The notes beneath the pieces were generated by a model that saw only the letters and a program-made list of their open reading frames with translations, ran no database searches and was not told the origin of the DNA. Below are positions 1 to 64,000 of a stretch of DNA of 64,000 bases, piece by piece (within the stretch, counting starts at the first letter, position 1; each line of letters opens with the position of its first letter). Origin of the DNA: an uncultured Bacteroidales bacterium (GTDB taxonomy: Bacteria; Bacteroidota; Bacteroidia; Bacteroidales; UBA932); the NCBI GenBank assembly GCA_944326305.1, contig CALVDL010000010.1, positions 1 through 64,000 of the forward strand, in the 5' to 3' direction. A program made the position numbers and the translations under genes.

Positions 1-77
1 GCGACTTCCAATGATTACCAAAGTTACAACTTTCAATCTTTTTCTACCCTCCCGTGTCTACTTTTTCGACAGCAGCA
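1..77. other. Unrelated sequence replacing the 3' half of a GH2 gene; possible mobile-element end
   Basis: Reading the minus strand of the GH2 gene, similarity to GH2 enzymes stops after Gly-Phe-Asn (residues 351-353, base 78). From there to base 1 no frame encodes the expected TIM-barrel continuation. The stretch contains a short palindrome (AAAGTTACAACTTT, about 20-33) and a TTTTTCGACAG motif at the junction. An insertion-sequence end or a rearrangement junction would explain this. The window edge prevents identification of any transposase, so the element type is inference. Confidence 0.4.
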
Positions 78-1136
78 GTTGAACCCGGCCGCCTTGGCAA
101 GCTCTATGTCATGCCTGAGAGCCTCGTCCGAAGGTGCTGTCCATATCCCGTCAGGGTAGAAACCCTGGTCCAGGACCAGACGCTGGAAGTATTCCCTGTT
201 GTTCAGGTACACTTTCCCGTCCGCAATATGGATTTTCCTCATCCCTGCGTATGATTTCACATGGTCGAGTTCGTTCCCGTCCGCATCTTTCACATGGAAA
301 TCTACGTCATACAGGAACGGGTCTTCCGGAGACCACAGTTTCATTTTCTTCAGAGGGAGCACGATGCAGGCGTGGTTGGAGCATGGCACGGACTTCCGCG
401 CCACTGTCTTCCCGTTGTCTTTTACAGCCACTTCCAGCGTACAGTCCGACTCTGAATAAAACTCCGGCATGACCACCAGCTGGCTCTGGTCGATGTCCGG
501 ACGCATGGTCACTCTTTTGAGCCCGTGTCTGTCCACGGCTTCCATCCACACGGTCTGCCAGATACCGGTAGTGCGGGTGTAGAAGCATCCGGCGGAATTG
601 AATGTGCTGCACTGTTTTCCTACGGATTGTTCTCCGGAACGCTGGTTGTCCTCGACCCTGATGACCAGATTATGTGTCTTTCCCGCTTCTACATGTCCCG
701 TAAGGTCTATGGAGAAGGATGAAGAGCCTCCGTAGTGTCTCCCGGCGAGAATCCCGTCGATGAAAATCTCTGCCGCGTAGTCGACAGCTCCGAAATTCAG
801 ATAGATATTCTTTCCGTTCCACTCTTCAGGGATGCTGATGTCCCTGCGGTACCATACGCAGTTGATAAAATCGGTGTGCCCAATGCCGGACAGTTCGCTC
901 TCAGGACAGAAAGGCACGGTAATTTCCTGACTGAGGCTTCCTGCCTTGAAAAGTTCCCGGTCCATACCGGATTTCCCGAAATCGAATTCGAAATCCCATG
1001 TTCCGTTGAGGTTGATCCATTCCTGTCTCTCGAACTGCGGCCTCGGGTATTCCGCCCGTGGCAGTTCTTCCGCTGATGCGTATGCCAATGTAAAAATTGC
1101 AGCGGCAGTGGCTGCCGCCCTATGTAATAAGTTCAT
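33..1136 (-). pseudogene. GH2-family glycosidase, truncated inside the catalytic domain
   Basis: The 367-residue product has a signal peptide (residues 1-22), a GH2 sugar-binding jelly-roll (about 27-205, with NLNGTWDF and GIWQTVWME), an immunoglobulin-like domain (about 207-305) and only the first strands of the (beta/alpha)8 barrel. Family members run to 600 residues or more, and both catalytic glutamates lie in the missing part. After GFN at 351-353 the frame continues with an unrelated basic tail and a stop. An intact relative in this window (40848-42680) continues at the same point with an RKH motif. The start ATG lies 24 bases after the GH127 stop, so this was the last gene of the upstream operon. 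The remaining protein cannot be an active glycosidase. The rest of the gene may lie beyond an insertion outside the window. Confidence 0.8.
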
Positions 1137-1160
1137 TTTTATAGTGTGTTTATATGATTA

Positions 1161-3179
1161 TTATTGGTTGCTTACCGGGAATTCGGCTATTCTCAAGGTA
1201 GTGCAGCCGAACGGGATGAGTTCGACTGTCTCTTCCGGCCCGAAATTGCCCGGCATCTGCGCGAAGTAGGCGACAGGCCCGGCAGAACCGTTGACTTCCT
1301 TCCAGTTCCTGACTTTCCTTGCTTTTGCCTTGATGGTTACCGGTGCGTTTTCGGGATTCCACGGATAGGCGACGGTACTGTCAGATTTCTCTACGGAGAA
1401 AGTCTCCGCGAGATTTTCTGGAGCAAGCTCTGCATGTACGAAACCATAGTTCCATGGTGAGTCGGATGTAACTTCATAATACCAGTCGCCGAATTCCTTC
1501 TTTTCAGATCCGAATTCCTTTCTGGTCCATTTTTCATCCATTTTCAATGCGTAGATAAGCGGACCGCGCTCGACTACAGCTCCTTCGTCATACCATCTGC
1601 TGATGCTTACTTCCATAGGGAACTCCACGGAAAGGACATCGTCCTTTTTCCAGGTCCGGCAGATTTTCACAATCCCTCCTGCTGCTGCGCCGGCATTTAT
1701 TTCCTTTCCGTTGATCCTGAACACGGGATTCCTGCACCAGCCGGGGACACGTACATGGAACGGGAACCAGGCTTCCCTTGTCGCCTTGTCTGTAAATGAA
1801 AACAGGAATTCTACCGTTTCCCCGAACGGATAAGATGTCTTTTCCTCAATCCGGACCTGTGTTCCGTCAGTTACCCTGGCTGTCACAGAGGAAGGACCGA
1901 ATACCAGTGCGGCAATGCCATTGTCTTCGGTAGCAAACCACAGATGCTGAACAAGTTTCGGCCATCCCTGGTGCATATTTGACGAGCAGCACGGATATCC
2001 GGTCAGCGGGCCGAACAGCAGGGGAGTGTCTTCATACGGAGAAACGAAATCCCTCCACTGGCGGGTGACGCTGATCTGGTTGATTTGTGAGTAGTACTGG
2101 CGTGCAGAATAGTCGTCCGTTATCTGGGTCGGGAGCACATTGTATGCTATCCTTTCAAGATGGTCGGCCCATCTCATGTCTCCTGTTATTCCGATGATCT
2201 TTTCGAGAGAGAACATCATTTCCACTGCGGTACACAGTTCCGAGCCGGCTGTCGGACGCCCGAAGCGCATCATTTCGTCTCCTGCCCAAAGTCCTGTCGG
2301 CAGAGCGGTGCTGTGTCTCATCTTTTCCACGGCTTTGTATACTGCCTGCAGATGCTCCGGATTCCTTGACTGCTGGTACCAGATTACCGGTTCTTTGAAT
2401 CCCATGGCCAGGTTCACGCAGTGGTATGAGTGTTGCCGTGAAACTGCATCTGAGTAAAGGAATTCCCCTGTCCAGTCGCGCGTCTGGCTGTGTATCAGCT
2501 TTGCAAGGTCAAGGAGAAAGCTCTCTCCGGTGATATTGTACAGCCAGTGGACCATCATCAGGTTTTCACCTCCTCTTTCTCTGGCCCAATCCGTCCAGTG
2601 GTCAAGAGGGGTCTCGGGCAGATGTTCCAGCTGGTAGCGGAAGTAACGGGTCATCAGGTCCGGCACCCGTTCGTCTCCAGTGGCAGAGTAGTACTGCTGC
2701 AGTACTTTCAGCATTACCATCTTGGGCCACCAGTCATGCGACAGTCCTCTTTGCATACCGTCCTTGTCCGGCCTGTCTGTGTCTGGCCCGAAATAGCCGT
2801 CAGGTTTCAGGGATGCCAGAGTATACTCTATCCATGGCTGTACCTTGTCTTTCAGTTCCTTGTCATCCAGAATATAGGCCAGAGGCAGAAGGCCGTCTAC
2901 CCAGTACGGCCCCCTTTCCCAGGCATCGCCTTCACCTCCGAGCCAGGCATTGCCGGGCCCCATGACAGAAGTATAGATACTGTCCATGTGTCCGGTCATT
3001 CCATCCCTGGCACGCATCAGCTGCTCTTTGAGCCATCCTTCCGCCCTGATACTTCCGAGCGGGAGTTCCATATATTCCTTCTGTGCAAGCGGAGGTCTGT
3101 TGTTTATGTATTCCTGTGCGGAAACACATGCCGGCCCCATTACTGAGGCCAGCACGAGTGTAAACAGTATTTTATTCAT
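1161..3179 (-). CDS. GH127-type beta-L-arabinofuranosidase (DUF1680)
   Basis: This is a secreted glycoside hydrolase with an (alpha/alpha)6 barrel, expected to remove beta-L-arabinofuranose from plant arabinosides. A signal peptide ends near residue 22 (VSAQ). The family signature ERGPYWVDGLLPLAY is near residue 90. The zinc-thiolate site characteristic of GH127 is visible as Glu-x-Cys at about 314-316 and Cys-Cys at about 397-398 (GYPCCSSN); in studied members one of the paired cysteines is the nucleophile. The length of 672 residues is normal. The open frame begins at a TTG, but the ATG one codon later is preferred. It lies between GH20 and the GH2 remnant in a minus-strand operon. Related families (GH146, other DUF1680 clades) share the fold, so the exact linkage is not certain. 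Confidence 0.85.
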   Translation of the reverse strand: MNKILFTLVLASVMGPACVSAQEYINNRPPLAQKEYMELPLGSIRAEGWLKEQLMRARDGMTGHMDSIYTSVMGPGNAWLGGEGDAWERGPYWVDGLLPLAYILDDKELKDKVQPWIEYTLASLKPDGYFGPDTDRPDKDGMQRGLSHDWWPKMVMLKVLQQYYSATGDERVPDLMTRYFRYQLEHLPETPLDHWTDWARERGGENLMMVHWLYNITGESFLLDLAKLIHSQTRDWTGEFLYSDAVSRQHSYHCVNLAMGFKEPVIWYQQSRNPEHLQAVYKAVEKMRHSTALPTGLWAGDEMMRFGRPTAGSELCTAVEMMFSLEKIIGITGDMRWADHLERIAYNVLPTQITDDYSARQYYSQINQISVTRQWRDFVSPYEDTPLLFGPLTGYPCCSSNMHQGWPKLVQHLWFATEDNGIAALVFGPSSVTARVTDGTQVRIEEKTSYPFGETVEFLFSFTDKATREAWFPFHVRVPGWCRNPVFRINGKEINAGAAAGGIVKICRTWKKDDVLSVEFPMEVSISRWYDEGAVVERGPLIYALKMDEKWTRKEFGSEKKEFGDWYYEVTSDSPWNYGFVHAELAPENLAETFSVEKSDSTVAYPWNPENAPVTIKAKARKVRNWKEVNGSAGPVAYFAQMPGNFGPEETVELIPFGCTTLRIAEFPVSNQ

Positions 3180-3225
3180 CAATTATTGTAAATGCCTTCT
3201 TTATCGGTATATGCCATCTGGCCAG

Positions 3226-4857
3226 TTATTCTCCCGTTTCTTCAAGCGGAGCATACGTTATTCCCTTTGAGTCCCAGATTTTCAGGAGTTTCGGCAGCGG
3301 CCCTTCCAGGAATCTGCGGTAGTCCTTGTTTTCCGGTTCGGTCCATCCCGCCTCGGAGAGAGCGACGAATCTCGGGAAAGCCTGGTAGAACATTTTTTCG
3401 TCTGTCATGATCCATTCTGTCCAGAGCTGGCATCCGAAGCCGATTATCCTGTCTTCGAGTTCTTTCGGAAAATTGTCCGGAACCGGATAGAAATCGTATG
3501 AGTTCTTGAGCGGTATCCACTCGTAATTGTAGTCCAGGTATGTACGCATATTATAGGAATTCACCACGTCATATCCCCGTGCTGCCGCATCTTCGATCTG
3601 TGCCAGGTCTCCCATCCAGAACTGGATTACAGAGCCTTCCGCAAGGCTGGTGCCGCTGTCCGCGACTCCGGCTGTGTTGTCATGAGGGTTACCTCCTATG
3701 TCGCTCCATCCCATCATTTTCCTTCCTTTCGAGGCGATATAGTCGGACATCCTGTTCGTGAAATACAGCTGGAAGTCGGACAGTGTCTTGATGTCGTGCT
3801 CTTTCATGTATTTCTTCACGTCGGAGGACTGCCTCCACATATCGAAACTCACTTCATCCCCGCCGATATGTATAACCTGGCTCGGGAAAAGTTCCATCAC
3901 TTCATCCAGCACGTCCTGCAGGAAAGAGATGACCTTCGGGTCCGTCACGTTGAACAGGTCGGCTGCATAGCCGAAGCGGCAAGGCGTCTTGAAAGGTTTC
4001 CCGATAGTGCCGAGCCACGGATAGGCAGCTATCGCCGCACTTGAGTGTCCCGGCATCTCTATTTCAGGCATTACGGTTATGTGTCTCTGTCTGGCGTAAG
4101 CGACCACTTCCCGGATCTGGTCCTGGGTGTAGTACCCTTCCTGCGGGTTCGGATCATATTCCTGGCTGTTCCAGCCCCCGATATGGGTGGAATCCCGTTT
4201 CCCTCCTATTTCAGTAAGAAGCGGATATTTCCTGATTTCGATGCGCCAGCCCTGGTCGTCGGTCAGATGCCAGTGGAAAACATTCATCTTGACCCGGGCC
4301 ATCTCGTCCAGGAACAGCTTTACATTCTTCATCCCTCTGAAATTCCTGGCGTCATCGAGCATGAACGCCCTCCACTGGAATGCCGGCCAGTCGTTTATCT
4401 CACCGTTCCTTACTGCCAGGATGGCGGCGGATGTGTCCCTGACAATCATCTGGCGCAGAGACTGTATCCCGTAGAATACCCCTTCCGCGGATGAGGCTGA
4501 GATTTCTATGTTCCCGTCGGCCTTTATCCTGTACTGTCCCGGTATGCTGTCGAGGGCGGTGTCCTTTTTCAGGACAATTTTTCCGGACCTCCTTCCTTCT
4601 TTCAGGACGGTCCTGATACCTGCGTCCTCCTCCAGATACTGCTGCAGCATGGACGCCTCGGAAGCGAATTCCTCCGGGAATGCGACCGGGACCCTTCCGC
4701 GGATGACGGTAGAGCCTCCGGCATATTTTGTCTCCTGGGGGTGGGGGATGATCATGTATGCGCTGTTTTCAGCCATATACGACCTTTGGGGCCCGCATCC
4801 GGACAGAAGCACTGCGGACAGTGCCGCACATGATATGAGTAGCGATGGATGTATCAT
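3226..4857 (-). CDS. GH20 beta-N-acetylhexosaminidase, lipoprotein
   Basis: The product releases terminal beta-linked GlcNAc or GalNAc by substrate-assisted catalysis. The lipobox LLSGC puts the lipidated Cys at residue 21, so the enzyme is membrane-anchored. An N-terminal GH20b domain (about 34-150) precedes the catalytic barrel (about 155-500). The Asp-Glu catalytic pair is at 334-335 in HIGGDEVSF, and FHWHLTDDQGWRIEI (about 194-208) and PEIEMPGHS (264-272) are family motifs. The length of 543 residues is typical. It follows a TIM-barrel hydrolase by 42 bases and precedes GH127 by 46 bases in the same operon. Together with an arabinofuranosidase, it suggests a mixed glycoconjugate substrate rather than a simple plant wall polymer. 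Confidence 0.92.
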   Translation of the reverse strand: MIHPSLLISCAALSAVLLSGCGPQRSYMAENSAYMIIPHPQETKYAGGSTVIRGRVPVAFPEEFASEASMLQQYLEEDAGIRTVLKEGRRSGKIVLKKDTALDSIPGQYRIKADGNIEISASSAEGVFYGIQSLRQMIVRDTSAAILAVRNGEINDWPAFQWRAFMLDDARNFRGMKNVKLFLDEMARVKMNVFHWHLTDDQGWRIEIRKYPLLTEIGGKRDSTHIGGWNSQEYDPNPQEGYYTQDQIREVVAYARQRHITVMPEIEMPGHSSAAIAAYPWLGTIGKPFKTPCRFGYAADLFNVTDPKVISFLQDVLDEVMELFPSQVIHIGGDEVSFDMWRQSSDVKKYMKEHDIKTLSDFQLYFTNRMSDYIASKGRKMMGWSDIGGNPHDNTAGVADSGTSLAEGSVIQFWMGDLAQIEDAAARGYDVVNSYNMRTYLDYNYEWIPLKNSYDFYPVPDNFPKELEDRIIGFGCQLWTEWIMTDEKMFYQAFPRFVALSEAGWTEPENKDYRRFLEGPLPKLLKIWDSKGITYAPLEETGE

Positions 4858-4899
4858 TGTATGGTATGAAATGTTTGCTGCAAAATATAGCCTGCCGTG

Positions 4900-6189
4900 T
4901 CAGGCGTTCCATAGTCCGTCCTTGTCGATATAGAGCATCTGCCCCGGGCAGAGCCAGCCTTCGAAATATTTTCCTTTCAGGGGGCCTTCTGCTTCGAAGA
5001 ATACTCTGATTTTCGTAGGCAGCTCCCTTTCCAGGCTGGTCACTGTATAGCACGGGTCCCCGTCCTCGTCAATCCATCTGGTCACAGCGAGTGAGATGTC
5101 CGTGTTTATGACAGGCTCTATCCTTGTGAGCTCCTGCGAGCCGTCGAACAGCGGGAAGTTCCCGAACGGGCGGCCGTAGTGAGAGACACTGTCGAAAGTG
5201 CAACGGGAGAGCTTTCCGGAGAAAAGGTGCATGAAGTTCCTGTTTTCCGCGGAGAGGCTGGTATAGGTAGGTGTACGTTCCCCGTAACGGTTTACTGGGC
5301 TTTCCCTGTAGCTTCCGCACGGTCCTGGTGATTCATAGAACTGGAACCAGTGGATTCCGGTCGCCCCGTGCGCTATGGCACTGAAGAGCTGCCATCTGAT
5401 GTCATCTCTGGTAGGTACCCTGTACCCCCAGTGCCCGACGCTGAGCAGCGATACGAAAAGCTCGGCCCCGGTCTCCTTGGCCACCCTGCTGAATATGTTC
5501 AGGCACTTCATGTGTATGTCCTGGTAATATTCCCTCTGGAAGTAGGCGCACTGGCCGTAGCTGTCAAAAGATATGATCTTCGCCCCGGAACGCCGTACGA
5601 AGTCGGCCAGCTTTTCCGCATATCCGTCCATGGTCCCGTCGCATCCGAGCACTTCGGCGAAATTAGGTTCTTCCCAGTAAGGGAACATGTTCAGGAACGC
5701 CGTCAGCTCCGGACCCGCCTCCTGGACAATCCTGAATGCCGTGACGGCATATTCCCATGCGGGGGCGTCCGGCTCGTCACCTACATGGAATCCGAAGACA
5801 GCTGGATGGCCGCCGAAGTCTTCCATGGCTTCTCTGACCCCTTTGCGGAATTCTTTTTCCCCCACGGCCATGAGCCTCCTGTAGGTGGTCCTGGCATCGC
5901 ATACTATGGCCTGCATCCCCTGTTCCTGGCATTTGTCAAGAAGGCTGAGCATCCTTGCCTTGTCATGCCTTGCGGGGTCGTATTCGAATGTCATTGGAAG
6001 GTTGATTCCGCAGTCTTTCCAGTCACGGACCGCCTTGGTTTCATCAATCAGGCCTGTGGGCTGGTAGTTCCAGAAACTGATATGGTACCTGTTTTCTGTA
6101 CCGGCTGCCGTCTCCGGAGTTTCTGCAGACGCAGAAACTCCGAAAAAAGGCAGTGCTGAAAAAAGTATTGAAATAAGTGTCCTTTTCAT
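4900..6189 (-). CDS. Secreted TIM-barrel protein, probable glycoside hydrolase
   Basis: The 429-residue product has a signal peptide (residues 1-22). Its sequence pattern suits a (beta/alpha)8 barrel of the GH-A clan: ISFWNYQPTG at the start, FHVGDEPDAPAW at 134-145 with Glu139 as a candidate acid/base, an ISFDSYGQC strand near 226, and HWFQFYESPGP near 300 as a possible nucleophile region. A small beta-sandwich follows (about 335-429). It resembles the beta-galactosidase/GH42-like uncharacterised enzymes common in Bacteroidota loci, but I cannot assign a CAZy family. It lies between SusD and GH20 in the operon. Substrate and catalytic residues are inference. Confidence 0.55.
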   Translation of the reverse strand: MKRTLISILFSALPFFGVSASAETPETAAGTENRYHISFWNYQPTGLIDETKAVRDWKDCGINLPMTFEYDPARHDKARMLSLLDKCQEQGMQAIVCDARTTYRRLMAVGEKEFRKGVREAMEDFGGHPAVFGFHVGDEPDAPAWEYAVTAFRIVQEAGPELTAFLNMFPYWEEPNFAEVLGCDGTMDGYAEKLADFVRRSGAKIISFDSYGQCAYFQREYYQDIHMKCLNIFSRVAKETGAELFVSLLSVGHWGYRVPTRDDIRWQLFSAIAHGATGIHWFQFYESPGPCGSYRESPVNRYGERTPTYTSLSAENRNFMHLFSGKLSRCTFDSVSHYGRPFGNFPLFDGSQELTRIEPVINTDISLAVTRWIDEDGDPCYTVTSLERELPTKIRVFFEAEGPLKGKYFEGWLCPGQMLYIDKDGLWNA

Positions 6190-6217
6190 GTGGCTTGCTG
6201 TGTTGAACGGTCGGGAA

Positions 6218-7738
6218 TCAGTATCCCGGATTCTGTACTATGGTATTGTGGCTGGAGATGATTGCCGATGTAGGGATAGGGAAGAGTTCGAACTCTTCTT
6301 TCCCGGTATAGACCACTTTGTTGTAATATTCGCACTTTGACTTCATCTTTTCGTTCCAGAGATCGTTCCTGATAAGGTCCAGACGGCGGAAATCGTTCTC
6401 CCAGTAGAGTTCCTTGGCCCTCTCATCCAGGAGTTTCTCCATGAAGGCCTCAGTGGTTGATACGTCTGCCATGTCGTATGCCTCGAGCCCGGCACGGGTC
6501 CTGACCCTGTTCAGCAGTTGAAGTGCCTCGTCGGTAGGACCGTCCTGTTTCACTATGGCTTCGGCCAGCTGTGTCAGGACGTCTGCATAGCGGTAAACTA
6601 TCCAGTCTATGTCACTGTCATATCCGGTGGAATTCGGGTCCACTTCATATTTGATGGCTGCCGGCCCCCAGTAGAGGTGCTTGCTCTCATCCCCGTTTAC
6701 ATAGTCGTTTTCAAAGCTGTGTACAATGCCTGTAGTCCCTACATAGTCGGCTATCACCATGCCGTCCGCTATCCTCTGGTCGCCTTCCTCAAAGGTGTTG
6801 TAGAACTGCCAGGTCAGTGCGTTTCCGTTCCATGCCTGCTGGGCTGCCACTCCGCAGTCGTAGTCACCGGGTAGCCCGTTGGCAACGAACACTCCGGTCC
6901 CGTCCGTGATGCCGCGCTTGGCTACACAGGACCAGATGGTCTCGACATTGCCTTCTCCGGCGATGGTGAATATGTCCCTGTATCTCGGGACCAGGTCGAA
7001 CCCGTATTTCGGGTCCATGAGTTCGCGTGCTTCGGCCTCGGCCCTGTCCCAGTACCTTTTCTGCATGTAGAACCTCAGGAGGATCATGTGCCCAAGGGCC
7101 TGGGTGAAGCGTCCGTAGTCCTGGTCCCCGTGCGAGTATTTGAGTTCAAGGTCCGGGATGGCCTCTGTAATGTTGGTCACGATGTATTCTTCCATCTCAT
7201 CCTCTGTGGCGCGCGGGAAGTCCTTCTCGTCGGTAGGGTTTTCAATCGACTCTATCGGCACCAGAGGAATCGGACCATATAGGGTCCATAGCTGGAATGC
7301 GAGCCAGCCTTTGGCGAGCTTCATCTCGGCTATCTGGCGGGCCCTGACCTTGGTGTTGGTGGAAGGCAGTTCCTCGATGTCCCTCTGGGTCTGCTCCAGG
7401 AGGCTGAGCTTTTTGTAGTAGTTGTTCCAGATGTCCTGCATCGGCCACATGTCCTCACGGTAGTTGCCCCAGTTCCACGGGAAGTATCCTTCTGCCTTCT
7501 GTATCACTATGTCGCAGGCGAGGGTAGGGGTGTTGTCCGAGAAGTAACCGGCCCACTGCCCCAGGCGGAATATTTCGTATGCGCTTCCTATTACCAGCAT
7601 GTCGGCATCTTCTTCTGTGGCAGGGAATATGGTATCGTTCGTGCTTCCGAAGTCTTCTGACACGAGCTCGCAGCCGGCCAGGGCGGCGGTAAGGCACGCC
7701 AGAGCTGCGACTATGAATATGTTTCTGATATATTTCAT
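6218..7738 (-). CDS. SusD/RagB-family glycan-binding lipoprotein
   Basis: This is a surface lipoprotein that caps the partner SusC barrel and captures glycan. The lipobox (AALAGC, Cys23) is followed by a SusD-like N-terminal region (DTIFPATEEDADMLV) and tetratricopeptide-type helices. It has the family C-terminus: LLNRVRTRAGLEAYD, LLDERAKELYWENDFRRLDLIR and a final ELFPIP. The length of 506 residues is typical. It starts 14 bases after the SusC stop, so the two are surely cotranscribed. It diverges from the other two SusD proteins in this window, which implies a different ligand. Confidence 0.95.
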   Translation of the reverse strand: MKYIRNIFIVAALACLTAALAGCELVSEDFGSTNDTIFPATEEDADMLVIGSAYEIFRLGQWAGYFSDNTPTLACDIVIQKAEGYFPWNWGNYREDMWPMQDIWNNYYKKLSLLEQTQRDIEELPSTNTKVRARQIAEMKLAKGWLAFQLWTLYGPIPLVPIESIENPTDEKDFPRATEDEMEEYIVTNITEAIPDLELKYSHGDQDYGRFTQALGHMILLRFYMQKRYWDRAEAEARELMDPKYGFDLVPRYRDIFTIAGEGNVETIWSCVAKRGITDGTGVFVANGLPGDYDCGVAAQQAWNGNALTWQFYNTFEEGDQRIADGMVIADYVGTTGIVHSFENDYVNGDESKHLYWGPAAIKYEVDPNSTGYDSDIDWIVYRYADVLTQLAEAIVKQDGPTDEALQLLNRVRTRAGLEAYDMADVSTTEAFMEKLLDERAKELYWENDFRRLDLIRNDLWNEKMKSKCEYYNKVVYTGKEEFELFPIPTSAIISSHNTIVQNPGY

Positions 7739-7752
7739 GGTGATTGTATGTC

Positions 7753-10700
7753 TTAGAATGTTATGTCAATTCCAATATTGAAGCTTCTGATGTTAGGGTA
7801 GTCATAGCTTCCCCCGTTGCCGGTCTCCGGGTCAAGTCCGGTCCATCCTTTGGTCGCGATATAGAAAGGATTGTTCACTTCTACATAGATACGCAGCTTG
7901 TCGAGGATGTTCTTCGGAACAGGCACAGTGTATCCGAGGGTGATGTTCCTGCACCGTATCCATGTCATTTTCTTAAGGAAGTAGTCTCCGTCCCAGTATG
8001 TGCTGTGTCCCCACGGTGAAGGGTAGGCGGCATCCTGGTTGTCGTGCCGCCATGTGTTCCAGAAGCTGACCGGTGCTGCCCCGTAGGTAAGCAGTCCGGC
8101 CCCGTTGTATGCCCATGTGTCGTAGTAGCTTCCCCAGCTGGATACACCGACCTGCCCGTAGAAATAGATATTGAAGTCGAAGTCCTTCCACTGCAGGGTG
8201 TTGTTGAATCCGAACATGAAGTCTGGGTCGCTTGAACCGTGGAATACGACATCCTCGTCATTCAGCAGTCCGTCATTGTTCTGGTCAACGAACTTTATCT
8301 GCCCCGGGAGCAGGTCAGGCTGGTGGGCAGGTGCAGGCTCTCCCGCCTGGAGCAGTCCGTCGCTGACATAGGTGTATATGCTCCTGATAGGGTCGTTTTC
8401 CTTCTCATATACCCTCGGGTCCCAGTTCGGGTCCCTTTCCAGCCAGCGGTCTCTGTATAGGGAAAGGGTGAAGTTGCTTGTCCATTCGAAGTCACGGTTG
8501 GTGATATTTACTGTATTGAGTGTCAACTCGAATCCCTGGCTCTGCGTCTTGCCTATATTTGCAGCCATGGATGATATGAAGCTGTAGTACGGGAGAGTGC
8601 GGGAGCCCAGAAGGTCTGAAATCTCGCGGTAGAAGTACTCTGCGGAAAGGGAAATCCTGTTTCTGAACAGTCCCAGATCGAGACCGACATTGACTTCGGT
8701 CGTGGTCTCCCATGTGATCCTCGAGTTGCCAATCTGGCTCGGATATGCACCTTTGTGGCCGACTTCACCGATGGCGTCGATAAAGCCTCCGGGCACGTCA
8801 TAGAGGTTCTGTACCTTGTTGCCGATATTGGAATTACCTGTCTGTCCCCAGCTCGCGCGGAGCTTGCCGTCGGATATCCACCTTATGCTCTCCATGAAAG
8901 GCTCGTCGCTGAATCTCCATCCGAGGGATACTGAAGGGAAGAAGCCCCAGCGGTAGTCCGGGTTGAAATTGGAGGCCCCGTCAGCACGGACAGTGGCTGT
9001 GACAAGGTATCTTCCTTTGAATGAGTAGTTGAGTCTTGCAAAATATGATGCAAGGGCACTCGTGTTGGCGTTGGACCCTACGGTAGGGGTGGCATACTGT
9101 CCGGCCCCGAGGTTGTTGTAGAGGAACGAGTCGGTGAAGAAGTCCTGGTTTCCCGCAAGGAACTCTTCATAGTTGAACTTCTGCCATGAGTAGCCGGCGA
9201 GGATGTTGATGTTGTGGTAGCCGAAATCCCCGTTGTAGCTTGCTGTGAGGTCCATCAAGTAGTCGTTGCGGTCGCTCTGGGCAATCTGCGCCTTTCCGTT
9301 TACGTCTGCGCCGAACTTGGTCGTTGTCGGAAGGTAGAATTTGCGCTTCTGGAACTGCCTGTCTATGCCGAAATTGGCTTTCAGTGTCAGCCCCTTGGCA
9401 GGCTCAACCTGTATGTAGCCCTGCAATAGCGCCCTGTCCTTTATGGTCTTGTCCGTGATTTCCAGAAGGGATACCGGATTCGGGTTTGTAAGTGCTCCCG
9501 GGTTTTCGGAGTATTCACCGTTCTCGTCGAATACAGGGATGAGCGGGCTCCATGTAACCGCCAGTCCGATGATACCCTTGTCCTGGTCGGTTTCGTTGCC
9601 CAGGGGCACATTGTCGAACGTGTTCCTGGCGAGATTGAGGGTCACGCCGGCCTTTACGTATTTGCCTATCTGCTGGTCGAGGTTGATCCTGGCCGTGAAA
9701 CGTTCAGCGTCATTGTTCTTGATTACACCCTTCTGGTTCATGTAGCTGAGGGAGGCGAGGTACTTGGTCTTGTCGGTGCCACCGTTGACGGATACGTTGT
9801 GGTTCTGCATTATGCCCGTACGGCTTATTTCTTTCATCCAGTTTGTACTTTCCCCTGCATTGGCTATGTCTTCAGCGCTGTATGGATACATGAACACTTC
9901 TGTCGGCTTTTCTGCTGTACTTCCCATATAGTCGGCGTATATGCCCAGTCCCTGTGTCTTGAGGTAGTTCTCGTAGGCGTATGCGTTGGCTGCCTTCATG
10001 TACTCCGCCCCTTCAAGCATCTCATACGTACCGGCCATGGTCTGAACGGAGACGTTGCCGGAGTATTGTACCCGGGCTTTTCCCTCTTTTCCTCTTTTGG
10101 TTGTGATCAGGACGACCCCGTGTCCTGCACGCGCCCCGTAGATGGCTGTTGCGCTGGCGTCCTTGAGGATTTCTATGGATTCGATGTCGTTCGGGTTGAG
10201 GAACGAGAGCATATTGTCGGAGTTCCCGTTGACATACTGCGATCCGCTCCCGAGGTTCCCGCTATCGTTGATAGGCATTCCGTCCACTATGAACAGTGCG
10301 TCATTCCCGGCCCCTGTGGACGCTTCTCCACGGATACGTATCTTCACCCCTCCTCCAGGCTGTGCGCTGGTCTGGTTTACGTACAGTCCGGCAGCCTTGC
10401 CTGCGAGCATGTGGCTGACGCTGTTCACCGAGTTGACGGGCTCGTCATCCATCGATACTGAAGATATTGAGCCTGTTAGGTCTTTCCTCTTCTGGGTGCC
10501 GTAACCCACAACCACTACTTCGTCAAGGGTTTCGCGGTCCTCCCTGAGGGTGATGTCCAGCTTCGGCTGCCCATTGAGCCGGATGGTCTGGGTGACGAAC
10601 CCGAGGAATGATACCTCTATGGTGGCATCCGGGGACACTTGGATGGAGTATCCTCCGTCATTGTCGGTCATTGTCCCTTTCCCGGAGCCCTTGTTCACGA

Positions 10701-11085
10701 TGTATGCTCCTGCTATCGGCTCACCGTTGCGGTCTATTATTGTTCCATTGAGGATGTATACCATGTCCCCTGCATTGTCCCTGTCCGCCGGGGAGAGGAT
10801 TATCTGCCTGTCTACAATCCTGTAGGCTATGTTCGTCCCGCGGAAAAGCATGTCGAGGACTTCCGGAAGCTGCCCGTCCTGCACCCTGATGCTCACTTTC
10901 CTTTCAAGGTCCAGGGACTTGTCTGCGATGAGGAAGCTGTATCCGCTCTTTTCCTCTATCTGTTCGATGGCGTTTTCGATGGTGGCGTTCCGGAGCGACA
11001 GAGAAACAGGGGGCAGTTGTGCGAAAGCCGTCCCCGTCATGAACAACAGGAAAGCCACCGTTAGGATGGTATGAATAAATTTCAT
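7753..11085 (-). CDS. SusC/RagA TonB-dependent transporter with N-terminal STN signalling domain
   Basis: The 1110-residue outer-membrane transporter has a signal peptide (about 1-22) and a secretin/TonB N-terminal (STN) domain (about 28-100, with IENAIEQIEEKSGYSFLI). A carboxypeptidase-regulatory-like domain follows (about 112-190), then the SusC signature LDEVVVVGYGTQKRKDLTG, a plug and a 22-strand barrel ending in a Phe. The STN domain is absent from the other two SusC proteins here. In known systems it contacts FecR in the periplasm, so glycan binding can signal to the sigma factor. The directly upstream FecR and ECF sigma genes fit that model. A strong hairpin lies in the 85-base gap between FecR and this gene. 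Confidence 0.96.
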   Translation of the reverse strand: MKFIHTILTVAFLLFMTGTAFAQLPPVSLSLRNATIENAIEQIEEKSGYSFLIADKSLDLERKVSIRVQDGQLPEVLDMLFRGTNIAYRIVDRQIILSPADRDNAGDMVYILNGTIIDRNGEPIAGAYIVNKGSGKGTMTDNDGGYSIQVSPDATIEVSFLGFVTQTIRLNGQPKLDITLREDRETLDEVVVVGYGTQKRKDLTGSISSVSMDDEPVNSVNSVSHMLAGKAAGLYVNQTSAQPGGGVKIRIRGEASTGAGNDALFIVDGMPINDSGNLGSGSQYVNGNSDNMLSFLNPNDIESIEILKDASATAIYGARAGHGVVLITTKRGKEGKARVQYSGNVSVQTMAGTYEMLEGAEYMKAANAYAYENYLKTQGLGIYADYMGSTAEKPTEVFMYPYSAEDIANAGESTNWMKEISRTGIMQNHNVSVNGGTDKTKYLASLSYMNQKGVIKNNDAERFTARINLDQQIGKYVKAGVTLNLARNTFDNVPLGNETDQDKGIIGLAVTWSPLIPVFDENGEYSENPGALTNPNPVSLLEITDKTIKDRALLQGYIQVEPAKGLTLKANFGIDRQFQKRKFYLPTTTKFGADVNGKAQIAQSDRNDYLMDLTASYNGDFGYHNINILAGYSWQKFNYEEFLAGNQDFFTDSFLYNNLGAGQYATPTVGSNANTSALASYFARLNYSFKGRYLVTATVRADGASNFNPDYRWGFFPSVSLGWRFSDEPFMESIRWISDGKLRASWGQTGNSNIGNKVQNLYDVPGGFIDAIGEVGHKGAYPSQIGNSRITWETTTEVNVGLDLGLFRNRISLSAEYFYREISDLLGSRTLPYYSFISSMAANIGKTQSQGFELTLNTVNITNRDFEWTSNFTLSLYRDRWLERDPNWDPRVYEKENDPIRSIYTYVSDGLLQAGEPAPAHQPDLLPGQIKFVDQNNDGLLNDEDVVFHGSSDPDFMFGFNNTLQWKDFDFNIYFYGQVGVSSWGSYYDTWAYNGAGLLTYGAAPVSFWNTWRHDNQDAAYPSPWGHSTYWDGDYFLKKMTWIRCRNITLGYTVPVPKNILDKLRIYVEVNNPFYIATKGWTGLDPETGNGGSYDYPNIRSFNIGIDITF

Positions 11086-11143
11086 AATTTTATTGGTTAA
11101 TAGTTAATATTAATAGGATATCATTTCCGAATGTATTGGCTCG

Positions 11144-11171
11144 GCAGGGACGAGTGGCAGCTCGTCCCTGC
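11144..11171 (-). other. Strong hairpin between fecR and susC
   Basis: GCAGGGACGAG (11144-11154) and CTCGTCCCTGC (11161-11171) form a perfect 11-bp stem around a 6-base loop. It begins at the FecR stop codon. On the transcribed strand the stem is not followed by a T-run, so it is not a classical intrinsic terminator for this operon. It could set different transcript levels for the regulators and for susC, by partial termination or by RNA processing. Confidence 0.55.
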
Positions 11172-12202
11172 TATTTTTCCAGCCATACCTCAATCCTTTG
11201 TTTCTGCAGCATGTCCCCTGACTGCGGCATGAGGGGGCCGCTTTCATATCTTATAGGGGCTGCCAGTTTCAGATAGCTCATTACCTGCTGGATGGTTTCA
11301 TCCTTGAAGGTAATCCGGAACCGGTAGTTTTCGGACAGCCTGTACGGGTCGTGGATGATGAAGTCCACATTGTATTTCCTGCCCAGGCGCTCGAATACTT
11401 CCTCTACCGTGGCGTTCCTGAACACTGTCTTCCCTTCGATCCACACTGTCTTTTCGTACACGTTGGCCTGCTCTATCCGGAGCTGGTCCTTCCCTTTTAT
11501 ATACAGTCCGCATTCACCCGGATTCAGCCGGCATTTCTCCTCGTCTCCGATACAGAGGGAGACGGAGCCTTCTGCCAGGGTGGTTTCAACGTTTTCATCA
11601 TCCGGATAGGATGTCACGTTAAAGCGGGTCCCGTACGCCACTGCTTCCAGCCCGGAAGGGGTTCCGACACAGAAAGGATTCTTTTTGTCCGCCTGCACCT
11701 CAAAGTATGCCTCTCCCTCCATCTGGACCTCGCGTTTCCCTTTCCTGAAGCGGGAAGGGTAACGCAGTGTGCTTCCGGAGTTGAGCCAGACCTTGGAGCG
11801 GTCGGGCAGTTCTACTGAAGCGATTGTGCCCGGAGCTGCCTTTATTTCCTGCCAGCCCCTGCTGTCGAGCTGTTTTTTCAAGCTGGAGGTCATGACGGAG
11901 AGGACCGTTACCGAAATCAGGAGGGGGAGAGCCATGATGGCGCATGCCTTCATCATTATCTGGCATGTATATGCGCGCTTGCTCTTCCTGCGTACCTTGC
12001 CCATCATTCTTTCGTATCCCCTGGCCGTGTCGATTTCCGACATTCTCTCCAGTTCCATGTCGAGGGACGTTATCTCCCGGACCTTTTCGAACTCGGCCCT
12101 GTTGGACTTTGACTCTGACAGCAGATCCTGGATCTCCGCATCCTCATCCGGCGATGACACTCCATAGCATTGCTTGAAGAATAATATTTCCTTCCTGTTC
12201 AT
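11171..12202 (-). CDS. FecR-family anti-sigma factor (DUF4974 C-terminus)
   Basis: This inner-membrane regulator holds the ECF sigma factor and receives a signal from the STN domain of SusC. The N-terminal cytoplasmic part (about 1-85) is followed by one transmembrane segment (ACAIMALPLLISVTVLSV, about 88-105). A periplasmic FecR domain follows (about 115-220, with SVELPDRSKVWLNSGSTLRYP), then the DUF4974 domain (about 268-340, with RKYNVDFIIHDP). The length of 343 residues is typical. Its ATG overlaps the sigma-factor stop by four bases (ATGA), so translation is coupled and the two proteins are likely made in a fixed ratio. Confidence 0.95.
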   Translation of the reverse strand: MNRKEILFFKQCYGVSSPDEDAEIQDLLSESKSNRAEFEKVREITSLDMELERMSEIDTARGYERMMGKVRRKSKRAYTCQIMMKACAIMALPLLISVTVLSVMTSSLKKQLDSRGWQEIKAAPGTIASVELPDRSKVWLNSGSTLRYPSRFRKGKREVQMEGEAYFEVQADKKNPFCVGTPSGLEAVAYGTRFNVTSYPDDENVETTLAEGSVSLCIGDEEKCRLNPGECGLYIKGKDQLRIEQANVYEKTVWIEGKTVFRNATVEEVFERLGRKYNVDFIIHDPYRLSENYRFRITFKDETIQQVMSYLKLAAPIRYESGPLMPQSGDMLQKQRIEVWLEK

Positions 12203-12735
12203 TTCCCTATGTCCTTTAATTTGTTTTCAAGTGATTTCTGTGCGTGCTCCTTATAGCGTTTGGCTGTTCGTACCGATATATTCATCATCCTGGCAATCTC
12301 GTCATAGCTGATACCTTCAATCCTGTTCATCTCGAATACCATGCGGTATGAGTCCGGAAGACTGTCAAGGGCCTTGTCGAGCATCTTTTCAATCTCGGCC
12401 TTTGAATAGATCTCGTCCGGTACATAGTCTGAACGGGCTTCTTCGGCGGAAGGCAGTGTCTTTACATACCTCATGTGGGAAGAATTTTTCCTCAGGCAGT
12501 CTATGCACAGGTTCCTCACGGTGGAAACAAGGTAGTTCTTCAGTGAGCCGGTTATGACAATCCTGTCCTTTTTTGCCCACAGTTGGGCAAACGCTTCCTG
12601 CACGATGTCCTCGCAGGAGGAAGGGTCACCTATATAGCGGCTCGCATAGACACATAGGGGTGGGTAATAGAGGTTGAAAAGCCCCTTGAAAGAGGTTTCA
12701 TCTTCGCCTAAAATATACCCTAATGAAATTTTCAT
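12199..12735 (-). CDS. ECF-type RNA polymerase sigma factor
   Basis: The 178-residue sigma-70 family protein has region 2 at about 20-85 (SCEDIVQEAFAQLWAKK) and region 4 at about 115-170 (LPDSYRMVFEMNRIEGISYDEIARMM, then a helix-turn-helix with ISVRTAKRYKEHAQ). It should direct RNA polymerase to the promoter or promoters of this locus after release from FecR. It starts 32 bases after a PKD lipoprotein gene on the same strand, so it appears to sit inside the operon rather than at its head. A 14-bp palindrome lies just upstream of its ATG. Confidence 0.95.
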   Translation of the reverse strand: MKISLGYILGEDETSFKGLFNLYYPPLCVYASRYIGDPSSCEDIVQEAFAQLWAKKDRIVITGSLKNYLVSTVRNLCIDCLRKNSSHMRYVKTLPSAEEARSDYVPDEIYSKAEIEKMLDKALDSLPDSYRMVFEMNRIEGISYDEIARMMNISVRTAKRYKEHAQKSLENKLKDIGK

Positions 12736-12744
12736 GTTTTAAAA

Positions 12745-12758
12745 TTTGCGCGCGCAAA
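12745..12758. promoter_or_regulatory. 14-bp perfect palindrome next to the sigma-factor start
   Basis: TTTGCGCGCGCAAA is a perfect palindrome in the 32-base gap between the three-PKD gene and the ECF sigma gene, about 10 bases upstream of the ATG. On the minus strand it is followed by TTTTAAAAC. It may be a protein-binding site or a compact transcription pause hairpin. An A+T-rich gap with an alternating CG core is unlikely by chance, but no regulator can be assigned. Confidence 0.45.
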
Positions 12759-12767
12759 CTAAATCAT

Positions 12768-14195
12768 TTATTTCCATTCCACATATTTTTTCTCTACTGT
12801 CAGCGGCGGGAGCTTCACCAATGTCAGGTCATCGGTATCGGTCGGTGTACCTACCGGTCTCCATGCGTTTGTATTCATTGTGACAGCCAGCTTTATGATG
12901 TCCGAAACTGTTCCGGTAGACAGCCCGCCGGTGGACCCGAAGCCTGCCTTTACATCCTTCATGCTGATGCTTAGTTCTTTATACCAGGTGGTACCGTCGT
13001 TGCCGTCGGAGAATGTGTATTCTACAGGGAAGGTCTTGCCGTTGCCGTAGTTACCGTCATAGCAAGGCCAAGGTGCTCCGTTGTAGAACATTATGTCTCC
13101 TCCCATCGTGTCATCCTGGACCCAAGGGGACATCTTCTGTCCTGTCCCGAGGTCATTGTCCACATCGATGAAGACTTTTGTCTCGGCGAGCTTCGAAACA
13201 TGGATATTGCTGGTCCCGGATATGAGGACATAGAGGTAATTTTCTGTCATGGCGGTCTTTACGCCTGTAATCTCTGTACCCCAGGATATGGTTTCCGGTG
13301 ATACCGGATGTCCCCATTCACCTTCTACGACAGGGATGTCTGCCCAGTCGTCAGGATTCCCGTCAGGGACAATGCTGATTAGGTCCACACCTTCCGGAGC
13401 CGTCAGGGTAATTTCCTTGCTTATCTCATCGCTCCTGTTTCCGGCGGCCGCTGTGAGTGTGACGGTGTAGGTCCCCGGTTTGCGGTAGACATAGACAGGG
13501 TCCTTGTCTTCGGATGATCCGTTGAGCTCGTCCCCGAAGCTCCACCTGTAGGAAGAGGCGTTGGACGACCGGTTGGTAAATGTCACGGTTCCTGTCATGT
13601 TGTCGGCCGAGAATTCGAAGTCTGCTTCAGGCGCAATGACGGTCACTTCTATGGTCTGCTCTGCGGTGGACTCCAGATCGGCGGATATGGCGGTCAGCTT
13701 CACCTTGTAGGACCCTGTGACGTCATAGGTGTAGACCGGGTTTTCTTCGGTTGAAGTTCCTTTGCCGTCACCGAAATCCCAGCTGTATGAAGCTGCATCG
13801 GTGGATTTGTTGGTGAATGTCACTGTGCCGGTGTTTCCGTCCACCGTATATGTGAACTCCGCTACAGGGATTTTCTGGACAGGGACGGATTTGGTGATTT
13901 CACTGGAGAAATCTCCGTTGTAGACAGTTAAGGTAACGTCGTATGAACCTGCCTTGTCGTAGGTGTAGACCGGGTTTTCTTCGCTTGAGACGCCTCTCTG
14001 GCTGTCCCCGAACTGCCATCTGTATGTCTGGGCGTTCTCGGCCTTGCTTGTGAACTCCACCTCAAGAGTCTCGGTGTCGACCGAGAACCCGAAGTCGGCG
14101 ACCGGCTCTACTCCTTCGGCCGGTGTTTCTTCTTCGCATGCGGTGAATGCCGCCGCGCATAGAAGCGAACTGAACAGTAGTAATGTCTTTTTCAT
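12768..14195 (-). CDS. Surface lipoprotein with three PKD domains and a CBM9-like C-terminus
   Basis: The 475-residue product has a lipobox (AAAFTAC, Cys20). Three tandem PKD-type Ig-like domains follow at about 28-107, 110-190 and 192-272, each with the repeated pattern YRWQFGD/YSWDFGDG, EENPVYTY and G-S/T-Y-x-V-x-L-T. The C-terminal part (about 280-475) begins with PDGNPDDWADIPV and contains YLYVLISG and VFIDVDNDLGTG. That pattern matches CBM9-like or DOMON-type sugar-binding sandwiches attached to secreted enzymes. It is a likely SusE/F-like accessory glycan binder. A shorter relative with one PKD domain lies at 15693-16610, and a DUF4832 hydrolase-like lipoprotein is between them. The ligand is unknown. 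Confidence 0.75.
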   Translation of the reverse strand: MKKTLLLFSSLLCAAAFTACEEETPAEGVEPVADFGFSVDTETLEVEFTSKAENAQTYRWQFGDSQRGVSSEENPVYTYDKAGSYDVTLTVYNGDFSSEITKSVPVQKIPVAEFTYTVDGNTGTVTFTNKSTDAASYSWDFGDGKGTSTEENPVYTYDVTGSYKVKLTAISADLESTAEQTIEVTVIAPEADFEFSADNMTGTVTFTNRSSNASSYRWSFGDELNGSSEDKDPVYVYRKPGTYTVTLTAAAGNRSDEISKEITLTAPEGVDLISIVPDGNPDDWADIPVVEGEWGHPVSPETISWGTEITGVKTAMTENYLYVLISGTSNIHVSKLAETKVFIDVDNDLGTGQKMSPWVQDDTMGGDIMFYNGAPWPCYDGNYGNGKTFPVEYTFSDGNDGTTWYKELSISMKDVKAGFGSTGGLSTGTVSDIIKLAVTMNTNAWRPVGTPTDTDDLTLVKLPPLTVEKKYVEWK

Positions 14196-14239
14196 GCCGT
14201 TGTTTTTTGTTATAATGGGGTTATTGTCATTTATGTTTA

Positions 14240-15691
14240 TTATATCTCTATGTCTCCGGCATAGACATACTCTCCGGTGATTTTCGTTGCGTCCTTTACC
14301 GCGAGTGTTATGTCTTTGGAGTCATTTTCGAGAGTGTTGACTATAGCTATACCGAGCCGGTAGCTGCCGGGGGCCAGGGCGTTGAGGGAAATCTCGTCAG
14401 TAGCCTGGAGCTGTGCTCCGTTGACCAGCGAGCTCACCTCTATCCCATCCGAAAGGGTCCGTGAGACCAGTTCTCCGCTGCTGTCGAAAAGTCCGAGGGC
14501 AATACGGTATTTGTAGTTGAGGTGCCTGTTGTTGTTAGGAAGTACTCCGGTCCCGTAATTATGCCATGAGTGCTGGACAATGACCTTGTCCCCTTCTGTC
14601 TTGTATCTCACTTCGGCCGGATAGATCCTGTAGCCGCCCTGGGCAAGGAACCTCCTTACTCCCTCCGGGTTGAGTTCAAGCCATTTGAGTGCGGTGGCGG
14701 CGTCCCTGAGGTCCAGATAGTTGACATGGGTGTTCAGGGCCATCTCTACCAGGTCCCGGCTGTAGTTCTCCCATGTACCCCATTTCCCGTTCTCCGCAGT
14801 GGCGAAGTCATAGTCGGAGCTGTAGCATGCCTCCCCTACGAGCATCTGGTCCGGAAACAGTCCGGAGAACGCTATCTGGTCTGATTCCGGGAACCAGTGA
14901 CTGCAGAATCCGTCCCTCCTTGTGGAGAATCCCAGTTCATCGTAGACTATTGCCGCCTCTTCCGTGCTTTTTCCGTAGTTGACCACATTTATCACTTTGT
15001 CGAAGGCCTTTTCATATGCCCTTACAATGGTGGAGAAGGCGTCGAGGGCGTTGTCCTGGTTGTACCATCTGATGTTGTTCTCCTCCCCGCTGAACCCGAG
15101 CCCGTAGCTGTCTACATAGTCCACGAGGGCAGGGTCATTGAACTTCTTGCCGAACGCCTCTATGAACTTTGTGTACTTCTCGAGGAAATAAGGGTCGTCG
15201 CCGTATGGTGTGAGGTAGCCGCCGTTGCTGCCGTTGGGCTCGTATGAACGGGCATGGTCGAGAACCCACTGCGGAGTGGCGTTTTTCCCTTGTGCATAGG
15301 AGTCGACATATACCCTGAAACAGAGCCTAAGCCCTCTTTCCCTGGCCCCTTCGACGAACTGGATGAACTTTTCGTTCATGTCCCAGGCGTACCGGCCTTC
15401 TTCCGGCTCCATATCCGCCCATGTCCATCTGATATACAATGTCCCTGCATATTTTTCAGCTACCTCGCTTACTTTCGCCCAGTATGCTCTCGGCATGTCT
15501 GCGAAAGGGCAGTACAGTGTCCATCCTGTGTACGGGTTCTTGAGGTTGCTTTCGGTGTCGACTTCGAATATTGTGATGACATCGGCGTCGGTCATGCCTG
15601 CCGACCCTGACTCCTTTTCGCATCCGCAGACCAGGAGTGCGGCAATGGCTGTGCCGGTGAATATTCTGGATATTTTTGACATATACATCAT
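14240..15691 (-). CDS. DUF4832-containing lipoprotein with GH42-like TIM barrel
   Basis: The frame opens at GTG 15712, but the ATG one base after the preceding gene's stop is the more likely start (483 residues). The lipobox is LLVCGC. The N-terminal catalytic-like barrel (about 30-340) contains NPYTGWTLY, LYIRWTWADMEPEEGRYAW and GLRLCFRVYVDS, which is the style of GH42/GH-A beta-galactosidase-like proteins. GFSGEENNIRW holds a Glu pair that could be catalytic. The C-terminal DUF4832 beta-sandwich (about 360-480) includes HSWHNYGTGVLPNN. It sits between two PKD lipoproteins, so the three probably work together on the cell surface. Enzyme activity is inferred from fold and context only. Confidence 0.65.
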   Translation of the reverse strand: MMYMSKISRIFTGTAIAALLVCGCEKESGSAGMTDADVITIFEVDTESNLKNPYTGWTLYCPFADMPRAYWAKVSEVAEKYAGTLYIRWTWADMEPEEGRYAWDMNEKFIQFVEGARERGLRLCFRVYVDSYAQGKNATPQWVLDHARSYEPNGSNGGYLTPYGDDPYFLEKYTKFIEAFGKKFNDPALVDYVDSYGLGFSGEENNIRWYNQDNALDAFSTIVRAYEKAFDKVINVVNYGKSTEEAAIVYDELGFSTRRDGFCSHWFPESDQIAFSGLFPDQMLVGEACYSSDYDFATAENGKWGTWENYSRDLVEMALNTHVNYLDLRDAATALKWLELNPEGVRRFLAQGGYRIYPAEVRYKTEGDKVIVQHSWHNYGTGVLPNNNRHLNYKYRIALGLFDSSGELVSRTLSDGIEVSSLVNGAQLQATDEISLNALAPGSYRLGIAIVNTLENDSKDITLAVKDATKITGEYVYAGDIEI

Positions 15692-15692
15692 T

Positions 15693-16610
15693 TTACAGTT
15701 CGGACGGGTCACGGTATTCCCCTACAGTTACGTAGAACGGATCCCATGTTTTTGCATCTGCCGCTTCCCGGGACTGTGTGGCCCCGGACCAAGCCCAGTT
15801 GCTGTCCCTGAGCCAGATGTTCATGGTGAACCTGTCCGACGGTGTTTCGACATAAGCCTGGCCGACCTCCAGGTTGAACCTGTATTCCTTATAGACTTTC
15901 CCATCCACTTCGATGAATTCTGACTCGTCCGGCCATCCTCCTTCTATCCATGTGTAGTTGCCGGTCCCGTCCCCGTTGTAGACAAAAAAGCCGCCGTCCT
16001 CGACGAACATGTCCGCTCCTGGACCTCCTTTGACAATATCAAAGTCGGTCTTGTTGCCGTTGCCGGTTTCAAGGTTGTCATCCATGTTGAATGAGATGTC
16101 GATATGGTTTCCAGCCATTTCCGGCGTGCCTTCCATGAGGACATACAGGTCTGCAGAAGTGGCGGCGGTCTTGATTCCGGTCACAACCCCGAAAGTATTG
16201 ACGTCCTCGCGCCACGGTACATTGGCCCAGTCGTCAAGATTCCCGTCGGCCTCGATAAGCACCACATCGTCCGGCAGGGTATATTCGATGACCTTTTCCT
16301 TTACGTTGCTGGTGTATCCGTTAGATGCCCTCAGCGATACCGTATAGCTGCCTGATTGCCTGTAGATGAAGCTCGGGTTTTCTTCCAGGGATGAACTGCC
16401 TGAAGCATCCCCGAAAATCCATCTGTAGGCTATGGAGCCTGTAGATTTGTTTGTAAACAGGACTTTGCCGCTCGAAGATTCGACCGTATAGTCGAAATCG
16501 GCAACCGGATCCTCCTTTGAAGGGTCTACAAGGTATGTAGACTCCGGATCTGCCGTGTTGCATGCGGCCAGCGATGCCAGAACAATGCCGGCAATAATGA
16601 CTCTTTTCAT
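15693..16610 (-). CDS. Single-PKD lipoprotein with CBM9-like C-terminus
   Basis: The frame is open from 16673, but the ATG at 16610 gives a proper lipoprotein signal (MKRVIIAGIVLASLAAC, Cys17) and a 305-residue product. One PKD domain (about 35-115, with YRWIFGDASG and EENPSFIYRQSGSYTV) precedes a beta-sandwich (about 120-300). The sandwich opens with IEADGNLDDWANVPW and includes LYVLMEG and ISFNMDDNLETGNG. This is the same architecture as the three-PKD protein at 12768-14195, so the two are probably duplicates that diverged in PKD number. It is the first gene of the minus-strand operon. A cluster of repeated AACTTTGCCGG-like motifs lies about 110-200 bases upstream. Confidence 0.7.
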   Translation of the reverse strand: MKRVIIAGIVLASLAACNTADPESTYLVDPSKEDPVADFDYTVESSSGKVLFTNKSTGSIAYRWIFGDASGSSSLEENPSFIYRQSGSYTVSLRASNGYTSNVKEKVIEYTLPDDVVLIEADGNLDDWANVPWREDVNTFGVVTGIKTAATSADLYVLMEGTPEMAGNHIDISFNMDDNLETGNGNKTDFDIVKGGPGADMFVEDGGFFVYNGDGTGNYTWIEGGWPDESEFIEVDGKVYKEYRFNLEVGQAYVETPSDRFTMNIWLRDSNWAWSGATQSREAADAKTWDPFYVTVGEYRDPSEL

Positions 16611-16716
16611 CAGCGTTGCAATATTTGGGTTAAAAATTTTAGTGCCCGGGAAAGTCTTTTCTCCCGAAATCATCCTATAGACGGAAAGGAGGAAGGAAAA
16701 GTGCCAGATGATTGTA

Positions 16717-16812
16717 AAGTTTGCCGGGAATAGAGGGAAAATATAGATTGCGGCAAGTTTTATTTAAGAAACTTTGCCGGAGTTAGAAAAAACATAACTT
16801 TGCGGCAAAGTT
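16717..16812. promoter_or_regulatory. Cluster of AACTTTGCCGG-like repeats upstream of the first PUL operon
   Basis: Four related motifs occur within 96 bases: AAGTTTGCCGG (16717-16727), an inverted-looking TTGCGGCAAGTTT (16748-16760), AAACTTTGCCGG (16769-16780), and the 17-bp perfect palindrome AACTTTGCGGCAAAGTT (16796-16812). The gap separates the MBL-fold gene from the PKD-led operon, both on the minus strand. Repeated palindromic half-sites suggest an operator array or a sigma-dependent promoter region. The binding protein is unknown. Confidence 0.5.
16773..16802 (+). promoter_or_regulatory. Candidate plus-strand promoter with no annotated gene
   Basis: TTTG (16773-16776), an 18-base gap and TAACTTTG (16795-16802) match the Bacteroidota -33/-7 pattern. 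Transcription would run right and antisense into the 3' end of the MBL-fold gene, where no plus-strand coding sequence is evident. The match overlaps the repeat cluster, so it may be fortuitous. A small or antisense RNA is possible. Confidence 0.3.
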
Positions 16813-16914
16813 TAATAGGAATATGTGATAAACAAGGAAGAGGAATTGAATCTGAGGACAAGAAGACAGACGTTCTATCGTCCATAATCACGGATGTTAT
16901 TACAGCAGAAGATC

Positions 16915-18147
16915 TCATTTCCCCGAAATAGAGGAAGAATATATTACATTCATGGTCCTGACGTCAAGGACGAATATCTGATATCTTTCCCCGCCGGGAT
17001 AGACGCGGACTACTATATGTCCGGCCGGTTTGAAGTGTTTCCACAGAGCTTCGCCCAAATCCTTCCTGGATGATTCTGACGTGATATAGAATTCTTTCTT
17101 TTCAGGATAATTGCACAGGGGATCTGTCATCCTGACCATTGTGGCTTTGTAAGGATGTTCCCTGTGGCATGCGGGAATGATGAATACTTCAGGATCTGCG
17201 GCGGCTATAAGTTTCATATTTACTGCATCAGTCGCGGCATGATGGTCACATTTCATGACTGTTATCTTGCCGCAGACATCAGAGACATATGATTCGAAGT
17301 CACGTTCAAGTGATTTATACAGAGGAAAATTCCCGCCAGGAATATCACCGCAGTTGTAGTAGGAGAAGTCCCCGTATCGTATCCTGAATCCGCAGCTGTT
17401 CATGTTTTCATCGAATAGTTCAGGGTCTCCAGAGAACATGGGTTTTGTTTTTTCTCCTTTGCCTGTCCAGACGATTCCGTTGGCACACAGGTTCCTTACC
17501 TCAAACAGTTTTTTATATTTCCCCGGGTTGTGTCTCAGTATGAACTGCTTGCGGGAACCGACTTTGAATTTTTCCATTTCCATCCCTCTGCTACGGTGGA
17601 ATTCCGTGAACTTGAAATACTCATCGAGGATATCGCATTCATCATGTATCTTCTGTCTGGACGGGAATCCGTATTCAGGGAAATCCCTGTCGACAAGAGT
17701 ACCGAACTTTATATTGTCCCCGACATATAAAAGACCGGAAAGGCCGTATCCATGTTCTCCTGTAATCATGTTGCGCCTGCTTCCTATATGGTCGGCATGG
17801 AAATGGCTCAAGAGGGCATAGTCAATGCATTCCGGAGCGGGAGAGAATCTGCTGATATAGTTGCAGATCCTTTCCCCGGCCGTTTCCTCTGAATCCGGGA
17901 TTGCATGATACCACCATTTGGAGCCTTCCGGCAAACCTATATCTCCGGCATCGACCAGCCATGTGGTACCGTCCGGCAGAATCATGAAGACACAGTCTCC
18001 CTGGCCGGTAGCGATATGGTGGATGTCCATGTATCCTTCATGCCAGGGAGGGAGTCCTTCATTTCTGCCGCCCGTTTGGACTGGCCGGGACAGTGCGCTG
18101 AAGCAGGCAATGCACCAGCAGATTACAAGAAAAAACAGCCTGCACAT
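16915..18147 (-). CDS. Secreted metallo-beta-lactamase-fold protein (ComEC/Rec2 C-domain-like)
   Basis: The frame opens with TTG at 18156, but the ATG five bases after the nucleoside-hydrolase stop is preferred (410 residues). A hydrophobic signal segment (about 3-20) is followed by an MBL domain: MDIHHIATGQGDCVFMILPD resembles the DVGQGD opening of ComEC-like domains, WLVDAGD follows, and the metal site HFHADH is at 115-120. Later candidate metal ligands are in YYNCGDIPGG and MKCDHHAATD. ComEC-like MBL domains include nucleases and phosphodiesterases. Located last in an operon with a nucleoside hydrolase and a phosphoesterase, it could cut extracellular polynucleotides or another phosphodiester. 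That activity is inference. Confidence 0.7.
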   Translation of the reverse strand: MCRLFFLVICWCIACFSALSRPVQTGGRNEGLPPWHEGYMDIHHIATGQGDCVFMILPDGTTWLVDAGDIGLPEGSKWWYHAIPDSEETAGERICNYISRFSPAPECIDYALLSHFHADHIGSRRNMITGEHGYGLSGLLYVGDNIKFGTLVDRDFPEYGFPSRQKIHDECDILDEYFKFTEFHRSRGMEMEKFKVGSRKQFILRHNPGKYKKLFEVRNLCANGIVWTGKGEKTKPMFSGDPELFDENMNSCGFRIRYGDFSYYNCGDIPGGNFPLYKSLERDFESYVSDVCGKITVMKCDHHAATDAVNMKLIAAADPEVFIIPACHREHPYKATMVRMTDPLCNYPEKKEFYITSESSRKDLGEALWKHFKPAGHIVVRVYPGGERYQIFVLDVRTMNVIYSSSISGK

Positions 18148-18152
18148 TATTT

Positions 18153-19220
18153 TCAATCTATTTCGTCAACTATATATTTCTTCAATGTTTCTGCCTGTTG
18201 TTCTGTAAGGGTCAGGACATAGTGGGCGTTGTGTTTTGTAACTTTTCTTGCTCTGCTGTCCCCTGCCGGGAAAAAATGGTTGAATCCATTTTCATCAAGG
18301 GTGATAGTACCTGGGACACTATGTCCGAACATTGATGGGTCAAGGACATATGCCATAGCCAGTATATCCCAGCTGGGCCGGTCATAAGGCATTTTATTGT
18401 AAGCCTTATATGCATCGAAGACTGGTCCTGTTTTCTGTTCGGCAACGCTTCCTGGGTACATGACCATCTTTCCTATCTCGAACGGATTCTGGTATATCTT
18501 CGTAGGCCATTTGTCCAGGACCTTTTTCATGGCAGGAATATCGTTTGCCACGTTGAATTCACATCTTTTCTTTGTCTTGTCAAATAGGGTTTCCCGTGTC
18601 CCGTTGACTGTAATGGTATCCTGTTTCCCATAGCTTCCTGCCATCAATGAGAGATATTTCACTTTTTTTGCAACAAGCTCCTGCCCGTCCAGACGACTGT
18701 ATTCGTCCGGCTTGCTGTCAAGAAGCTGGGCCAGTGTAGTGCCGAACCCCAATGAAACTATTACTACTGACCGGTTCTTGCTTTCAGACAGAATCTTCCT
18801 GTACATACTGACAGATTCAGGATAGCCGGACTGGTAATTCCCGGACCTGTTATAGGCTGGCCTTCCATTTTCTGCGGTCTTTTCCACCGGGCTGCCTGTG
18901 TAGTCCCTGTATTCTGAATTACTGACCGGTGTGGCACAGCATGAGACCGGGATATCCGGATAGCCATACCAGGTATTCAGGATATCGATGAACTCTGGGG
19001 CGGTCTTGCTTTCCTTGTGGTTGCTTATCATCAGGATGTCAATGTCCCCATTGCCGGAAGCCTTGTAGGCTAATGCCAGTGACAGGGCATCATCTATATC
19101 GTTTCCCATGTCCGTTTCTATTATGACAGGCTGTTTCTCATCTGCCCTGTCCGAACATGAAATGCAGGCAGCCGATATGGCTGCGGCCGGTATTGCGAAG
19201 ATTAATCCGATGTGTTTCAT
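18153..19220 (-). CDS. Inosine-uridine-type nucleoside hydrolase, lipoprotein
   Basis: The product should cleave the N-glycosidic bond of nucleosides to give a free base and ribose. A lipobox-like CISC gives Cys22, so the enzyme is exported and anchored. The calcium-binding Asp cluster of the family is clear in ETDMGNDIDDALSLALAY (about 35-52). SNHKES and VSLGFGTTLAQLL are consistent with the fold. The length of 355 residues is typical. It is followed within five bases by the MBL-fold gene and preceded by a phosphoesterase gene 79 bases upstream. In the ribose locus described in Bacteroides thetaiotaomicron a nucleoside hydrolase is likewise linked to a SusC/SusD pair, ribokinases and a permease. 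Base preference cannot be read from sequence. Confidence 0.88.
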   Translation of the reverse strand: MKHIGLIFAIPAAAISAACISCSDRADEKQPVIIETDMGNDIDDALSLALAYKASGNGDIDILMISNHKESKTAPEFIDILNTWYGYPDIPVSCCATPVSNSEYRDYTGSPVEKTAENGRPAYNRSGNYQSGYPESVSMYRKILSESKNRSVVIVSLGFGTTLAQLLDSKPDEYSRLDGQELVAKKVKYLSLMAGSYGKQDTITVNGTRETLFDKTKKRCEFNVANDIPAMKKVLDKWPTKIYQNPFEIGKMVMYPGSVAEQKTGPVFDAYKAYNKMPYDRPSWDILAMAYVLDPSMFGHSVPGTITLDENGFNHFFPAGDSRARKVTKHNAHYVLTLTEQQAETLKKYIVDEID

Positions 19221-19299
19221 TTTTTATCCGATTAGAAACTGTAAAATGATTTATCAATATAGATTTTATTATGGAGTTCAGAAAAAATTTGCCGGGTTT

Positions 19300-21006
19300 T
19301 TAAAATCCGGTATAGTCTTTCTGTAATGTGTTTGCCGTATATATGTTCCGGTTCCCGCTGCCAGGGATTGTCTGTGTAGCCCTTATTTCCCAACCTTGTT
19401 CTATGAGAGGAGTTTCGCTGTCCGGCTTGAAATACCAGTACGGGCAGGACTCGAAGATTCTGTAGTCCGTGCTGTTTTTGTCCAGCTGGTTGAAAAAGAA
19501 AGAAGTAGCGCAGGCATTTGAGCAGGATCCGTCCGGGACTTTTTGCATGTCTCCCAATTTCACTCCGTTCTGGAAAATTTCGATATCCCAGTAGGTGTCG
19601 TCCGCATTCCATATCTGTGCGACGAAACATCCTTCAAGAGCGGGATATCCCTTTGCTGAAATGTTTGAGCTTCCCCCGGTCCCGCCGCCATACCATGTAT
19701 ATCTGTATCCGTTGTCTCCGTCATATACCTGGTTCCCGTCGTATACTCTCATCTGGAAACCTGCATCCTGACCGGTTGCCTTTGCAATCCAGTTTTTCAT
19801 GGTGGCACCGTCTATTTCATAGATGCTGTATCCGTTGGGAGAGCCGTCAAGGTTGGAGTTGCAGCTCCAGAACGCTCCGCATGCGGCAGCATGGATATGT
19901 TCATACACCGGAAGTCCGTTTTTGCATATATGATTTTCATGTACCCAGTTTTGGGAGAAGTGCCTGTGTCCGGCCAGGATATGCGCTTCATTGAACTGGG
20001 AGAGAAGCTTGAGTACATCATCATGGTGCTTGTCTGTATTGACGGAGCCCCCTCCGCTTGCCTGTCCGTTCCTGAAAGGGATATGTACACACAATATCAC
20101 CATCTTGTTTTCTTTGTCCTCGACATGCTTCAGGTCTTCTTCCAGCCATTTCATCTGCGCAGATGAAAATCCGGCATCATAGCTCCATGTCTTTCCACTG
20201 GTGCTTTTGCATATTATATTGTCCATAGATATTATATGGGCCTTGCCTATATTGAAAGAATAGTCTGTAGGGCCGAACCACGTGACAAAACTTCCGACGG
20301 CGGCATACTCTGAATTTTCGGTAGCGTTATGGTCGTGGTTTCCGATTGTCTGCCATACAGGAAGCTGCCTGCCGTTTATCTTGAAAGACATGCTCTCTTT
20401 CATTATCCCCCATACTTCGGGGGTATCATGCACTATATCTCCGAGCGTGATTGCATAAGTATTCCTGTAGTTTTCTGAGGACACATATCTGGATATGTCG
20501 GCTACGGTTTCTGTTATGAACCGGCTTGCTTCTGAGGCATTCCTGCATTGGGGGTCGGCAATGGCAATGAGGGTGAATTCATCCTCATTGCCTGTTTTCG
20601 GGGACAGGGTGAAGTCATTCCGGTTGAATCCCTTATAGTCAAATGTTCCTGTGGAATAGAATGCAGGTTGTCCGTATTCTTCGTCCAGAGCGATATTGTA
20701 CTCTGCCGGAAGGGAATAGTAGATATTCCTGCAGAACCTGCTTGCGGTCATCTGGTATACTCCATTCCCGTCGGTAACGGTATATGTATATCCGTCGGTG
20801 ACAGGTACTCCCGGTATGCCTTTCCCTGTCTCTGAGTCTGTAATTACTCCGGCGGCATTGGTGCCGTCCATTATAGGGGTTCCGTTTATTTCCTGGGGCC
20901 TCTCCGTTCCTGGCTCTTTGCCGTCCTGTCCCGAGGGGCCGTCTTTTTCGCAGGCTGCCACCGACAGGATGACAGCCATTGCGAAACAATAATACCTATT
21001 CATCAT
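19300..21006 (-). CDS. Calcineurin-like phosphoesterase lipoprotein with N- and C-terminal accessory domains
   Basis: The 568-residue product has a lipobox (SVAAC, Cys19) and an N-terminal carboxypeptidase-regulatory-like beta domain (about 50-135, MetallophosN type). A metallophosphatase core follows, with IADPQ (149-153), LGDIVHD (188-194), GNHDHN (222-227), CVHIP (306-310) and AGHRH (345-349). A C-terminal beta domain (about 385-568) has YRYTWYGGGTGG. These residues form a two-metal phosphoesterase site. The ATG overlaps the preceding gene by 11 bases, so translation is coupled. Within a ribose/nucleoside operon the simplest role is dephosphorylation of nucleotides before nucleoside cleavage. 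The family also includes lipid and sugar phosphatases, so substrate is inferred. Confidence 0.85.
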   Translation of the reverse strand: MMNRYYCFAMAVILSVAACEKDGPSGQDGKEPGTERPQEINGTPIMDGTNAAGVITDSETGKGIPGVPVTDGYTYTVTDGNGVYQMTASRFCRNIYYSLPAEYNIALDEEYGQPAFYSTGTFDYKGFNRNDFTLSPKTGNEDEFTLIAIADPQCRNASEASRFITETVADISRYVSSENYRNTYAITLGDIVHDTPEVWGIMKESMSFKINGRQLPVWQTIGNHDHNATENSEYAAVGSFVTWFGPTDYSFNIGKAHIISMDNIICKSTSGKTWSYDAGFSSAQMKWLEEDLKHVEDKENKMVILCVHIPFRNGQASGGGSVNTDKHHDDVLKLLSQFNEAHILAGHRHFSQNWVHENHICKNGLPVYEHIHAAACGAFWSCNSNLDGSPNGYSIYEIDGATMKNWIAKATGQDAGFQMRVYDGNQVYDGDNGYRYTWYGGGTGGSSNISAKGYPALEGCFVAQIWNADDTYWDIEIFQNGVKLGDMQKVPDGSCSNACATSFFFNQLDKNSTDYRIFESCPYWYFKPDSETPLIEQGWEIRATQTIPGSGNRNIYTANTLQKDYTGF

Positions 21007-22540
21007 ATGATAATACTTCTATTTGGAAATGGTCAAGATAGAACCTGTTCTGTCCGGAAGCGGCAACGGCTCTCGTGCCTCCGATCCCTATTCTTGATGT
21101 AGGCTTGACATCTGTCAGGGTAATTGAATATTCATGCCATTCATAATCATCTTCATCCATATTGAACTGGATTTCCTGTTTCTCGGTATTGTTGTAGAAC
21201 TGGTCCAGATAACTGGTTGAAGGGTTGATTGTCGTCTCGTCAAGTACATAAACTGCCTTGGTCGGGGTGTCGAAGACATTAGTGGCTTCTTCGTTATAAT
21301 TGCAGGCCTTGAATGTAACCTTTACTGTCGCCGTCCCTTTCAGGCTGCTGAGCTCCGGCGTGACAAGAATCCCGAGCTTGCTGCTCGCCCCGAGTTTCAC
21401 CATTCCGGGCCTTACGCACAATGATCCGGTCGCCGCCCCGCTGTGTTCCAGCATCTGTCCCCAGTCTGCAAGGCTTGTAGAGCCGCGTACAGCTTTACCC
21501 AGACTGTTGAAAAGGCCGTATTCATTGTTGTACCGGCAGTAGTTGAAGTCCCCTGCTACTTCTGTAAGGCTGAATGCATTTTCTCCCGTCCGGTCTCCGG
21601 ATGGAGATGAAAATCCGGCCTGCGAACTACGGTCCTTTCTGGATATTCCGGCACAGAGGCTGACCATATCTCCGCCCCAGCAGAGCTGGTCGAAATTTTC
21701 CCTCAGGATGATGTCCCCTGGAGATGCAGATGCATCTGCGCCTATACGTATTGTGTCGTCGCCTAGGGTCGTGAATTTATAGATGTCACTTGCCGGGTTG
21801 CCTTTATCTTCGTTGTAGCAGGTTACCCGGCACCAGTAGTCCGTGGCCGGTTCAAGTCCGGAGAATACGAACCCGGGGAAGTAATCCGGCATTCTGGCGA
21901 ATGTCCTTGAGTGGAGTTCTGCCGGGAGGTCGAGGGCCACTTGCAGATCTGTAAGTGGCTCGTCTTTGAAAAGTTCTATCTTAAAGTCATAGTTAAGGTC
22001 TACGGACCTGTCGGAGAAGGCCGTCGTTGAATAATTTATGGCAAGCTGTCTTGATGATGCCCAATTGAGGGTGGCAGACGGCTTCTGGAGTACTTCGACG
22101 CTTTCATCTACGATTCCGGTACCTATCTTTACTACGCCAGGCATGTCTCCGTCCATAATCCATGACCAGTCTGAATACCTTGCCCCTGTGTAGTTGGCCC
22201 GGCCTCTGACATAAAACTTTTGCCCTTTCTTCAATGCGGAGAAAATTGCGGCATCGTTTATCGGTGCATCGGTCAGGATAATCTGTTCCGGAGGGTTGAC
22301 ATCTGTCCCGACAAGATCCTTGACGAGCTCGATTGTGAATGATGTAGCCCCAGCTGAAACCGCTGCCGTGCCGTCCCAGTATACTGACAGGTCAGTATCA
22401 TTGGAGTTAACCTCATCATATGTCATATTTACCGGGCCGGGAAGGGAGGTGTCCAGTCCGTGTTCGACTGCCTTTTCACAGGAAATCAGGCAGAGCGAGG
22501 CGGCAAGGCCGCAGAAAATAAGAGTTCTATATGTTTTCAT
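20996..22540 (-). CDS. Accessory lipoprotein with fibronectin III-like domains
   Basis: The 514-residue lipoprotein (LCLISC, Cys21) follows SusD by 15 bases. The N-terminal part (about 30-130) reads as a beta-sandwich with YWDGTAAVSAGATSFTIELV. A second Ig/FnIII-like domain (about 150-260) contains LEPATDYWCRVTCYNED. The C-terminal half (about 275-514) looks like a jelly-roll lectin-type domain ending RFYLDHFQIEVLS. No catalytic motif is evident. It occupies the place of the extra surface protein between susD and the nucleoside hydrolase in known ribose loci and probably binds substrate at the cell surface. I cannot name a family with confidence. Confidence 0.6.
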   Translation of the reverse strand: MKTYRTLIFCGLAASLCLISCEKAVEHGLDTSLPGPVNMTYDEVNSNDTDLSVYWDGTAAVSAGATSFTIELVKDLVGTDVNPPEQIILTDAPINDAAIFSALKKGQKFYVRGRANYTGARYSDWSWIMDGDMPGVVKIGTGIVDESVEVLQKPSATLNWASSRQLAINYSTTAFSDRSVDLNYDFKIELFKDEPLTDLQVALDLPAELHSRTFARMPDYFPGFVFSGLEPATDYWCRVTCYNEDKGNPASDIYKFTTLGDDTIRIGADASASPGDIILRENFDQLCWGGDMVSLCAGISRKDRSSQAGFSSPSGDRTGENAFSLTEVAGDFNYCRYNNEYGLFNSLGKAVRGSTSLADWGQMLEHSGAATGSLCVRPGMVKLGASSKLGILVTPELSSLKGTATVKVTFKACNYNEEATNVFDTPTKAVYVLDETTINPSTSYLDQFYNNTEKQEIQFNMDEDDYEWHEYSITLTDVKPTSRIGIGGTRAVAASGQNRFYLDHFQIEVLSYDE

Positions 22541-22555
22541 ATGAATATGCTTTTA

Positions 22556-24349
22556 TTATTGCCACAGGACATTTTGTTTGAGGTTATTGTTTATGTCTAT
22601 GGCCGACTGCGGTATCGGCCGCAGGTACATCTTTTCAGACCATACTCTTTTTATCTGCTCGAAAACGAGGCAATTGTCCGCATCCAGAGAAATATATGGG
22701 TTATCCGAAAGGACCAGATACTGTGTGTTGGCATCGGCCTCGGTCTGCAGCTCGACTATGCTGACGAATTTGGTTCCTCCGTCATTCAGAGCCTGGGATG
22801 TCCCCAGCGGACAGTATATGCCTCTCCACGGCCTTTCAATCAGATGTCCCAGATGCCATCTCATCAGATCCTGGTAGCGCAGGTTTTCCATATACAGTTC
22901 AATACCTCTTTCCCTCCGTATTTCAAGAAGCCATTTGTCAGAGACCGTATTGTCAAAATACTGGATCAGATACGGATCACTGTCCGCCGGTACTGCCGGA
23001 TTTACTCCCGCGCGTTTTCTCAGGATTGCTATTGTGCTGTTCCAGTCTGTTTCGGTGAACTCGCCCAGTTCGGCCTTGGCTTCTGCATAGTTGAGCAGTA
23101 CTTCTGCATAACGCATGACAGGTATGGAATTATAGCTTGTCGAGGTGCTTTCAAGGGAGCTGTCATCCAGGTTGAACTTGATAATCTGGTATCCGGTGCG
23201 TGTGACATTGAAATTCGGGACCGCTTCTGACATGACCCCGTTCTGCAGTTTGGTGTAGGTCGGGGTGATGATAGTCTGTGCTATTCGGGCATCCCTGTCT
23301 GCCGACAGTTCCTCCGTGTAGGTTCGGGTCTTATAGCCGGGGTCGTCAGTGTACCGGCTCCCGTCTTTATTCAGGTAAGTATTCAGAAAATCTTTTGTCA
23401 TGGACCAGCAGCTTCCTGCCGTACTTGAGTTGAAATACCATGTAGTAGGATGCATTGCCACGCCGTTTATATACTCTCTTGCCCATAGGATTTCGCTGTA
23501 GTCAACCTTTTCTGTAGTGAATATTTTCCTGTATTGGGTGTTGAGGTTAGCGGCATCGTCGACGATATGATAAAGATTGCTCCCCATTACGAAATTGCAG
23601 GATTCTATACATTCCCTCAGGAAATCTTCCGGGGTTTCATATTCATTGGTCCATGCCTTCTGTGTGCTCGGGTCTACGGTATGGTATTTCCTGTATGTGC
23701 CTTCGTACAGGCAGACCCGGGCCTTGAATGCATTGGCGATATACCCGTTGATGACGCCGTGATTCACATATTTGCTGTCTATAGAGCAGTATTCCGCAGC
23801 ATATTTGAGATCTTCAAGAATCTGGTGCATGACATATTCTCTGGAATCCTGTGTCTTGTAGAGCTGTTCATTGTCTTCCGGGTCTATCGGTTCGGAATAC
23901 CACGGAACAGCACCGAACGTCTTTACTTTTTCGAAATACAGCCATGCCCTCCAGAATCTTCCTACACCCTCATAATGATTGAGAGTTTCATCGTCCACTC
24001 CTGGGGTCTCACGCATGTGCTTGAGGAAATAATTGACATTATATATGCCTTTCCAGTCTGAATTTGACCAGCCTGTCTGGTCATTCGGAGTCCAGCTGTC
24101 GGTAAAAAAGCTGCTCTGGCTGATCCGCGCCACGTAATCCGCATCGCCGTCTCCATATGTGAGTGATGCGACTGACGGTGTGTAGCTGTTCAGGAAACCG
24201 TTGGCATACGTAACCAGGGAATTCTCGTTATAGAACCACTCGTCTGCCAATATTTCTGACGGGCTGGTCTTTTCAAGGAAGTCGGAACATGACATGATTA
24301 CAGGTCCAAGTCCGATTAACAGTGTGTATTTCAATATGTTCCTTTTCAT
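22556..24349 (-). CDS. SusD/RagB-family lipoprotein of the ribose/nucleoside locus
   Basis: The 597-residue surface lipoprotein (VIMSC, Cys21) shows the N-terminal SusD start FLEKTSPSEIL. It has YRAWLYFEKVKTFGAVPWY, typical of the SusD helical core, and ends with YLRPIPQSAIDINNNL. The segment YAEVLLNYAEAKAELGEF is the usual C-terminal helix pair. It starts 19 bases after the SusC stop. Its position between a ribokinase/permease block and a nucleoside hydrolase suggests binding of ribose-containing oligomers, nucleosides or nucleotides. Confidence 0.94.
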   Translation of the reverse strand: MKRNILKYTLLIGLGPVIMSCSDFLEKTSPSEILADEWFYNENSLVTYANGFLNSYTPSVASLTYGDGDADYVARISQSSFFTDSWTPNDQTGWSNSDWKGIYNVNYFLKHMRETPGVDDETLNHYEGVGRFWRAWLYFEKVKTFGAVPWYSEPIDPEDNEQLYKTQDSREYVMHQILEDLKYAAEYCSIDSKYVNHGVINGYIANAFKARVCLYEGTYRKYHTVDPSTQKAWTNEYETPEDFLRECIESCNFVMGSNLYHIVDDAANLNTQYRKIFTTEKVDYSEILWAREYINGVAMHPTTWYFNSSTAGSCWSMTKDFLNTYLNKDGSRYTDDPGYKTRTYTEELSADRDARIAQTIITPTYTKLQNGVMSEAVPNFNVTRTGYQIIKFNLDDSSLESTSTSYNSIPVMRYAEVLLNYAEAKAELGEFTETDWNSTIAILRKRAGVNPAVPADSDPYLIQYFDNTVSDKWLLEIRRERGIELYMENLRYQDLMRWHLGHLIERPWRGIYCPLGTSQALNDGGTKFVSIVELQTEADANTQYLVLSDNPYISLDADNCLVFEQIKRVWSEKMYLRPIPQSAIDINNNLKQNVLWQ

Positions 24350-24368
24350 TTTCTGTGCCTCCGTTCTA

Positions 24369-27300
24369 TTAGAATGTCAGATTTATACCCAAGGTCATCG
24401 ACTTGAGCATAGGGTAGCTTGTCCCGTCTACTTTGCTGTTTGCATTGTATACTCCATTGAGATCTGAATCCCCGGCCTGAATGACCTCCGGGTCGAATGC
24501 TGTGGTCCATTTCCTCATAGGGGTGAATGTAAACAGATTGTCGCCTGAAAGGTATATCCGAAGGTTTTCAAGTCCTATCCTGCGGATAAGTTTTTTCGGG
24601 AATGTATAGTCGATAGTTATGTTTTTCAGCCTGCAGTATGAGGCATCTACAAGAAATCTGTCATTGGCTACTTTTGAGAGCGTCCCTTTTGTGTCGGTAC
24701 ACAGATATGATGCAGCCTTGGGCCAGAAAGCATTCGGGTCCGGGTTCTCTTCTGTCCACTGGTTCCCGATCTGGGAAGTCGGAATCATTGAATAAGGACG
24801 GGCGTATTTGCCGTAGAACATACCTGTATTGATGCCGGGATACCAGTCTCTCTGTCCTACTCCCTGGAAAAACAGGCTGAGTCCTATGCCGTTCCAAGAT
24901 GCGTTGAGGTTGATTCCATAGCTGTATCTCGGGTTGGTGTTGCCTATGATTTTCATATCTCCCGGATCATCCGCTGTGTTTTTCCCATAATTGATGAATT
25001 TATCACCATTGACATCTTCAAATTTGAGGTCTCCCGGTTCAAACCTGTTCCCCCGGCGGTTCTGTGTAAAGAATGTGCTCTGGTCGGCTGATGTCGCAAC
25101 ATCATTTTCATCGGCGAAAAGCCCCACTACATGCAGTCCCCATATTTCACCGAGCTCCATGCCTTCGTAGTAGTCGGTCAATGACCTGGTCTCATTGTTG
25201 TATCTGTCAATGAACGAGCGGCTGTCCCATACCATGGCCTTAATGCCATATGAGAAGTCCCGGCCTCCTGCCTTGAACGAATCTCTCCAGCCTATGCTTA
25301 GTTCCCACCCTCTGGTGCTCATGTCGGCATAGTTGCCTTTAGGCGCATCGTTGCCGTATACGGCCGGCAGGGTTTTCCCTATGGTGAACATGTCGGTGGT
25401 CTTGCGCAGATAATAGTCGCCCACGATTGACAGCCTGTAATTGAACAGATCTATGTCAAGCCCGACATCATAGGTGGTCGCCCGCTCCCATGTCAGCTCA
25501 TTGGGTATTGGTGTCGGGGCATTGGTGATAGGAACCTGTTCCCCGTCTATATATATTGAGGATGTGTTTATCGCCATGCTCTGCTGGTAGGCGTAAGGGC
25601 TGACGGCTCCGTTCCCTAACGAGCCTGCCGATAATCTGATTTTCAGGTTGTCAAGCCAAGATTTTGACCAGTCCATGAACTTTTCCCCGGAAAGCCTCCA
25701 TCCCAATGAGGCCGAAGGGAAGAATCCCCAGCGCGAATTTACAGGGAATTTTGAGCTGCCGTCATATCTTCCGCTGACTTCAATAAGATACTTGTCGTTG
25801 AAATTGTAATTGATTCTGCCGAAGAATCCTACGAAAGACCACGATTTGCTGCCGTAGTCATCAATATAATATACATCGGCTTTCGTGAGGTCGAAATTCG
25901 GTTTGTCTTCCCGGAACAGGTTCCTTTCAAGAGCTACGGTACCTATGTCTTTCGAATTCTCGATATTGTATCCTGCCGTGACTTTTAAAGAATGTTTTTC
26001 CCCCAGTTTCGGAGTGTAGGTGAAAAAGCCGTCTTCTTTAATGTACTCATGCCTTTGCCATAATTCCTCATAAGAGTCCCATGCCGGGCGGGAAGAAGGG
26101 AGGTCCGGGCCATTTTTGAATGCGTATATATTCGTTTTTCTGTCGCGTTTTGAACTGTTGAACGCGTATGAGAAACTGGTGGTGAATTCGAGTACTCCCG
26201 GCAGAATGTGGAATGTGTTGGTAAGGGTTTCCCCTAGCTTGAAATCTTCATTCAGCTGGTAGCTCAGTCCTGTCTTGAATGCAGAATAACCTACACATAC
26301 GGCTGCATCGGTGAAGCTCCCGTCGGGATTGTAAGGGATAGTGACCGGGAAGGCCTGATGTTCAATCTGGCCTTTTACGCTCTGCTCGATCTGAAATAAG
26401 ACAGGCTGTTTATAGTATGACCTGTAGAATACCAGGTCGTTGCTCATTGTCCACCATTTGGTGATTTTTGCCGTTATCTTTGCATGCGCATTGGCTTTCC
26501 AGTAATGGTCGAATTCAGTATTGTATATTCCTTTCTGGTCAAAATAACGCCCGGAAAGGTAGAATTGTATCTTGTCTGTCCCTCCACTTATATTCAGGCT
26601 GTGCTGGTGGTTGTAGGTCACGTCTTTATACATGAGGTCAAACCAGTCTGTCTGCCCGTAATACTGGTATCTCCCGTCTTCTCCGACACCTACAGGTACA
26701 TGGTAGTTCTCGTATGACGGGTCAAGATACCTTCGTTTCAGCTCCTGAAACCAAGAGTCGGAATAAGGGAACAGATTGTTGAAACCTGTAGGGGGCACTC
26801 CGTAACATCCTTCGTAATGGTCCAGGGTCGCTTGTGTCCAGTAGACGGGGTCAGTGACAAAATCGTAGTCTACAGTATTTGAAAGCAGGCTGACCGAACC
26901 GTTATAGGAAACTTTGACCTTTCCGGAGGTTGGGTTCTTTGTCGTCACCAGTATGACGCCGAATGCTCCACGGGCTCCATATATTGCACATGATGAAGCA
27001 TCTTTTAGGACAGTGATGGTCTCTATGTCTTCAGGAATGACGTTGTCCAGGCTGGACTCGACCCCGTCTACCAAAACAAGGGAAGAACCTCCGGAGCCGA
27101 TACTCTGGCTGGCGCCCCTGATGTTTAGTGTCGCACCGTGGTTTGGCTTTCCGTCAGCGAATTCAAGAGTGAGGCCCGGAATCTGTCCTTGAAGCGATCT
27201 TACTGCACCTGAATATGAATTTGTTTTAAGGTCTCCTCCTTTGACTTGTTCTACCGCTCCCACAAGATCTTTCCTTTTCTGTGTTCCATATCCGACCACT

Positions 27301-27653
27301 ACTACCTCATCCATGAGATTTATATCATCTTCGAGCGAGATGTCAATGGTAGTCTGGGAGCCAATTTCTATTTGCTTGGTCTTATATCCGAGTGATGATA
27401 CGGTCAGGGTCTGTCCTTGACCGGCAGACAGCACAAACTGGCCATTTTCGTCAGTAGTAGTGCCTATGCTTGTCCCTTCAATGAAGACTGCGACACCGAT
27501 AAGCGGTTCTCCTTCACTGGATGTTACACTGCCTGATATGATTCCGTTTTGCGCGGATGCCATCTGCCACAGAGACAGGAATATGGCAATCAGATACAAT
27601 TTCCCCGTAAACATGTTTCGGAACGGGGTGAGTTTAATCCAAATTTTTTTCAT
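24369..27653 (-). CDS. SusC/RagA TonB-dependent transporter of the ribose/nucleoside locus
   Basis: The 1094-residue outer-membrane transporter has a signal peptide ending near AQNG (residue 35) and a carboxypeptidase-regulatory-like domain (about 36-115). The MDEVVVVGYGTQKRKDLVG motif follows, then a plug and a long barrel ending LGINLTF. There is no STN domain, so regulation is not through FecR; the linked LacI-type protein is the likely regulator. It begins 39 bases after the permease gene. Confidence 0.95.
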   Translation of the reverse strand: MKKIWIKLTPFRNMFTGKLYLIAIFLSLWQMASAQNGIISGSVTSSEGEPLIGVAVFIEGTSIGTTTDENGQFVLSAGQGQTLTVSSLGYKTKQIEIGSQTTIDISLEDDINLMDEVVVVGYGTQKRKDLVGAVEQVKGGDLKTNSYSGAVRSLQGQIPGLTLEFADGKPNHGATLNIRGASQSIGSGGSSLVLVDGVESSLDNVIPEDIETITVLKDASSCAIYGARGAFGVILVTTKNPTSGKVKVSYNGSVSLLSNTVDYDFVTDPVYWTQATLDHYEGCYGVPPTGFNNLFPYSDSWFQELKRRYLDPSYENYHVPVGVGEDGRYQYYGQTDWFDLMYKDVTYNHQHSLNISGGTDKIQFYLSGRYFDQKGIYNTEFDHYWKANAHAKITAKITKWWTMSNDLVFYRSYYKQPVLFQIEQSVKGQIEHQAFPVTIPYNPDGSFTDAAVCVGYSAFKTGLSYQLNEDFKLGETLTNTFHILPGVLEFTTSFSYAFNSSKRDRKTNIYAFKNGPDLPSSRPAWDSYEELWQRHEYIKEDGFFTYTPKLGEKHSLKVTAGYNIENSKDIGTVALERNLFREDKPNFDLTKADVYYIDDYGSKSWSFVGFFGRINYNFNDKYLIEVSGRYDGSSKFPVNSRWGFFPSASLGWRLSGEKFMDWSKSWLDNLKIRLSAGSLGNGAVSPYAYQQSMAINTSSIYIDGEQVPITNAPTPIPNELTWERATTYDVGLDIDLFNYRLSIVGDYYLRKTTDMFTIGKTLPAVYGNDAPKGNYADMSTRGWELSIGWRDSFKAGGRDFSYGIKAMVWDSRSFIDRYNNETRSLTDYYEGMELGEIWGLHVVGLFADENDVATSADQSTFFTQNRRGNRFEPGDLKFEDVNGDKFINYGKNTADDPGDMKIIGNTNPRYSYGINLNASWNGIGLSLFFQGVGQRDWYPGINTGMFYGKYARPYSMIPTSQIGNQWTEENPDPNAFWPKAASYLCTDTKGTLSKVANDRFLVDASYCRLKNITIDYTFPKKLIRRIGLENLRIYLSGDNLFTFTPMRKWTTAFDPEVIQAGDSDLNGVYNANSKVDGTSYPMLKSMTLGINLTF

Positions 27654-27692
27654 GTCGGAAAAGTTAAATTATGCGTACGTTTTTCAGTCCCA

Positions 27693-28694
27693 TCAATTCC
27701 CTCCCGAGAGTATTATGAATCCCAGGCCTGCGATGAACAGGATGAACATCACGGCCAGAAGGGTGTAGACGTTCGCCCTGGCGCCCTTGAATTCTTTCCA
27801 GACGAATACTCCCCAGATGGCTGCGACCATAGGGGCCCCCTGGCCGAGGGCGTATGAGATTGCGGCCCCGGCCTTGCCTGAGGCTATGTAGCTCAGGGCC
27901 GTGCCGAGGCACCAGATGGCGCCCCCGAGCATGCCGACCATGTGGGTCTTGAAGCTGCCCTGGAAGTATGCCCTGTACGGGACAGGTTCCCCTATGAAAG
28001 GCTTTTTCATCACGATGGTGTTGAAAATCAGGTTGCTGGCGAAGATTCCCAGGGCGAGGATCACGATAGCTGTGTACGGGGTGGCTTTGCCTTGGGCCGG
28101 GTCCACGAAGTTGTCAAGGTCCATCGCCGCAGCGACGAAGCGGTAGAAAAACGACATCAGGGTGCCGGCTACGACGGCCAGGACAATCCCCTTTGATGAA
28201 TCTTCCTTTTTACGCTCGACCTTTCCGGAGGCGATGCCGTTGCAGATGATTGCACAGACTATCAGCGCCACTCCGGTAAAGAGGATGACCGGATCCCCTT
28301 TCGGTGCTCCGATGTAGTTGATGGCTGTACCTAACGCCAGAGAAATCCCCACCCCGAGCGGGAATGCCACGGCGAGTCCGGCTATGCTTGTGGATGCCGA
28401 GAGAAGAATGTTCGAGGCATTGAAAATGATGCCTCCGAGAAGAATGCTCAGGACGGCCTTCGGACTGACCTGCGCGATGTCTTCAAGGAACGGGCGGCCT
28501 TCGTTTCCGATGCTTCCCATAGTGAAGGCTATCAGCAGGGAGAACAGGACTATGCCTATCACATAATCCCAGTAGAAGAGCTCGTATCTCCAGCTTTTGG
28601 CTGCGAGTTTCTGGGTGTTGGCCCATGAGCCCCAGCACAACATGGTGATAAAGCAAAGTATCACCGCCAATGGGTAACTGTGTACGATGAACAT
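27693..28694 (-). CDS. rbsP: GRP/DMT-type sugar permease, likely ribose
   Basis: The 333-residue inner-membrane protein has about ten hydrophobic helices. It contains MLCWGSWANTQKLA near the N-terminus and ASNILLSASTSIAGLAVAFP in the middle, patterns of the glucose/ribose porter (RbsU/GRP) group of the drug/metabolite transporter superfamily. It starts 27 bases after the ribokinase stop and is followed by susC. By position it should carry ribose released in the periplasm to the cytoplasmic kinase. Sequence alone does not prove ribose specificity; the gene name follows the analogous permease of the Bacteroides ribose locus. Confidence 0.8.
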   Translation of the reverse strand: MFIVHSYPLAVILCFITMLCWGSWANTQKLAAKSWRYELFYWDYVIGIVLFSLLIAFTMGSIGNEGRPFLEDIAQVSPKAVLSILLGGIIFNASNILLSASTSIAGLAVAFPLGVGISLALGTAINYIGAPKGDPVILFTGVALIVCAIICNGIASGKVERKKEDSSKGIVLAVVAGTLMSFFYRFVAAAMDLDNFVDPAQGKATPYTAIVILALGIFASNLIFNTIVMKKPFIGEPVPYRAYFQGSFKTHMVGMLGGAIWCLGTALSYIASGKAGAAISYALGQGAPMVAAIWGVFVWKEFKGARANVYTLLAVMFILFIAGLGFIILSGGN

Positions 28695-28721
28695 GGTGTT
28701 TTCAGTTGTTTTTATAAGGAT

Positions 28722-29624
28722 TTAGAGTTCTCTGATATATGGTATGGACTGCTGGGCGCCTATCCTCTGTACCGACAGGGCCGAGGCCCTGGTGGCGAAT
28801 CCGGCCGCTTCGGTGAGGGACTTCCCGTCGGCAAGGGCGACGCATACTGCGCCGCAGAACGTGTCTCCGGCCGCGGTGGTGTCTTTGGCCTGTACCATGA
28901 CGGCCGGGATGAATTCTGTCCGGCCTCCGCTGTCCGTGACGGACGAGCCTTTTGCGCCCATTGTGATAATGACATTTGCCGCGCCCTTCACCTGCAGTAT
29001 CCTGGCCGCCTCCGCTGCGCTTTCCGGGCTGTCTATCTGTACTCCGGTCAGGGCCTGAGCTTCAGTCTCGTTGGGTATTATGAGGTATGTGTCCCTGTAT
29101 AGCCCGTCGGGTAGGGCCTGCGCCGGGGCCGGGTTCAGTACCACTTTTACATCGGCCTCACGTGCCGCCATTGCGGCCGCCACCACGGTCTCGAGCGGTA
29201 TCTCCAGCTGCAGGAGCATTATGGCTGCTTCGGAAATGGACTGGCCTATGGAGGAGATGTCCTCCGGTTTGAGGTCATAATTGGCTCCGGGGGCCACTGC
29301 AATGCAGTTTTCCGCATGGTCGTCGACATAGATCAGCGCCACTCCTGAAGGCTGCGGCGAGGTCATGACATGCGATGTGATGATCCCCTCTTCGCGGTAG
29401 CGCTGTACGGACGCCCTTCCGAAGATGTCGTCCCCGACCTTGCATACGAACTCGGCATTGCCTCCCAGGCGGCTTACCGCGACAGCCTGGTTCGCACCTT
29501 TCCCGCCTCCTCCCATGGAGAAGGTGCCTCCCATGACGGTCTCCCCCGGGCCTGGCAGCCTGGATGTCTTGACGGTCATGTCAGTGTTGCTGCTGCCTAT
29601 TACGATGATTTTATTTCTTTTCAT
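28722..29624 (-). CDS. rbsK: Ribokinase (PfkB family)
   Basis: The product phosphorylates ribose to ribose 5-phosphate for the pentose phosphate pathway. The ATG at 29624 (MKRNKIIVIGSSNTDMTV) is chosen over the upstream in-frame ATG because it begins at the conserved first strand; the product has 300 residues. PfkB motifs are MGGGGKGANQAVAVSRLGG near 40 and KDTTAAGDTFCGA near 250, where the Asp is the catalytic base. GANYDLKPEDI and NPAPAQALPDG are also ribokinase-like. It is the first gene of the operon. Its start lies 17 bases from a palindromic operator and 35 bases from a good -7 element. Confidence 0.93.
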   Translation of the reverse strand: MKRNKIIVIGSSNTDMTVKTSRLPGPGETVMGGTFSMGGGGKGANQAVAVSRLGGNAEFVCKVGDDIFGRASVQRYREEGIITSHVMTSPQPSGVALIYVDDHAENCIAVAPGANYDLKPEDISSIGQSISEAAIMLLQLEIPLETVVAAAMAAREADVKVVLNPAPAQALPDGLYRDTYLIIPNETEAQALTGVQIDSPESAAEAARILQVKGAANVIITMGAKGSSVTDSGGRTEFIPAVMVQAKDTTAAGDTFCGAVCVALADGKSLTEAAGFATRASALSVQRIGAQQSIPYIREL

Positions 29625-29641
29625 AGTGTTTTGAAATGTGG

Positions 29642-29661
29642 TTGCGCAATCGATTGAGCAA
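29642..29661. promoter_or_regulatory. LacI-family operator palindrome
   Basis: TTGCGCAATCGATTGAGCAA is a 20-bp inverted repeat with one mismatched pair and a perfect CAATCGATTG core, the typical layout of LacI/GalR operators. It overlaps the 3' end of the -7 element and the predicted start site of the ribokinase promoter, so bound repressor would block initiation. The LacI-type gene begins 117 bases away on the other strand. Confidence 0.75.
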
Positions 29662-29689
29662 AAGTAAATAAATAAAATTGAAAACACAA
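29659..29689 (-). promoter_or_regulatory. Bacteroidota promoter of the ribokinase operon
   Basis: On the minus strand TTG (29689-29687), a 20-base gap and TACTTTTG (29666-29659) match the -33/-7 consensus TTTG/TAnnTTTG. Transcription would begin near 29652, inside the operator palindrome, and leave a leader of about 28 bases before the ribokinase ATG. Confidence 0.7.
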
Positions 29690-29721
29690 TACTTTCATTT
29701 TAAAAATATGTTAATTTTTCT

Positions 29722-29749
29722 TAAATTTGTGGAAATCATTGAGCGCTAA
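29722..29749 (+). promoter_or_regulatory. Candidate promoter and second half-operator of the lacI-type gene
   Basis: TAAATTTG (29722-29729) fits the -7 consensus on the plus strand, although no good -33 TTTG is seen. About ten bases downstream ATTGAGC (29738-29744) repeats the right half-site of the main operator and forms a small AGCGCT palindrome. This arrangement would allow autoregulation. It is weaker than the ribokinase promoter. Confidence 0.4.
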
Positions 29750-29777
29750 GTGTATACTTGAATTTGACCTCATTCCG

Positions 29778-30797
29778 ATGAAAAAGGATACTTTGCAGAC
29801 AATAGCGGAGCGGACCGGCTTCTCGAAGTCCACCGTATCGCGCGTGGTTTCAGGGCAGGGCCGGCGTTACAGGATAAGCGAGGCCGCCATATCGAAAATA
29901 CAGGACGAGATCCGGGCATGCGGGTACACCCCGGACCTTATTGCACAGGGCCTCAGGACGAGGCGGACTAATACCGTGGGGCTGACCATCCCGTCCATCG
30001 ACAACCCGTTCTTCGCGAGCCTTTCGGGCAATATCATCACGAGGCTGAAGCGATGCGGGTACAATATTCTCCTGTCCGACTCGATGGAGACGGAGGAGAA
30101 CGAGAGGGCGGCCATCAATTCTTTCGTGTCGCGGAAGGTGGACGGGATCATTGCCGTCCCTGTGAGCAAGTCCCCGTCGTTCATCGAAGGGGTAAGCGCA
30201 TCCATCCCGGTAGTCCTGATAGACAGGTACTATGAAAACACTTTTCTCCCGTATGTCTGCACCGACAATTATGCAGGGGCGCGCAGGGCCACGGAATATC
30301 TCCTATCCAAGGGCTACAGGAACATAATGGCCATCCAGGGGGTCCGTTCTTCCATGCCGAACAAGGAAAGGGTCAACGGGTTCCTGGATGCGGTCCGCCT
30401 GGGCGGGACTCCGGACGCGGAAGGGTTTGTAACCGGCGATTCGTTTTCGGTGGAGAACGGGGCCCGGGAGATTGAGGCCGTGCTTTCCGCAGGAAGGAAG
30501 ATAGATGCGGTTTTCGCGTTCAGCACCACTATACTGCTCGGTGTAATAAGATCCCTCAGGGAGCATGGCCTCCGGATTCCTGACGATGTGGCCGTCGTTT
30601 CATTTGATGACAATGTCTTCCTGGACTATATGGACCCTCCTATAAGCCGTGTCGCCCAGAATACGGACAGGATGGGGGAGGCCACCGTTGATATACTGAT
30701 GAAACTCATGTCCTCCTCCGGCTCCGGCGGGGAGTCCGGCATGGAGGACGGCCAGATGCTCATAATGCCGGAGCTTATCATCAGGGGCAGCTGCTGA
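29778..30797 (+). CDS. rbsR: LacI/GalR-family transcriptional regulator of ribose/nucleoside use
   Basis: The ATG at 29778 gives a 339-residue protein that begins directly with the DNA-binding domain (TLQTIAERTGFSKSTVSRVV, residues about 4-23); the longer frame adds an unlikely leader. The hinge and start of the sensor domain are at ALRTRRTNTVGLTIPSIDNPFF. The periplasmic-binding-protein-like sensor includes GIIAVPVSKSP, VVLIDRYYEN and VAVVSFDDNVFLDYMDPPISRV. It is divergent from the ribokinase operon, and a LacI-type palindrome overlies that promoter. A phosphorylated or free ribose effector is likely. The name is by analogy with the regulator of the Bacteroides ribose locus. Confidence 0.88.
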   Translation: MKKDTLQTIAERTGFSKSTVSRVVSGQGRRYRISEAAISKIQDEIRACGYTPDLIAQGLRTRRTNTVGLTIPSIDNPFFASLSGNIITRLKRCGYNILLSDSMETEENERAAINSFVSRKVDGIIAVPVSKSPSFIEGVSASIPVVLIDRYYENTFLPYVCTDNYAGARRATEYLLSKGYRNIMAIQGVRSSMPNKERVNGFLDAVRLGGTPDAEGFVTGDSFSVENGAREIEAVLSAGRKIDAVFAFSTTILLGVIRSLREHGLRIPDDVAVVSFDDNVFLDYMDPPISRVAQNTDRMGEATVDILMKLMSSSGSGGESGMEDGQMLIMPELIIRGSC

Positions 30798-30915
30798 CAC
30801 GGCCGTCCGGTTTTAGTCCCGGATAATTTGCATTCCATGGTATGCTGAAACGGAAGTTTTTGCGTATGTTTGCAGTACGGATAATTTGTCATATCCAGAT
30901 TAAATCGACGTACAG

Positions 30916-32469
30916 ATGGACGGAAAACTTTACCCGGTAGGGATACAGAACTTCGAAAAGCTGCGTAAAGACGGTTATTTCTATATAGACAAGACGGCTC
31001 TGATGTACCGGCTTGTCAAGACAGGGAGCTATTATTTCCTGAGCCGCCCGAGGCGGTTCGGGAAAAGCCTGCTGATAAGCACACTGGAGGCGTACTTCCA
31101 GGGGAAGAAGGAGCTGTTCGGGGGACTTGCTGTATATGAACTTGAAAAGGAGTGGAAGAAGTATCCGATCCTTCATCTGGACCTCAACACTGAAAAGTAC
31201 GACACCCCTGAAGCCCTGGACAACAAGCTTAACCTTGCCGTCTCCGAATGGGAAGGCCTGTACGGGTCAAACCCGAATGAAAGGTCCCTTGCCACCAGGT
31301 TTGAAGGGACCATAAAGCGTGCTGCCGCCAAGACAGGGGAGAGGGTGGTGATACTTGTGGACGAGTACGACAAGCCCATGCTCCAGGCTATCGGCGACCC
31401 GCAGAGGCAGGAGGCCTACAGGAATACCCTCAAGGCATTCTACGGGGCGCTCAAGTCCCAGGACGGGAACATCAAGTTCGCCCTCCTGACAGGGGTCACC
31501 AAGTTCGGCAAGGTCAGTGTCTTCAGCGACCTGAACAACCTGATGGACATCTCCCGGGACGAGCGTTATACCGACATCTGCGGCATAAGTGAAAAGGAGC
31601 TTCTGGACAATTTTTCGGAGGACATCGCGGAACTTGCCCGGGCCAACGGCCAGAGTTTCGAACAGGCGTGTTCGCAGCTCAAGGAGGACTACGACGGATA
31701 CCATTTCTGTCCTGACAGTGCGGGGATCTACAACCCGTTCAGCCTGCTGAACACGTTTGCGAAAAGACGCTACGGGAGTTACTGGTTCGAGACGGGTACG
31801 CCGACCTACCTTGTGGAGCTTCTGAAGAAGAGCGACTACGATCTGGAGAGGATGACCCGGGTGGAGACCAGTGCCGACATCCTGGACAGCATCTTCACCG
31901 ACGACAACCCTATACCTGTGATCTACCAGAGCGGATACCTGACGATAAAGGAGTATGACAGGGAGTTCGGTATGTACACCCTCGGCTTCCCCAACAGGGA
32001 GGTCGAGGACGGGTTCATGAACTTCCTCCTGCCCTACTACTCCGGAGTGGACAAGACGCAGTCCCCTTTCGAGATCAAGCAGTTCGTCAGGGATGTGCGC
32101 TCAGGGGCCATTGACTCCTTCATGGAACGCCTCCAGAGTTTCCTGGCCGGGTGCCCGTATGAACTGGCCAGGGACATAGAGCTCCACTACCAGAACGTGC
32201 TGTTCATCGTATTCCGCCTCGCTGGACTGTACACTAAGGTGGAGTATCACACCTCAAGGGGCCGGATCGACCTTGTGCTCCAGACAGCGGACTACATCTA
32301 CGTCATGGAGTTCAAATTAGACGGCAGCGCGGAGGAGGCCATCGCCCAGATTGAAGAAAAGCAGTACTCCCTGCCGTTCAGGAACGACAGGAGGAAAGTC
32401 TTCGAGATAGGGGTGAATTTCTCGTCGCAGACTCGGAACATTGACAGGTGGATAGTCAAGGGGCATTGA
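30916..32469 (+). CDS. AAA-ATPase-like protein with C-terminal PD-(D/E)XK nuclease domain
   Basis: The 517-residue cytoplasmic protein begins KLYPVGIQNFEKLRKDGYFY, the mark of the AAA-ATPase-like family (PF09820 type) that is expanded in Bacteroidota. Walker A is RPRRFGKSLL (44-53, the lysine at 50), and Walker B is VVILVDEYDKP (144-154). The C-terminal part (about 440-517) has the PD-(D/E)XK signature: RGRIDLVLQTADYIYVMEFK followed by the helix AIAQIEEKQY. The family occurs in many copies per genome; roles in defence or selfish DNA have been suggested but not settled. It stands alone between the regulator and the protease operon and shows no link to either. Confidence 0.85.
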   Translation: MDGKLYPVGIQNFEKLRKDGYFYIDKTALMYRLVKTGSYYFLSRPRRFGKSLLISTLEAYFQGKKELFGGLAVYELEKEWKKYPILHLDLNTEKYDTPEALDNKLNLAVSEWEGLYGSNPNERSLATRFEGTIKRAAAKTGERVVILVDEYDKPMLQAIGDPQRQEAYRNTLKAFYGALKSQDGNIKFALLTGVTKFGKVSVFSDLNNLMDISRDERYTDICGISEKELLDNFSEDIAELARANGQSFEQACSQLKEDYDGYHFCPDSAGIYNPFSLLNTFAKRRYGSYWFETGTPTYLVELLKKSDYDLERMTRVETSADILDSIFTDDNPIPVIYQSGYLTIKEYDREFGMYTLGFPNREVEDGFMNFLLPYYSGVDKTQSPFEIKQFVRDVRSGAIDSFMERLQSFLAGCPYELARDIELHYQNVLFIVFRLAGLYTKVEYHTSRGRIDLVLQTADYIYVMEFKLDGSAEEAIAQIEEKQYSLPFRNDRRKVFEIGVNFSSQTRNIDRWIVKGH

Positions 32470-32536
32470 CTCCTGTTGGCGCAATCTTCTCACCACATCC
32501 CTATTTTTTGGGATTTACAGGACGGCCTGCACTCTT

Positions 32537-32544
32537 TATCTTTG
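32537..32544 (+). promoter_or_regulatory. Candidate -7 element of the protease operon
   Basis: TATCTTTG matches TAnnTTTG 25 bases before the protease ATG. The nearest TTTG upstream is 26 bases away, longer than the usual spacing, so the -33 element is not clear. Confidence 0.35.
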
Positions 32545-32569
32545 CCAGTCTTATTAATGGTTGGTATAG

Positions 32570-34735
32570 ATGAAGAAATTGTTTTTATCTGTTTTCTGCG
32601 CATTGTCAGTCTTTGCGCTTTCCGCTAAATATACGCCCTCGGTGGCCCTGGTGGTGGATTCCGGCACCAGGACGGCAGCAGGGGAAGGATTGTCCCTTTA
32701 TGCCGGGGCCATAATGAAGGACGGCAAGGAGGTCATAGTCATAGAAGATGTATGGCACTGTCCCGACTCGATACGGGCGCACCTGGAGACTCTCTACCGG
32801 ACGCGGAATCTTGAAGGGGCCGTGTTCATAGGGGACATTCCCATCCCAATGATTAGGGATGCGCAGCATCTGACGACAGCTTTCAAGATGGACCAGTCGA
32901 GGGACTGGAAAGAGTCTTCGGTCCCGTCGGACAGGTTCTATGACGATTTTGACCTGAAATTCGATTTCCTCAGGGAGGATGAGGACAGTCCCCTCTATTT
33001 CTATTATTCCCTGAGGGCAGATTCCCCGCAGTATATTTCGAGTGACATATATTCGGCCAGGATAAAGGCCCCTGCCGTCCCGGGCAGGACGAAGCATGAG
33101 GCTGTGGACGAGTGCCTCAGGAAGCTGGCCGCCGCCAAGTCGGGGGCACGCGTCATCGACAAGGTGCTGCATTTCGCGGGGCACGGGTACAATTCCGAGT
33201 CACACCGCGCCCGCACTGACGAGAACTGGGTGCTGAGGCACCATTTCCCGCAGCTGGACAATGACAGGGACGCGCACCTGTGCTTCATAAATTATGATGA
33301 AGACCCCTTCGTGAAACCGCGCCTGAAGGCTGCCCTTGCCGACAGTGATATTGACATCGCCGTCCTGCACCATCACGGTGCGGAGGATACGCAGTACCTC
33401 GGCGAGACGCCTGCACCTGTCACCGTAAAAGACTATATAGAGTCCGTCAGGCGCATCTTCCGCGGCAAAGTGTCCGGAAGCCGCGACCCCGGGGCGGCCA
33501 GGGACAGGTTCGTCTCCTCATACGGGGTGCCGGGCGAATGGGCGGACGGAGTTTCGGACCCGGAGGTGATGGCGGCCGACTCGGTCTTTGCCGCAGGCAT
33601 GGATATGCATATACAGGACCTGGCGGACTTCACCCCTCAGGCGAGGTTCGTGATGCTGGATGCATGTTTCAACGGGGCGTTCCTGCAGGATGACTACATC
33701 GCGGGGCACTATGTGTTCGGGGACGGCGGTACCGTGGCCGTGAAGGCCAACTCGGTCAACACACTCCAGGACATCTGGTCCACCGAGCTCATAGGTCTGC
33801 TCGGCTGTGGGGTGAGCATCGGAAACTGGGCCAAGGAGCTTTTCACCCTCGAATCCCATATCATCGGCGACCCTACCTACAGGTTCGCCCCTTCCGTGGA
33901 CGGGGTGCCTGCCGGTCTTGATATGGCCGTCACGGAACGCAGATCGGACACCTCATACTGGCGCCGCCTGTTCAAAAAGACGGACATCCCTGACCTGAAG
34001 GCCCTTTCTCTTGTGATGCTCGCCCGTGAGGGCGCCCTCCCGCAGGAAAGCCTGATGCGACTGCTCGCGGATGACCCGGACCCGGTGGTAAGGACAGAGG
34101 CCTATGCACTTCTCAAGAAATACCTTGCCCCTGATCTTGCGGAGGCCACACGCGTGGCGCTTTCCGACAGCTACGAGCTGCTTTCGCGCCTTGCTGCCGC
34201 CGTGGCTGTGAAATCCGGCGACAGGGACCTGCTCCCTGTGCTTGTAAAGCTCTATTTCGACCCGTCGACTCCTACAAGGGTGTATTTCCAGGTCCGGGAT
34301 GCCTTTGACCAGTACCCGGCCTCAGAAGTCCTCGCGGCTCTTGACATGGCCCGGGCGGACAGCCCGCTATGGCCGGAGGAGGCCGCCTATGAGGCTTTCA
34401 GAAAATCTCTGGAGAGGTCCGAACAGATGATGTACAGCGAACTCGGGGAACTGGGCGATACGGACATCCCGTTCCGGAAGAGGCGGCTTATAGTCACTCC
34501 GCAGAGGAACAAGTGCCAGACACAGCCCCTTGACGCCATGCTTTCGTATCTCCGGGACGGGACAGACAATGAAATGCGGCTCCTGATAGCCGAGACCCTG
34601 GGCTGGTATGTATATTCATCCGGGAAGGAGCGCATAATCTCTTTCCTCGGCACGCAGCTCGGTAGGGAGTCCGACCCGCAGGTGAAGAATGAAATCGTGA
34701 AGACCCTGAACAGGCTGTCCCCGGTAAAATATTGA
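32570..34735 (+). CDS. Secreted C25/caspase-like cysteine protease with HEAT-like C-terminus
   Basis: The 721-residue product has a signal peptide (1-19). The first 400 residues look like a clan CD (gingipain/caspase-fold) peptidase: GAVFIGDIPIPMI, then SDIYSARI, a His-Gly pair at 269-270 in VLHHHGAED, and Asp-Ala-Cys at 364-366 in FVMLDACFNGAF followed by GHYVFGDGGTVAV. His269 and Cys366 would be the catalytic dyad; gingipains have an analogous C-V-N-G motif. Residues about 470-720 are helical repeats with Asp-Pro turns (DDPDPVVRTEAYALLKK, ESDPQVKNEIVKTLNRL), like HEAT repeats. It starts the operon, 46 bases before a TonB-dependent receptor gene. Protein breakdown for peptide uptake or maturation of its partners are both possible. 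The substrate is unknown. Confidence 0.7.
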   Translation: MKKLFLSVFCALSVFALSAKYTPSVALVVDSGTRTAAGEGLSLYAGAIMKDGKEVIVIEDVWHCPDSIRAHLETLYRTRNLEGAVFIGDIPIPMIRDAQHLTTAFKMDQSRDWKESSVPSDRFYDDFDLKFDFLREDEDSPLYFYYSLRADSPQYISSDIYSARIKAPAVPGRTKHEAVDECLRKLAAAKSGARVIDKVLHFAGHGYNSESHRARTDENWVLRHHFPQLDNDRDAHLCFINYDEDPFVKPRLKAALADSDIDIAVLHHHGAEDTQYLGETPAPVTVKDYIESVRRIFRGKVSGSRDPGAARDRFVSSYGVPGEWADGVSDPEVMAADSVFAAGMDMHIQDLADFTPQARFVMLDACFNGAFLQDDYIAGHYVFGDGGTVAVKANSVNTLQDIWSTELIGLLGCGVSIGNWAKELFTLESHIIGDPTYRFAPSVDGVPAGLDMAVTERRSDTSYWRRLFKKTDIPDLKALSLVMLAREGALPQESLMRLLADDPDPVVRTEAYALLKKYLAPDLAEATRVALSDSYELLSRLAAAVAVKSGDRDLLPVLVKLYFDPSTPTRVYFQVRDAFDQYPASEVLAALDMARADSPLWPEEAAYEAFRKSLERSEQMMYSELGELGDTDIPFRKRRLIVTPQRNKCQTQPLDAMLSYLRDGTDNEMRLLIAETLGWYVYSSGKERIISFLGTQLGRESDPQVKNEIVKTLNRLSPVKY

Positions 34736-34781
34736 TTTTTAGAGTAATATTATTAAACATAAATTCGTCGGACTGACGTTA

Positions 34782-37592
34782 ATGAGAAATACCATTGTCA
34801 TATTCGTATCGGCTCTGGCATGGGCCGCATTGTCCCTCTCCCCTGCCTCCGCACAGGAGAAGGCAGAGATAGAAGGATATGTGCTTGAAGCCGGAAGCGG
34901 GACCCCCGTGGACTATGCATGGGTATTCCTGCCTGCTTCCGGACAGTACGCCATGACGGACGAGAAGGGCTTTTTCTCCATGCAGGAAGTGGATCCGGGG
35001 AAAGTCGGCATACAGATACAGTACGTGGGATTGAATACGGTAGACACACTTGTCACTGTGCTTCCGGGGAAAGTCAACGAGTTCATGTTCCGGATGCAGC
35101 CCTCCGACTTCCGTATGGAAGAGGTGGTGGTGACGGCGACGAGGAACAAGGCCGGGGAGTCCACCGCATCTACCATCAACCGCCAGGCGATCGACCATAT
35201 GCAGGCGTCCTCCCTTACGGACGTGATGCAGCTGCTTCCGGGATCTGCCATGTCGAATTCCGACCTGGGCAGTCCCAATGTTCTGAGCATAAGGAGTATA
35301 GACGGTTCTGCGGCCAACAGCCTCGGGACAGCCCTCATTATAGACGGCGACCAGCAGTCCAACAACGCCAACCTGCAGGTGATGTCCCCGACCTCGAACG
35401 GTTCTACCTCGAACCCGCTCTATTTCCAGAATACCGCCAACAGCGCGGGCGGTGTCGATACCAGGACCGTCTCCCTTGACAACGTGGAGTCTGTCGAGGT
35501 TATACGCGGAATCCCTTCAGCCGAATACGGGGACCTGACCGCCGGAGCCGTAATCGTGAAGTCCAAGACAGGGCAGACCCCGCTGAACATCAAGTTCAGC
35601 GCACGTCCGGAGCAGTACCAGGGGTCGGTTGCCAAGGGTATACGCCTCGGGGAAAAGGGAGGTACGCTGAACCTCAGCGGGGATTACCTCTACACCATCA
35701 AGCGCCCGATAGAGTCATACTGGAACTACCGCCGCTTCACCGCCTCCGGCATCTGGTCGAAGATGTGGGGCGACAGGCTGAGCACGAAGACCACCCTGAA
35801 CATGTTCTACGGTATGGACCGGCGCACCGGCAACCCGGACAACAATGCCCGCGAACTCGTCGAGGAGGGACGGGACCTCGGGTTCAAACTGAACACGACC
35901 GGCACGGTGTCCGTGAACGCAGGATGGCTCAAGACCATAGAATACGGCCTGTACGGGAGCTATACCGACAGGCACTCCTACAAGTCCGAGATAATAAGCG
36001 GAGCCAGCGGGCTCTACTCCACGTCCACCGTTGACGGGTCCGTGACCTCCAGCCATCAGGGCGTGCATATATTTGACAATGAAGGAAACGAGATAACCAA
36101 CCTCCTTCCGGGGACAGAGGACGCCTATGTCACCTTCCTTCCGGATTCCTACAGGTCTGAATACAACATTTTCGGCAAGGAGATCTACGGCAATGCAAAG
36201 GTCAAGGCCGTCCTCTACAAGACCTGGGGAGAGAAGACCTCCAACAGGATAATCGCCGGTGCGGAATACAGGATAGAAGGGAACCGCGGTGCAGGGAAAG
36301 TCTATGACAATGATTCCCCTCCGTCCCCGGGCAGCGGCTTCAGCTCGGACAGGATCCGCCATTACTACGACATCCCGTTCATCAACAGGGTGAGCGCCTA
36401 TGTGGAGGATACCTACAGCCAGAAGATAGGGCGGCGGGACCTGATAGTTTCAGCTGGCCTCCGGTTCGACCATATAAACGGGAAGCAGGCCCTTGCACCG
36501 CGTATCAATGCGTCTTTCGAGGTCCTTCCGGATGTACTTTCCGTCCGCGGCGGGTACGGTATCACGGCCAAGGCCCCGACCCTGCTCTACCTCTATCCGG
36601 AGAACGGGTATTTCGACATGCCCCTTTTCGCCAGTACATCGTCTTCAGATCCGGCCGAGAACCTGGTGATAACCAAGACCAATGTCTATTCCGCCGGGAA
36701 TCCGGACCTCGAGATAGAAAAGAACATGAAATCCGAAGCCGGGATAGACCTCACCATTGCCGGGAGGTATACCATGGCGCTCACAGGCTATTACGAAAGA
36801 TGCGGCAACGGCTATTCCCTCGCCAGGGACATAGACTGTTTCCATTTGGTGGAATACCCTGTGTACAAAGTGCTTGAGGAGAACCCTGGCAGCCTTCCCA
36901 CACTCACCCTCGACAGGACTTACAAGGTATGGCAGAGCATATACAAGCCTTCCAACACTGCCGTGAACAGCAAATACGGTGTGGAGATGGAGATGGACCT
37001 GGGCCGTTTCGACGCCATCAGGACGTCGTTCTACCTGAGCGGGGCGTGGATGAGGGAGAGCAGCACAAGCAGCGGCTATTCGTTCAGTACGCTCACTCCT
37101 ACGGGCGGGATAGAGGGACATGGCGGGATATATGCCCCTGGCAGGATAACGGATTACCGGGAGAGGATGGTCGCGACCCTGAGGATGACGCACAATATCC
37201 CGAAGATAGGCTTTGCCGTCACCCTTACGACGCAGTTCACACCTATAGACAGGTTCTGGTCAAGGTACGGCAGCGACATGTTTGTCAAATACCTCTCCAT
37301 GGATGACGGCAAAGTCTATGATTTCGATCCGTCCATGGCTGATGATCCGGAGTTCAGCTACCTGTTCGAGAACATTGCCTCCAACCGGGAGACCGTTGAA
37401 AGCCGCGTGCCGACCCTTTATTTCAACCTGACCCTCACAAAAGAGATAGGGAAGCTGATGAGGTTCTCTTTCTTTGCGAACAACGCACTGTACAGCAGGC
37501 CGATATACCAGTCGACCAAGAATCCGACCACCCTGATTGAGCTCGGTAACGACATATTCTTCGGGTTTGACCTGTCGGTGTCAATAAAATAA
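34782..37592 (+). CDS. TonB-dependent receptor with carboxypeptidase-regulatory-like domain, no SusD partner
   Basis: The 936-residue outer-membrane receptor has a signal peptide ending at SASAQ-like PASAQ (about 25) and a carboxypeptidase-regulatory-like domain (about 28-105). The TonB-box region is MEEVVVTATRNKAGES, the plug runs about 120-235 (VMQLLPGSAM, VEVIRGIPSAEYGDLTAGAVIVKS), and a barrel ends FGFDLSVSIK. The EVVVTATRN form belongs to the FhuA/Cir-like receptors rather than SusC. It follows a protease gene by 46 bases and precedes DUF4876 and barrel genes after a repeat-bearing gap. Candidate cargo is a peptide, metal chelate or cofactor. Confidence 0.92.
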   Translation: MRNTIVIFVSALAWAALSLSPASAQEKAEIEGYVLEAGSGTPVDYAWVFLPASGQYAMTDEKGFFSMQEVDPGKVGIQIQYVGLNTVDTLVTVLPGKVNEFMFRMQPSDFRMEEVVVTATRNKAGESTASTINRQAIDHMQASSLTDVMQLLPGSAMSNSDLGSPNVLSIRSIDGSAANSLGTALIIDGDQQSNNANLQVMSPTSNGSTSNPLYFQNTANSAGGVDTRTVSLDNVESVEVIRGIPSAEYGDLTAGAVIVKSKTGQTPLNIKFSARPEQYQGSVAKGIRLGEKGGTLNLSGDYLYTIKRPIESYWNYRRFTASGIWSKMWGDRLSTKTTLNMFYGMDRRTGNPDNNARELVEEGRDLGFKLNTTGTVSVNAGWLKTIEYGLYGSYTDRHSYKSEIISGASGLYSTSTVDGSVTSSHQGVHIFDNEGNEITNLLPGTEDAYVTFLPDSYRSEYNIFGKEIYGNAKVKAVLYKTWGEKTSNRIIAGAEYRIEGNRGAGKVYDNDSPPSPGSGFSSDRIRHYYDIPFINRVSAYVEDTYSQKIGRRDLIVSAGLRFDHINGKQALAPRINASFEVLPDVLSVRGGYGITAKAPTLLYLYPENGYFDMPLFASTSSSDPAENLVITKTNVYSAGNPDLEIEKNMKSEAGIDLTIAGRYTMALTGYYERCGNGYSLARDIDCFHLVEYPVYKVLEENPGSLPTLTLDRTYKVWQSIYKPSNTAVNSKYGVEMEMDLGRFDAIRTSFYLSGAWMRESSTSSGYSFSTLTPTGGIEGHGGIYAPGRITDYRERMVATLRMTHNIPKIGFAVTLTTQFTPIDRFWSRYGSDMFVKYLSMDDGKVYDFDPSMADDPEFSYLFENIASNRETVESRVPTLYFNLTLTKEIGKLMRFSFFANNALYSRPIYQSTKNPTTLIELGNDIFFGFDLSVSIK

Positions 37593-37639
37593 TTCCGGTA
37601 TGGACTGTTCGTCATCCCGGACGCAGGATTCCCCACCCT

Positions 37640-37816
37640 GTTTTCGACCGGACAAGCTTTTCTGTCATTTCGACCGAATGGGCTTTCCTGTCATTTCGAC
37701 CGAACGGAGTGAGTGGAGAAATCTGCCGGAGAAGTGAGAATAAACAGATCCCTCGACTTCGCTCGGGACGACAGGAGTACGTTCAGGACGACAGAAAGAC
37801 GTTCAGGATGACAGAA
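37640..37816. repeat. REP-like intergenic repeat cluster
   Basis: This fills most of the 302-base gap between the receptor and DUF4876 genes. TGTCATTTCGACCGAA occurs twice exactly (37663-37678 and 37689-37704), with a degenerate copy before them (TTTTCGACCGGACAAG). GTGGAGAAATCTGCCGG follows. The inverted counterpart is AGATCCCTCGACTTCGCTC then GGGACGACAG (about 37746-37774), and two CAGGAYGACAG copies end the block. Such CATTTCGACCGAA...GGAGAAATCT units are a familiar intergenic repeat in Bacteroidota genomes. No gene is seen here. Confidence 0.8.
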
Positions 37817-37894
37817 GGAAAATATAAAAAACAAATTGGTTTGATTGAATAAAGATATTGATTATCTGAACAATACAATAAAAAAGGAAGTTTT

Positions 37895-39133
37895 ATGAAA
37901 AGATTGATGATGATTGTTTCTGCCGCGGCATCGGTGATGCTCCTGCAGACATCCTGCGAGCAAGGGACGGACAACGGAAGCACCGTATCCGTAAATATAG
38001 AGGTCGTAGCCGCTGAAGGGGTCGAGGTCCCGACGGGCACGGTATTCGACGTGACGGTGACCAATTATGACACGAGGACAGAGCAGACGGCCAGTACGGA
38101 CGAATCCGGCAAGGTGTCTGTCAGCGGCCTTGTGATGGGGCGCTATACAGTGACGGCCACCGCCTCCGTCTCCGTCGAGGGAGTGACAAGCCTCTATACA
38201 GGTACACAGTCGAATGTGAATGTGCTTGAGGACGGGATGACCATAACCGTTCCGGTCAGCGTGACGGAAAGCTCCCAGCTCGTGATAAAGGAGATGTACT
38301 ACGGGTTCAGCAAGAATGCCGCAGGAAGCAACTATATCCATGACCAGTTCATCGAAATCTACAACAACAGCGACGAGACCGTCTACGCGGACGGGCTCTG
38401 TATCGGCAATCTGATGCCTGAGGTTGCTACCGGGCTGGCGAACTACAACTGGGGCGTGGACACCCAGGAGTACTGCCTCCTTTCAAGGGTGCTGAAGGTC
38501 CCTGGAAATGTCGGGGACAACAACTATCCGGTGGCCCCGGGCGAGTCTATCCTCCTGTGCAAATGGGCAAAGAACCATCAGGCGGAGGACGGGAATCCGC
38601 TCTCTCCTGTGGACCTCTCCGGCGGGGAATTCGAGTACTACTACCCGGAAGGCCCGCAGCAGGACGAGTCTGCCGTCAACCTTGAACTTGCATACAGCCG
38701 TACCGAGAGCGCCTATACCCAGTGGACCACTAGCTTCAACGGCTGGGCGTATGCCATTTTCTTCCCTGAGGACGGGGACTTCGACGAGGCCAACCAGCTG
38801 AGGGAACTGAACAATGGCGTAATGTATTCATACCCTGTAAAGGCGGACAGGATACTTGATGCCGTGGAGTGTGTACGTGACGAGACCCAGGTGGCCAACA
38901 AGAGGGTGCCTGACGTCCTTGATTCAGGCGCCATATGGCTTACCGACGAGAACGGGGAGGCGGCAACGGGCCTTGGCCGCTCTATAGTCCGTAAAGTCTC
39001 ATCTACCCTTGAGGACGGCAGGGTCATACTCCAGGACACCAACAATTCATCCAGCGACTTCGAATGCATGACGGCACAGGCCCGCAGATACAATGCCGGA
39101 ATCCCGTCATGGAACACCTGGGCATCACGTTAA
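37895..39133 (+). CDS. DUF4876 lipoprotein
   Basis: The 412-residue lipoprotein has Cys21 in LLQTSC. A beta-sandwich N-terminal domain (about 28-125) with GTVFDVTVTNYDTRT is followed by a C-terminal domain (about 130-412). That domain includes LVIKEMYYGFSKNAAGSNYIH and FIEIYNNSDETVYADGLCIG, which resembles a lamin-tail-like fold and is the recognisable core of DUF4876 proteins. Members are often next to a TonB-dependent receptor, as here. Its stop codon overlaps the next start by one base (TAATG), so the two are translationally coupled. It is probably an exposed partner of the receptor in place of SusD. Ligand unknown. Confidence 0.8.
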   Translation: MKRLMMIVSAAASVMLLQTSCEQGTDNGSTVSVNIEVVAAEGVEVPTGTVFDVTVTNYDTRTEQTASTDESGKVSVSGLVMGRYTVTATASVSVEGVTSLYTGTQSNVNVLEDGMTITVPVSVTESSQLVIKEMYYGFSKNAAGSNYIHDQFIEIYNNSDETVYADGLCIGNLMPEVATGLANYNWGVDTQEYCLLSRVLKVPGNVGDNNYPVAPGESILLCKWAKNHQAEDGNPLSPVDLSGGEFEYYYPEGPQQDESAVNLELAYSRTESAYTQWTTSFNGWAYAIFFPEDGDFDEANQLRELNNGVMYSYPVKADRILDAVECVRDETQVANKRVPDVLDSGAIWLTDENGEAATGLGRSIVRKVSSTLEDGRVILQDTNNSSSDFECMTAQARRYNAGIPSWNTWASR

Positions 39134-40686
39134 TGGGAAAAAGGTTTTTCATAGCTTTTCTCCTTGTCCTGCCTTTCTGCTTGTCAGAAGGGCAGGACAA
39201 GGCCGCATCCATCCTGGATCCCGCGGCGCATGAGATGAACTTCGAGAGGCATCTGTGGTTCTCTACGGACAATGCGGCAGGTATGGCCCTCTCCCCGCTT
39301 GACAACTACAGCGTTGTCTCCGCAGGGTACAGGCATACGGAAGGGGATTTCCGTTCGCTGCAGCGGGGGAAATCGGAGAATCTCCTGACATTCAACACCA
39401 ACGGTGCCGTCAGCCTCGGCAGGACTTTCCTTTGGGGTGACTTCACTTTCAGACGGGACGGATGGCAGGATGCACAGTACAACACCAACTGCTTTTTCCT
39501 CGACCCCGACATGCCATACTATGTCGCCGACGACAGGGCCGGGGACTGGACCAGGCAGTCGTATGACATGTCCGTTAAGGCCGCCTTCCCGATGCTGTGG
39601 GACAGGGTGGTGTTCGGTGCGGGGGCAAGCTATCTGGCCTACAAGGGGGCGAAGCAGATAGACCCGCGCGGTGTCCCTATCGGGTATGCCCTGGAAGTTT
39701 CCCCGTCCGTGGCCGTCATAATAGGGGAGGGGCATGCCATAGGGGCTGTGTTCACATACCGGAACATGTTTGAGCGCAGCACATTCAGCAATGTCCAGGG
39801 CTCCAATTCCTCCCCTGTTTTCCTGATGAAGGGGCTGGGGTTCTATTCTTCCGGCTCTGTATCAGGCACGGGAGGTATCTCCCCCTATTTCTATCCCGGG
39901 AACAGCTTCGGAGGATCACTGCAGTATGCCTTCTCCTCCGGGGATGTGCAGGTCCTGGCCGACCTTGGCTTCTACAGCTACAGGAGGGACGCATTCCAGA
40001 ACCCCCAGACCAGGTACAGGATGGGGACTGCCGGCAAGACGGGCTGCAGTGCGGACATCATGGTGATGTGGGGGAGCGATGTGCGCCACAAGCTCACTTT
40101 CGAGGCCCTGTACACTGTCACCAAAGGGACTGAATATCTCCAGGAGAGGGACCAGGATGTCAATACCGATCCGTATAAGGTTCTCGCCGAGCTTGACATG
40201 AGCAGGTACAGGACCCGCAGGGCCTCCGTTACATACGGTATCTTTACAGGTGGCCGGGACAATACATATTCGTGGTATGCCGGGGTGCAGGCCGGGTATG
40301 AAGGCCGCAGCGAGACCTATTTCACTCCCGAGTCGGTCCTGGAATATAACAATGCCGGGGCGGCCCTGTTCGCCAAAAAGAACTTCAGGGCCGGCAAGAC
40401 CTGCCGCATCCTCGTGGCGGCCGATGCCGGATACCGCCTGAATCTCGGCGGAGAATATGACTACAACGGTCCCGACCCGGACCACCGGGTCATAACCGTG
40501 TTCTATGCCAATGAATTCGCGGTCAGCTCCGCCGACTTCTTCAAGGCCGGCCTTGACGCTGTTTTCTCGGTACCTGTGCGCAGTGTCGCCGGGATAAACA
40601 TCGGCGCCTCCTTCGACGGCATGTTCCCGACCGCCGGTGGCGGCAGCCGCTGGGCCGTGTCAGGGGTCCTGTCGGTATTGTTCTGA
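39133..40686 (+). CDS. Outer-membrane beta-barrel protein (DUF6850-like)
   Basis: The frame opens at 39064, but the ATG overlapping the DUF4876 stop gives a clean signal peptide (MGKRFFIAFLLVLPFCLSEG) and 517 residues. The rest shows alternating hydrophobic strands with aromatic girdles: VSAGYRHTEGDF, LGRTFLWGDFTFRRDGWQ, YSWYAGVQAGYEGRSETYF. It ends in a beta-strand with terminal Phe (SGVLSVLF), the usual signal for barrel assembly. No plug or TonB box is present, so it is a porin-like or structural barrel rather than an active receptor. I link it to DUF6850 from recall of the DUF4876 neighbourhood; the family name is less certain than the barrel call. Confidence 0.7.
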   Translation: MGKRFFIAFLLVLPFCLSEGQDKAASILDPAAHEMNFERHLWFSTDNAAGMALSPLDNYSVVSAGYRHTEGDFRSLQRGKSENLLTFNTNGAVSLGRTFLWGDFTFRRDGWQDAQYNTNCFFLDPDMPYYVADDRAGDWTRQSYDMSVKAAFPMLWDRVVFGAGASYLAYKGAKQIDPRGVPIGYALEVSPSVAVIIGEGHAIGAVFTYRNMFERSTFSNVQGSNSSPVFLMKGLGFYSSGSVSGTGGISPYFYPGNSFGGSLQYAFSSGDVQVLADLGFYSYRRDAFQNPQTRYRMGTAGKTGCSADIMVMWGSDVRHKLTFEALYTVTKGTEYLQERDQDVNTDPYKVLAELDMSRYRTRRASVTYGIFTGGRDNTYSWYAGVQAGYEGRSETYFTPESVLEYNNAGAALFAKKNFRAGKTCRILVAADAGYRLNLGGEYDYNGPDPDHRVITVFYANEFAVSSADFFKAGLDAVFSVPVRSVAGINIGASFDGMFPTAGGGSRWAVSGVLSVLF

Positions 40687-40735
40687 ACAGGCTTTTCGCG
40701 CCATTTCGGTTTACCGGGACCATCGAACCCTTTTC

Positions 40736-40773
40736 TGTCGTTTCGACCGGCCGCAGGGAGTGGAGAAATCTGC
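40736..40773. repeat. Degenerate copy of the REP-like repeat
   Basis: TGTCGTTTCGACCGG and, after a short spacer, GGAGTGGAGAAATCTGCC repeat the pattern of the cluster at 37640-37816. The copy lies between the barrel gene and the GH2 gene, directly before a shared terminator. Confidence 0.7.
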
Positions 40774-40783
40774 CTGAAATAAA

Positions 40784-40811
40784 AATCCGGCCCGAAAACT
40801 CGGGCCGGATT
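40784..40811. terminator. Bidirectional terminator between the barrel gene and GH2
   Basis: AATCCGGCCCGA (40784-40795) and TCGGGCCGGATT (40800-40811) form a perfect 12-bp stem with a four-base AAAC loop. A-rich sequence lies on the left and T-rich TGTCTTT on the right, so the hairpin can end transcription from both convergent operons. Confidence 0.85.
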
Positions 40812-40847
40812 GTCTTTACCGGTACTGTCCTGTTCAGGTGACTGTAC

Positions 40848-42680
40848 CTATTTCTCCAGCGATTTGCAGATCCTGTCATTGATTTCCTTCACGCGGTCTT
40901 CCTCCATCTTGATGACCTTGCGGTCGTATGTCATGAAGCCGTTGACCTCGACCTCCACGTCCGTGGTCTGCGTGTATACTGCAGCGGAGAATCCGCGGTC
41001 GATGAGCTTCAGGAGCTGCTCTGCGTATTTTATGTATTCGTCGGTGACCTCCTTAGGGGAACTGAACTGGATGTATCCCCAGTTGCGGTCTGGCTCCCAG
41101 ATGTGGTCTTTCACCACCATGCCGATTCCGCCGTATTCTCCCAGGACAGTAGCCCTCTGGGCATCATACAGGTACATGTCAGGAGCAGGATAGTTGTGCA
41201 GGTCGAGGATGTCCCCGCAGGTGTAGTGGTTTCCGCCGCTGGCAGGGTTTACAGGCCTGGTCGGGTCGTACTGCTTGGTCCACTCTGCGATTTCAGGGGT
41301 CTTGAACTGTCCCCAGGCCTCGTTGAACGGCACCCATACCCCTACGCAAGGGTAGCTGTACAGGCAGTCCATTATCTCTTTCCATTCTTTGCGGTAGCAT
41401 GCCTCGGACTCTGCCGAACGCTTCATCTCGGTGCCGTCGAAATACTTGCGGTTCTGCCACTGCGGGTTCCTGTCGCCGCTCGGCATGTCCTGCCATACGA
41501 TGATGCCGAGCTTGTCGCACCATGTGTACCAGCGTGCCGGCTCCACCTTGATGTGCTTGCGGATCATGTTGAACCCGAAGTCCTTGGTCTTCTTGATGTC
41601 ATATACGAGGGCCTCGTCGCTCGGAGCGGTATAGAGGCCGTCAGGCCACCATCCCTGGTCGAGAGGGCCGAACTGGAAAACAGGCTTGTTGTTGAGCATC
41701 AGCCTTACAATCCCGTCCTTGTCACGGCCAGTGGAATATTTCCTCATGGCTGCGTAGGAAGCCACATTGTCGACAGCCTTGCCTCCCTGGTAGAGGGTCA
41801 CCTTGAGGTCGTAGAGGAACGGCGAGTCAGGGCTCCAGAGCTTCATGTCGGCCGGCATGGAGATCTGTACGGGCTCCCCGTTGATGCTCTTGCCTGAGGA
41901 TATGAGAGTCTGTCCGTCATATACGTTCACCTCCACCATGTCTGCGGCTGATCCCGCTGCAACTGATGGCTCTACTGTCAGGGTCCTCCTGTCGATGTCA
42001 GGGGTTATCTTCAGGCTCTCGAAATGGGTTGCGGCCACCGGCTCGAGCCATACGGTCTGCCAGATTCCGCTTACCGGTGTGTACCAGATCCCGCCAGGTT
42101 TGCTCACCTGCTTGCCTCTCGGCTGGTAGCTCTTGTCGGTAGGGTCCCATACCTTTACCGTGAGGGTGTTCTCACCCTTCTTCACCAGGGCCTGTGTAAT
42201 ATCGAAGGAGAACGGAGTGAAGCCGCCTGTGTGGCTCCCGACCTTGATACCGTTCACCCAAACGTCGGTCTTCCAGTCCACGGCGCCGAAGTTCAGAAGC
42301 ACGTTCTGCCCTTTCCAGTCGGCCGGTACAGTGAATGTCCTTGTATATACGAGCTCCTTGTTCTCGCCCAGCCTCTGGCCCACTCCTGAAAGGGCGGACT
42401 CGATGGCGAAAGGCACCAGGATGTCCCCGTCGGCCTCCCCGGAAGGGAGCGCCTCCCCTTTATTTATAATGGAGTATTCCCAGAGCCCGTTGAGGTTCAT
42501 CCATGAAGTCCTTTCCATGATTGGACGGGGATATTCCGGAAGGACATTGGACGGATCGAGGCTTTCGCCCCACGGGGAAATGATCCGGTCTCCTGCAGGG
42601 GACCAGTCTGCATCGGCTGCGTAGGCCTCCGATGCAATCACTGATGCGCATGCGCACAGTGACAGAAGAATTTTGTTCAT
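40848..42680 (-). CDS. GH2-family glycosidase, complete
   Basis: The ATG at 42680 gives a signal peptide (MNKILLSLCACASVIASEAYA) and 610 residues; the open frame extends upstream into A+T-rich leader. Domains are the sugar-binding jelly-roll (about 45-215, MNLNGLWEYS, GIWQTVWLEP), an Ig-like domain (about 218-312) and a catalytic barrel (about 313-608). The acid/base is Glu454 in VPFNEAWGQF and the nucleophile is Glu515 in VLGEYGGIG. RKHIKVEPARWYTWCDKLG is a typical GH2 barrel segment. It is divergent from a SusC/SusD operon without its own enzymes and may serve it. Specificity (galactosidase, glucuronidase or other) cannot be read from this. Confidence 0.9.
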   Translation of the reverse strand: MNKILLSLCACASVIASEAYAADADWSPAGDRIISPWGESLDPSNVLPEYPRPIMERTSWMNLNGLWEYSIINKGEALPSGEADGDILVPFAIESALSGVGQRLGENKELVYTRTFTVPADWKGQNVLLNFGAVDWKTDVWVNGIKVGSHTGGFTPFSFDITQALVKKGENTLTVKVWDPTDKSYQPRGKQVSKPGGIWYTPVSGIWQTVWLEPVAATHFESLKITPDIDRRTLTVEPSVAAGSAADMVEVNVYDGQTLISSGKSINGEPVQISMPADMKLWSPDSPFLYDLKVTLYQGGKAVDNVASYAAMRKYSTGRDKDGIVRLMLNNKPVFQFGPLDQGWWPDGLYTAPSDEALVYDIKKTKDFGFNMIRKHIKVEPARWYTWCDKLGIIVWQDMPSGDRNPQWQNRKYFDGTEMKRSAESEACYRKEWKEIMDCLYSYPCVGVWVPFNEAWGQFKTPEIAEWTKQYDPTRPVNPASGGNHYTCGDILDLHNYPAPDMYLYDAQRATVLGEYGGIGMVVKDHIWEPDRNWGYIQFSSPKEVTDEYIKYAEQLLKLIDRGFSAAVYTQTTDVEVEVNGFMTYDRKVIKMEEDRVKEINDRICKSLEK

Positions 42681-42716
42681 CAGTAGTGCTATTATTAAGT
42701 TTATAAAAATGGGGCC

Positions 42717-42748
42717 TAAAGATAGGGATAAAATCCCAATGAACCCAA
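42717..42748 (-). promoter_or_regulatory. Candidate promoter of the complete GH2 gene
   Basis: On the minus strand TTG (42748-42746), a 21-base gap and TATCTTTA (42724-42717) approximate the TTG/TAnnTTTG pattern, one base off in the -7 element. It would give a leader of about 30 bases. Confidence 0.35.
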
Positions 42749-42936
42749 TTTCAGCATTGAAAAAAGAAAAACGAAAAAAAATATTTGAACAGAACGGATT
42801 AATTTTTAAATTCGCAGGCTTTGAGAAAATTCTGTTCTTTGCGAGAATGGCGGTTTCCCCCTTGCCATGCAAGATGCTTGCCATTCTTTTTGGAATAAAA
42901 AACTGCGTGTGTTTTTAATTTTATTTTAAGGTTGCC

Positions 42937-45897
42937 ATGCATCGGATTGCAAAAATTCTAATCTTGATGGCATCCTGTATAGGGCTTTTTACAGCACAGC
43001 GTACCCTTTATGCGCAAAATGTGCGGGGGGGGGTACTACTGAGAGGAACGGTCTCGTCAGAAAGTGACGGATTGCCTATTGCAGGTGCCTATGTGGTTTC
43101 ATCGTCCGGCAGTTATGCCACGACAGACATTGACGGCAGATATGAGCTTGAGACCAGTGCCGGAGATGTAATCACTTATCAGTTCCTCGGGTTCGAGGAT
43201 GTCAGTTTCACCGTCCCGGACAACCCGGGTGAGACACTTACCAATGATGTCAGGCTTGTATCCGGCCGCGAAGTCCTCGATGATGTAGTGGTCGTCGCCT
43301 ACGGAGTCCGCAAGAAAGGTACCATCGCCGGGTCTGTCGCGACCGTCAAGTCGGAGATCCTGAACGATGTCCCTGCCGCGAGCTTCGACCAGGCCCTGCA
43401 GGGAAAGGCCCCGGGACTGTCCGTCATCTCAAGCTCGGGTGAGCCGAGTGCAACGGCATCGTTCCGTATAAGAGGTATAAACTCCATAAATTCAGGGGTG
43501 TCGCCTCTCTTTATCCTTGACGGGGTACAGATTTCCGCTTCTGATTTCACATCCATAAGTCCCAACGACATAGAGAGTGTATCTGTCCTTAAGGACGCGA
43601 CATCGACTTCCATTTACGGGGCCCGTGCCGCCAATGGGGTGGTCGTCATCACCACCAAGCGCGGCCGTGCCGGGGAAAACGGCCATGTGCAGGTGCGCAT
43701 GCAGCTGGGATTCTCTGATGTGGCGTACGGTAAATGGGACCTGATGAATACCGGCGAGCGCATCCTCTACGAGCAGGAGATAGGCATAGATGAAGGCAAG
43801 AACTATGACATGCTCCGCGGCATCGACGTGGACTGGCGCAAGGCTGTATTTTCCCAGAAGGCCCCGGTGCGCAACATAGAGGTGGTGGCCAGCGGAGCAA
43901 AGGAGCATTTCAACTATTATGTGTCAGGAGGGTACTACCGTCAGAAAGGACTGGTGCAGGACTCGGATTTCTCCAGGTATTCAGTAAGGGCGAACATTAG
44001 CGCCGACGTGGCCCCGTGGCTGACCGTCAGTACGAACACCATGATGACATACGAGAAGTCCAAGACTTCCATTTCCGGGGAGTATTCGCTCCAGACGCCT
44101 ATCTCGGCGGCCATGTTCATGCTCCCTTACTGGGATCCGTACAAGGAAGACGGCTCGCTTGCCTCCGTCAATGACGGCACATGGCTCGGTACGGGCGAGA
44201 ACCCTCTCGAATGGATGGCCAACAACAACCTGGACAACACCAAGTACAAGCTGTTCTCCAATGTTTCGGCCGCCTTCAAGATTCTTCCGGGCCTTGAGTT
44301 CAAGACCACAGGCGGAGTCGATTTCTCATATTTCCCGTCCGAGTCCACTTCAAACCCGAGCTACAATCCCAACAACGGTGTGGGCTATGTCGCAATGGCG
44401 ACATCCTCGGCGATGAACCTTTCCTGGACCAACACCCTGGACTATACCTTCAACATAGACAATGCCCATGACTTCCACTTCATGGTAGGCCATGAGATGA
44501 TAGACAACTCCTCCATGGGGTATACGTTCACTACCCAGGGGCAGGTGTCTGACAAACTGCTTAACGTCTCGTCCGCCACTGTCACCACAGGGTGGGGCAA
44601 CAGCCGCAGCTCCAGCTCCTATATGTCTGTTTTCGCCAGGGGCGAGTACAACTATATGGGGAGATACTATCTCGAGGCTTCCGTCCGCGGGGACGCCTCC
44701 TCGAAGTTCGGCCGGTCCAACCGCTGGGCCCCGTTCTGGGCAGTGGGCTTCATGTGGAACCTGCGCAACGAGGCGTTCATGGGCGGGAAGGCTTCGTGGC
44801 TCGACGATGCGCGCATCTCGGTGAACACCGGTACCACGGGTAACTCCTCCATCCCGGACTATGACCATCTGGCGCTTGTCTCCGGAGGCATAAACTACAA
44901 CGACCAGGCTGCCATAGCCCCGTCGTCAAGGGGCAACGAGTCCCTGACCTGGGAGAAGGTGTGGACGTCCAACCTGTCTTTCCAGCTCGGGTTCCTTGGC
45001 AGGATATCTTTCAATGTCGACCTGTACAACAAGCTCACTTCGGACATGCTCATGCAGGTGCCTATAAGGTTTGCGTCCGGCACCGCATACAAGTGGGACA
45101 ACATAGGCAAGATGGTCAACAGGGGTGCCGAGTTCGACCTCAATGTAGATGTCATAAGGACAAAGGATTTCCTCTGGAGCGTCAATGCCAACGCATCCTA
45201 CAACAGGAACATCATCACCGAGCTGTATAACGGCAAGGACGAGTACGAACTTTCCAACACCGGCCTCAAGCTCGTCGTCGGAAGGGAGTACGGGGAGTTC
45301 TTCATTAACAGGTACGCCGGTGTGAATCCGGTCAACGGAGACGCCCTCTGGCTTGACAAGGACGGGAATGTCACCACGGAGTTCAGGGAGGAGGACAAGG
45401 TGCTTGTCGGCAAGAGCCGCTTTGCTCCATGGATGGGCGGATTCGGTACCACATTCTCATGGAAGGGCATAACCCTTTCTGCAGCATTCAGCTGGGTGGA
45501 AGGCCGCTACATGCTCAACAACGACCGTTTCTTCCAGGAGAGCAACGGTATATACCAGTCCTACAACCAGTCCCGCAAACTCTTGTATGACAGGTGGAAA
45601 AAACCGGGGGACATAACAGACATCCCGCGTCACGGTGTGGTGGCCGAGCTTGACGACAGGTTCCTCGAGGATGCATCGTTCCTGCGTCTGAAGAACCTCA
45701 GCCTGAGCTACAGTTTTCCGGAGAACCTGCTGCGGAAAACCCGCTGCATTTACGGTGCGAGGATATTTGCCCAGGCCCAGAACCTCTTTACATTCACATC
45801 TTTCCAGGGGATGGACCCGGAGTCGGAGTCTAACATATACCAGGCCCAGTATCCGATGTCGAGACAGTTTACATTCGGGCTGGAACTCACTTTTTAA
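42937..45897 (+). CDS. SusC/RagA TonB-dependent transporter of the LRR locus
   Basis: The 986-residue transporter has a signal peptide ending near YAQN (about 27), a carboxypeptidase-regulatory-like domain (about 33-108), and VLDDVVVVAYGVRKKGTIAG as the SusC motif. The plug has FILDGVQISASDF and IESVSVLKDATSTSIYGARA. The barrel ends FTFGLELTF. No STN domain is present. A run of nine G bases lies at codons 30-32, just after the signal peptide, and is in frame here. No regulator for this locus is seen in the window. The SusD partner starts 15 bases downstream. Confidence 0.95.
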   Translation: MHRIAKILILMASCIGLFTAQRTLYAQNVRGGVLLRGTVSSESDGLPIAGAYVVSSSGSYATTDIDGRYELETSAGDVITYQFLGFEDVSFTVPDNPGETLTNDVRLVSGREVLDDVVVVAYGVRKKGTIAGSVATVKSEILNDVPAASFDQALQGKAPGLSVISSSGEPSATASFRIRGINSINSGVSPLFILDGVQISASDFTSISPNDIESVSVLKDATSTSIYGARAANGVVVITTKRGRAGENGHVQVRMQLGFSDVAYGKWDLMNTGERILYEQEIGIDEGKNYDMLRGIDVDWRKAVFSQKAPVRNIEVVASGAKEHFNYYVSGGYYRQKGLVQDSDFSRYSVRANISADVAPWLTVSTNTMMTYEKSKTSISGEYSLQTPISAAMFMLPYWDPYKEDGSLASVNDGTWLGTGENPLEWMANNNLDNTKYKLFSNVSAAFKILPGLEFKTTGGVDFSYFPSESTSNPSYNPNNGVGYVAMATSSAMNLSWTNTLDYTFNIDNAHDFHFMVGHEMIDNSSMGYTFTTQGQVSDKLLNVSSATVTTGWGNSRSSSSYMSVFARGEYNYMGRYYLEASVRGDASSKFGRSNRWAPFWAVGFMWNLRNEAFMGGKASWLDDARISVNTGTTGNSSIPDYDHLALVSGGINYNDQAAIAPSSRGNESLTWEKVWTSNLSFQLGFLGRISFNVDLYNKLTSDMLMQVPIRFASGTAYKWDNIGKMVNRGAEFDLNVDVIRTKDFLWSVNANASYNRNIITELYNGKDEYELSNTGLKLVVGREYGEFFINRYAGVNPVNGDALWLDKDGNVTTEFREEDKVLVGKSRFAPWMGGFGTTFSWKGITLSAAFSWVEGRYMLNNDRFFQESNGIYQSYNQSRKLLYDRWKKPGDITDIPRHGVVAELDDRFLEDASFLRLKNLSLSYSFPENLLRKTRCIYGARIFAQAQNLFTFTSFQGMDPESESNIYQAQYPMSRQFTFGLELTF
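43025..43033 (+). repeat. Nine-G homopolymer inside the susC coding sequence
   Basis: Nine consecutive G bases encode part of Val-Arg-Gly-Gly-Val directly after the signal peptide. Tracts of this length are prone to strand slippage, and gain or loss of one base would frameshift the transporter. The frame is intact as given. Confidence 0.85.
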
Positions 45898-45912
45898 GCA
45901 GAATACCAGAAG

Positions 45913-47415
45913 ATGAAAAAGATATTGTTGATATTGTCATCGGTCTTTTCGATGGCCTTGTCCTCCTGCAGCGGTTTTCTGGACAAGTATCCTGACAACA
46001 GCATTCCTGCCGACGAGGCTATCCAGACCCCGGAGGATGCGCAGTTCTATATCATGGGGCTTTACAGCGCATTCAAGAATTCAGCCCTCTACAGCGGAAG
46101 CATGACGCTGGCCGCCGACATACAGTGCGACTTCATGTATACGGTCCAGGGTGCGAACAACGTCTATTCGGATGTCTACCGCTGGGAGCTCAAGCCTACC
46201 ACGGGCGAGGTCGAGAACGTGTATGCAGGACTTTATTATATCATCTCCAGGGTGAACTTCTTCTTCGACCGCATAGGTCAGGTGGAGGCTGCCTATACTG
46301 ATGAAGACGATGTGGAGCTGCTGAACAAATGCAAGGGGGACGCCTACTTCGCACGTGCCCTCGCATATGCCGACCTTCTCCGCTTCTACTGCAAGGCATA
46401 CGACCCTGACACGGCCAAGGACGAGCTGGGGATGTCTCTGATCTACACATACGAGGAGGAGGGGCTGAATGTCCTGCGCTCTTCCCTCTACGATACCTAC
46501 CAGCAGGTCCTGAGCGACCTTGCCCAGGCGGAGAAGCTCATAACAAGAGATGTCGCCAACTCCATCTATTTCACCATAGGTGCGGTGAACGCCCTGTACG
46601 CGAGGACATATCTCTACATGCAGGACTGGGACAACGCGATAAAATACTCTACCGAAGTCATAGACAACAGCATATACTCCCTCAGCGATTCATTCGCCGC
46701 CTCCACGGCTTCTGCCGACGTGTCGGAATACCAGTATATGTGGATGTACGACTCCTCAAACGAGGTTATATGGAAGGTAGGATTCACGGCTACGAGCCTC
46801 GGCGGCTCGCTCAGCTCCGTGTTCCACAACTATGACTATACCGCGTATTACCCTGACCTGGTCCCTGCGCAGTGGGTGCTCGACCTGTACGACCAGTCCT
46901 CCGACGCGAGATACTCCACTTTCTTTGTGGAGCAGACCACAGGATATGCAAGCGGCCTGACCTGGCCTCTGTTCATAGGGAAATACTGGAGCAACCCCAA
47001 CCTGAACTCCACCAACGCCTACACGTTCGTCAACGAGCCCAAGGTGTTCAGGCTCTCGGAGCAGTACCTCATCAGGGCCGAGGCATACTGGCATAACGGC
47101 GAGTACGAGCTTGCCAGCCAGGACCTGACCGCAGTCCGCAAGAAGAGGATACTGGGGTATGGCGAGTATTCCGCCACTGGCGAGACCCTGCTCGAGGAGA
47201 TAAAGACGGAAAGGGTGAAGGAACTGTATATGGAAGGCTTCAGGCTGATGGACCTCAAGAGATGGGGAGAGGGATTCAGGCGCACTCCTCAGATGTATTC
47301 CATTTCAGGTCCGGACGAGCTGGACATCAAGGCTGACAACCCTATGTTCGTATGGCCCATCCCGCAGCACGAACTGGATGCCGTGCCAGGGCTGCAGCCC
47401 AATGAAAGCAACTAA
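45913..47415 (+). CDS. SusD/RagB-family lipoprotein of the LRR locus
   Basis: The 500-residue lipoprotein (ALSSC, Cys19) starts FLDKYPDNSIPADEAIQTPEDA, the classical SusD N-terminus. YFARALAYADLLRFYCKAYD and RLSEQYLIRAEAYWHNGEYE mark the helical scaffold, and the end MFVWPIPQHELDAVPGLQ is typical. It lies 15 bases after susC and 21 bases before the next lipoprotein gene. Confidence 0.95.
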   Translation: MKKILLILSSVFSMALSSCSGFLDKYPDNSIPADEAIQTPEDAQFYIMGLYSAFKNSALYSGSMTLAADIQCDFMYTVQGANNVYSDVYRWELKPTTGEVENVYAGLYYIISRVNFFFDRIGQVEAAYTDEDDVELLNKCKGDAYFARALAYADLLRFYCKAYDPDTAKDELGMSLIYTYEEEGLNVLRSSLYDTYQQVLSDLAQAEKLITRDVANSIYFTIGAVNALYARTYLYMQDWDNAIKYSTEVIDNSIYSLSDSFAASTASADVSEYQYMWMYDSSNEVIWKVGFTATSLGGSLSSVFHNYDYTAYYPDLVPAQWVLDLYDQSSDARYSTFFVEQTTGYASGLTWPLFIGKYWSNPNLNSTNAYTFVNEPKVFRLSEQYLIRAEAYWHNGEYELASQDLTAVRKKRILGYGEYSATGETLLEEIKTERVKELYMEGFRLMDLKRWGEGFRRTPQMYSISGPDELDIKADNPMFVWPIPQHELDAVPGLQPNESN

Positions 47416-47436
47416 AAACGAAGGAGGAACTTTATT

Positions 47437-48309
47437 ATGATGAAAAAGATATTGATGATGGCCTCCGCTGCGGCCGCGCTGGTCCTGTCCGCATCATGCG
47501 GCAGGGAGGAAAGGGCGCTGTATCCCGGCGGCGAGTATATCATGTTCGCGGACTCCACGGCGATGTACTACATGACGGACGACCCGGATGATTCCTTCCC
47601 TGTAGAGGTCGCCTCTACCGTTGCCTGCGACTACGACAGGACCTATGCTATAGAGTTCCTGGCGGGAGAGTCCAATGCCATAGAAGGTGTGAATTTCACC
47701 ATAGACTCATACAACGTGGAAATCCCTGCAGGGGAGATGACCGGTACTGTGCATCTGAAGGGCGTGTTCGACAGCATCGAAGCCTCCGACTCCATCGGGG
47801 TGGTGCTCCGCCTGCTGGTGCCGGAGGACAAGAGATGGCCGGGCGATGACCAGACAATGAAGATAAGCTTCGCCAAGACATGCGACCATGACCTGGACAC
47901 TTTCGTGGAAGACGGTGGCAACTTTGTCCTTTATGCGTCTTTCCCGTTCTCGTCATACCAGGTGGTCAGGAAGCTGGTCAAGGCCACGAAGATTGATGAC
48001 AACAGGCTTGAGTTCGAGGACCTCCTTGACGTGAACATGCCGATAAAGATGCGCTTCAACCTCGGTGACTATACCAACCCTTACGTCGAGGTGCTGCCCC
48101 AGACCGGGTTCTACACCCAGGACTACGGCGACGCGACCGTGGAGACCGACCCTCTGTACGGCTCTTATTTCTACCCTTGCCAGAAACTCATAATATTCTA
48201 TCTGAAATGCTATTCTCAGAAGATAGGGACCTTCGGCACATACTTCTACGCGCTGGAATGGGTCTCCCAGGAAATGGCCGACTATTATGAGAAGAACGGA
48301 TTTGAATGA
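47437..48309 (+). CDS. Lipoprotein with Calx-beta-like domain (DUF4843/DUF4984 type)
   Basis: The 290-residue lipoprotein (LSASC, Cys21) begins with GGEYIMFADS and a beta-sandwich (about 25-145) containing YAIEFLAGESNAIEGVNFTI and EIPAGEMTGTVHLKG. This is the Calx-beta-like pattern of DUF4843 lipoproteins found after SusD. The C-terminal part (about 155-290) includes FVLYASFPFSSYQ and may be the DUF4984 type. It holds the SusE position in the operon and should be a surface glycan- or protein-binding accessory. The family label is tentative. Confidence 0.6.
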   Translation: MMKKILMMASAAAALVLSASCGREERALYPGGEYIMFADSTAMYYMTDDPDDSFPVEVASTVACDYDRTYAIEFLAGESNAIEGVNFTIDSYNVEIPAGEMTGTVHLKGVFDSIEASDSIGVVLRLLVPEDKRWPGDDQTMKISFAKTCDHDLDTFVEDGGNFVLYASFPFSSYQVVRKLVKATKIDDNRLEFEDLLDVNMPIKMRFNLGDYTNPYVEVLPQTGFYTQDYGDATVETDPLYGSYFYPCQKLIIFYLKCYSQKIGTFGTYFYALEWVSQEMADYYEKNGFE

Positions 48310-48341
48310 AACCTATTTATTAACCATTAAATTTTATAATC

Positions 48342-50042
48342 ATGAAAAAGTCAGTTTCACACCTGCTGTATCCAATCATCATGATGATTGCAGCCATGAA
48401 TTTCACGATTTCATGTACGGATGAACCGGAAACAGAGAAACAGGCTGAACTCCCGGTTCTTGAAGATCTGACTGTCTCTGTAGGGCAGACAGGCACAATC
48501 GATTTCAATGCACCGCTTGCGTGGACGATTTCTTCCGACAAGGAATGGTTCGCCCTTGGCGGGGAGCAGGGGGAGACCTCCGGAGAGGCCGGACAGCAGT
48601 CTGTGCCTTATACTGTCACTGACCAGGACGCGGACTTCGAAAAGACGACCGAGGCCAATGTGAGGATAGTCTTCAGCGATGACAGGTACATCACGTTCAA
48701 GGTCACCAGGGGGACTCTCGACAGGACCATGACCATAACCTCGGACGAGGAAGGGACGACGCCGATAGAGTCATCGATACGGCTTAGTACGGACAATATA
48801 GATGAAATCCACTGTTATACATTCTATGTCAAGGCAAATTATGACTGGTATGTGGATTTGTCGCAGACTTCAGACTGGCTCCTTCTCCGTACTATAGGTG
48901 GGGCACTTACCGGTTCTGCAGGAGAGACTTATGAGATTCCTATATATGTAGACATAAACAGGGCTCCAATTGAGGAAGCAGAGGGGGCAATTGTATTGAA
49001 GTCGGATGATGAGATTGAAACAGAAACGGTAAATGTAACCTTCGAAGGATTCGGAACAGACTACTGGAAAATCATGCAAGTTAAAGATAACGGCACATCA
49101 TCTCAGGATATAGAACTCCCTCAGAATGGATTTTCTTTTACTAAAGATGGCTTTCTGACAAATCTGTATGGAGAGGCTACAGAAGATGAAGAGATTACTA
49201 TAAGGCTTAGGGCCGGTAAGGAACATGTTTTTATTGTTACAACAGCTGATGCATGGTGGGACTATGGCTCAACGACAGGACTTAAGTGTCATTATGCATG
49301 TCCATATACTGATGCTATAGGTAATTTTGATTGGTTGAATATAACACAGAATGAGACTACAGAAACAGGAGAAGGAACACTTCTGACATCTTCATATACT
49401 ATTTCTGTTTCGGAGAATGTACCACCTATGGAAATCTTTTCCTCAATGTATTCCTGGATGGGCCGAGACCGTAAAGCTCAGATATATTGTGTCCCTCTTG
49501 ATATGCTTGAGACAAGTTACGATGCTGATGCTTCTAGGATATATAATGGTAGGATACAAAATGACCTTACAACAAAAATAGATGGGACATACACATTGAA
49601 TGATGAATTTAAGGACTATCTTGCATTTGAAGTTACACAGATTGGAGAGCCTGACGATGTTGAATATCCTGTAATAACGAATACTTTGCCATGGGATTCA
49701 AACGGGGAATTGTCTGATCTTGGACAAGGTAATTATAAATACACTGGAAACACTTCACGTAAGTTCCCTATAAATCTTGAAGTGCAGTTCCCTCAGAAAT
49801 ATACTGATGTGACAGTCAAGAACAAGATTGATAAGCCTGAGGGACATGAAGGAAGCAATCCTTATTCATTTAGTGATTGTGAATGGCTTACATTTGACTT
49901 GACCTTAAGTGAGGGTAGTACATACTTGTTTTATGTTCAGCCACTTCAGAACACGACAGGGGAATCTCGTTCATATACTATTGTCTTTATAGATGGGACC
50001 GGTACTGAAATCGGCTCTCTACTTGTAGAACAACCTGCATAA
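48342..50042 (+). CDS. BACON-like/DUF5003-like lipoprotein with mosaic base composition
   Basis: The 566-residue lipoprotein (FTISC, Cys25) has an N-terminal BACON-like beta domain (about 35-130, with DLTVSVGQTGTIDFNAPLAW and FALGGEQGETSGEAGQQ). A second follows (about 135-240, YTFYVKANYDWYVDLSQTSD). The rest (about 245-566) shows beta-rich sequence without a motif I recognise. From about base 48780 to 50060 the DNA becomes markedly A+T-rich; two sampled 60-base rows have 20-21 G+C against 40 in a row of the preceding gene. The shift begins inside the gene, so the C-terminal two thirds look replaced by transfer or recombination. The domain family name is uncertain. Confidence 0.6.
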   Translation: MKKSVSHLLYPIIMMIAAMNFTISCTDEPETEKQAELPVLEDLTVSVGQTGTIDFNAPLAWTISSDKEWFALGGEQGETSGEAGQQSVPYTVTDQDADFEKTTEANVRIVFSDDRYITFKVTRGTLDRTMTITSDEEGTTPIESSIRLSTDNIDEIHCYTFYVKANYDWYVDLSQTSDWLLLRTIGGALTGSAGETYEIPIYVDINRAPIEEAEGAIVLKSDDEIETETVNVTFEGFGTDYWKIMQVKDNGTSSQDIELPQNGFSFTKDGFLTNLYGEATEDEEITIRLRAGKEHVFIVTTADAWWDYGSTTGLKCHYACPYTDAIGNFDWLNITQNETTETGEGTLLTSSYTISVSENVPPMEIFSSMYSWMGRDRKAQIYCVPLDMLETSYDADASRIYNGRIQNDLTTKIDGTYTLNDEFKDYLAFEVTQIGEPDDVEYPVITNTLPWDSNGELSDLGQGNYKYTGNTSRKFPINLEVQFPQKYTDVTVKNKIDKPEGHEGSNPYSFSDCEWLTFDLTLSEGSTYLFYVQPLQNTTGESRSYTIVFIDGTGTEIGSLLVEQPA

Positions 50043-50060
50043 AAACTTTTACAGACAGAT

Positions 50061-52697
50061 ATGAATATCCTATTTAGACTGTTCAGAATCTTCATGCTTG
50101 CATCCATGGCGGCTTTTGCCGCCGGATGCAGCGTGGAAGATCTTGAAGAAGGACAGACGGGATCCGGTAATGTCCAGTTCCGTCTTCTCAAACTTGCATC
50201 GAAGGCTACCGGGGAGCTTGACTACCTGCACGATGCGCACAAGGTGATGGTCACCCTGAGCAACGGGGGGCAGAATGTCAACCTGCCGCTCAAGGTGGAC
50301 TATTATGACGAGGAGTCGGCCGAATTCGGGGTGAGGACCGAGATAGGACAGCTCTATCCCGGGCATTATTCCGTAGTGAGCTACACCATTTACAACCATC
50401 TGGATGACGAGCTTCTCTACGGCGAGCCGGACGAGACGACCGAGTTCGATGTGATAACAGGCGGGCTTTCCACCGTGGACCTGTATATCAGCGTAGTCCC
50501 TCGCGGGAAGATCCGTTTCGATATTGTCAAGGACCTGAGCGAAATCGTGGTTGATACCAAATCGGGCCCTGTGTCGGATGAGGACAGGATTGACTATCCG
50601 CTGAGTTCGGTAGCCAAGGCCGACATTGTCGTAAAGGACATGAGGACCAATGTAGAGCACGAATTCACCGGTCTCCCGTGTACATTCAGGAGCGATGCCC
50701 TCGAGGGCAGCTCGGACATACTCTGCGACACTCTCCTCCATATAGAGGCCGGGGAGTATTATCTCAGCAGGGTGGCCCTTTACGGGGCATCCGATGATAC
50801 GGCCCCTCTCGACTACCTGACATATTATGACAACGACAAGGACGTCATCTACACTGTCGAGGACAACAAGACCACTGAAGCAGAGGTCCCTGTCGTGATA
50901 AACGGGACCGCCGCCCATATAAAGGACTATATCGCCCTTTACAAGATATGGAAGTCCCTTGACGGGGAGAACTGGAGCTGGAGGGCCGGCACGGGCACCA
51001 ATCCTGACAACTGCAACTGGAATTTCGACAAGGATATAGACCTGTGGGGAAACCAGCCGGGAGTAGGCCTTTTCTCAAATGGCCGTGTAAGCTCCCTGAA
51101 TATCGGGCCTTTCGACCCTCATGGGGACATGTCCGAGGCTCTGGGGGACCTGACCGAGCTCAACACCCTTTACCTCGGCTCGAACAATGACGTGCAGTAC
51201 GAGGGCATGGTGCCGGAGTATCCTGTCGGTGATTTCATCCCCAAGTGGGACGAGGACGAGGAGTCCGCACGGATGAGACGCCAGTTCGACCCGTGGAACT
51301 ACTGGGTTGAGAGCAATGTCTCGGAAGCAAGGCTCGACTATGCCAGGAAGCTCCTGAAGGCAAGGCACCCTGAGAACCGGACCGAGTTCAGCGTGTTCAC
51401 AGGATATTCTTCTGCAGAGAAGCCGGCGACCTTCGCCACCTTCCCTCACGGATACCTTGCAAACCATATACAGTCACTGCCGGAGTCTATCGGCAACCTG
51501 ACCAAGCTGGAGCAGCTTTATATAGGCAACTCCGAGATAAGGGAGCTCCCTGAAGGGTTCGCCAAGCTGCAGTCCCTGACAGACCTGCAGATATACAATT
51601 GCCCTGCCATGGAGAAGTTCCCTGTGATAGTCGCGGAACTTCCGAACCTTATCATGCTTGACCTCTCGGCCAACAGCCAGTGGGAGCCGGAGGATGTCAC
51701 TGCGGGCTGGGAAGCTATATTCGGAGGAAAATCGAAGGAGAAGCTCCAGATTGTGTACGGACTGAGCAACCGCATGAGACGTTTCCCGGAGAAGAATCTC
51801 GACCAGGTGGCCGCTCTCGGGCTCATTGACTTCTCGAACAACGGCATCGAGGTGATGAACAAGGGGTTCACCGACAAGGTCAGGCTGATAGAGGTATACC
51901 TCGACTACAACTACCTGACTTCAATCCCGGACGATTTTACCGGAGTGAGGGACCTGGCCACGTTCTCATGCACGAACAACAGGCTGACCGAGTTCCCGGG
52001 CTTCTTCCCGGACCCGGCCACCGAGGACTTCATGCCGGATGAAATTCTTCTCTCTGCCAACAAGATAGAATCCTTCCCGGATGATTTCAAGGGGCTTAAC
52101 GTAAGCAGTCTCGATCTGAGCAACAACTGTTTCAAGAAGTTCCCTCTCGATCTCGCCAGGACAGGTTCAATCCTGGGGATGCTCAACCTTTCGTACAACC
52201 AGATAGACGACTTCCCAAAAGAGGCGTTCGAGGGACTGAAACAGGTACAGGCGCTCGATATATCCATGAACTGGATTTCCGAAATCGATCCGGAGTTCAG
52301 CCTTGCCGAAGATGCCCCGTACCTGCAGCAGGTGGACATGAGCAAGAACCGCTTCACCTCATTCCCTACCAGGCTTTTCAGCGGATACAGCCTGTATACA
52401 TTCTGGTTCGGGGAGCAGATGGACGCCGAAGGCAATAAATGCTTCAAGTCGTGGCCTACTGGCATAGAGACATACACGTGGCTTAAGAATCTGAAAGTCA
52501 ACGGTAACGACATCAGGGAAGTACCGGACTTCCCGTCCGAGCTCTATTCCCTGGACGTGAGCGGGAACCCTAATATCATAATGGAGATTCCTGCTGATGT
52601 GTGTGCGGAAATAACCGGCGGGACATATATCTTCACATACGACACCGACCAGACCGGCATCACCGGATGTGACGCGCTGGGGATAACAGAAGACTAA
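50061..52697 (+). CDS. Leucine-rich-repeat surface lipoprotein, 878 residues (DUF4458-like N-terminus)
   Basis: The lipobox is AFAAGC (Cys23). Residues about 30-280 are beta-sandwich domains (VQFRLLKLASKATGELDYL, DVITGGLSTVDLYISVVPRGKIRF), similar to DUF4458 fimbria-like domains. Residues about 300-345 (YIALYKIWKSLDGENWSWR) resemble the cap that precedes LRRs in plant-type LRR proteins. About 20 leucine-rich repeats follow (LPESIGNLTKLEQLYIGNSE, LTDLQIYNCPAMEKFP, VSSLDLSNNCFKKFPLDLA). It is the first of three LRR lipoproteins in the operon and starts 18 bases after the mosaic gene. A protein- or peptide-binding role at the surface is likely. Confidence 0.8.
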   Translation: MNILFRLFRIFMLASMAAFAAGCSVEDLEEGQTGSGNVQFRLLKLASKATGELDYLHDAHKVMVTLSNGGQNVNLPLKVDYYDEESAEFGVRTEIGQLYPGHYSVVSYTIYNHLDDELLYGEPDETTEFDVITGGLSTVDLYISVVPRGKIRFDIVKDLSEIVVDTKSGPVSDEDRIDYPLSSVAKADIVVKDMRTNVEHEFTGLPCTFRSDALEGSSDILCDTLLHIEAGEYYLSRVALYGASDDTAPLDYLTYYDNDKDVIYTVEDNKTTEAEVPVVINGTAAHIKDYIALYKIWKSLDGENWSWRAGTGTNPDNCNWNFDKDIDLWGNQPGVGLFSNGRVSSLNIGPFDPHGDMSEALGDLTELNTLYLGSNNDVQYEGMVPEYPVGDFIPKWDEDEESARMRRQFDPWNYWVESNVSEARLDYARKLLKARHPENRTEFSVFTGYSSAEKPATFATFPHGYLANHIQSLPESIGNLTKLEQLYIGNSEIRELPEGFAKLQSLTDLQIYNCPAMEKFPVIVAELPNLIMLDLSANSQWEPEDVTAGWEAIFGGKSKEKLQIVYGLSNRMRRFPEKNLDQVAALGLIDFSNNGIEVMNKGFTDKVRLIEVYLDYNYLTSIPDDFTGVRDLATFSCTNNRLTEFPGFFPDPATEDFMPDEILLSANKIESFPDDFKGLNVSSLDLSNNCFKKFPLDLARTGSILGMLNLSYNQIDDFPKEAFEGLKQVQALDISMNWISEIDPEFSLAEDAPYLQQVDMSKNRFTSFPTRLFSGYSLYTFWFGEQMDAEGNKCFKSWPTGIETYTWLKNLKVNGNDIREVPDFPSELYSLDVSGNPNIIMEIPADVCAEITGGTYIFTYDTDQTGITGCDALGITED

Positions 52698-52702
52698 GAA
52701 TT

Positions 52703-54328
52703 ATGAGGAAAGATGATATGAAACGTATATTGTATATCATGTGTGCTGCCGTTGCCGCAGCGGCGATGTCTTCATGTGTGGACCGCGAACAGGGAAAGAT
52801 AGATTTTACGACGGACATTTCGGATTTCACCATCGGTCCGGAAGGCGGCATACGCCGCATCTCCATTACAGGGGACCCGGATGATTCCTGGTCTGCAGTG
52901 ACCGGGAACGAATGGATACTGGTCTCCCCTGCCACGGGGAAGGGCTCTGCCGTGTGCAGCGTAAAAGTGGACACCACTGTCCTGGACCAGGCGCGTACGG
53001 GCAAGATAGACTTTACGGTGGACGGTAAGATAAAGACGCTCAACATCACGCAGGACGGCTTTGTAAAGGAGATCACCTACAATCTTGAGGACGGCGGGGA
53101 GGTCATGGAGATACCGGACTATGCAGCCTACGGGGAGAACCACTTCGAGGTCGAAGTTACGGCTAACGTCCCTTTCAATGTAGTTATTCCGGAGGAGGCC
53201 GCCTCCTGGCTGGCATGCAGGGCATACGAGCAGGAGTCCGCCAAGTACAGGCCGCGCACTGTAAAGCTCGTTTTCGACTATGAGGTGAACACGAAGACGG
53301 TGGAGAACGTGGCGGATATCGTCCTTACACCTGACGGGTCGGAGTCCGGCGAGGATATGAGCGGGGTCGCTGATGCCGCGTTTACCGTAAGGCAGGCTGC
53401 GGCGCCTGAAATAACCGATGACAGGAGGGGTGATTCCCTGGCCGTCATCGCTATAGCCAGGGATCTCGGCCTGTATTCATCATACGACAGGTCCAGGCCA
53501 ATGGATACCTGGGAGGGCATAACTCTCTATACCGCAGATGACATAAGGGAACATCCGGAAAGATGGCCGGATAGCTATATAGGCAGGCTGAAGAGTGCTG
53601 AATTCTTCCTGTTCAACACCGAGAGGTCGCTCCCGTACGAGGTGCAGTACCTGAAGACCGCCGACTCCCTGGCCTTCATCAGCAACGGCAACAACCAGCA
53701 GAAGTCGATAGACCTCGGTACGGAAATAACGAACCTTGAGAACCTCAGGTCCTTGTCTCTGATAGCATACGGTATAGCTTCACTGCCTGAGGAGATGGTC
53801 AACATGAAGGGCCTCGAATATCTGGACATTTCGGTGAACAATCTTTCCGCAGTGCCTGAATTCCTCCGCCAGGAGAACTTCCCGAACATGAAGTACCTGA
53901 TGATCAAGAGCAACCGCAGGGTAGACCTGCGTGACCTGAGCAACACCACGGAGGACCTCAACACCATCGGCCTTTACACCGAATTCCCTGAATGGCTGCT
54001 CGAATGGTCGAACCTCAGGTCCCTCGTGCTTTCGAACAACTATTTCTACGGCTCCATACCTGATATGGAGGATTACGGGGAGAGGTATTCCGCCGAAGAG
54101 GCTTCCGCCCTCGGAAAGCCTGAGCTCGAGGGGACGCCGAAGGTGCTCCCTAACACCACCACCTTCTCTATCAACCTGAACAGGCTTACAGGAGAGCTGC
54201 CTCAGTGGCTCCTGCTCCACCCGAACCTGGCCCGCTGGGACCCTTATGTGGCCGTGTTCAACCAGGAGGGCAAGGATGCCGACGGTAAGCTTGCCGGCTT
54301 TGACAATGTCCCTAATGATATATTCTAA
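52703..54328 (+). CDS. BACON plus leucine-rich-repeat lipoprotein, 541 residues
   Basis: The lipobox is AAMSSC; the start may be the ATG at 52703 or that at 52718. Two BACON-type domains (about 35-117 and 120-225) contain PEGGIRRISITGDPDDSWSA, VDTTVLDQARTGKIDFTVDG and AADIVLTPDGSE-like VADIVLTPDGSE. A linker with DSLAVIAIARDLGLYSSYD follows. The LRR part (about 320-520) has EITNLENLRSLSLIAYGIAS, LEYLDISVNNLSAVPEF and LRSLVLSNNYFYGSIPDM. The gene begins 5 bases after the previous stop and ends 6 bases before the next start. BACON domains bind carbohydrate or mucin in some proteins and act as spacers in others. Confidence 0.78.
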   Translation: MRKDDMKRILYIMCAAVAAAAMSSCVDREQGKIDFTTDISDFTIGPEGGIRRISITGDPDDSWSAVTGNEWILVSPATGKGSAVCSVKVDTTVLDQARTGKIDFTVDGKIKTLNITQDGFVKEITYNLEDGGEVMEIPDYAAYGENHFEVEVTANVPFNVVIPEEAASWLACRAYEQESAKYRPRTVKLVFDYEVNTKTVENVADIVLTPDGSESGEDMSGVADAAFTVRQAAAPEITDDRRGDSLAVIAIARDLGLYSSYDRSRPMDTWEGITLYTADDIREHPERWPDSYIGRLKSAEFFLFNTERSLPYEVQYLKTADSLAFISNGNNQQKSIDLGTEITNLENLRSLSLIAYGIASLPEEMVNMKGLEYLDISVNNLSAVPEFLRQENFPNMKYLMIKSNRRVDLRDLSNTTEDLNTIGLYTEFPEWLLEWSNLRSLVLSNNYFYGSIPDMEDYGERYSAEEASALGKPELEGTPKVLPNTTTFSINLNRLTGELPQWLLLHPNLARWDPYVAVFNQEGKDADGKLAGFDNVPNDIF

Positions 54329-54334
54329 TATTCA

Positions 54335-56119
54335 ATGAAGCTGAAGATGAAAAAAACGATAATGGCTTTTGTTGCTTCCCTGGCAGCCGCCTCTTTAATG
54401 CTTGGCGGCTGTACGGAGGAGAAGGCAGGCGCACCGGAGGTAGATGAAGGTGTCGTATTCGAATTCTCTATGCACAAGGTCTATGAAATGGACATAGATG
54501 CCATAGATGAGATAGCCGCCGTAAAGATCACCCTTGTCAGGGACGGCGAGAGGATAGAGCTCCCGACCATGAATGTCTCCGGCAGCGCGGAGTTCGTCCA
54601 GACTGAGCCCTGCCCGCTCTCTCCGGGCGAATACAGGTTCGTGAACTATAAGGCCTATGCCGCAGACGCCTCATTCATGTTCGAGGTGGATGTGGACCAG
54701 GAGAATACATTCAGCGTTGCGGCAGGGGAGATAACCCATTTCCCAATCCCGGTGTCCGTGAAGATTGTCAACTACCCTACTAACTACCTGAAGAACATAT
54801 TCTCCGGATTCTGCCAGGAAGTATGGGGCGATGACGAGTCCTTGTGGCCTTGGGACTTTGAAGAGGATATTGCCGACTGGGACTTCGTGGAGTTCGAGTA
54901 TGATGACTACGGCAACCCTACGGCACTTGTCGGACTGACTTTCTGCGGGACCCATACCATACTTCATGAGGACGGGTCCGTCGAGACTGAACAGACACCG
55001 TTCCTCTCCATGACCAGGATTCCGGACTGCATAAACAGGATAGAGACCCTGTACCATCTGACCATCACGGACCTTCCGAACCTGAAGGAGCTGCCTTCCG
55101 GCCTGGACAAGCTCCGCTACCTGGATGCCGTACTGATCCAGAACACAGGTGTGGAGCAGCTGCCAGAGGATATGTTCGGCGCAGATGAGATATTCTCGCT
55201 CATTGTCACGGACAGCCCTCTGAAGGAGTTCCCGGCCGGTGTCTCGCAGCTTTCGAAGCTCAACAACCTCGTAATCCGGAATACAGACATAACGTCCATC
55301 AATGCATCCCTTGGCGGCCTTGCGGAGCTGGCTTATGTGGATTTCAGCCACAATGCCGGTCTGGCTTCCATCAATGATGATATATTTGCCGGATCTTCTT
55401 CGCTGAATTTCCTGTCGCTGGCAGGAGACACGGCGCTCTCGTTGTTCCCGTCATCGGCGGCCGATGTGCAGATAGAGAGTTTCGGACTGGACCTTTCCGG
55501 CTGCGGGCTCTCCTCCCTTCCGAAGAATGTGCTTCATCCGGGAATCACATCCCTTTACCTGGACGACAACAGCTTCACGTCTGTGATTCCTCTGGATGGC
55601 TTCTCCAGGATAGAGACACTGACGATGAACGGAAACCCGATTTCCGGCAGGCAGAGCGTATCTTCATCCACACTTCAGATGCTTGAGCTCTCCCGCTGCT
55701 CCCTTTCCGAGATGCCGGATGTGTCTGGCTGCCAGGAGCTGCGTGTGCTCGAGATGAATGAAAACAGCTTCACTTCTATCCCTTCCATAGATTTCGCGTC
55801 CTCCAACAGGAAGATGAGGCGGCTGTCCCTTTCCGGGAACACCTCCCTCGTTTCGCTGCCGGACGCCGGGGATTTCACCCTTTATATGGACAACGGGAAA
55901 GTCGCTGATTTTGCCGCCCTTTACCTGGATGACTGCCCGGCCCTGACATGGACTGTGCCAGCTGCGTGGAATCCTGTGGACCTTCCTGAGACACTTGATC
56001 CTGAAAGCCTGTCCCCGGATGTGGACGGAGCGGCAACGAAAGCCGATGTCGATGATGCGTTCACATATGTAGGAAGGGTGGGCGTTTCAAGGCGCGGGTC
56101 TCCTGGAGTCACATTCTAG
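54335..56119 (+). CDS. Leucine-rich-repeat surface lipoprotein, 594 residues
   Basis: The lipobox is LMLGGC (Cys26). An N-terminal beta-sandwich (about 35-150, VVFEFSMHKVYEMDIDAIDE, PTMNVSGSAEFVQTEPC) is like that of the 878-residue neighbour. LRRs run from about 220 to 560 (LYHLTITDLPNLKELPSGLD, LAYVDFSHNAGLASINDDIF, LSSLPKNVLHPGITSLYLDD, LEMNENSFTSIPSIDF). The C-terminus ends with a basic VSRRGSPGVTF tail. It is the last of the three LRR lipoproteins. An inverted repeat of GCCGGCC type lies after its stop (about 56131-56168) and may reduce read-through. Confidence 0.78.
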   Translation: MKLKMKKTIMAFVASLAAASLMLGGCTEEKAGAPEVDEGVVFEFSMHKVYEMDIDAIDEIAAVKITLVRDGERIELPTMNVSGSAEFVQTEPCPLSPGEYRFVNYKAYAADASFMFEVDVDQENTFSVAAGEITHFPIPVSVKIVNYPTNYLKNIFSGFCQEVWGDDESLWPWDFEEDIADWDFVEFEYDDYGNPTALVGLTFCGTHTILHEDGSVETEQTPFLSMTRIPDCINRIETLYHLTITDLPNLKELPSGLDKLRYLDAVLIQNTGVEQLPEDMFGADEIFSLIVTDSPLKEFPAGVSQLSKLNNLVIRNTDITSINASLGGLAELAYVDFSHNAGLASINDDIFAGSSSLNFLSLAGDTALSLFPSSAADVQIESFGLDLSGCGLSSLPKNVLHPGITSLYLDDNSFTSVIPLDGFSRIETLTMNGNPISGRQSVSSSTLQMLELSRCSLSEMPDVSGCQELRVLEMNENSFTSIPSIDFASSNRKMRRLSLSGNTSLVSLPDAGDFTLYMDNGKVADFAALYLDDCPALTWTVPAAWNPVDLPETLDPESLSPDVDGAATKADVDDAFTYVGRVGVSRRGSPGVTF

Positions 56120-56197
56120 ATATTGCCGATGCCGGCCGGGAAGCTGTACTGTGGCTCCGGGCCGGCTGTTCCGTATACTGATTTCTGACATGGACAG

Positions 56198-56929
56198 ATG
56201 AAGATTCTGCTTGCGATATTCCTCAGCATAGGGTGTCTTGTCCCGCTGTCCGCCCAGGAGCCCATGTCCATGGATTCCTCGGTGGTGAACATTGGCACCA
56301 TATCGGAGGACGACCCTCCTGCCGAGGCTGTTTTCCGTTTCAGGAATTCAGGCCCGGACACCCTCAGAATACTGCAGCTCCTGACTACATGCGGGTGCGT
56401 CAGGTCTTCATGGACAGCCGCCCCTGTCCTGCCGGGGGCATGCTCGTCGTTCTCGCTCTCATTCGCCCCCGAGGGGCATCCGGGGCCGGTCGACAGGCCT
56501 GTCTATGTATATTACAGGGCAGGGGACAGGAGCCTGATGAAAGAGGTGAGGATAACGGGCCATGTGGAAAGGTCTTCCGACAGGTTCATACGTTACAGGT
56601 ACAGGTGCGGGGCCCTGCGCCTTATGCAGGACAAGGTAAAAATGGGGCAGGTAGGCCAGTCCCGGCGCCGTGTCTCGAGGATTGCCGCAGGCAACGGTGG
56701 CAGCCGTCCCCTTTCGGTGAGCGCCGTAAGGCTTCCGGGTTTCATGGATTTCGGGACAGAGCCGGTGACGATACCCCCGGGAGGCACGGCCGACCTGGTA
56801 TTCAGCCTCGATGCCCGTAAAGCCGGAGGCCCGGGGCATATGGAATTCCCGGTGGTGCTCATTGTCGATGACGGGGTGTCGAAAGAGAAGATGACTGTCA
56901 CCGTGACTGCCGACATCGCTGCGGATTAG
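56198..56929 (+). CDS. DUF1573 secreted protein
   Basis: The 243-residue product has a signal peptide (1-19, CLVPLSAQE). The DUF1573 pattern follows: VVNIGTISEDDPPAEAVFRF, then FRNSGPDTLRILQLLTTCGC and the LPGACSSFSLSFAPEGHPGP turn. A second Ig-like (ASH/MSP-like) domain covers about 125-243 (SRPLSVSAVRLPGFMDFGTE, IPPGGTADLVFSLDARKAGG). These proteins are common in Bacteroidota with no settled role. It follows the LRR operon after 78 bases and may be cotranscribed or have its own promoter. Confidence 0.8.
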   Translation: MKILLAIFLSIGCLVPLSAQEPMSMDSSVVNIGTISEDDPPAEAVFRFRNSGPDTLRILQLLTTCGCVRSSWTAAPVLPGACSSFSLSFAPEGHPGPVDRPVYVYYRAGDRSLMKEVRITGHVERSSDRFIRYRYRCGALRLMQDKVKMGQVGQSRRRVSRIAAGNGGSRPLSVSAVRLPGFMDFGTEPVTIPPGGTADLVFSLDARKAGGPGHMEFPVVLIVDDGVSKEKMTVTVTADIAAD

Positions 56930-57058
56930 CCCGCATTGTCTGCGCGAAGCCTTTTCCCGGGACAGGATACCCTGGCCGCGGAGGGGCCTTGCAGCCGGTA
57001 AAGTGAAGAAAACAGTACCGGAAAACCTGAATGAAAACGTACTTAAATATTTTTGATT

Positions 57059-58150
57059 ATGAAAACAAGACATTTCATCCTCTTCTTGCCGCTTCTTGCG
57101 GCAGCGGCCTCCTGCGAAGACAGGGCCGGAACGGACAGCACACAGCAGGACCCGGTATTTGCATATTGGGAACAGCCCCATTCGGCTATGGCCGGCCTTG
57201 CCGGGAATGTGGAGTCCGTAATCGAGTATACGGTAGAGGAAGGGATGCGCTTCCCGTTGTCCTATATGGTGTTCAACGGAAAAGGCGGCATTGTCTCGTA
57301 TGACCCTACAGGGATGAGCGTCCCGGAGTCTTTCATAGAAGGCGGTTCCGAGGCGGAGGGGGCTTCTGCTGCCACGAAGGCAGGCTTTTTCGCCACATCA
57401 AGATATGAGTTCAGCTATGATGCTACCGGGAGGGTGGCATCGGTGAAGAAGTATGACATGATGCCGGAGCCTGTCGCGGAATACACCTTCGCTTATGGGG
57501 ATGCGGGTGTATATGCGCCTCTCGACATCACAGGTACAGGCATTTCGCTTGTGGCCCGGGTGCTTTCGGTAAGGTCCGGGTACATCGGGGACGCCCCGGA
57601 CCCTGAAGCCTCGTCCAGCTTTCTTTTCGAAGCACGGGACGGCGGCGCGTATACGTGCCTGTGTGAAGGGACTTCGGATGCCGCTGTCGTAAGGGAGTCC
57701 GAAATCGCATACGAAGGTTCTCTCCCTGTCCTTGAGACCGCAGTATATTATTCCGGGACAGGGGCCGGGAGGGTCAGGACCGCTGACGAGACTGTCACTT
57801 ATACATGGGACAGTGAAAAAGGTATCCTCCTGTCGTGCGTCACGGAGAAGAGGGACGCTGACGGGACCGTGACGAAGTCGGAGGACAGGTACAGCACCAC
57901 GTTCCCCATGAAAAAGACCTATTCTGCCACATGGGCCGGGGAAACGCTCCGTACGGAACTCCGGTATACATACGATTCTGACGGAAGGCTCCTGGAGTCC
58001 GCCTATACTCCGGGGTACGAGGGCTTCGGCTCGGACATCATGATGGAGTACACGACGTTCGACGTGTACGGGAACTGGACCGGGGCGGTCCGGACAAGCT
58101 CCGACGGACAGTACAGTGTATTCAGGGAAATCACATGTTTTGAAGAATAG
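57059..58150 (+). CDS. Hypothetical lipoprotein with YD-repeat-like strands
   Basis: The ATG at 57059 is chosen over a TTG at 57053 and gives 363 residues. The lipobox is LAAAASC. The body has strands of the RHS/YD-repeat style: YEFSYDATGRVASVKKYDMM, TVTYTWDSEKGILLSCVTEK, LRYTYDSDGRLLESAYTPGY, TTFDVYGNWTGAVRTSSDG. No toxin or protease domain is attached. It is similar to small lipoproteins of unknown function in Bacteroidota. A 129-base gap precedes it. Function unknown. Confidence 0.65.
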   Translation: MKTRHFILFLPLLAAAASCEDRAGTDSTQQDPVFAYWEQPHSAMAGLAGNVESVIEYTVEEGMRFPLSYMVFNGKGGIVSYDPTGMSVPESFIEGGSEAEGASAATKAGFFATSRYEFSYDATGRVASVKKYDMMPEPVAEYTFAYGDAGVYAPLDITGTGISLVARVLSVRSGYIGDAPDPEASSSFLFEARDGGAYTCLCEGTSDAAVVRESEIAYEGSLPVLETAVYYSGTGAGRVRTADETVTYTWDSEKGILLSCVTEKRDADGTVTKSEDRYSTTFPMKKTYSATWAGETLRTELRYTYDSDGRLLESAYTPGYEGFGSDIMMEYTTFDVYGNWTGAVRTSSDGQYSVFREITCFEE

Positions 58151-58174
58151 GGCTGTGCAAATCCGGACATATTC

Positions 58175-58203
58175 TTGGATTTTTCAAATAATGAGTATCT
58201 TTG
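58175..58203 (+). promoter_or_regulatory. Promoter of nagB
   Basis: TTG (58175-58177), an 18-base gap and TATCTTTG (58196-58203) match the Bacteroidota consensus. Transcription would start near 58210, leaving a leader of about 43 bases. Confidence 0.7.
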
Positions 58204-58209
58204 TATGTT

Positions 58210-58235
58210 TGGCATATGCCTTTTCAGGAGGCATA
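58210..58235 (+). promoter_or_regulatory. Inverted repeat in the nagB leader
   Basis: GGCATATGCC (58210-58219) is a perfect palindrome at the predicted transcription start, and its ATATGCC half pairs with GGCATAT (58229-58235) across a nine-base loop. It may be an operator or a leader hairpin. No regulator is seen nearby. Confidence 0.4.
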
Positions 58236-58252
58236 TCATAAATTTATGTACA

Positions 58253-59047
58253 ATGAGACTGATTATTGAAGACACCAACGCCAATGTGGGCAAATGGGCT
58301 GCAAACTACATTGCAGACAGGATCAACAGCCACCAGGCAAGTACCGGAAGACCTTTCGTGCTCGGCCTTCCTACAGGTTCCACCCCGCTTTCTACCTATG
58401 CGGAGCTCATCGCCCTCAACAAGGCAGGCAAGGTTTCATTCAGGAATGTGATCACGTTCAACATGGATGAATACGTAGGACTGCCGGAGGAGCATCCCGA
58501 GAGCTATCACTCGTTCATGAGGAACAATTTCTTCAGCCATGTGGACATCAATCCTGAAAATGTCAACATCCTCAACGGGAACGCGCCTGACCTGCAGGCC
58601 GAATGCGACGGGTACGAGGAGCGTATCCGCAAGGCAGGCGGGATCGACCTGTTCCTCGGCGGAGTAGGCGAGGACGGACACATCGCCTTCAACGAGCCGT
58701 TCTCTTCCCTCAGCTCCAGGACCAGGGTCAAGACGCTGACCTACAATACTCGCGTGGTCAACTCCCGTTTCTTTGACAACGATGTGGACAAGGTGCCGCA
58801 GTGCGCCCTCACCGTAGGTGTAGCTACCGTAATGGATGCAAGGGAAGTGCTTGTTCTCGCCATCGGGGCAAAGAAGGCACCTGCCGTAAAGCAGTGCGTG
58901 GAAGGCTCATACAGCCATGCTTGGACCATTACCGCCCTTCAGACGCACCCTAAGGGCATCCTGGTGTGCGATGAAGGCGCTGCAGAAGAGCTGAAGGTAT
59001 CTACTTACCGTTATTTCAAGGATATAGAGAAAGACAACATTATCTAA
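58253..59047 (+). CDS. nagB: Glucosamine-6-phosphate deaminase
   Basis: The enzyme converts glucosamine 6-phosphate to fructose 6-phosphate and ammonia, feeding amino sugars into glycolysis. The ATG at 58253 gives 264 residues, close to the Escherichia coli enzyme, and removes an unlikely leader. Active-site residues align without gaps to the E. coli numbering: Asp72 in FNMDEYVG, Asp141, His143 and Glu148 in [27 protein letters not shown] (38-50) is the phosphate-binding loop. It is convergent with a GH123-like gene, which may supply hexosamine. GH20 at 3226-4857 is another possible source. Confidence 0.97.
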
Positions 59048-59066
59048 GACAGAAAACTCCTGTCTT
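59046..59066 (+). terminator. Terminator hairpin of nagB
   Basis: AAGACAG (59046-59052) and CTGTCTT (59060-59066) form a 7-bp stem with a 7-base loop directly at the nagB stop codon, followed by TCGG. The T-rich 3' arm supports weak intrinsic termination. Confidence 0.5.
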
Positions 59067-59080
59067 TCGGAATAATATGT

Positions 59081-59119
59081 TTGAGGGGTGACCGGAATTC
59101 ATTGCCGGCCGCCCCTCAA
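59081..59119. terminator. Second, larger hairpin between nagB and the GH123-like gene
   Basis: TTGAGGGG (59081-59088) pairs with CCCCTCAA (59112-59119), and an inner CCGG/CCGG pair extends the stem across a small internal loop. T-rich sequence follows on both sides, so this can end both convergent genes. Confidence 0.65.
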
Positions 59120-59125
59120 TGTATT

Positions 59126-60943
59126 TTACCGGATCAGCGTCATCACGCTTTGTACCCCCTTCCATGCCGGTTCATGTGCCAGGTCCCTGATATCAAGGGA
59201 GGAAAGCGCCTTTTCCAGCTCCCCTGCCTTCTTTGTCCTGCCGTCCCTTGTGTACTCCTCCATGAGGATACGGATTTTCTCGTATGCCTGTATCCCCTCT
59301 GTCAGCTTCTCCAGTCTCATGGATGTACGGTTCCCCGGATATACAAGGTAGGTGTCGCCTCCTGCCCAGGTGCGGAACCTCGAGTCAAGCAGCGGCTCGA
59401 GCGGCCAGCTGTTGTATGCCCAGCGCAGGTACCCGTCGACATTCTTCGCCGCCATGTACAGCCCGATCCAGGTGGCTTCGGCCAGAGGGGAGAAGGTGAA
59501 TGTGTTGGGATATGGTTCTGCGCAGCAGGTGTACAGCGTACTGATCCTGCCTTCCTGCCTGCGTCTTTCAAGCACTTCATCGGGGAAGTTCTCGTTGATG
59601 GTGATGCAGTAGTCGTACAGCTGGTCTTCTATCTCGGGATGATAGTTTCCGGCAAGCGATATCCTGAACTCCGGATCGGCTTTCTTTATTACAGCGATTG
59701 TCTTCTGCATGACTTCCATGGGCCTCTCGTCCATGGCTATGGTGCAGATGTCGAACCAGCCCTTGTCTTTCAGATGCCCCGAGAATGCCTTCAGCATGCT
59801 TATCCACATATCTTCATATTCCGGCTCGCCCGGGGAAGTCTGTATGGCCTTCATGCTGTCGGAGGCCTGGTCGAAATACTGGAACGACAGTGCCCACGGC
59901 ACCATGGAGTAGCAGTTTATCTCCCGGTCTATCCCGCAGCTCATCATGAATTCCACCCATCTGTCGAACACGTCGAAGCAGAAGGCCCAGCTCCCGTCCA
60001 CCTTGCGGATCCATGTCACCATTGATTCGAACCAGTCGTGCGTCTGTCCGTTCCAGGGCTTGTGCATAATGCTCGCGGTGATGACCTTCTGTCCTGACCG
60101 GGCGAGGCGCTCCATCATTGGCCTCATCACGTCCAGGTGCTCCTGGCTCCAGAGCGGTACCTGGTAATACCGTGCTGCCGCAAACGGGTTCTGCCACAGG
60201 TCCAGGTGAAAATGCCACTGCGACGGCTCCGGAAGCACGTGGCTGTCCGCCCTTATGTTGAGCTCGAGCGAGCCTATAGTGCGCTCACCGTCCTTTACCG
60301 TCAGCCTGCCCCTGTATGTCCCTGGTGCAGCGTCCCGTGGTATCCGGCAGGACAGCCAGATGGCCTGGACGCCCATCTTTTCCAGGGAGGTCTCTTCAAG
60401 GCAATGGTCTATGCAGTCGGCGACCATCGTGGAGTCATATACCATGTGGTCCGGCCTCTGCCCGCATGCCCCGCGCCCGTCCTTGTTCAGCTGGTCTGTC
60501 ATGACATAGCGGACAAACCCTGTCTCGAAGCTTTCCCCCGGGATCCGGGCCCCTCCCGGACCTTTGAAATCGGAAACCTCATAGCGGAGCCTTTCGAGCC
60601 CGTCCTTTGTCCAGACCACGGCCTGGGCATAGACCTTTTCCCCTCTCCATCCGCTGATGCCCTGCAGCCTGCAGGTCTTTGACATCGGCACTGAAGTCCT
60701 TGAATACCTGACATCGGTGCTGCCCCACGAAACCCGTGTGCCCTCCACTTCCTGCCACTGTGCTTCCGACGGCTTTTCATGCTGCGGCAGCTCCACATAG
60801 CTCCCCACCGGGAACCTTTCCTGTCCTGTCGGAGTCCCGCACTGGGTCTTCCATTGCCCACGGGCCATGCCATTGTCCTGCCCCGTCACCGCTACCGGCA
60901 TGAGCATGCCGATGACGAAGCCTATGGATAGAATTCTTTTCAT
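59126..60943 (-). CDS. GH123-like glycosidase (DUF4091)
   Basis: The ATG at 60943 gives a signal peptide (MKRILSIGFVIGMLMPVAVTG) and 605 residues. The N-terminal beta-sandwich (about 30-235) includes PRDAAPGTYRGRLTVKDGER, the usual accessory domain. The catalytic barrel (about 240-560) has LPEPSQWHFHLDLWQNPFAA at its start, and the neighbouring Asp405-Glu406 in ICTIAMDERPMEVM matches the Asp-Glu pair that GH123 uses for substrate-assisted cleavage of N-acetylgalactosaminides. RWAYNSWPLEPLLDSR and FRTWAGGDTYLVYPG are DUF4091 motifs. It may release GalNAc or a related sugar, which fits the adjacent nagB. Specificity is inferred. Confidence 0.78.
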   Translation of the reverse strand: MKRILSIGFVIGMLMPVAVTGQDNGMARGQWKTQCGTPTGQERFPVGSYVELPQHEKPSEAQWQEVEGTRVSWGSTDVRYSRTSVPMSKTCRLQGISGWRGEKVYAQAVVWTKDGLERLRYEVSDFKGPGGARIPGESFETGFVRYVMTDQLNKDGRGACGQRPDHMVYDSTMVADCIDHCLEETSLEKMGVQAIWLSCRIPRDAAPGTYRGRLTVKDGERTIGSLELNIRADSHVLPEPSQWHFHLDLWQNPFAAARYYQVPLWSQEHLDVMRPMMERLARSGQKVITASIMHKPWNGQTHDWFESMVTWIRKVDGSWAFCFDVFDRWVEFMMSCGIDREINCYSMVPWALSFQYFDQASDSMKAIQTSPGEPEYEDMWISMLKAFSGHLKDKGWFDICTIAMDERPMEVMQKTIAVIKKADPEFRISLAGNYHPEIEDQLYDYCITINENFPDEVLERRRQEGRISTLYTCCAEPYPNTFTFSPLAEATWIGLYMAAKNVDGYLRWAYNSWPLEPLLDSRFRTWAGGDTYLVYPGNRTSMRLEKLTEGIQAYEKIRILMEEYTRDGRTKKAGELEKALSSLDIRDLAHEPAWKGVQSVMTLIR

Positions 60944-60978
60944 TTGAGAGATTTTTAGTGTTATTGTCCTTTGATTTT

Positions 60979-60986
60979 CAAATATA
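60979..60986 (-). promoter_or_regulatory. Candidate -7 element of the GH123-like gene
   Basis: TATATTTG on the minus strand fits TAnnTTTG about 36 bases before the ATG. The -33 region is weak and lies within an 18-bp inverted repeat. Confidence 0.5.
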
Positions 60987-60999
60987 GCCAAAGATTCGT

Positions 61000-61017
61000 C
61001 CGGAACACTGGTTCCGG
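61000..61017. promoter_or_regulatory. Candidate operator in the divergent GH123/phosphatase intergenic region
   Basis: CCGGAACACTGGTTCCGG has perfect 7-bp arms and a four-base ACTG centre. It lies between two divergent genes and covers the -33 position of the minus-strand promoter. A regulator that controls both genes could bind here. Confidence 0.45.
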
Positions 61018-61049
61018 GAAATTTTGTTCCTGTATTGCGTTAAATTTTA

Positions 61050-61057
61050 TAGCTTTG
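61050..61057 (+). promoter_or_regulatory. Candidate -7 element of the phosphatase gene
   Basis: TAGCTTTG matches TAnnTTTG 21 bases before the chosen ATG. TTTG upstream is at 61023-61026, about 23 bases away, somewhat longer than usual. Confidence 0.4.
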
Positions 61058-61078
61058 AAGCCCCAAATATATTCAGCT

Positions 61079-62251
61079 ATGCGTAACTACATTATTGTCA
61101 TGTTGCTGGCCGCCGTATTTGTGCCGGCCTGCCCGGATGCAGGGGCGCGGGGCATTGACCTTTCCTGCGGACCGTGGATACAGAATGTCTCGGAAACCGG
61201 GTTTACCCTGATGTGGGCCACTGCGGACAAGAGCCTTTCATGGGTGGAGGTCGCTCCGGACGACGGTACTCCGTTCGAGGCCGCCCGGAGACCGGGGTTC
61301 TACCAGACAGTGGCCGGGAAAAAGTATACCGGCACCTTCCATAAGGTGAGGGTTGAGGGACTTGAGCCGGGGAAGGCCTACCGGTACAGGATCCTGGGCA
61401 AGAATGTGGTCGACGATTCTGACCCGTACGGGTCGGTATATGGCAGTGAAGGGACCCTGAAGCTCATAGGGACCGTGATGACGGCGGATCCGGGGGCCGA
61501 CACCTGCCGCTTTTCCATGGTCAACGACATTCATGACAACGCCTCGCTCTATACATCCCTTGTTTCTCCTGTAAAGGGCGAACCTCTTGATTTCCTGCTG
61601 CTCAACGGTGATATCGTTTCATACGCCAAGTCGATAGATACCGTGATGGTGCATACATTCGGTCCTGTCGCGGATATAGTCAAGGATATCCCTGTCGTCT
61701 TTGCAAGGGGCAACCATGAGGGGCGCGGCGCCGACTCATACCTGGTCCCTGGCCTTTTCGATACCCCGACCGGGGAGCCGTACTACATTTTCCGCCGCGG
61801 CCCGGTGGCGTTCGTGGTCCTGGACGGAGGCGAGGACAAGCCGGACTCCAGTGTGGAGTATTCAGGACTTGCTGACTATGACGCTTACCGCCAGGCCGAG
61901 CTCGAATGGCTGCGCGGAGCCGTGAAAGACCCTCTTTTCGCGGATGCTCCGGTGAAGGTGGCCATAATCCATATCCCTCTCATTGACGGTCCGGGAAGCT
62001 GGTATGCCCAGAGCTGGCTCAGCCGTAACTTTTCACCTGTCCTGAACGAGGCCGGCGTGGACCTGATGCTCAGCGGGCACCTGCACAGGCATGTATATGC
62101 CGAGCCAGGCACCTGCGGCAACGGTTTCCCTATCGTTGTAAACAGCAACAAGACACGTCTTGACTTCCTCGCCACCGGAGACCGGATCCGTGTGGAAATA
62201 TACGATACTTCGGATGTCATGGTCCAGTCCTATTCCTTCCGGGTGGACTGA
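61079..62251 (+). CDS. Purple-acid-phosphatase-like metallophosphoesterase, lipoprotein
   Basis: The ATG at 61079 gives 390 residues with a lipobox (VPAC, Cys18). An N-terminal FnIII-like domain (about 28-130, WIQNVSETGFTLMWATADKS, VEGLEPGKAYRYRI) precedes a calcineurin-like core: Asp150-x-His152 in VNDIHDN, Asp178 in NGDIVS, GNHEGRG at 211-217, HIPLID, and SGHLHRH. The domain order is that of purple acid phosphatases. It differs in architecture from the phosphoesterase at 19300-21006. It is divergent from the GH123-like gene across a shared palindrome. The natural phosphoester is unknown. Confidence 0.85.
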   Translation: MRNYIIVMLLAAVFVPACPDAGARGIDLSCGPWIQNVSETGFTLMWATADKSLSWVEVAPDDGTPFEAARRPGFYQTVAGKKYTGTFHKVRVEGLEPGKAYRYRILGKNVVDDSDPYGSVYGSEGTLKLIGTVMTADPGADTCRFSMVNDIHDNASLYTSLVSPVKGEPLDFLLLNGDIVSYAKSIDTVMVHTFGPVADIVKDIPVVFARGNHEGRGADSYLVPGLFDTPTGEPYYIFRRGPVAFVVLDGGEDKPDSSVEYSGLADYDAYRQAELEWLRGAVKDPLFADAPVKVAIIHIPLIDGPGSWYAQSWLSRNFSPVLNEAGVDLMLSGHLHRHVYAEPGTCGNGFPIVVNSNKTRLDFLATGDRIRVEIYDTSDVMVQSYSFRVD

Positions 62252-62336
62252 GGGGCATGGTCCGGGCCCTGATGTTTCCCTGCCGTGGCATTGCTGAATG
62301 ATATCACATCCTTTGTCCGGCGGAGTCCTGTTTTGT

Positions 62337-62359
62337 GTAACTACTTAGTTTTTAGTTAC
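62337..62359 (+). terminator. Hairpin downstream of the phosphatase gene
   Basis: GTAACTA (62337-62343) and TAGTTAC (62353-62359) form a 7-bp stem with a nine-base loop and are followed by TTGTCTTT. It is a possible weak terminator 86 bases after the stop. Confidence 0.4.
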
Positions 62360-62366
62360 TTGTCTT

Positions 62367-62420
62367 TGATGTTGTTCTCCCGGTCCCAATATCAGAAAGG
62401 GGACCGGGAGAATGATGTTG
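62367..62420. repeat. 38-bp palindromic element flanked by 8-bp direct repeats
   Basis: TGATGTTG (62367-62374) is followed without gap by TTCTCCCGGTCCC (62375-62387), a 12-base loop, GGGACCGGGAGAA (62400-62412) and again TGATGTTG (62413-62420). The 13-bp arms are perfect. The flush direct repeats look like a target duplication around a very short mobile element, although a strong terminator that happens to have repeated flanks is the alternative. Confidence 0.55.
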
Positions 62421-62457
62421 ATACTAATGTGTTGATAATCCATAAATTAGACTGTGT

Positions 62458-62788
62458 TTAAATCTGTCGGTCTGCTATGTTCAGCAAAGATTCCGGTGTG
62501 TGTTCCCGGAAAGGAGGCCCATGAAGCTGTCGGCAGCTCGGCAAGCTGCTTTCCCCTGCGGTCCGATGCTTCTGACCTGCCCTGAAATACAGTCCTGCCG
62601 AACACCATTCATAATGGAAAGGAAGACATCTGGACCCGGTGCTGAACGGATTCCTCAGCACGTATGCTATAGATGACAGGAGATATTCTTCACTGTCGAT
62701 ATATGTAGTCCCTCCTGTCTCTGAAAAGGAGTTTCCTTTCAAGGCCTTCAGTGCATATATGGTAGTATTCCCGACTCTCTCCCCGCAT
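62458..62788 (-). pseudogene. Decayed REP-associated Y1 transposase (RAYT, IS200-like)
   Basis: A start at 62788 encodes MRGESREYYHICTEGLERKL then LLFRDRRDYIY, the usual N-terminus of Bacteroidota RAYT/Y1 transposases, and stops at 62690. In the next frame YIDSEEYLLSSIAYVLRNP, then CLPFHYEWCSAGLYFR, matches the C-terminal part of the same family. Between them the central His-hydrophobic-His metal site and the catalytic Tyr region are missing, so an internal deletion with a frameshift has occurred. The C-terminus also stops early, after ADRQI. The protein is dead. Functional RAYTs act on REP-type hairpins, and REP-like repeats occur at 37.6-37.8 and 40.7 kb. Confidence 0.75.
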
Positions 62789-63028
62789 GTTCATTCTCGT
62801 TCTCCTGTCGATTTTCTGCTGCAAATATCGCTTTTGTCGGAAGTAAATTCAATAGATCTTTTCAGAAAATTTGACCTGCGGAGTGTGGCTGTTAGTATTT
62901 TTCAGAGTGTCAAGGAATTAATCGTTTTTGCGCTCTCCCGGTCCAGCTGACTGTGCGGGGACGGAATATCATTCAGCGGGCCAGTTGCCCTGTCCTGACC
63001 GGAAGAAATAAAAATTTATTCCAAAGTA
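62789..63028. other. Non-coding spacer before the ribosomal-protein operon
   Basis: Apart from the RAYT remnant to its left and the rplC promoter to its right, this stretch shows no convincing gene. A plus-strand frame at 62639-62950 overlaps the remnant on the other strand and has no recognisable domain, so it is not called. Confidence 0.6.
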
Positions 63029-63058
63029 TTGAAAATTAGAAAATTAATCGTATATTTG
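63029..63058 (+). promoter_or_regulatory. Promoter of the rplC-led ribosomal-protein operon
   Basis: TTG (63029-63031), a 19-base gap and TATATTTG (63051-63058) form a textbook Bacteroidota promoter. Transcription would start near 63065. The leader of about 55 bases can fold into a small hairpin (CCCGCA at 63062-63067 with TGTGGG at 63077-63082), and is otherwise A+T-rich and unstructured, as expected for strong translation in this phylum. Confidence 0.85.
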
Positions 63059-63119
63059 CAGCCCGCAAAAATGTATTGTGGGATATAAAGCATTAATAAA
63101 CAATTAATTAAACAAACCA

Positions 63120-63743
63120 ATGCCTGGATTAATTGGAAAGAAAATCGGAATGACTTCCGTTTTCGGTGCCGATGGAAAGAACATTCCATGCACCGTTATT
63201 GAGGCTGGTCCATGCGTAGTCACGCAAATCCGTACAGTAGAGAATGATGGTTATGCCGCTGTACAGCTTGCCTATGACGAAATGAGTGAGAAGCATGCCA
63301 GCAAGCCTTTGAAGGGGCATTTTGAAAAGGCAGGAACCACGCCTAAGCGCAAACTCGTCGAATTCAAGGCGGATTTCGCTCAGGAGCTTAAGCTCGGTGA
63401 CACCCTTACTGTCGCCGATGTATTCGCGGACACAGCGTATGTAGACGTTGTCGGTACTTCTAAAGGTAAAGGTTTCCAGGGAGTCGTGAAGCGTCACGGC
63501 TTTGCGGGAGTCGGAGGACAGACACATGGCCAGCACAACAGGCTCCGCCATCCTGGTTCTCTCGGTGCATCATCCTGGCCTTCACGTGTATTCAAAGGTA
63601 TGAGAATGGCCGGGCACACCGGAAACGCCCGTGTCAAGATCTTCAACCTCGAGGTTGTCAAGATTCTTCCCGAGAACAATCTGATCGTCGTTAAGGGTTC
63701 TGTACCTGGTGCAAAGGGTTCATATGTAATTTTGGAGGATTAA
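63120..63743 (+). CDS. rplC: 50S ribosomal protein L3
   Basis: The 207-residue protein begins [20 protein letters not shown], the conserved L3 start. It contains [36 protein letters not shown] (the loop near the peptidyl-transferase centre, with the Gln methylated in some bacteria) and [14 protein letters not shown]. Length is normal. It is followed after four bases by rplD. The S10 gene rpsJ, which usually heads this operon in bacteria, is not upstream; instead there is a promoter, a transposase remnant and a phosphatase gene. Confidence 0.98.
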
Positions 63744-63747
63744 GGTT

Positions 63748-64000
63748 ATGGAATTGTCAGTCTACAAAATCGACGGATCTGAGTCCGGAAAGAAAGTAGT
63801 TCTCGATGAGAAGGTTTTCGGAATCGAGCCTAACGATCACGCCATTTGGCTTGATGTAAAGCAGTATCTTGCAAACCAGAGGCAGGGTACCCACAAGACC
63901 AAGGACCGCAGCGAGGTTGCATACAGCACCAAGAAGCTGATCCGCCAGAAGGGGTCCGGAGGGGCACGCCACGGCAGCCTCAAGGCCGGTATCTATGTAG
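63748..64000 (+). CDS. rplD: 50S ribosomal protein L4, 5' part only
   Basis: The frame from ATG 63748 to the window edge encodes [20 protein letters not shown] and continues with [20 protein letters not shown] and [19 protein letters not shown]. This is the L4 N-terminus, including the Arg/Lys-rich loop that enters the exit tunnel. About 84 of roughly 208 residues are present. The gene is cut by the window end, not broken. Confidence 0.97.

Follow-up and report, generated by a model that had tools for sequence, protein, structure and literature searches.

Protease-associated import, in which a TonB-dependent receptor is encoded together with an exported protease as in the ferredoxin uptake system FusA/FusC and in YddB/PqqL, has been reported from Proteobacteria (PMC6793856). 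In Bacteroides, the available portions of the accounts of Xus and Btu describe pairs of a surface lipoprotein and a TonB receptor that take up small ligands (iron chelates or B12), and no protease is reported in those portions (PMC13142918, PMC10404256). In SusCD and RagAB the receptor pairs with a SusD-family lipoprotein. Several published loci with DUF4876 lipoproteins respond to iron. BT1933-39 of B. theta, which includes a HEAT-repeat protein, DUF4876 and a receptor and is given as locus names only, without a function, is up 3.5–7.4-fold on iron depletion, modest in comparison with protease-free DUF4876 loci; PG1019-22 is up 21–215-fold and BT3625-33 about 37–128-fold (PMC10434189). A P. 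gingivalis DUF4876 gene shows one of the strongest responses to haemin (log2 change −5.4; PMC10470040). The DUF4876 core is among the most iron-responsive published outer-membrane loci in P. gingivalis and B. theta.

Here we describe a four-gene set from a gut bacterium, Candidatus Cryptobacteroides, located in a 64-kb stretch of DNA (the window) and spread through the order Bacteroidales. It resembles the Fus type in that a TonB-dependent receptor is encoded with an exported protease (linked in 66 of 79 loci), in iron-linked expression (here, in relatives), and in that only part of the receptor family has the protease. It differs in that Pfam and fold comparison give a gingipain-fold cysteine type with HEAT repeats rather than an M16 metalloprotease, and in the addition of a DUF4876 lipoprotein and a DUF6850 barrel, with no FusB or FusD. 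BT1933-39 also combines a DUF4876 lipoprotein (BT_1938), a TonB receptor (BT_1939) and a HEAT-repeat protein in one locus, but its gene order is probably receptor-first, as in the Bacteroides locus L140. The BT3625-33 type, strongly induced by iron limitation, shares the TonB receptor and DUF4876 but has DUF4857, ABC and PepSY genes in place of the protease. Xus and Btu share the pairing of lipoprotein and receptor, and a DUF4876 lipoprotein stands here where SusCD and RagAB have a SusD-family protein.

A conserved four-gene module

The positions of the four genes (Table 1) agree to the base with those in the preliminary description, as do the 46 bp between the protease and receptor genes and the one-base overlap of the lipoprotein and barrel genes, where the barrel gene's ATG (39133) shares one base with the TAA of the lipoprotein gene (TAATG). 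The barrel start at 39064 in the list of open reading frames falls within the lipoprotein gene, and 39133 is the sensible start. The gap between the receptor and lipoprotein genes, described earlier as repeat-filled, indeed holds two copies of GTCATTTCGACCGAA as against 0.03 expected in the window; a 35-base form of the repeat has 32 copies genome-wide, and its reversed control none. No terminator-like site was found in the gap (37593–37894), which is merely about 10–60 bp in most other lineages.

Table 1. Features of the protease–receptor–lipoprotein–barrel locus (positions in the window)
Feature	Position	Strand	Basis or remark
Promoter-like TATCTTTG (putative)	32537..32544	+	Fits Bacteroides −7 consensus TAnnTTTG; 5′ of protease gene
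Protease gene, 721 aa: putative cysteine protease of clan CD (gingipain fold), exported, HEAT repeats at the C terminus	32570..34735	+	
Gingipain-like catalytic region, residues 20–448	32627..33913	+	AF2 pLDDT 82.1, pTM 0.81; VIA-align
Proposed catalytic His269, HHHG motif after strand 263–267	33374..33376	+	Conservation 173/173; DSSP
Proposed catalytic Cys366, DACFNG motif after strand 360–363	33665..33667	+	Conservation 173/173
HEAT-repeat tail, residues 450–720	33917..34729	+	Pfam HEAT_2; alphaRep/ARM/HEAT structure matches
TonB-dependent receptor, 936 aa, CarboxypepD_reg_2 and Plug, without SusD partner	34782..37592	+	Pfam
Gap with two copies (37664 and 37690) of a repeat dispersed in the genome	37593..37894	+	
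DUF4876 lipoprotein, 412 aa, lipid Cys21, BT_1938 (PDB 4Q1Z) homolog	37895..39133	+	
DUF6850 protein, probable outer-membrane beta-barrel	39133..40686	+	Pfam PF21012 1e-94; signal peptide, C-terminal Phe

Pfam identifies the receptor by its CarboxypepD_reg_2 and Plug domains and finds no SusD anywhere from 32 to 41 kb, as had been claimed; its partner is the DUF4876 lipoprotein, and its homologs adjoin the protease in relatives. Solved structures did not serve to name the ligand, the receptor's match to the YncD/PQQ transporter being too weak (E 1.5e-4). The lipoprotein was correctly assigned to DUF4876 (PF16215, 1.2e-34, 120.5 bits over a curated cut-off of 27.9), and its nearest solved relative is BT_1938 (PDB 4Q1Z, 2.6e-51); acidic residues following the lipid Cys in this family suggest display at the surface. 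The last protein matches DUF6850 at 318.8 bits (cut-off 27), is probably an outer-membrane beta-barrel judging from its sequence, and has no relative that we found among solved structures.

The complete set – protease, the same TonB receptor, DUF4876 and DUF6850 – is present in the 66 of 79 loci of relatives noted above, and 11 of the 13 incomplete loci are cut by contig ends. The protease, whose absence beside this receptor in relatives would have spoken against the earlier grouping, is not missing there; the four genes form a genuine, conserved module. Three proteases occur in about half of the complete loci, two to five copies with intact dyads are present in 38 of the 66, and the module was also met in sampled anonymous genomes; Proteiniphilum acetatigenes is a cultured carrier. 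Of 42 DUF4876 loci in sampled genomes, the protease occurs in 8 and DUF4857 in 24, never in the same locus, and the lipoprotein tree tracks the protease label (3 changes versus 20.4 when shuffled), both the counts and the tree being uncorrected for shared ancestry and for sampling by protease. Over all loci of this analysis, the protease and DUF4857 occur together only in L144, L155 and L158. The protease and DUF4857 are alternative partners of the receptor–lipoprotein–barrel core and, since the protease is missing from most DUF4876/DUF6850 loci, it belongs to one subtype.

Two further genes accompany the module in some relatives. A gene of S9 prolyl oligopeptidase type lies upstream in several (e.g. 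L110), and a small Cys/His-rich protein, which is not in the window, is encoded directly upstream of the protease in 15, with one copy weakly like NCBIfam HYC_CC_PP.

A gingipain fold joined to HEAT repeats

The protease has a Sec signal peptide (residues ~1–19) and no lipobox. Foldseek alone, applied to the whole model, returned mostly HEAT proteins, and the gingipains surfaced in a second look with VIA. VIA-align of residues 20–448 of the AF2 model gives RgpB (1cvr) as the top match (Z 24.9, 290 residues, rmsd 3.0), followed by matches to Kgp (Z 23.4 and 23.2), and the best non-gingipain match is separase (Z 13.4); the gingipain-type fold proposed in the preliminary description is thus borne out by structure prediction. 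DSSP of the model places His269 and Cys366, the dyad suggested there, each after one of two neighbouring strands, and both residues are invariant in all 173 relatives that cover both positions, tandem paralogs included, at about 32–51 percent identity. Gly270 and Ala365 are kept in the same 173. Whether the proposed His and Cys meet in the structure was judged by fold match and strand position, on which the dyad is plausible. From the conserved dyad, every copy of the protease looks active.

In sequence, the relationship to family C25 (RgpB, Kgp, PorU) is distant. Pfam PF01364 has no match in the window (cut-off 23 bits), and the best score of any relative is 21.9 bits (E 1.2e-4), under the curated cut-off. 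A weak C25 match of a relative brackets this Cys366 at profile positions ~271–275, and C25 proteins carry their Cys at 273–277. Profiles of the order's PorU-type C25 domains gave no significant match, and the alignment was shifted in register; it pairs a GHG at 204–206 with the catalytic GHG of PorU, and this pairing was rejected because His205 is not conserved and His269 is, and because the strand order suits His269/Cys366. In common with gingipains, the protease has the same fold over the 290 residues, a putative catalytic His and then Cys after neighbouring strands, and a GDP motif ending the catalytic region. It departs from them in that 97 residues separate His from Cys (the order's C25 domains have about 34), in scoring below the Pfam C25 cut-off, and in having a HEAT tail in place of the Ig and T9SS domains, within a host genus that has no T9SS. 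The HEAT_2 match covers residues 494–566 (1.8e-9). The fusion had been called unusual, but it is present in all 12 of the first relatives compared, and relatives are encoded in hundreds of Bacteroidales stretches; the tail is the normal build of this protease family and no one-off fusion. A partial literature search found no published account that places a C25-like protease bearing HEAT repeats next to a TonB receptor.

Location and possible function

There is no T9SS-type C-terminal domain on the protease, as the AF2 model is helical to residue 716. The T9SS protein SprA (SprA_N) is present in 0 of 19 genomes of the genus versus 12 of 12 outside it, and PF01364 (PorU) is absent from the bacterium's own genome and found in 87 of 99 across the order. 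Since the genus genomes have no T9SS, the protease, with its Sec signal peptide, is probably periplasmic; in its lipid-anchored relatives basic residues follow the Cys, whereas acidic ones do in the DUF4876 family.

Published transcriptomics counts the B. theta relative of this locus, and other DUF4876 loci as well, among iron-limitation genes, which points to an iron-carrying ligand. The module may well serve import across the outer membrane and carry a protease of its own for processing, with iron or haem freed from an imported protein or peptide in a Fus-like manner, although we hold this reading tentatively. The DUF4876 lipoprotein, probably at the surface, would catch a protein or peptide bearing iron or haem; the SusD-less receptor, to judge from its family, would draw it into the periplasm, with the DUF6850 barrel helping or forming part of an outer-membrane complex; and the HEAT tail of the probably periplasmic protease would hold the imported protein while cleavage frees the cargo. 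For this last step the fold and the conserved dyad are observed, and proteolytic activity is inferred from them. In the alternative subtype DUF4857 replaces the protease, with ABC and PepSY membrane genes as in the published B. theta locus. We also think it possible, with some reserve, that this is a Bacteroidales form of protease-associated import in which a whole iron or haem protein, or a metallopeptide, is dismantled by one to five periplasmic gingipain-fold HEAT proteases. Against import of an iron protein, the regulation data come from other species, the upstream regions show no Fur-like signal, the induction of BT1933-39 is modest, and the best-known DUF4876 loci have no protease, so that iron may be the business of the core and proteolysis separate.

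The preliminary description had proposed capture and import of a peptide or of a ligand freed from protein. An import role stands as an inference, and peptide as food is one option only. It seems unlikely that oligopeptides or protein fragments are imported for carbon and nitrogen, with a periplasmic protease completing digestion and no iron involved: the gingipain-type fold, the two to five full-dyad proteases in 38 loci and the upstream S9 gene in several relatives would suit such a diet, but the relatives of the core in B. theta and P. gingivalis are iron-responsive (PMC10434189), and there is no SusD-type partner of the kind that the RagAB peptide importer has. A small ligand (haem, a siderophore or a metal chelate), with the protease acting on the receptor, lipoprotein or barrel to mature them, shut them off or remove them, would account for a core that is elsewhere protease-free and strongly iron-responsive, for the alternation of protease and DUF4857 sets, and for HEAT repeats, which often bind partner proteins. 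We regard this too as rather unlikely, as many loci encode three proteases that have diverged from one another and look active, beyond the need of one maturation step, and the protease-type lipoproteins form lineages of their own, suggesting a different ligand.

Two other explanations have a lower probability. The small Cys/His-rich protein of the 15 relatives would fit uptake of a non-iron metal or of a metal-binding peptide, but its absence from the window and the published response of relatives to iron and haemin make this very unlikely. Pseudoenzymes usually lose their dyad in some members. A pseudoprotease or binding scaffold, using the fold for recognition and not cleavage, is in keeping with a sequence far from known C25 enzymes and under the Pfam cut-off, and is highly improbable given that His269, Gly270, Ala365 and Cys366 persist throughout relatives of such low identity.

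If import of an iron- or haem-bearing protein is correct, Bacteroidales would have arrived at the Fus strategy independently, using an unrelated protease, and protease-associated import would extend to this order through convergence. A family of HEAT-repeat proteases that is widespread but has no name would gain a role, and a fold known from secreted virulence proteases would gain a periplasmic job. With its protease and DUF4857 subtypes, the uptake locus resolves into two ligand classes that can be tested.

Upstream sequences

Across 71 module upstream regions the mean best match to a Fur-like box is 11.68 of 19 versus 11.66 for shuffled sequence, and no Fur-like site stands out upstream of the module. 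A riboswitch, considered from the recurrent upstream words CGGAACAGTGC, was dropped because these words sit at the 3′ end of an upstream gene; there was no Rfam match in six loci. The Bacteroides −7 promoter consensus is TAnnTTTG, and the promoter-like stretch ahead of the protease gene (Table 1) is identical in two sister species (L081 and L083).

The four-gene set and its neighbourhood

All four genes of the module lie where the preliminary description had placed them, with coordinates and spacings confirmed; 46 bp separate the protease from the receptor, and the lipoprotein and barrel genes overlap by one base. Apart from HEAT repeats Pfam recognises nothing in the protease; its other matches are CarboxypepD_reg_2 and Plug domains for the receptor, DUF4876 for the lipoprotein and DUF6850 for the barrel. 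The window comes from Candidatus Cryptobacteroides or a close neighbour of it, since three species of the genus share the set in identical order with a protein identity of 99 percent. Between a LacI-type regulator and the protease sits a gene predicted to encode an AAA-ATPase/PD-(D/E)XK protein; it is missing from the sister species (loci L081-L083) and was probably lost there, since L081 and L083 retain a short sequence similar to its 3′ end.

Locations of the features discussed
Feature	Location	Strand	Remark
AAA-ATPase/PD-(D/E)XK gene	window 30810-32485		predicted
Protease	window 32570-34735	+	
TonB receptor	window 34782-37592	+	
Dispersed repeat GTCATTTCGACCGAACGGAGTGAGTGGAGAAATCT	window 37690-37724		31 other genome sites; 14 forward, 18 reverse; ≤3 mismatches
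DUF4876 lipoprotein	window 37895-39133	+	
Lipoprotein/barrel overlap	window 39131-39135		TAATG
DUF6850 barrel	window 39133-40686	+	
Five tandem protease genes	L129:5469-16866		some lipoproteins
Cys/His-rich protein	L122:9443-9883		example from one relative

The neighbourhood of protease, receptor and DUF4876 is conserved: together with DUF6850 it is complete in 66 of the 79 named loci, all retrieved via the protease, so that these counts show what the protease accompanies. Eleven of the 13 incomplete loci end at a contig edge, and the true exceptions are L129 and L133. The clearest is L129, whose tandem protease genes have no receptor or DUF4876 gene in 20 kb. There are two gene orders. In one, seen in the window, the protease leads; in the other the receptor leads and the proteases come last (Bacteroides, Odoribacter and Sunxiuqinia). 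A single protease copy is present in 28 loci and three copies in 32. Four loci (L093, L097, L098 and L100) carry, before another copy, a single open frame of about 4.3 kb that seems to be a natural double protease, two copies head to tail. In 15 relatives a small Cys/His-rich protein (RYSCHCDHAS...CICGAHL...DDCC), possibly a metal binder, is encoded immediately upstream of the protease; one scores just under the NCBIfam HYC_CC_PP cut-off (26.7 versus 28).

The 302 bp gap between receptor and DUF4876, already described as repeat-filled, contains a dispersed repeat with 32 genome copies, while the reversed control has none at the same search. No terminator-like site was found in the gap, and its folding is not unusual. 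As the corresponding gap in most other lineages is about 10–60 bp, spread of the repeat probably split the operon in the genus of the window.

Fold, class and location of the protease

An AlphaFold2 model of the protease was built from 12 relatives (pLDDT 82.1, pTM 0.81). The gingipain-type fold proposed in the preliminary description is borne out by VIA-align, whose top three matches are RgpB (Z 24.9 over 290 residues) and Kgp (23.4 and 23.2), with separase far below at 13.4 and the remaining rows matching the HEAT tail; the Foldseek list alone is filled by HEAT proteins, so the fold call depends on this second look. As for the putative His269/Cys366 dyad, His269-Gly270 and Ala365-Cys366 are invariant in all 173 family members covering these positions, and model strands 263-267 and 360-363 precede the two residues, which puts them where clan CD enzymes have their catalytic His and Cys.

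Membership in Pfam's C25 was rejected, as matches are sub-threshold (2 of 12 relatives, best 1.2e-4) and a profile comparison with PorU-type C25 domains is not significant. One of the sub-threshold matches aligns residues 372-418 with profile 261-311 and thereby encloses Cys382 of the relative concerned, at about profile 271-275; the Cys of C25 domains of the order falls at 273-277. The protease is thus gingipain-fold and C25-like, outside Pfam's C25.

The window protease carries a Sec-type signal but no lipobox, and it is helical up to its C-terminal end, hence without a T9SS domain. The T9SS itself is absent: SprA, its translocon, was found in 0 of 19 genomes of the genus tested versus 12 of 12 outside it, and C25 proteins such as PorU, absent from the window's own genome, were found in 87 of 99 genomes across the order. 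Some relatives are lipoproteins with basic residues after the lipid Cys (CGTKKTT, CGGEKRS), averaging 0.3 acidic residues there versus 2.1 in DUF4876 lipoproteins; the Bacteroides surface-export signal is an acidic stretch at this place (PMC6222051). The window lipoprotein, reading CEQGTDN, is only weakly of the acidic type. These signals suggest a surface DUF4876 lipoprotein and a periplasmic protease.

Iron and the proposed mechanism

The window DUF4876 protein is homologous to BT_1938 of B. thetaiotaomicron (PDB 4Q1Z; 2.6e-51, Z 34). Iron responses of related loci are known from the literature: on iron depletion BT1933-39 (HEAT-repeat protein, DUF4876, receptor) rises 3.5–7.4-fold, P. gingivalis PG1019-22 20.8–214.5-fold and BT3625-33 about 37–128-fold, and PG1019-21 and BT_1938-39 are presented as a single conserved outer-membrane transport locus (PMC10434189). 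A P. gingivalis DUF4876 gene ranks among the strongest haemin-responsive genes (PMC10470040). From the published annotation and the layout of the Bacteroides locus L140, the BT1933-39 HEAT-repeat protein is a candidate member of the protease family. No Fur-like site was found upstream of the module starts.

The analysis establishes the linkage of the genes, the gingipain fold, the conservation of the dyad residues and the lack of a T9SS, while the iron response is that published for related loci. In the favoured reading the module would capture a ligand and import it, and the protease would cleave the imported ligand and so release iron, a reading that as a whole we hold at slightly under an even chance. 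Its main rivals are that protein or peptide is taken up as food and that the protease acts on the uptake machinery itself. The proposed scheme would work like FusA/FusC, in which ferredoxin enters through a TonB receptor and is cut by an M16 protease in the periplasm; Fus-type systems occur through Proteobacteria, with other proteases in some clusters (PMC6793856). The module's protease is, however, unrelated to M16, and membership in Fus was rejected.

Protease and DUF4857 loci

Among 198 independently drawn genomes of the order there are 42 DUF4876 loci, with DUF6850 in 38, the protease in 8 and DUF4857 in 24. Protease and DUF4857 occur together in none of the 42 (Fisher p 3.7e-4, ancestry ignored); they do co-occur in L144 (Sunxiuqinia elliptica), L155 and L158, where the membrane set (ABC and DUF4857, plus PepSY in L144) is similar to the one in BT3625-33. 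On the lipoprotein tree the protease label changes 3 times versus 20.4 with shuffled labels, sampling and kinship being uncorrected. Of the 30 DUF4857 genes in the sampled genomes of the order, 24 have a DUF4876 gene no more than 12 kb away, which ties together two families annotated as of unknown function.
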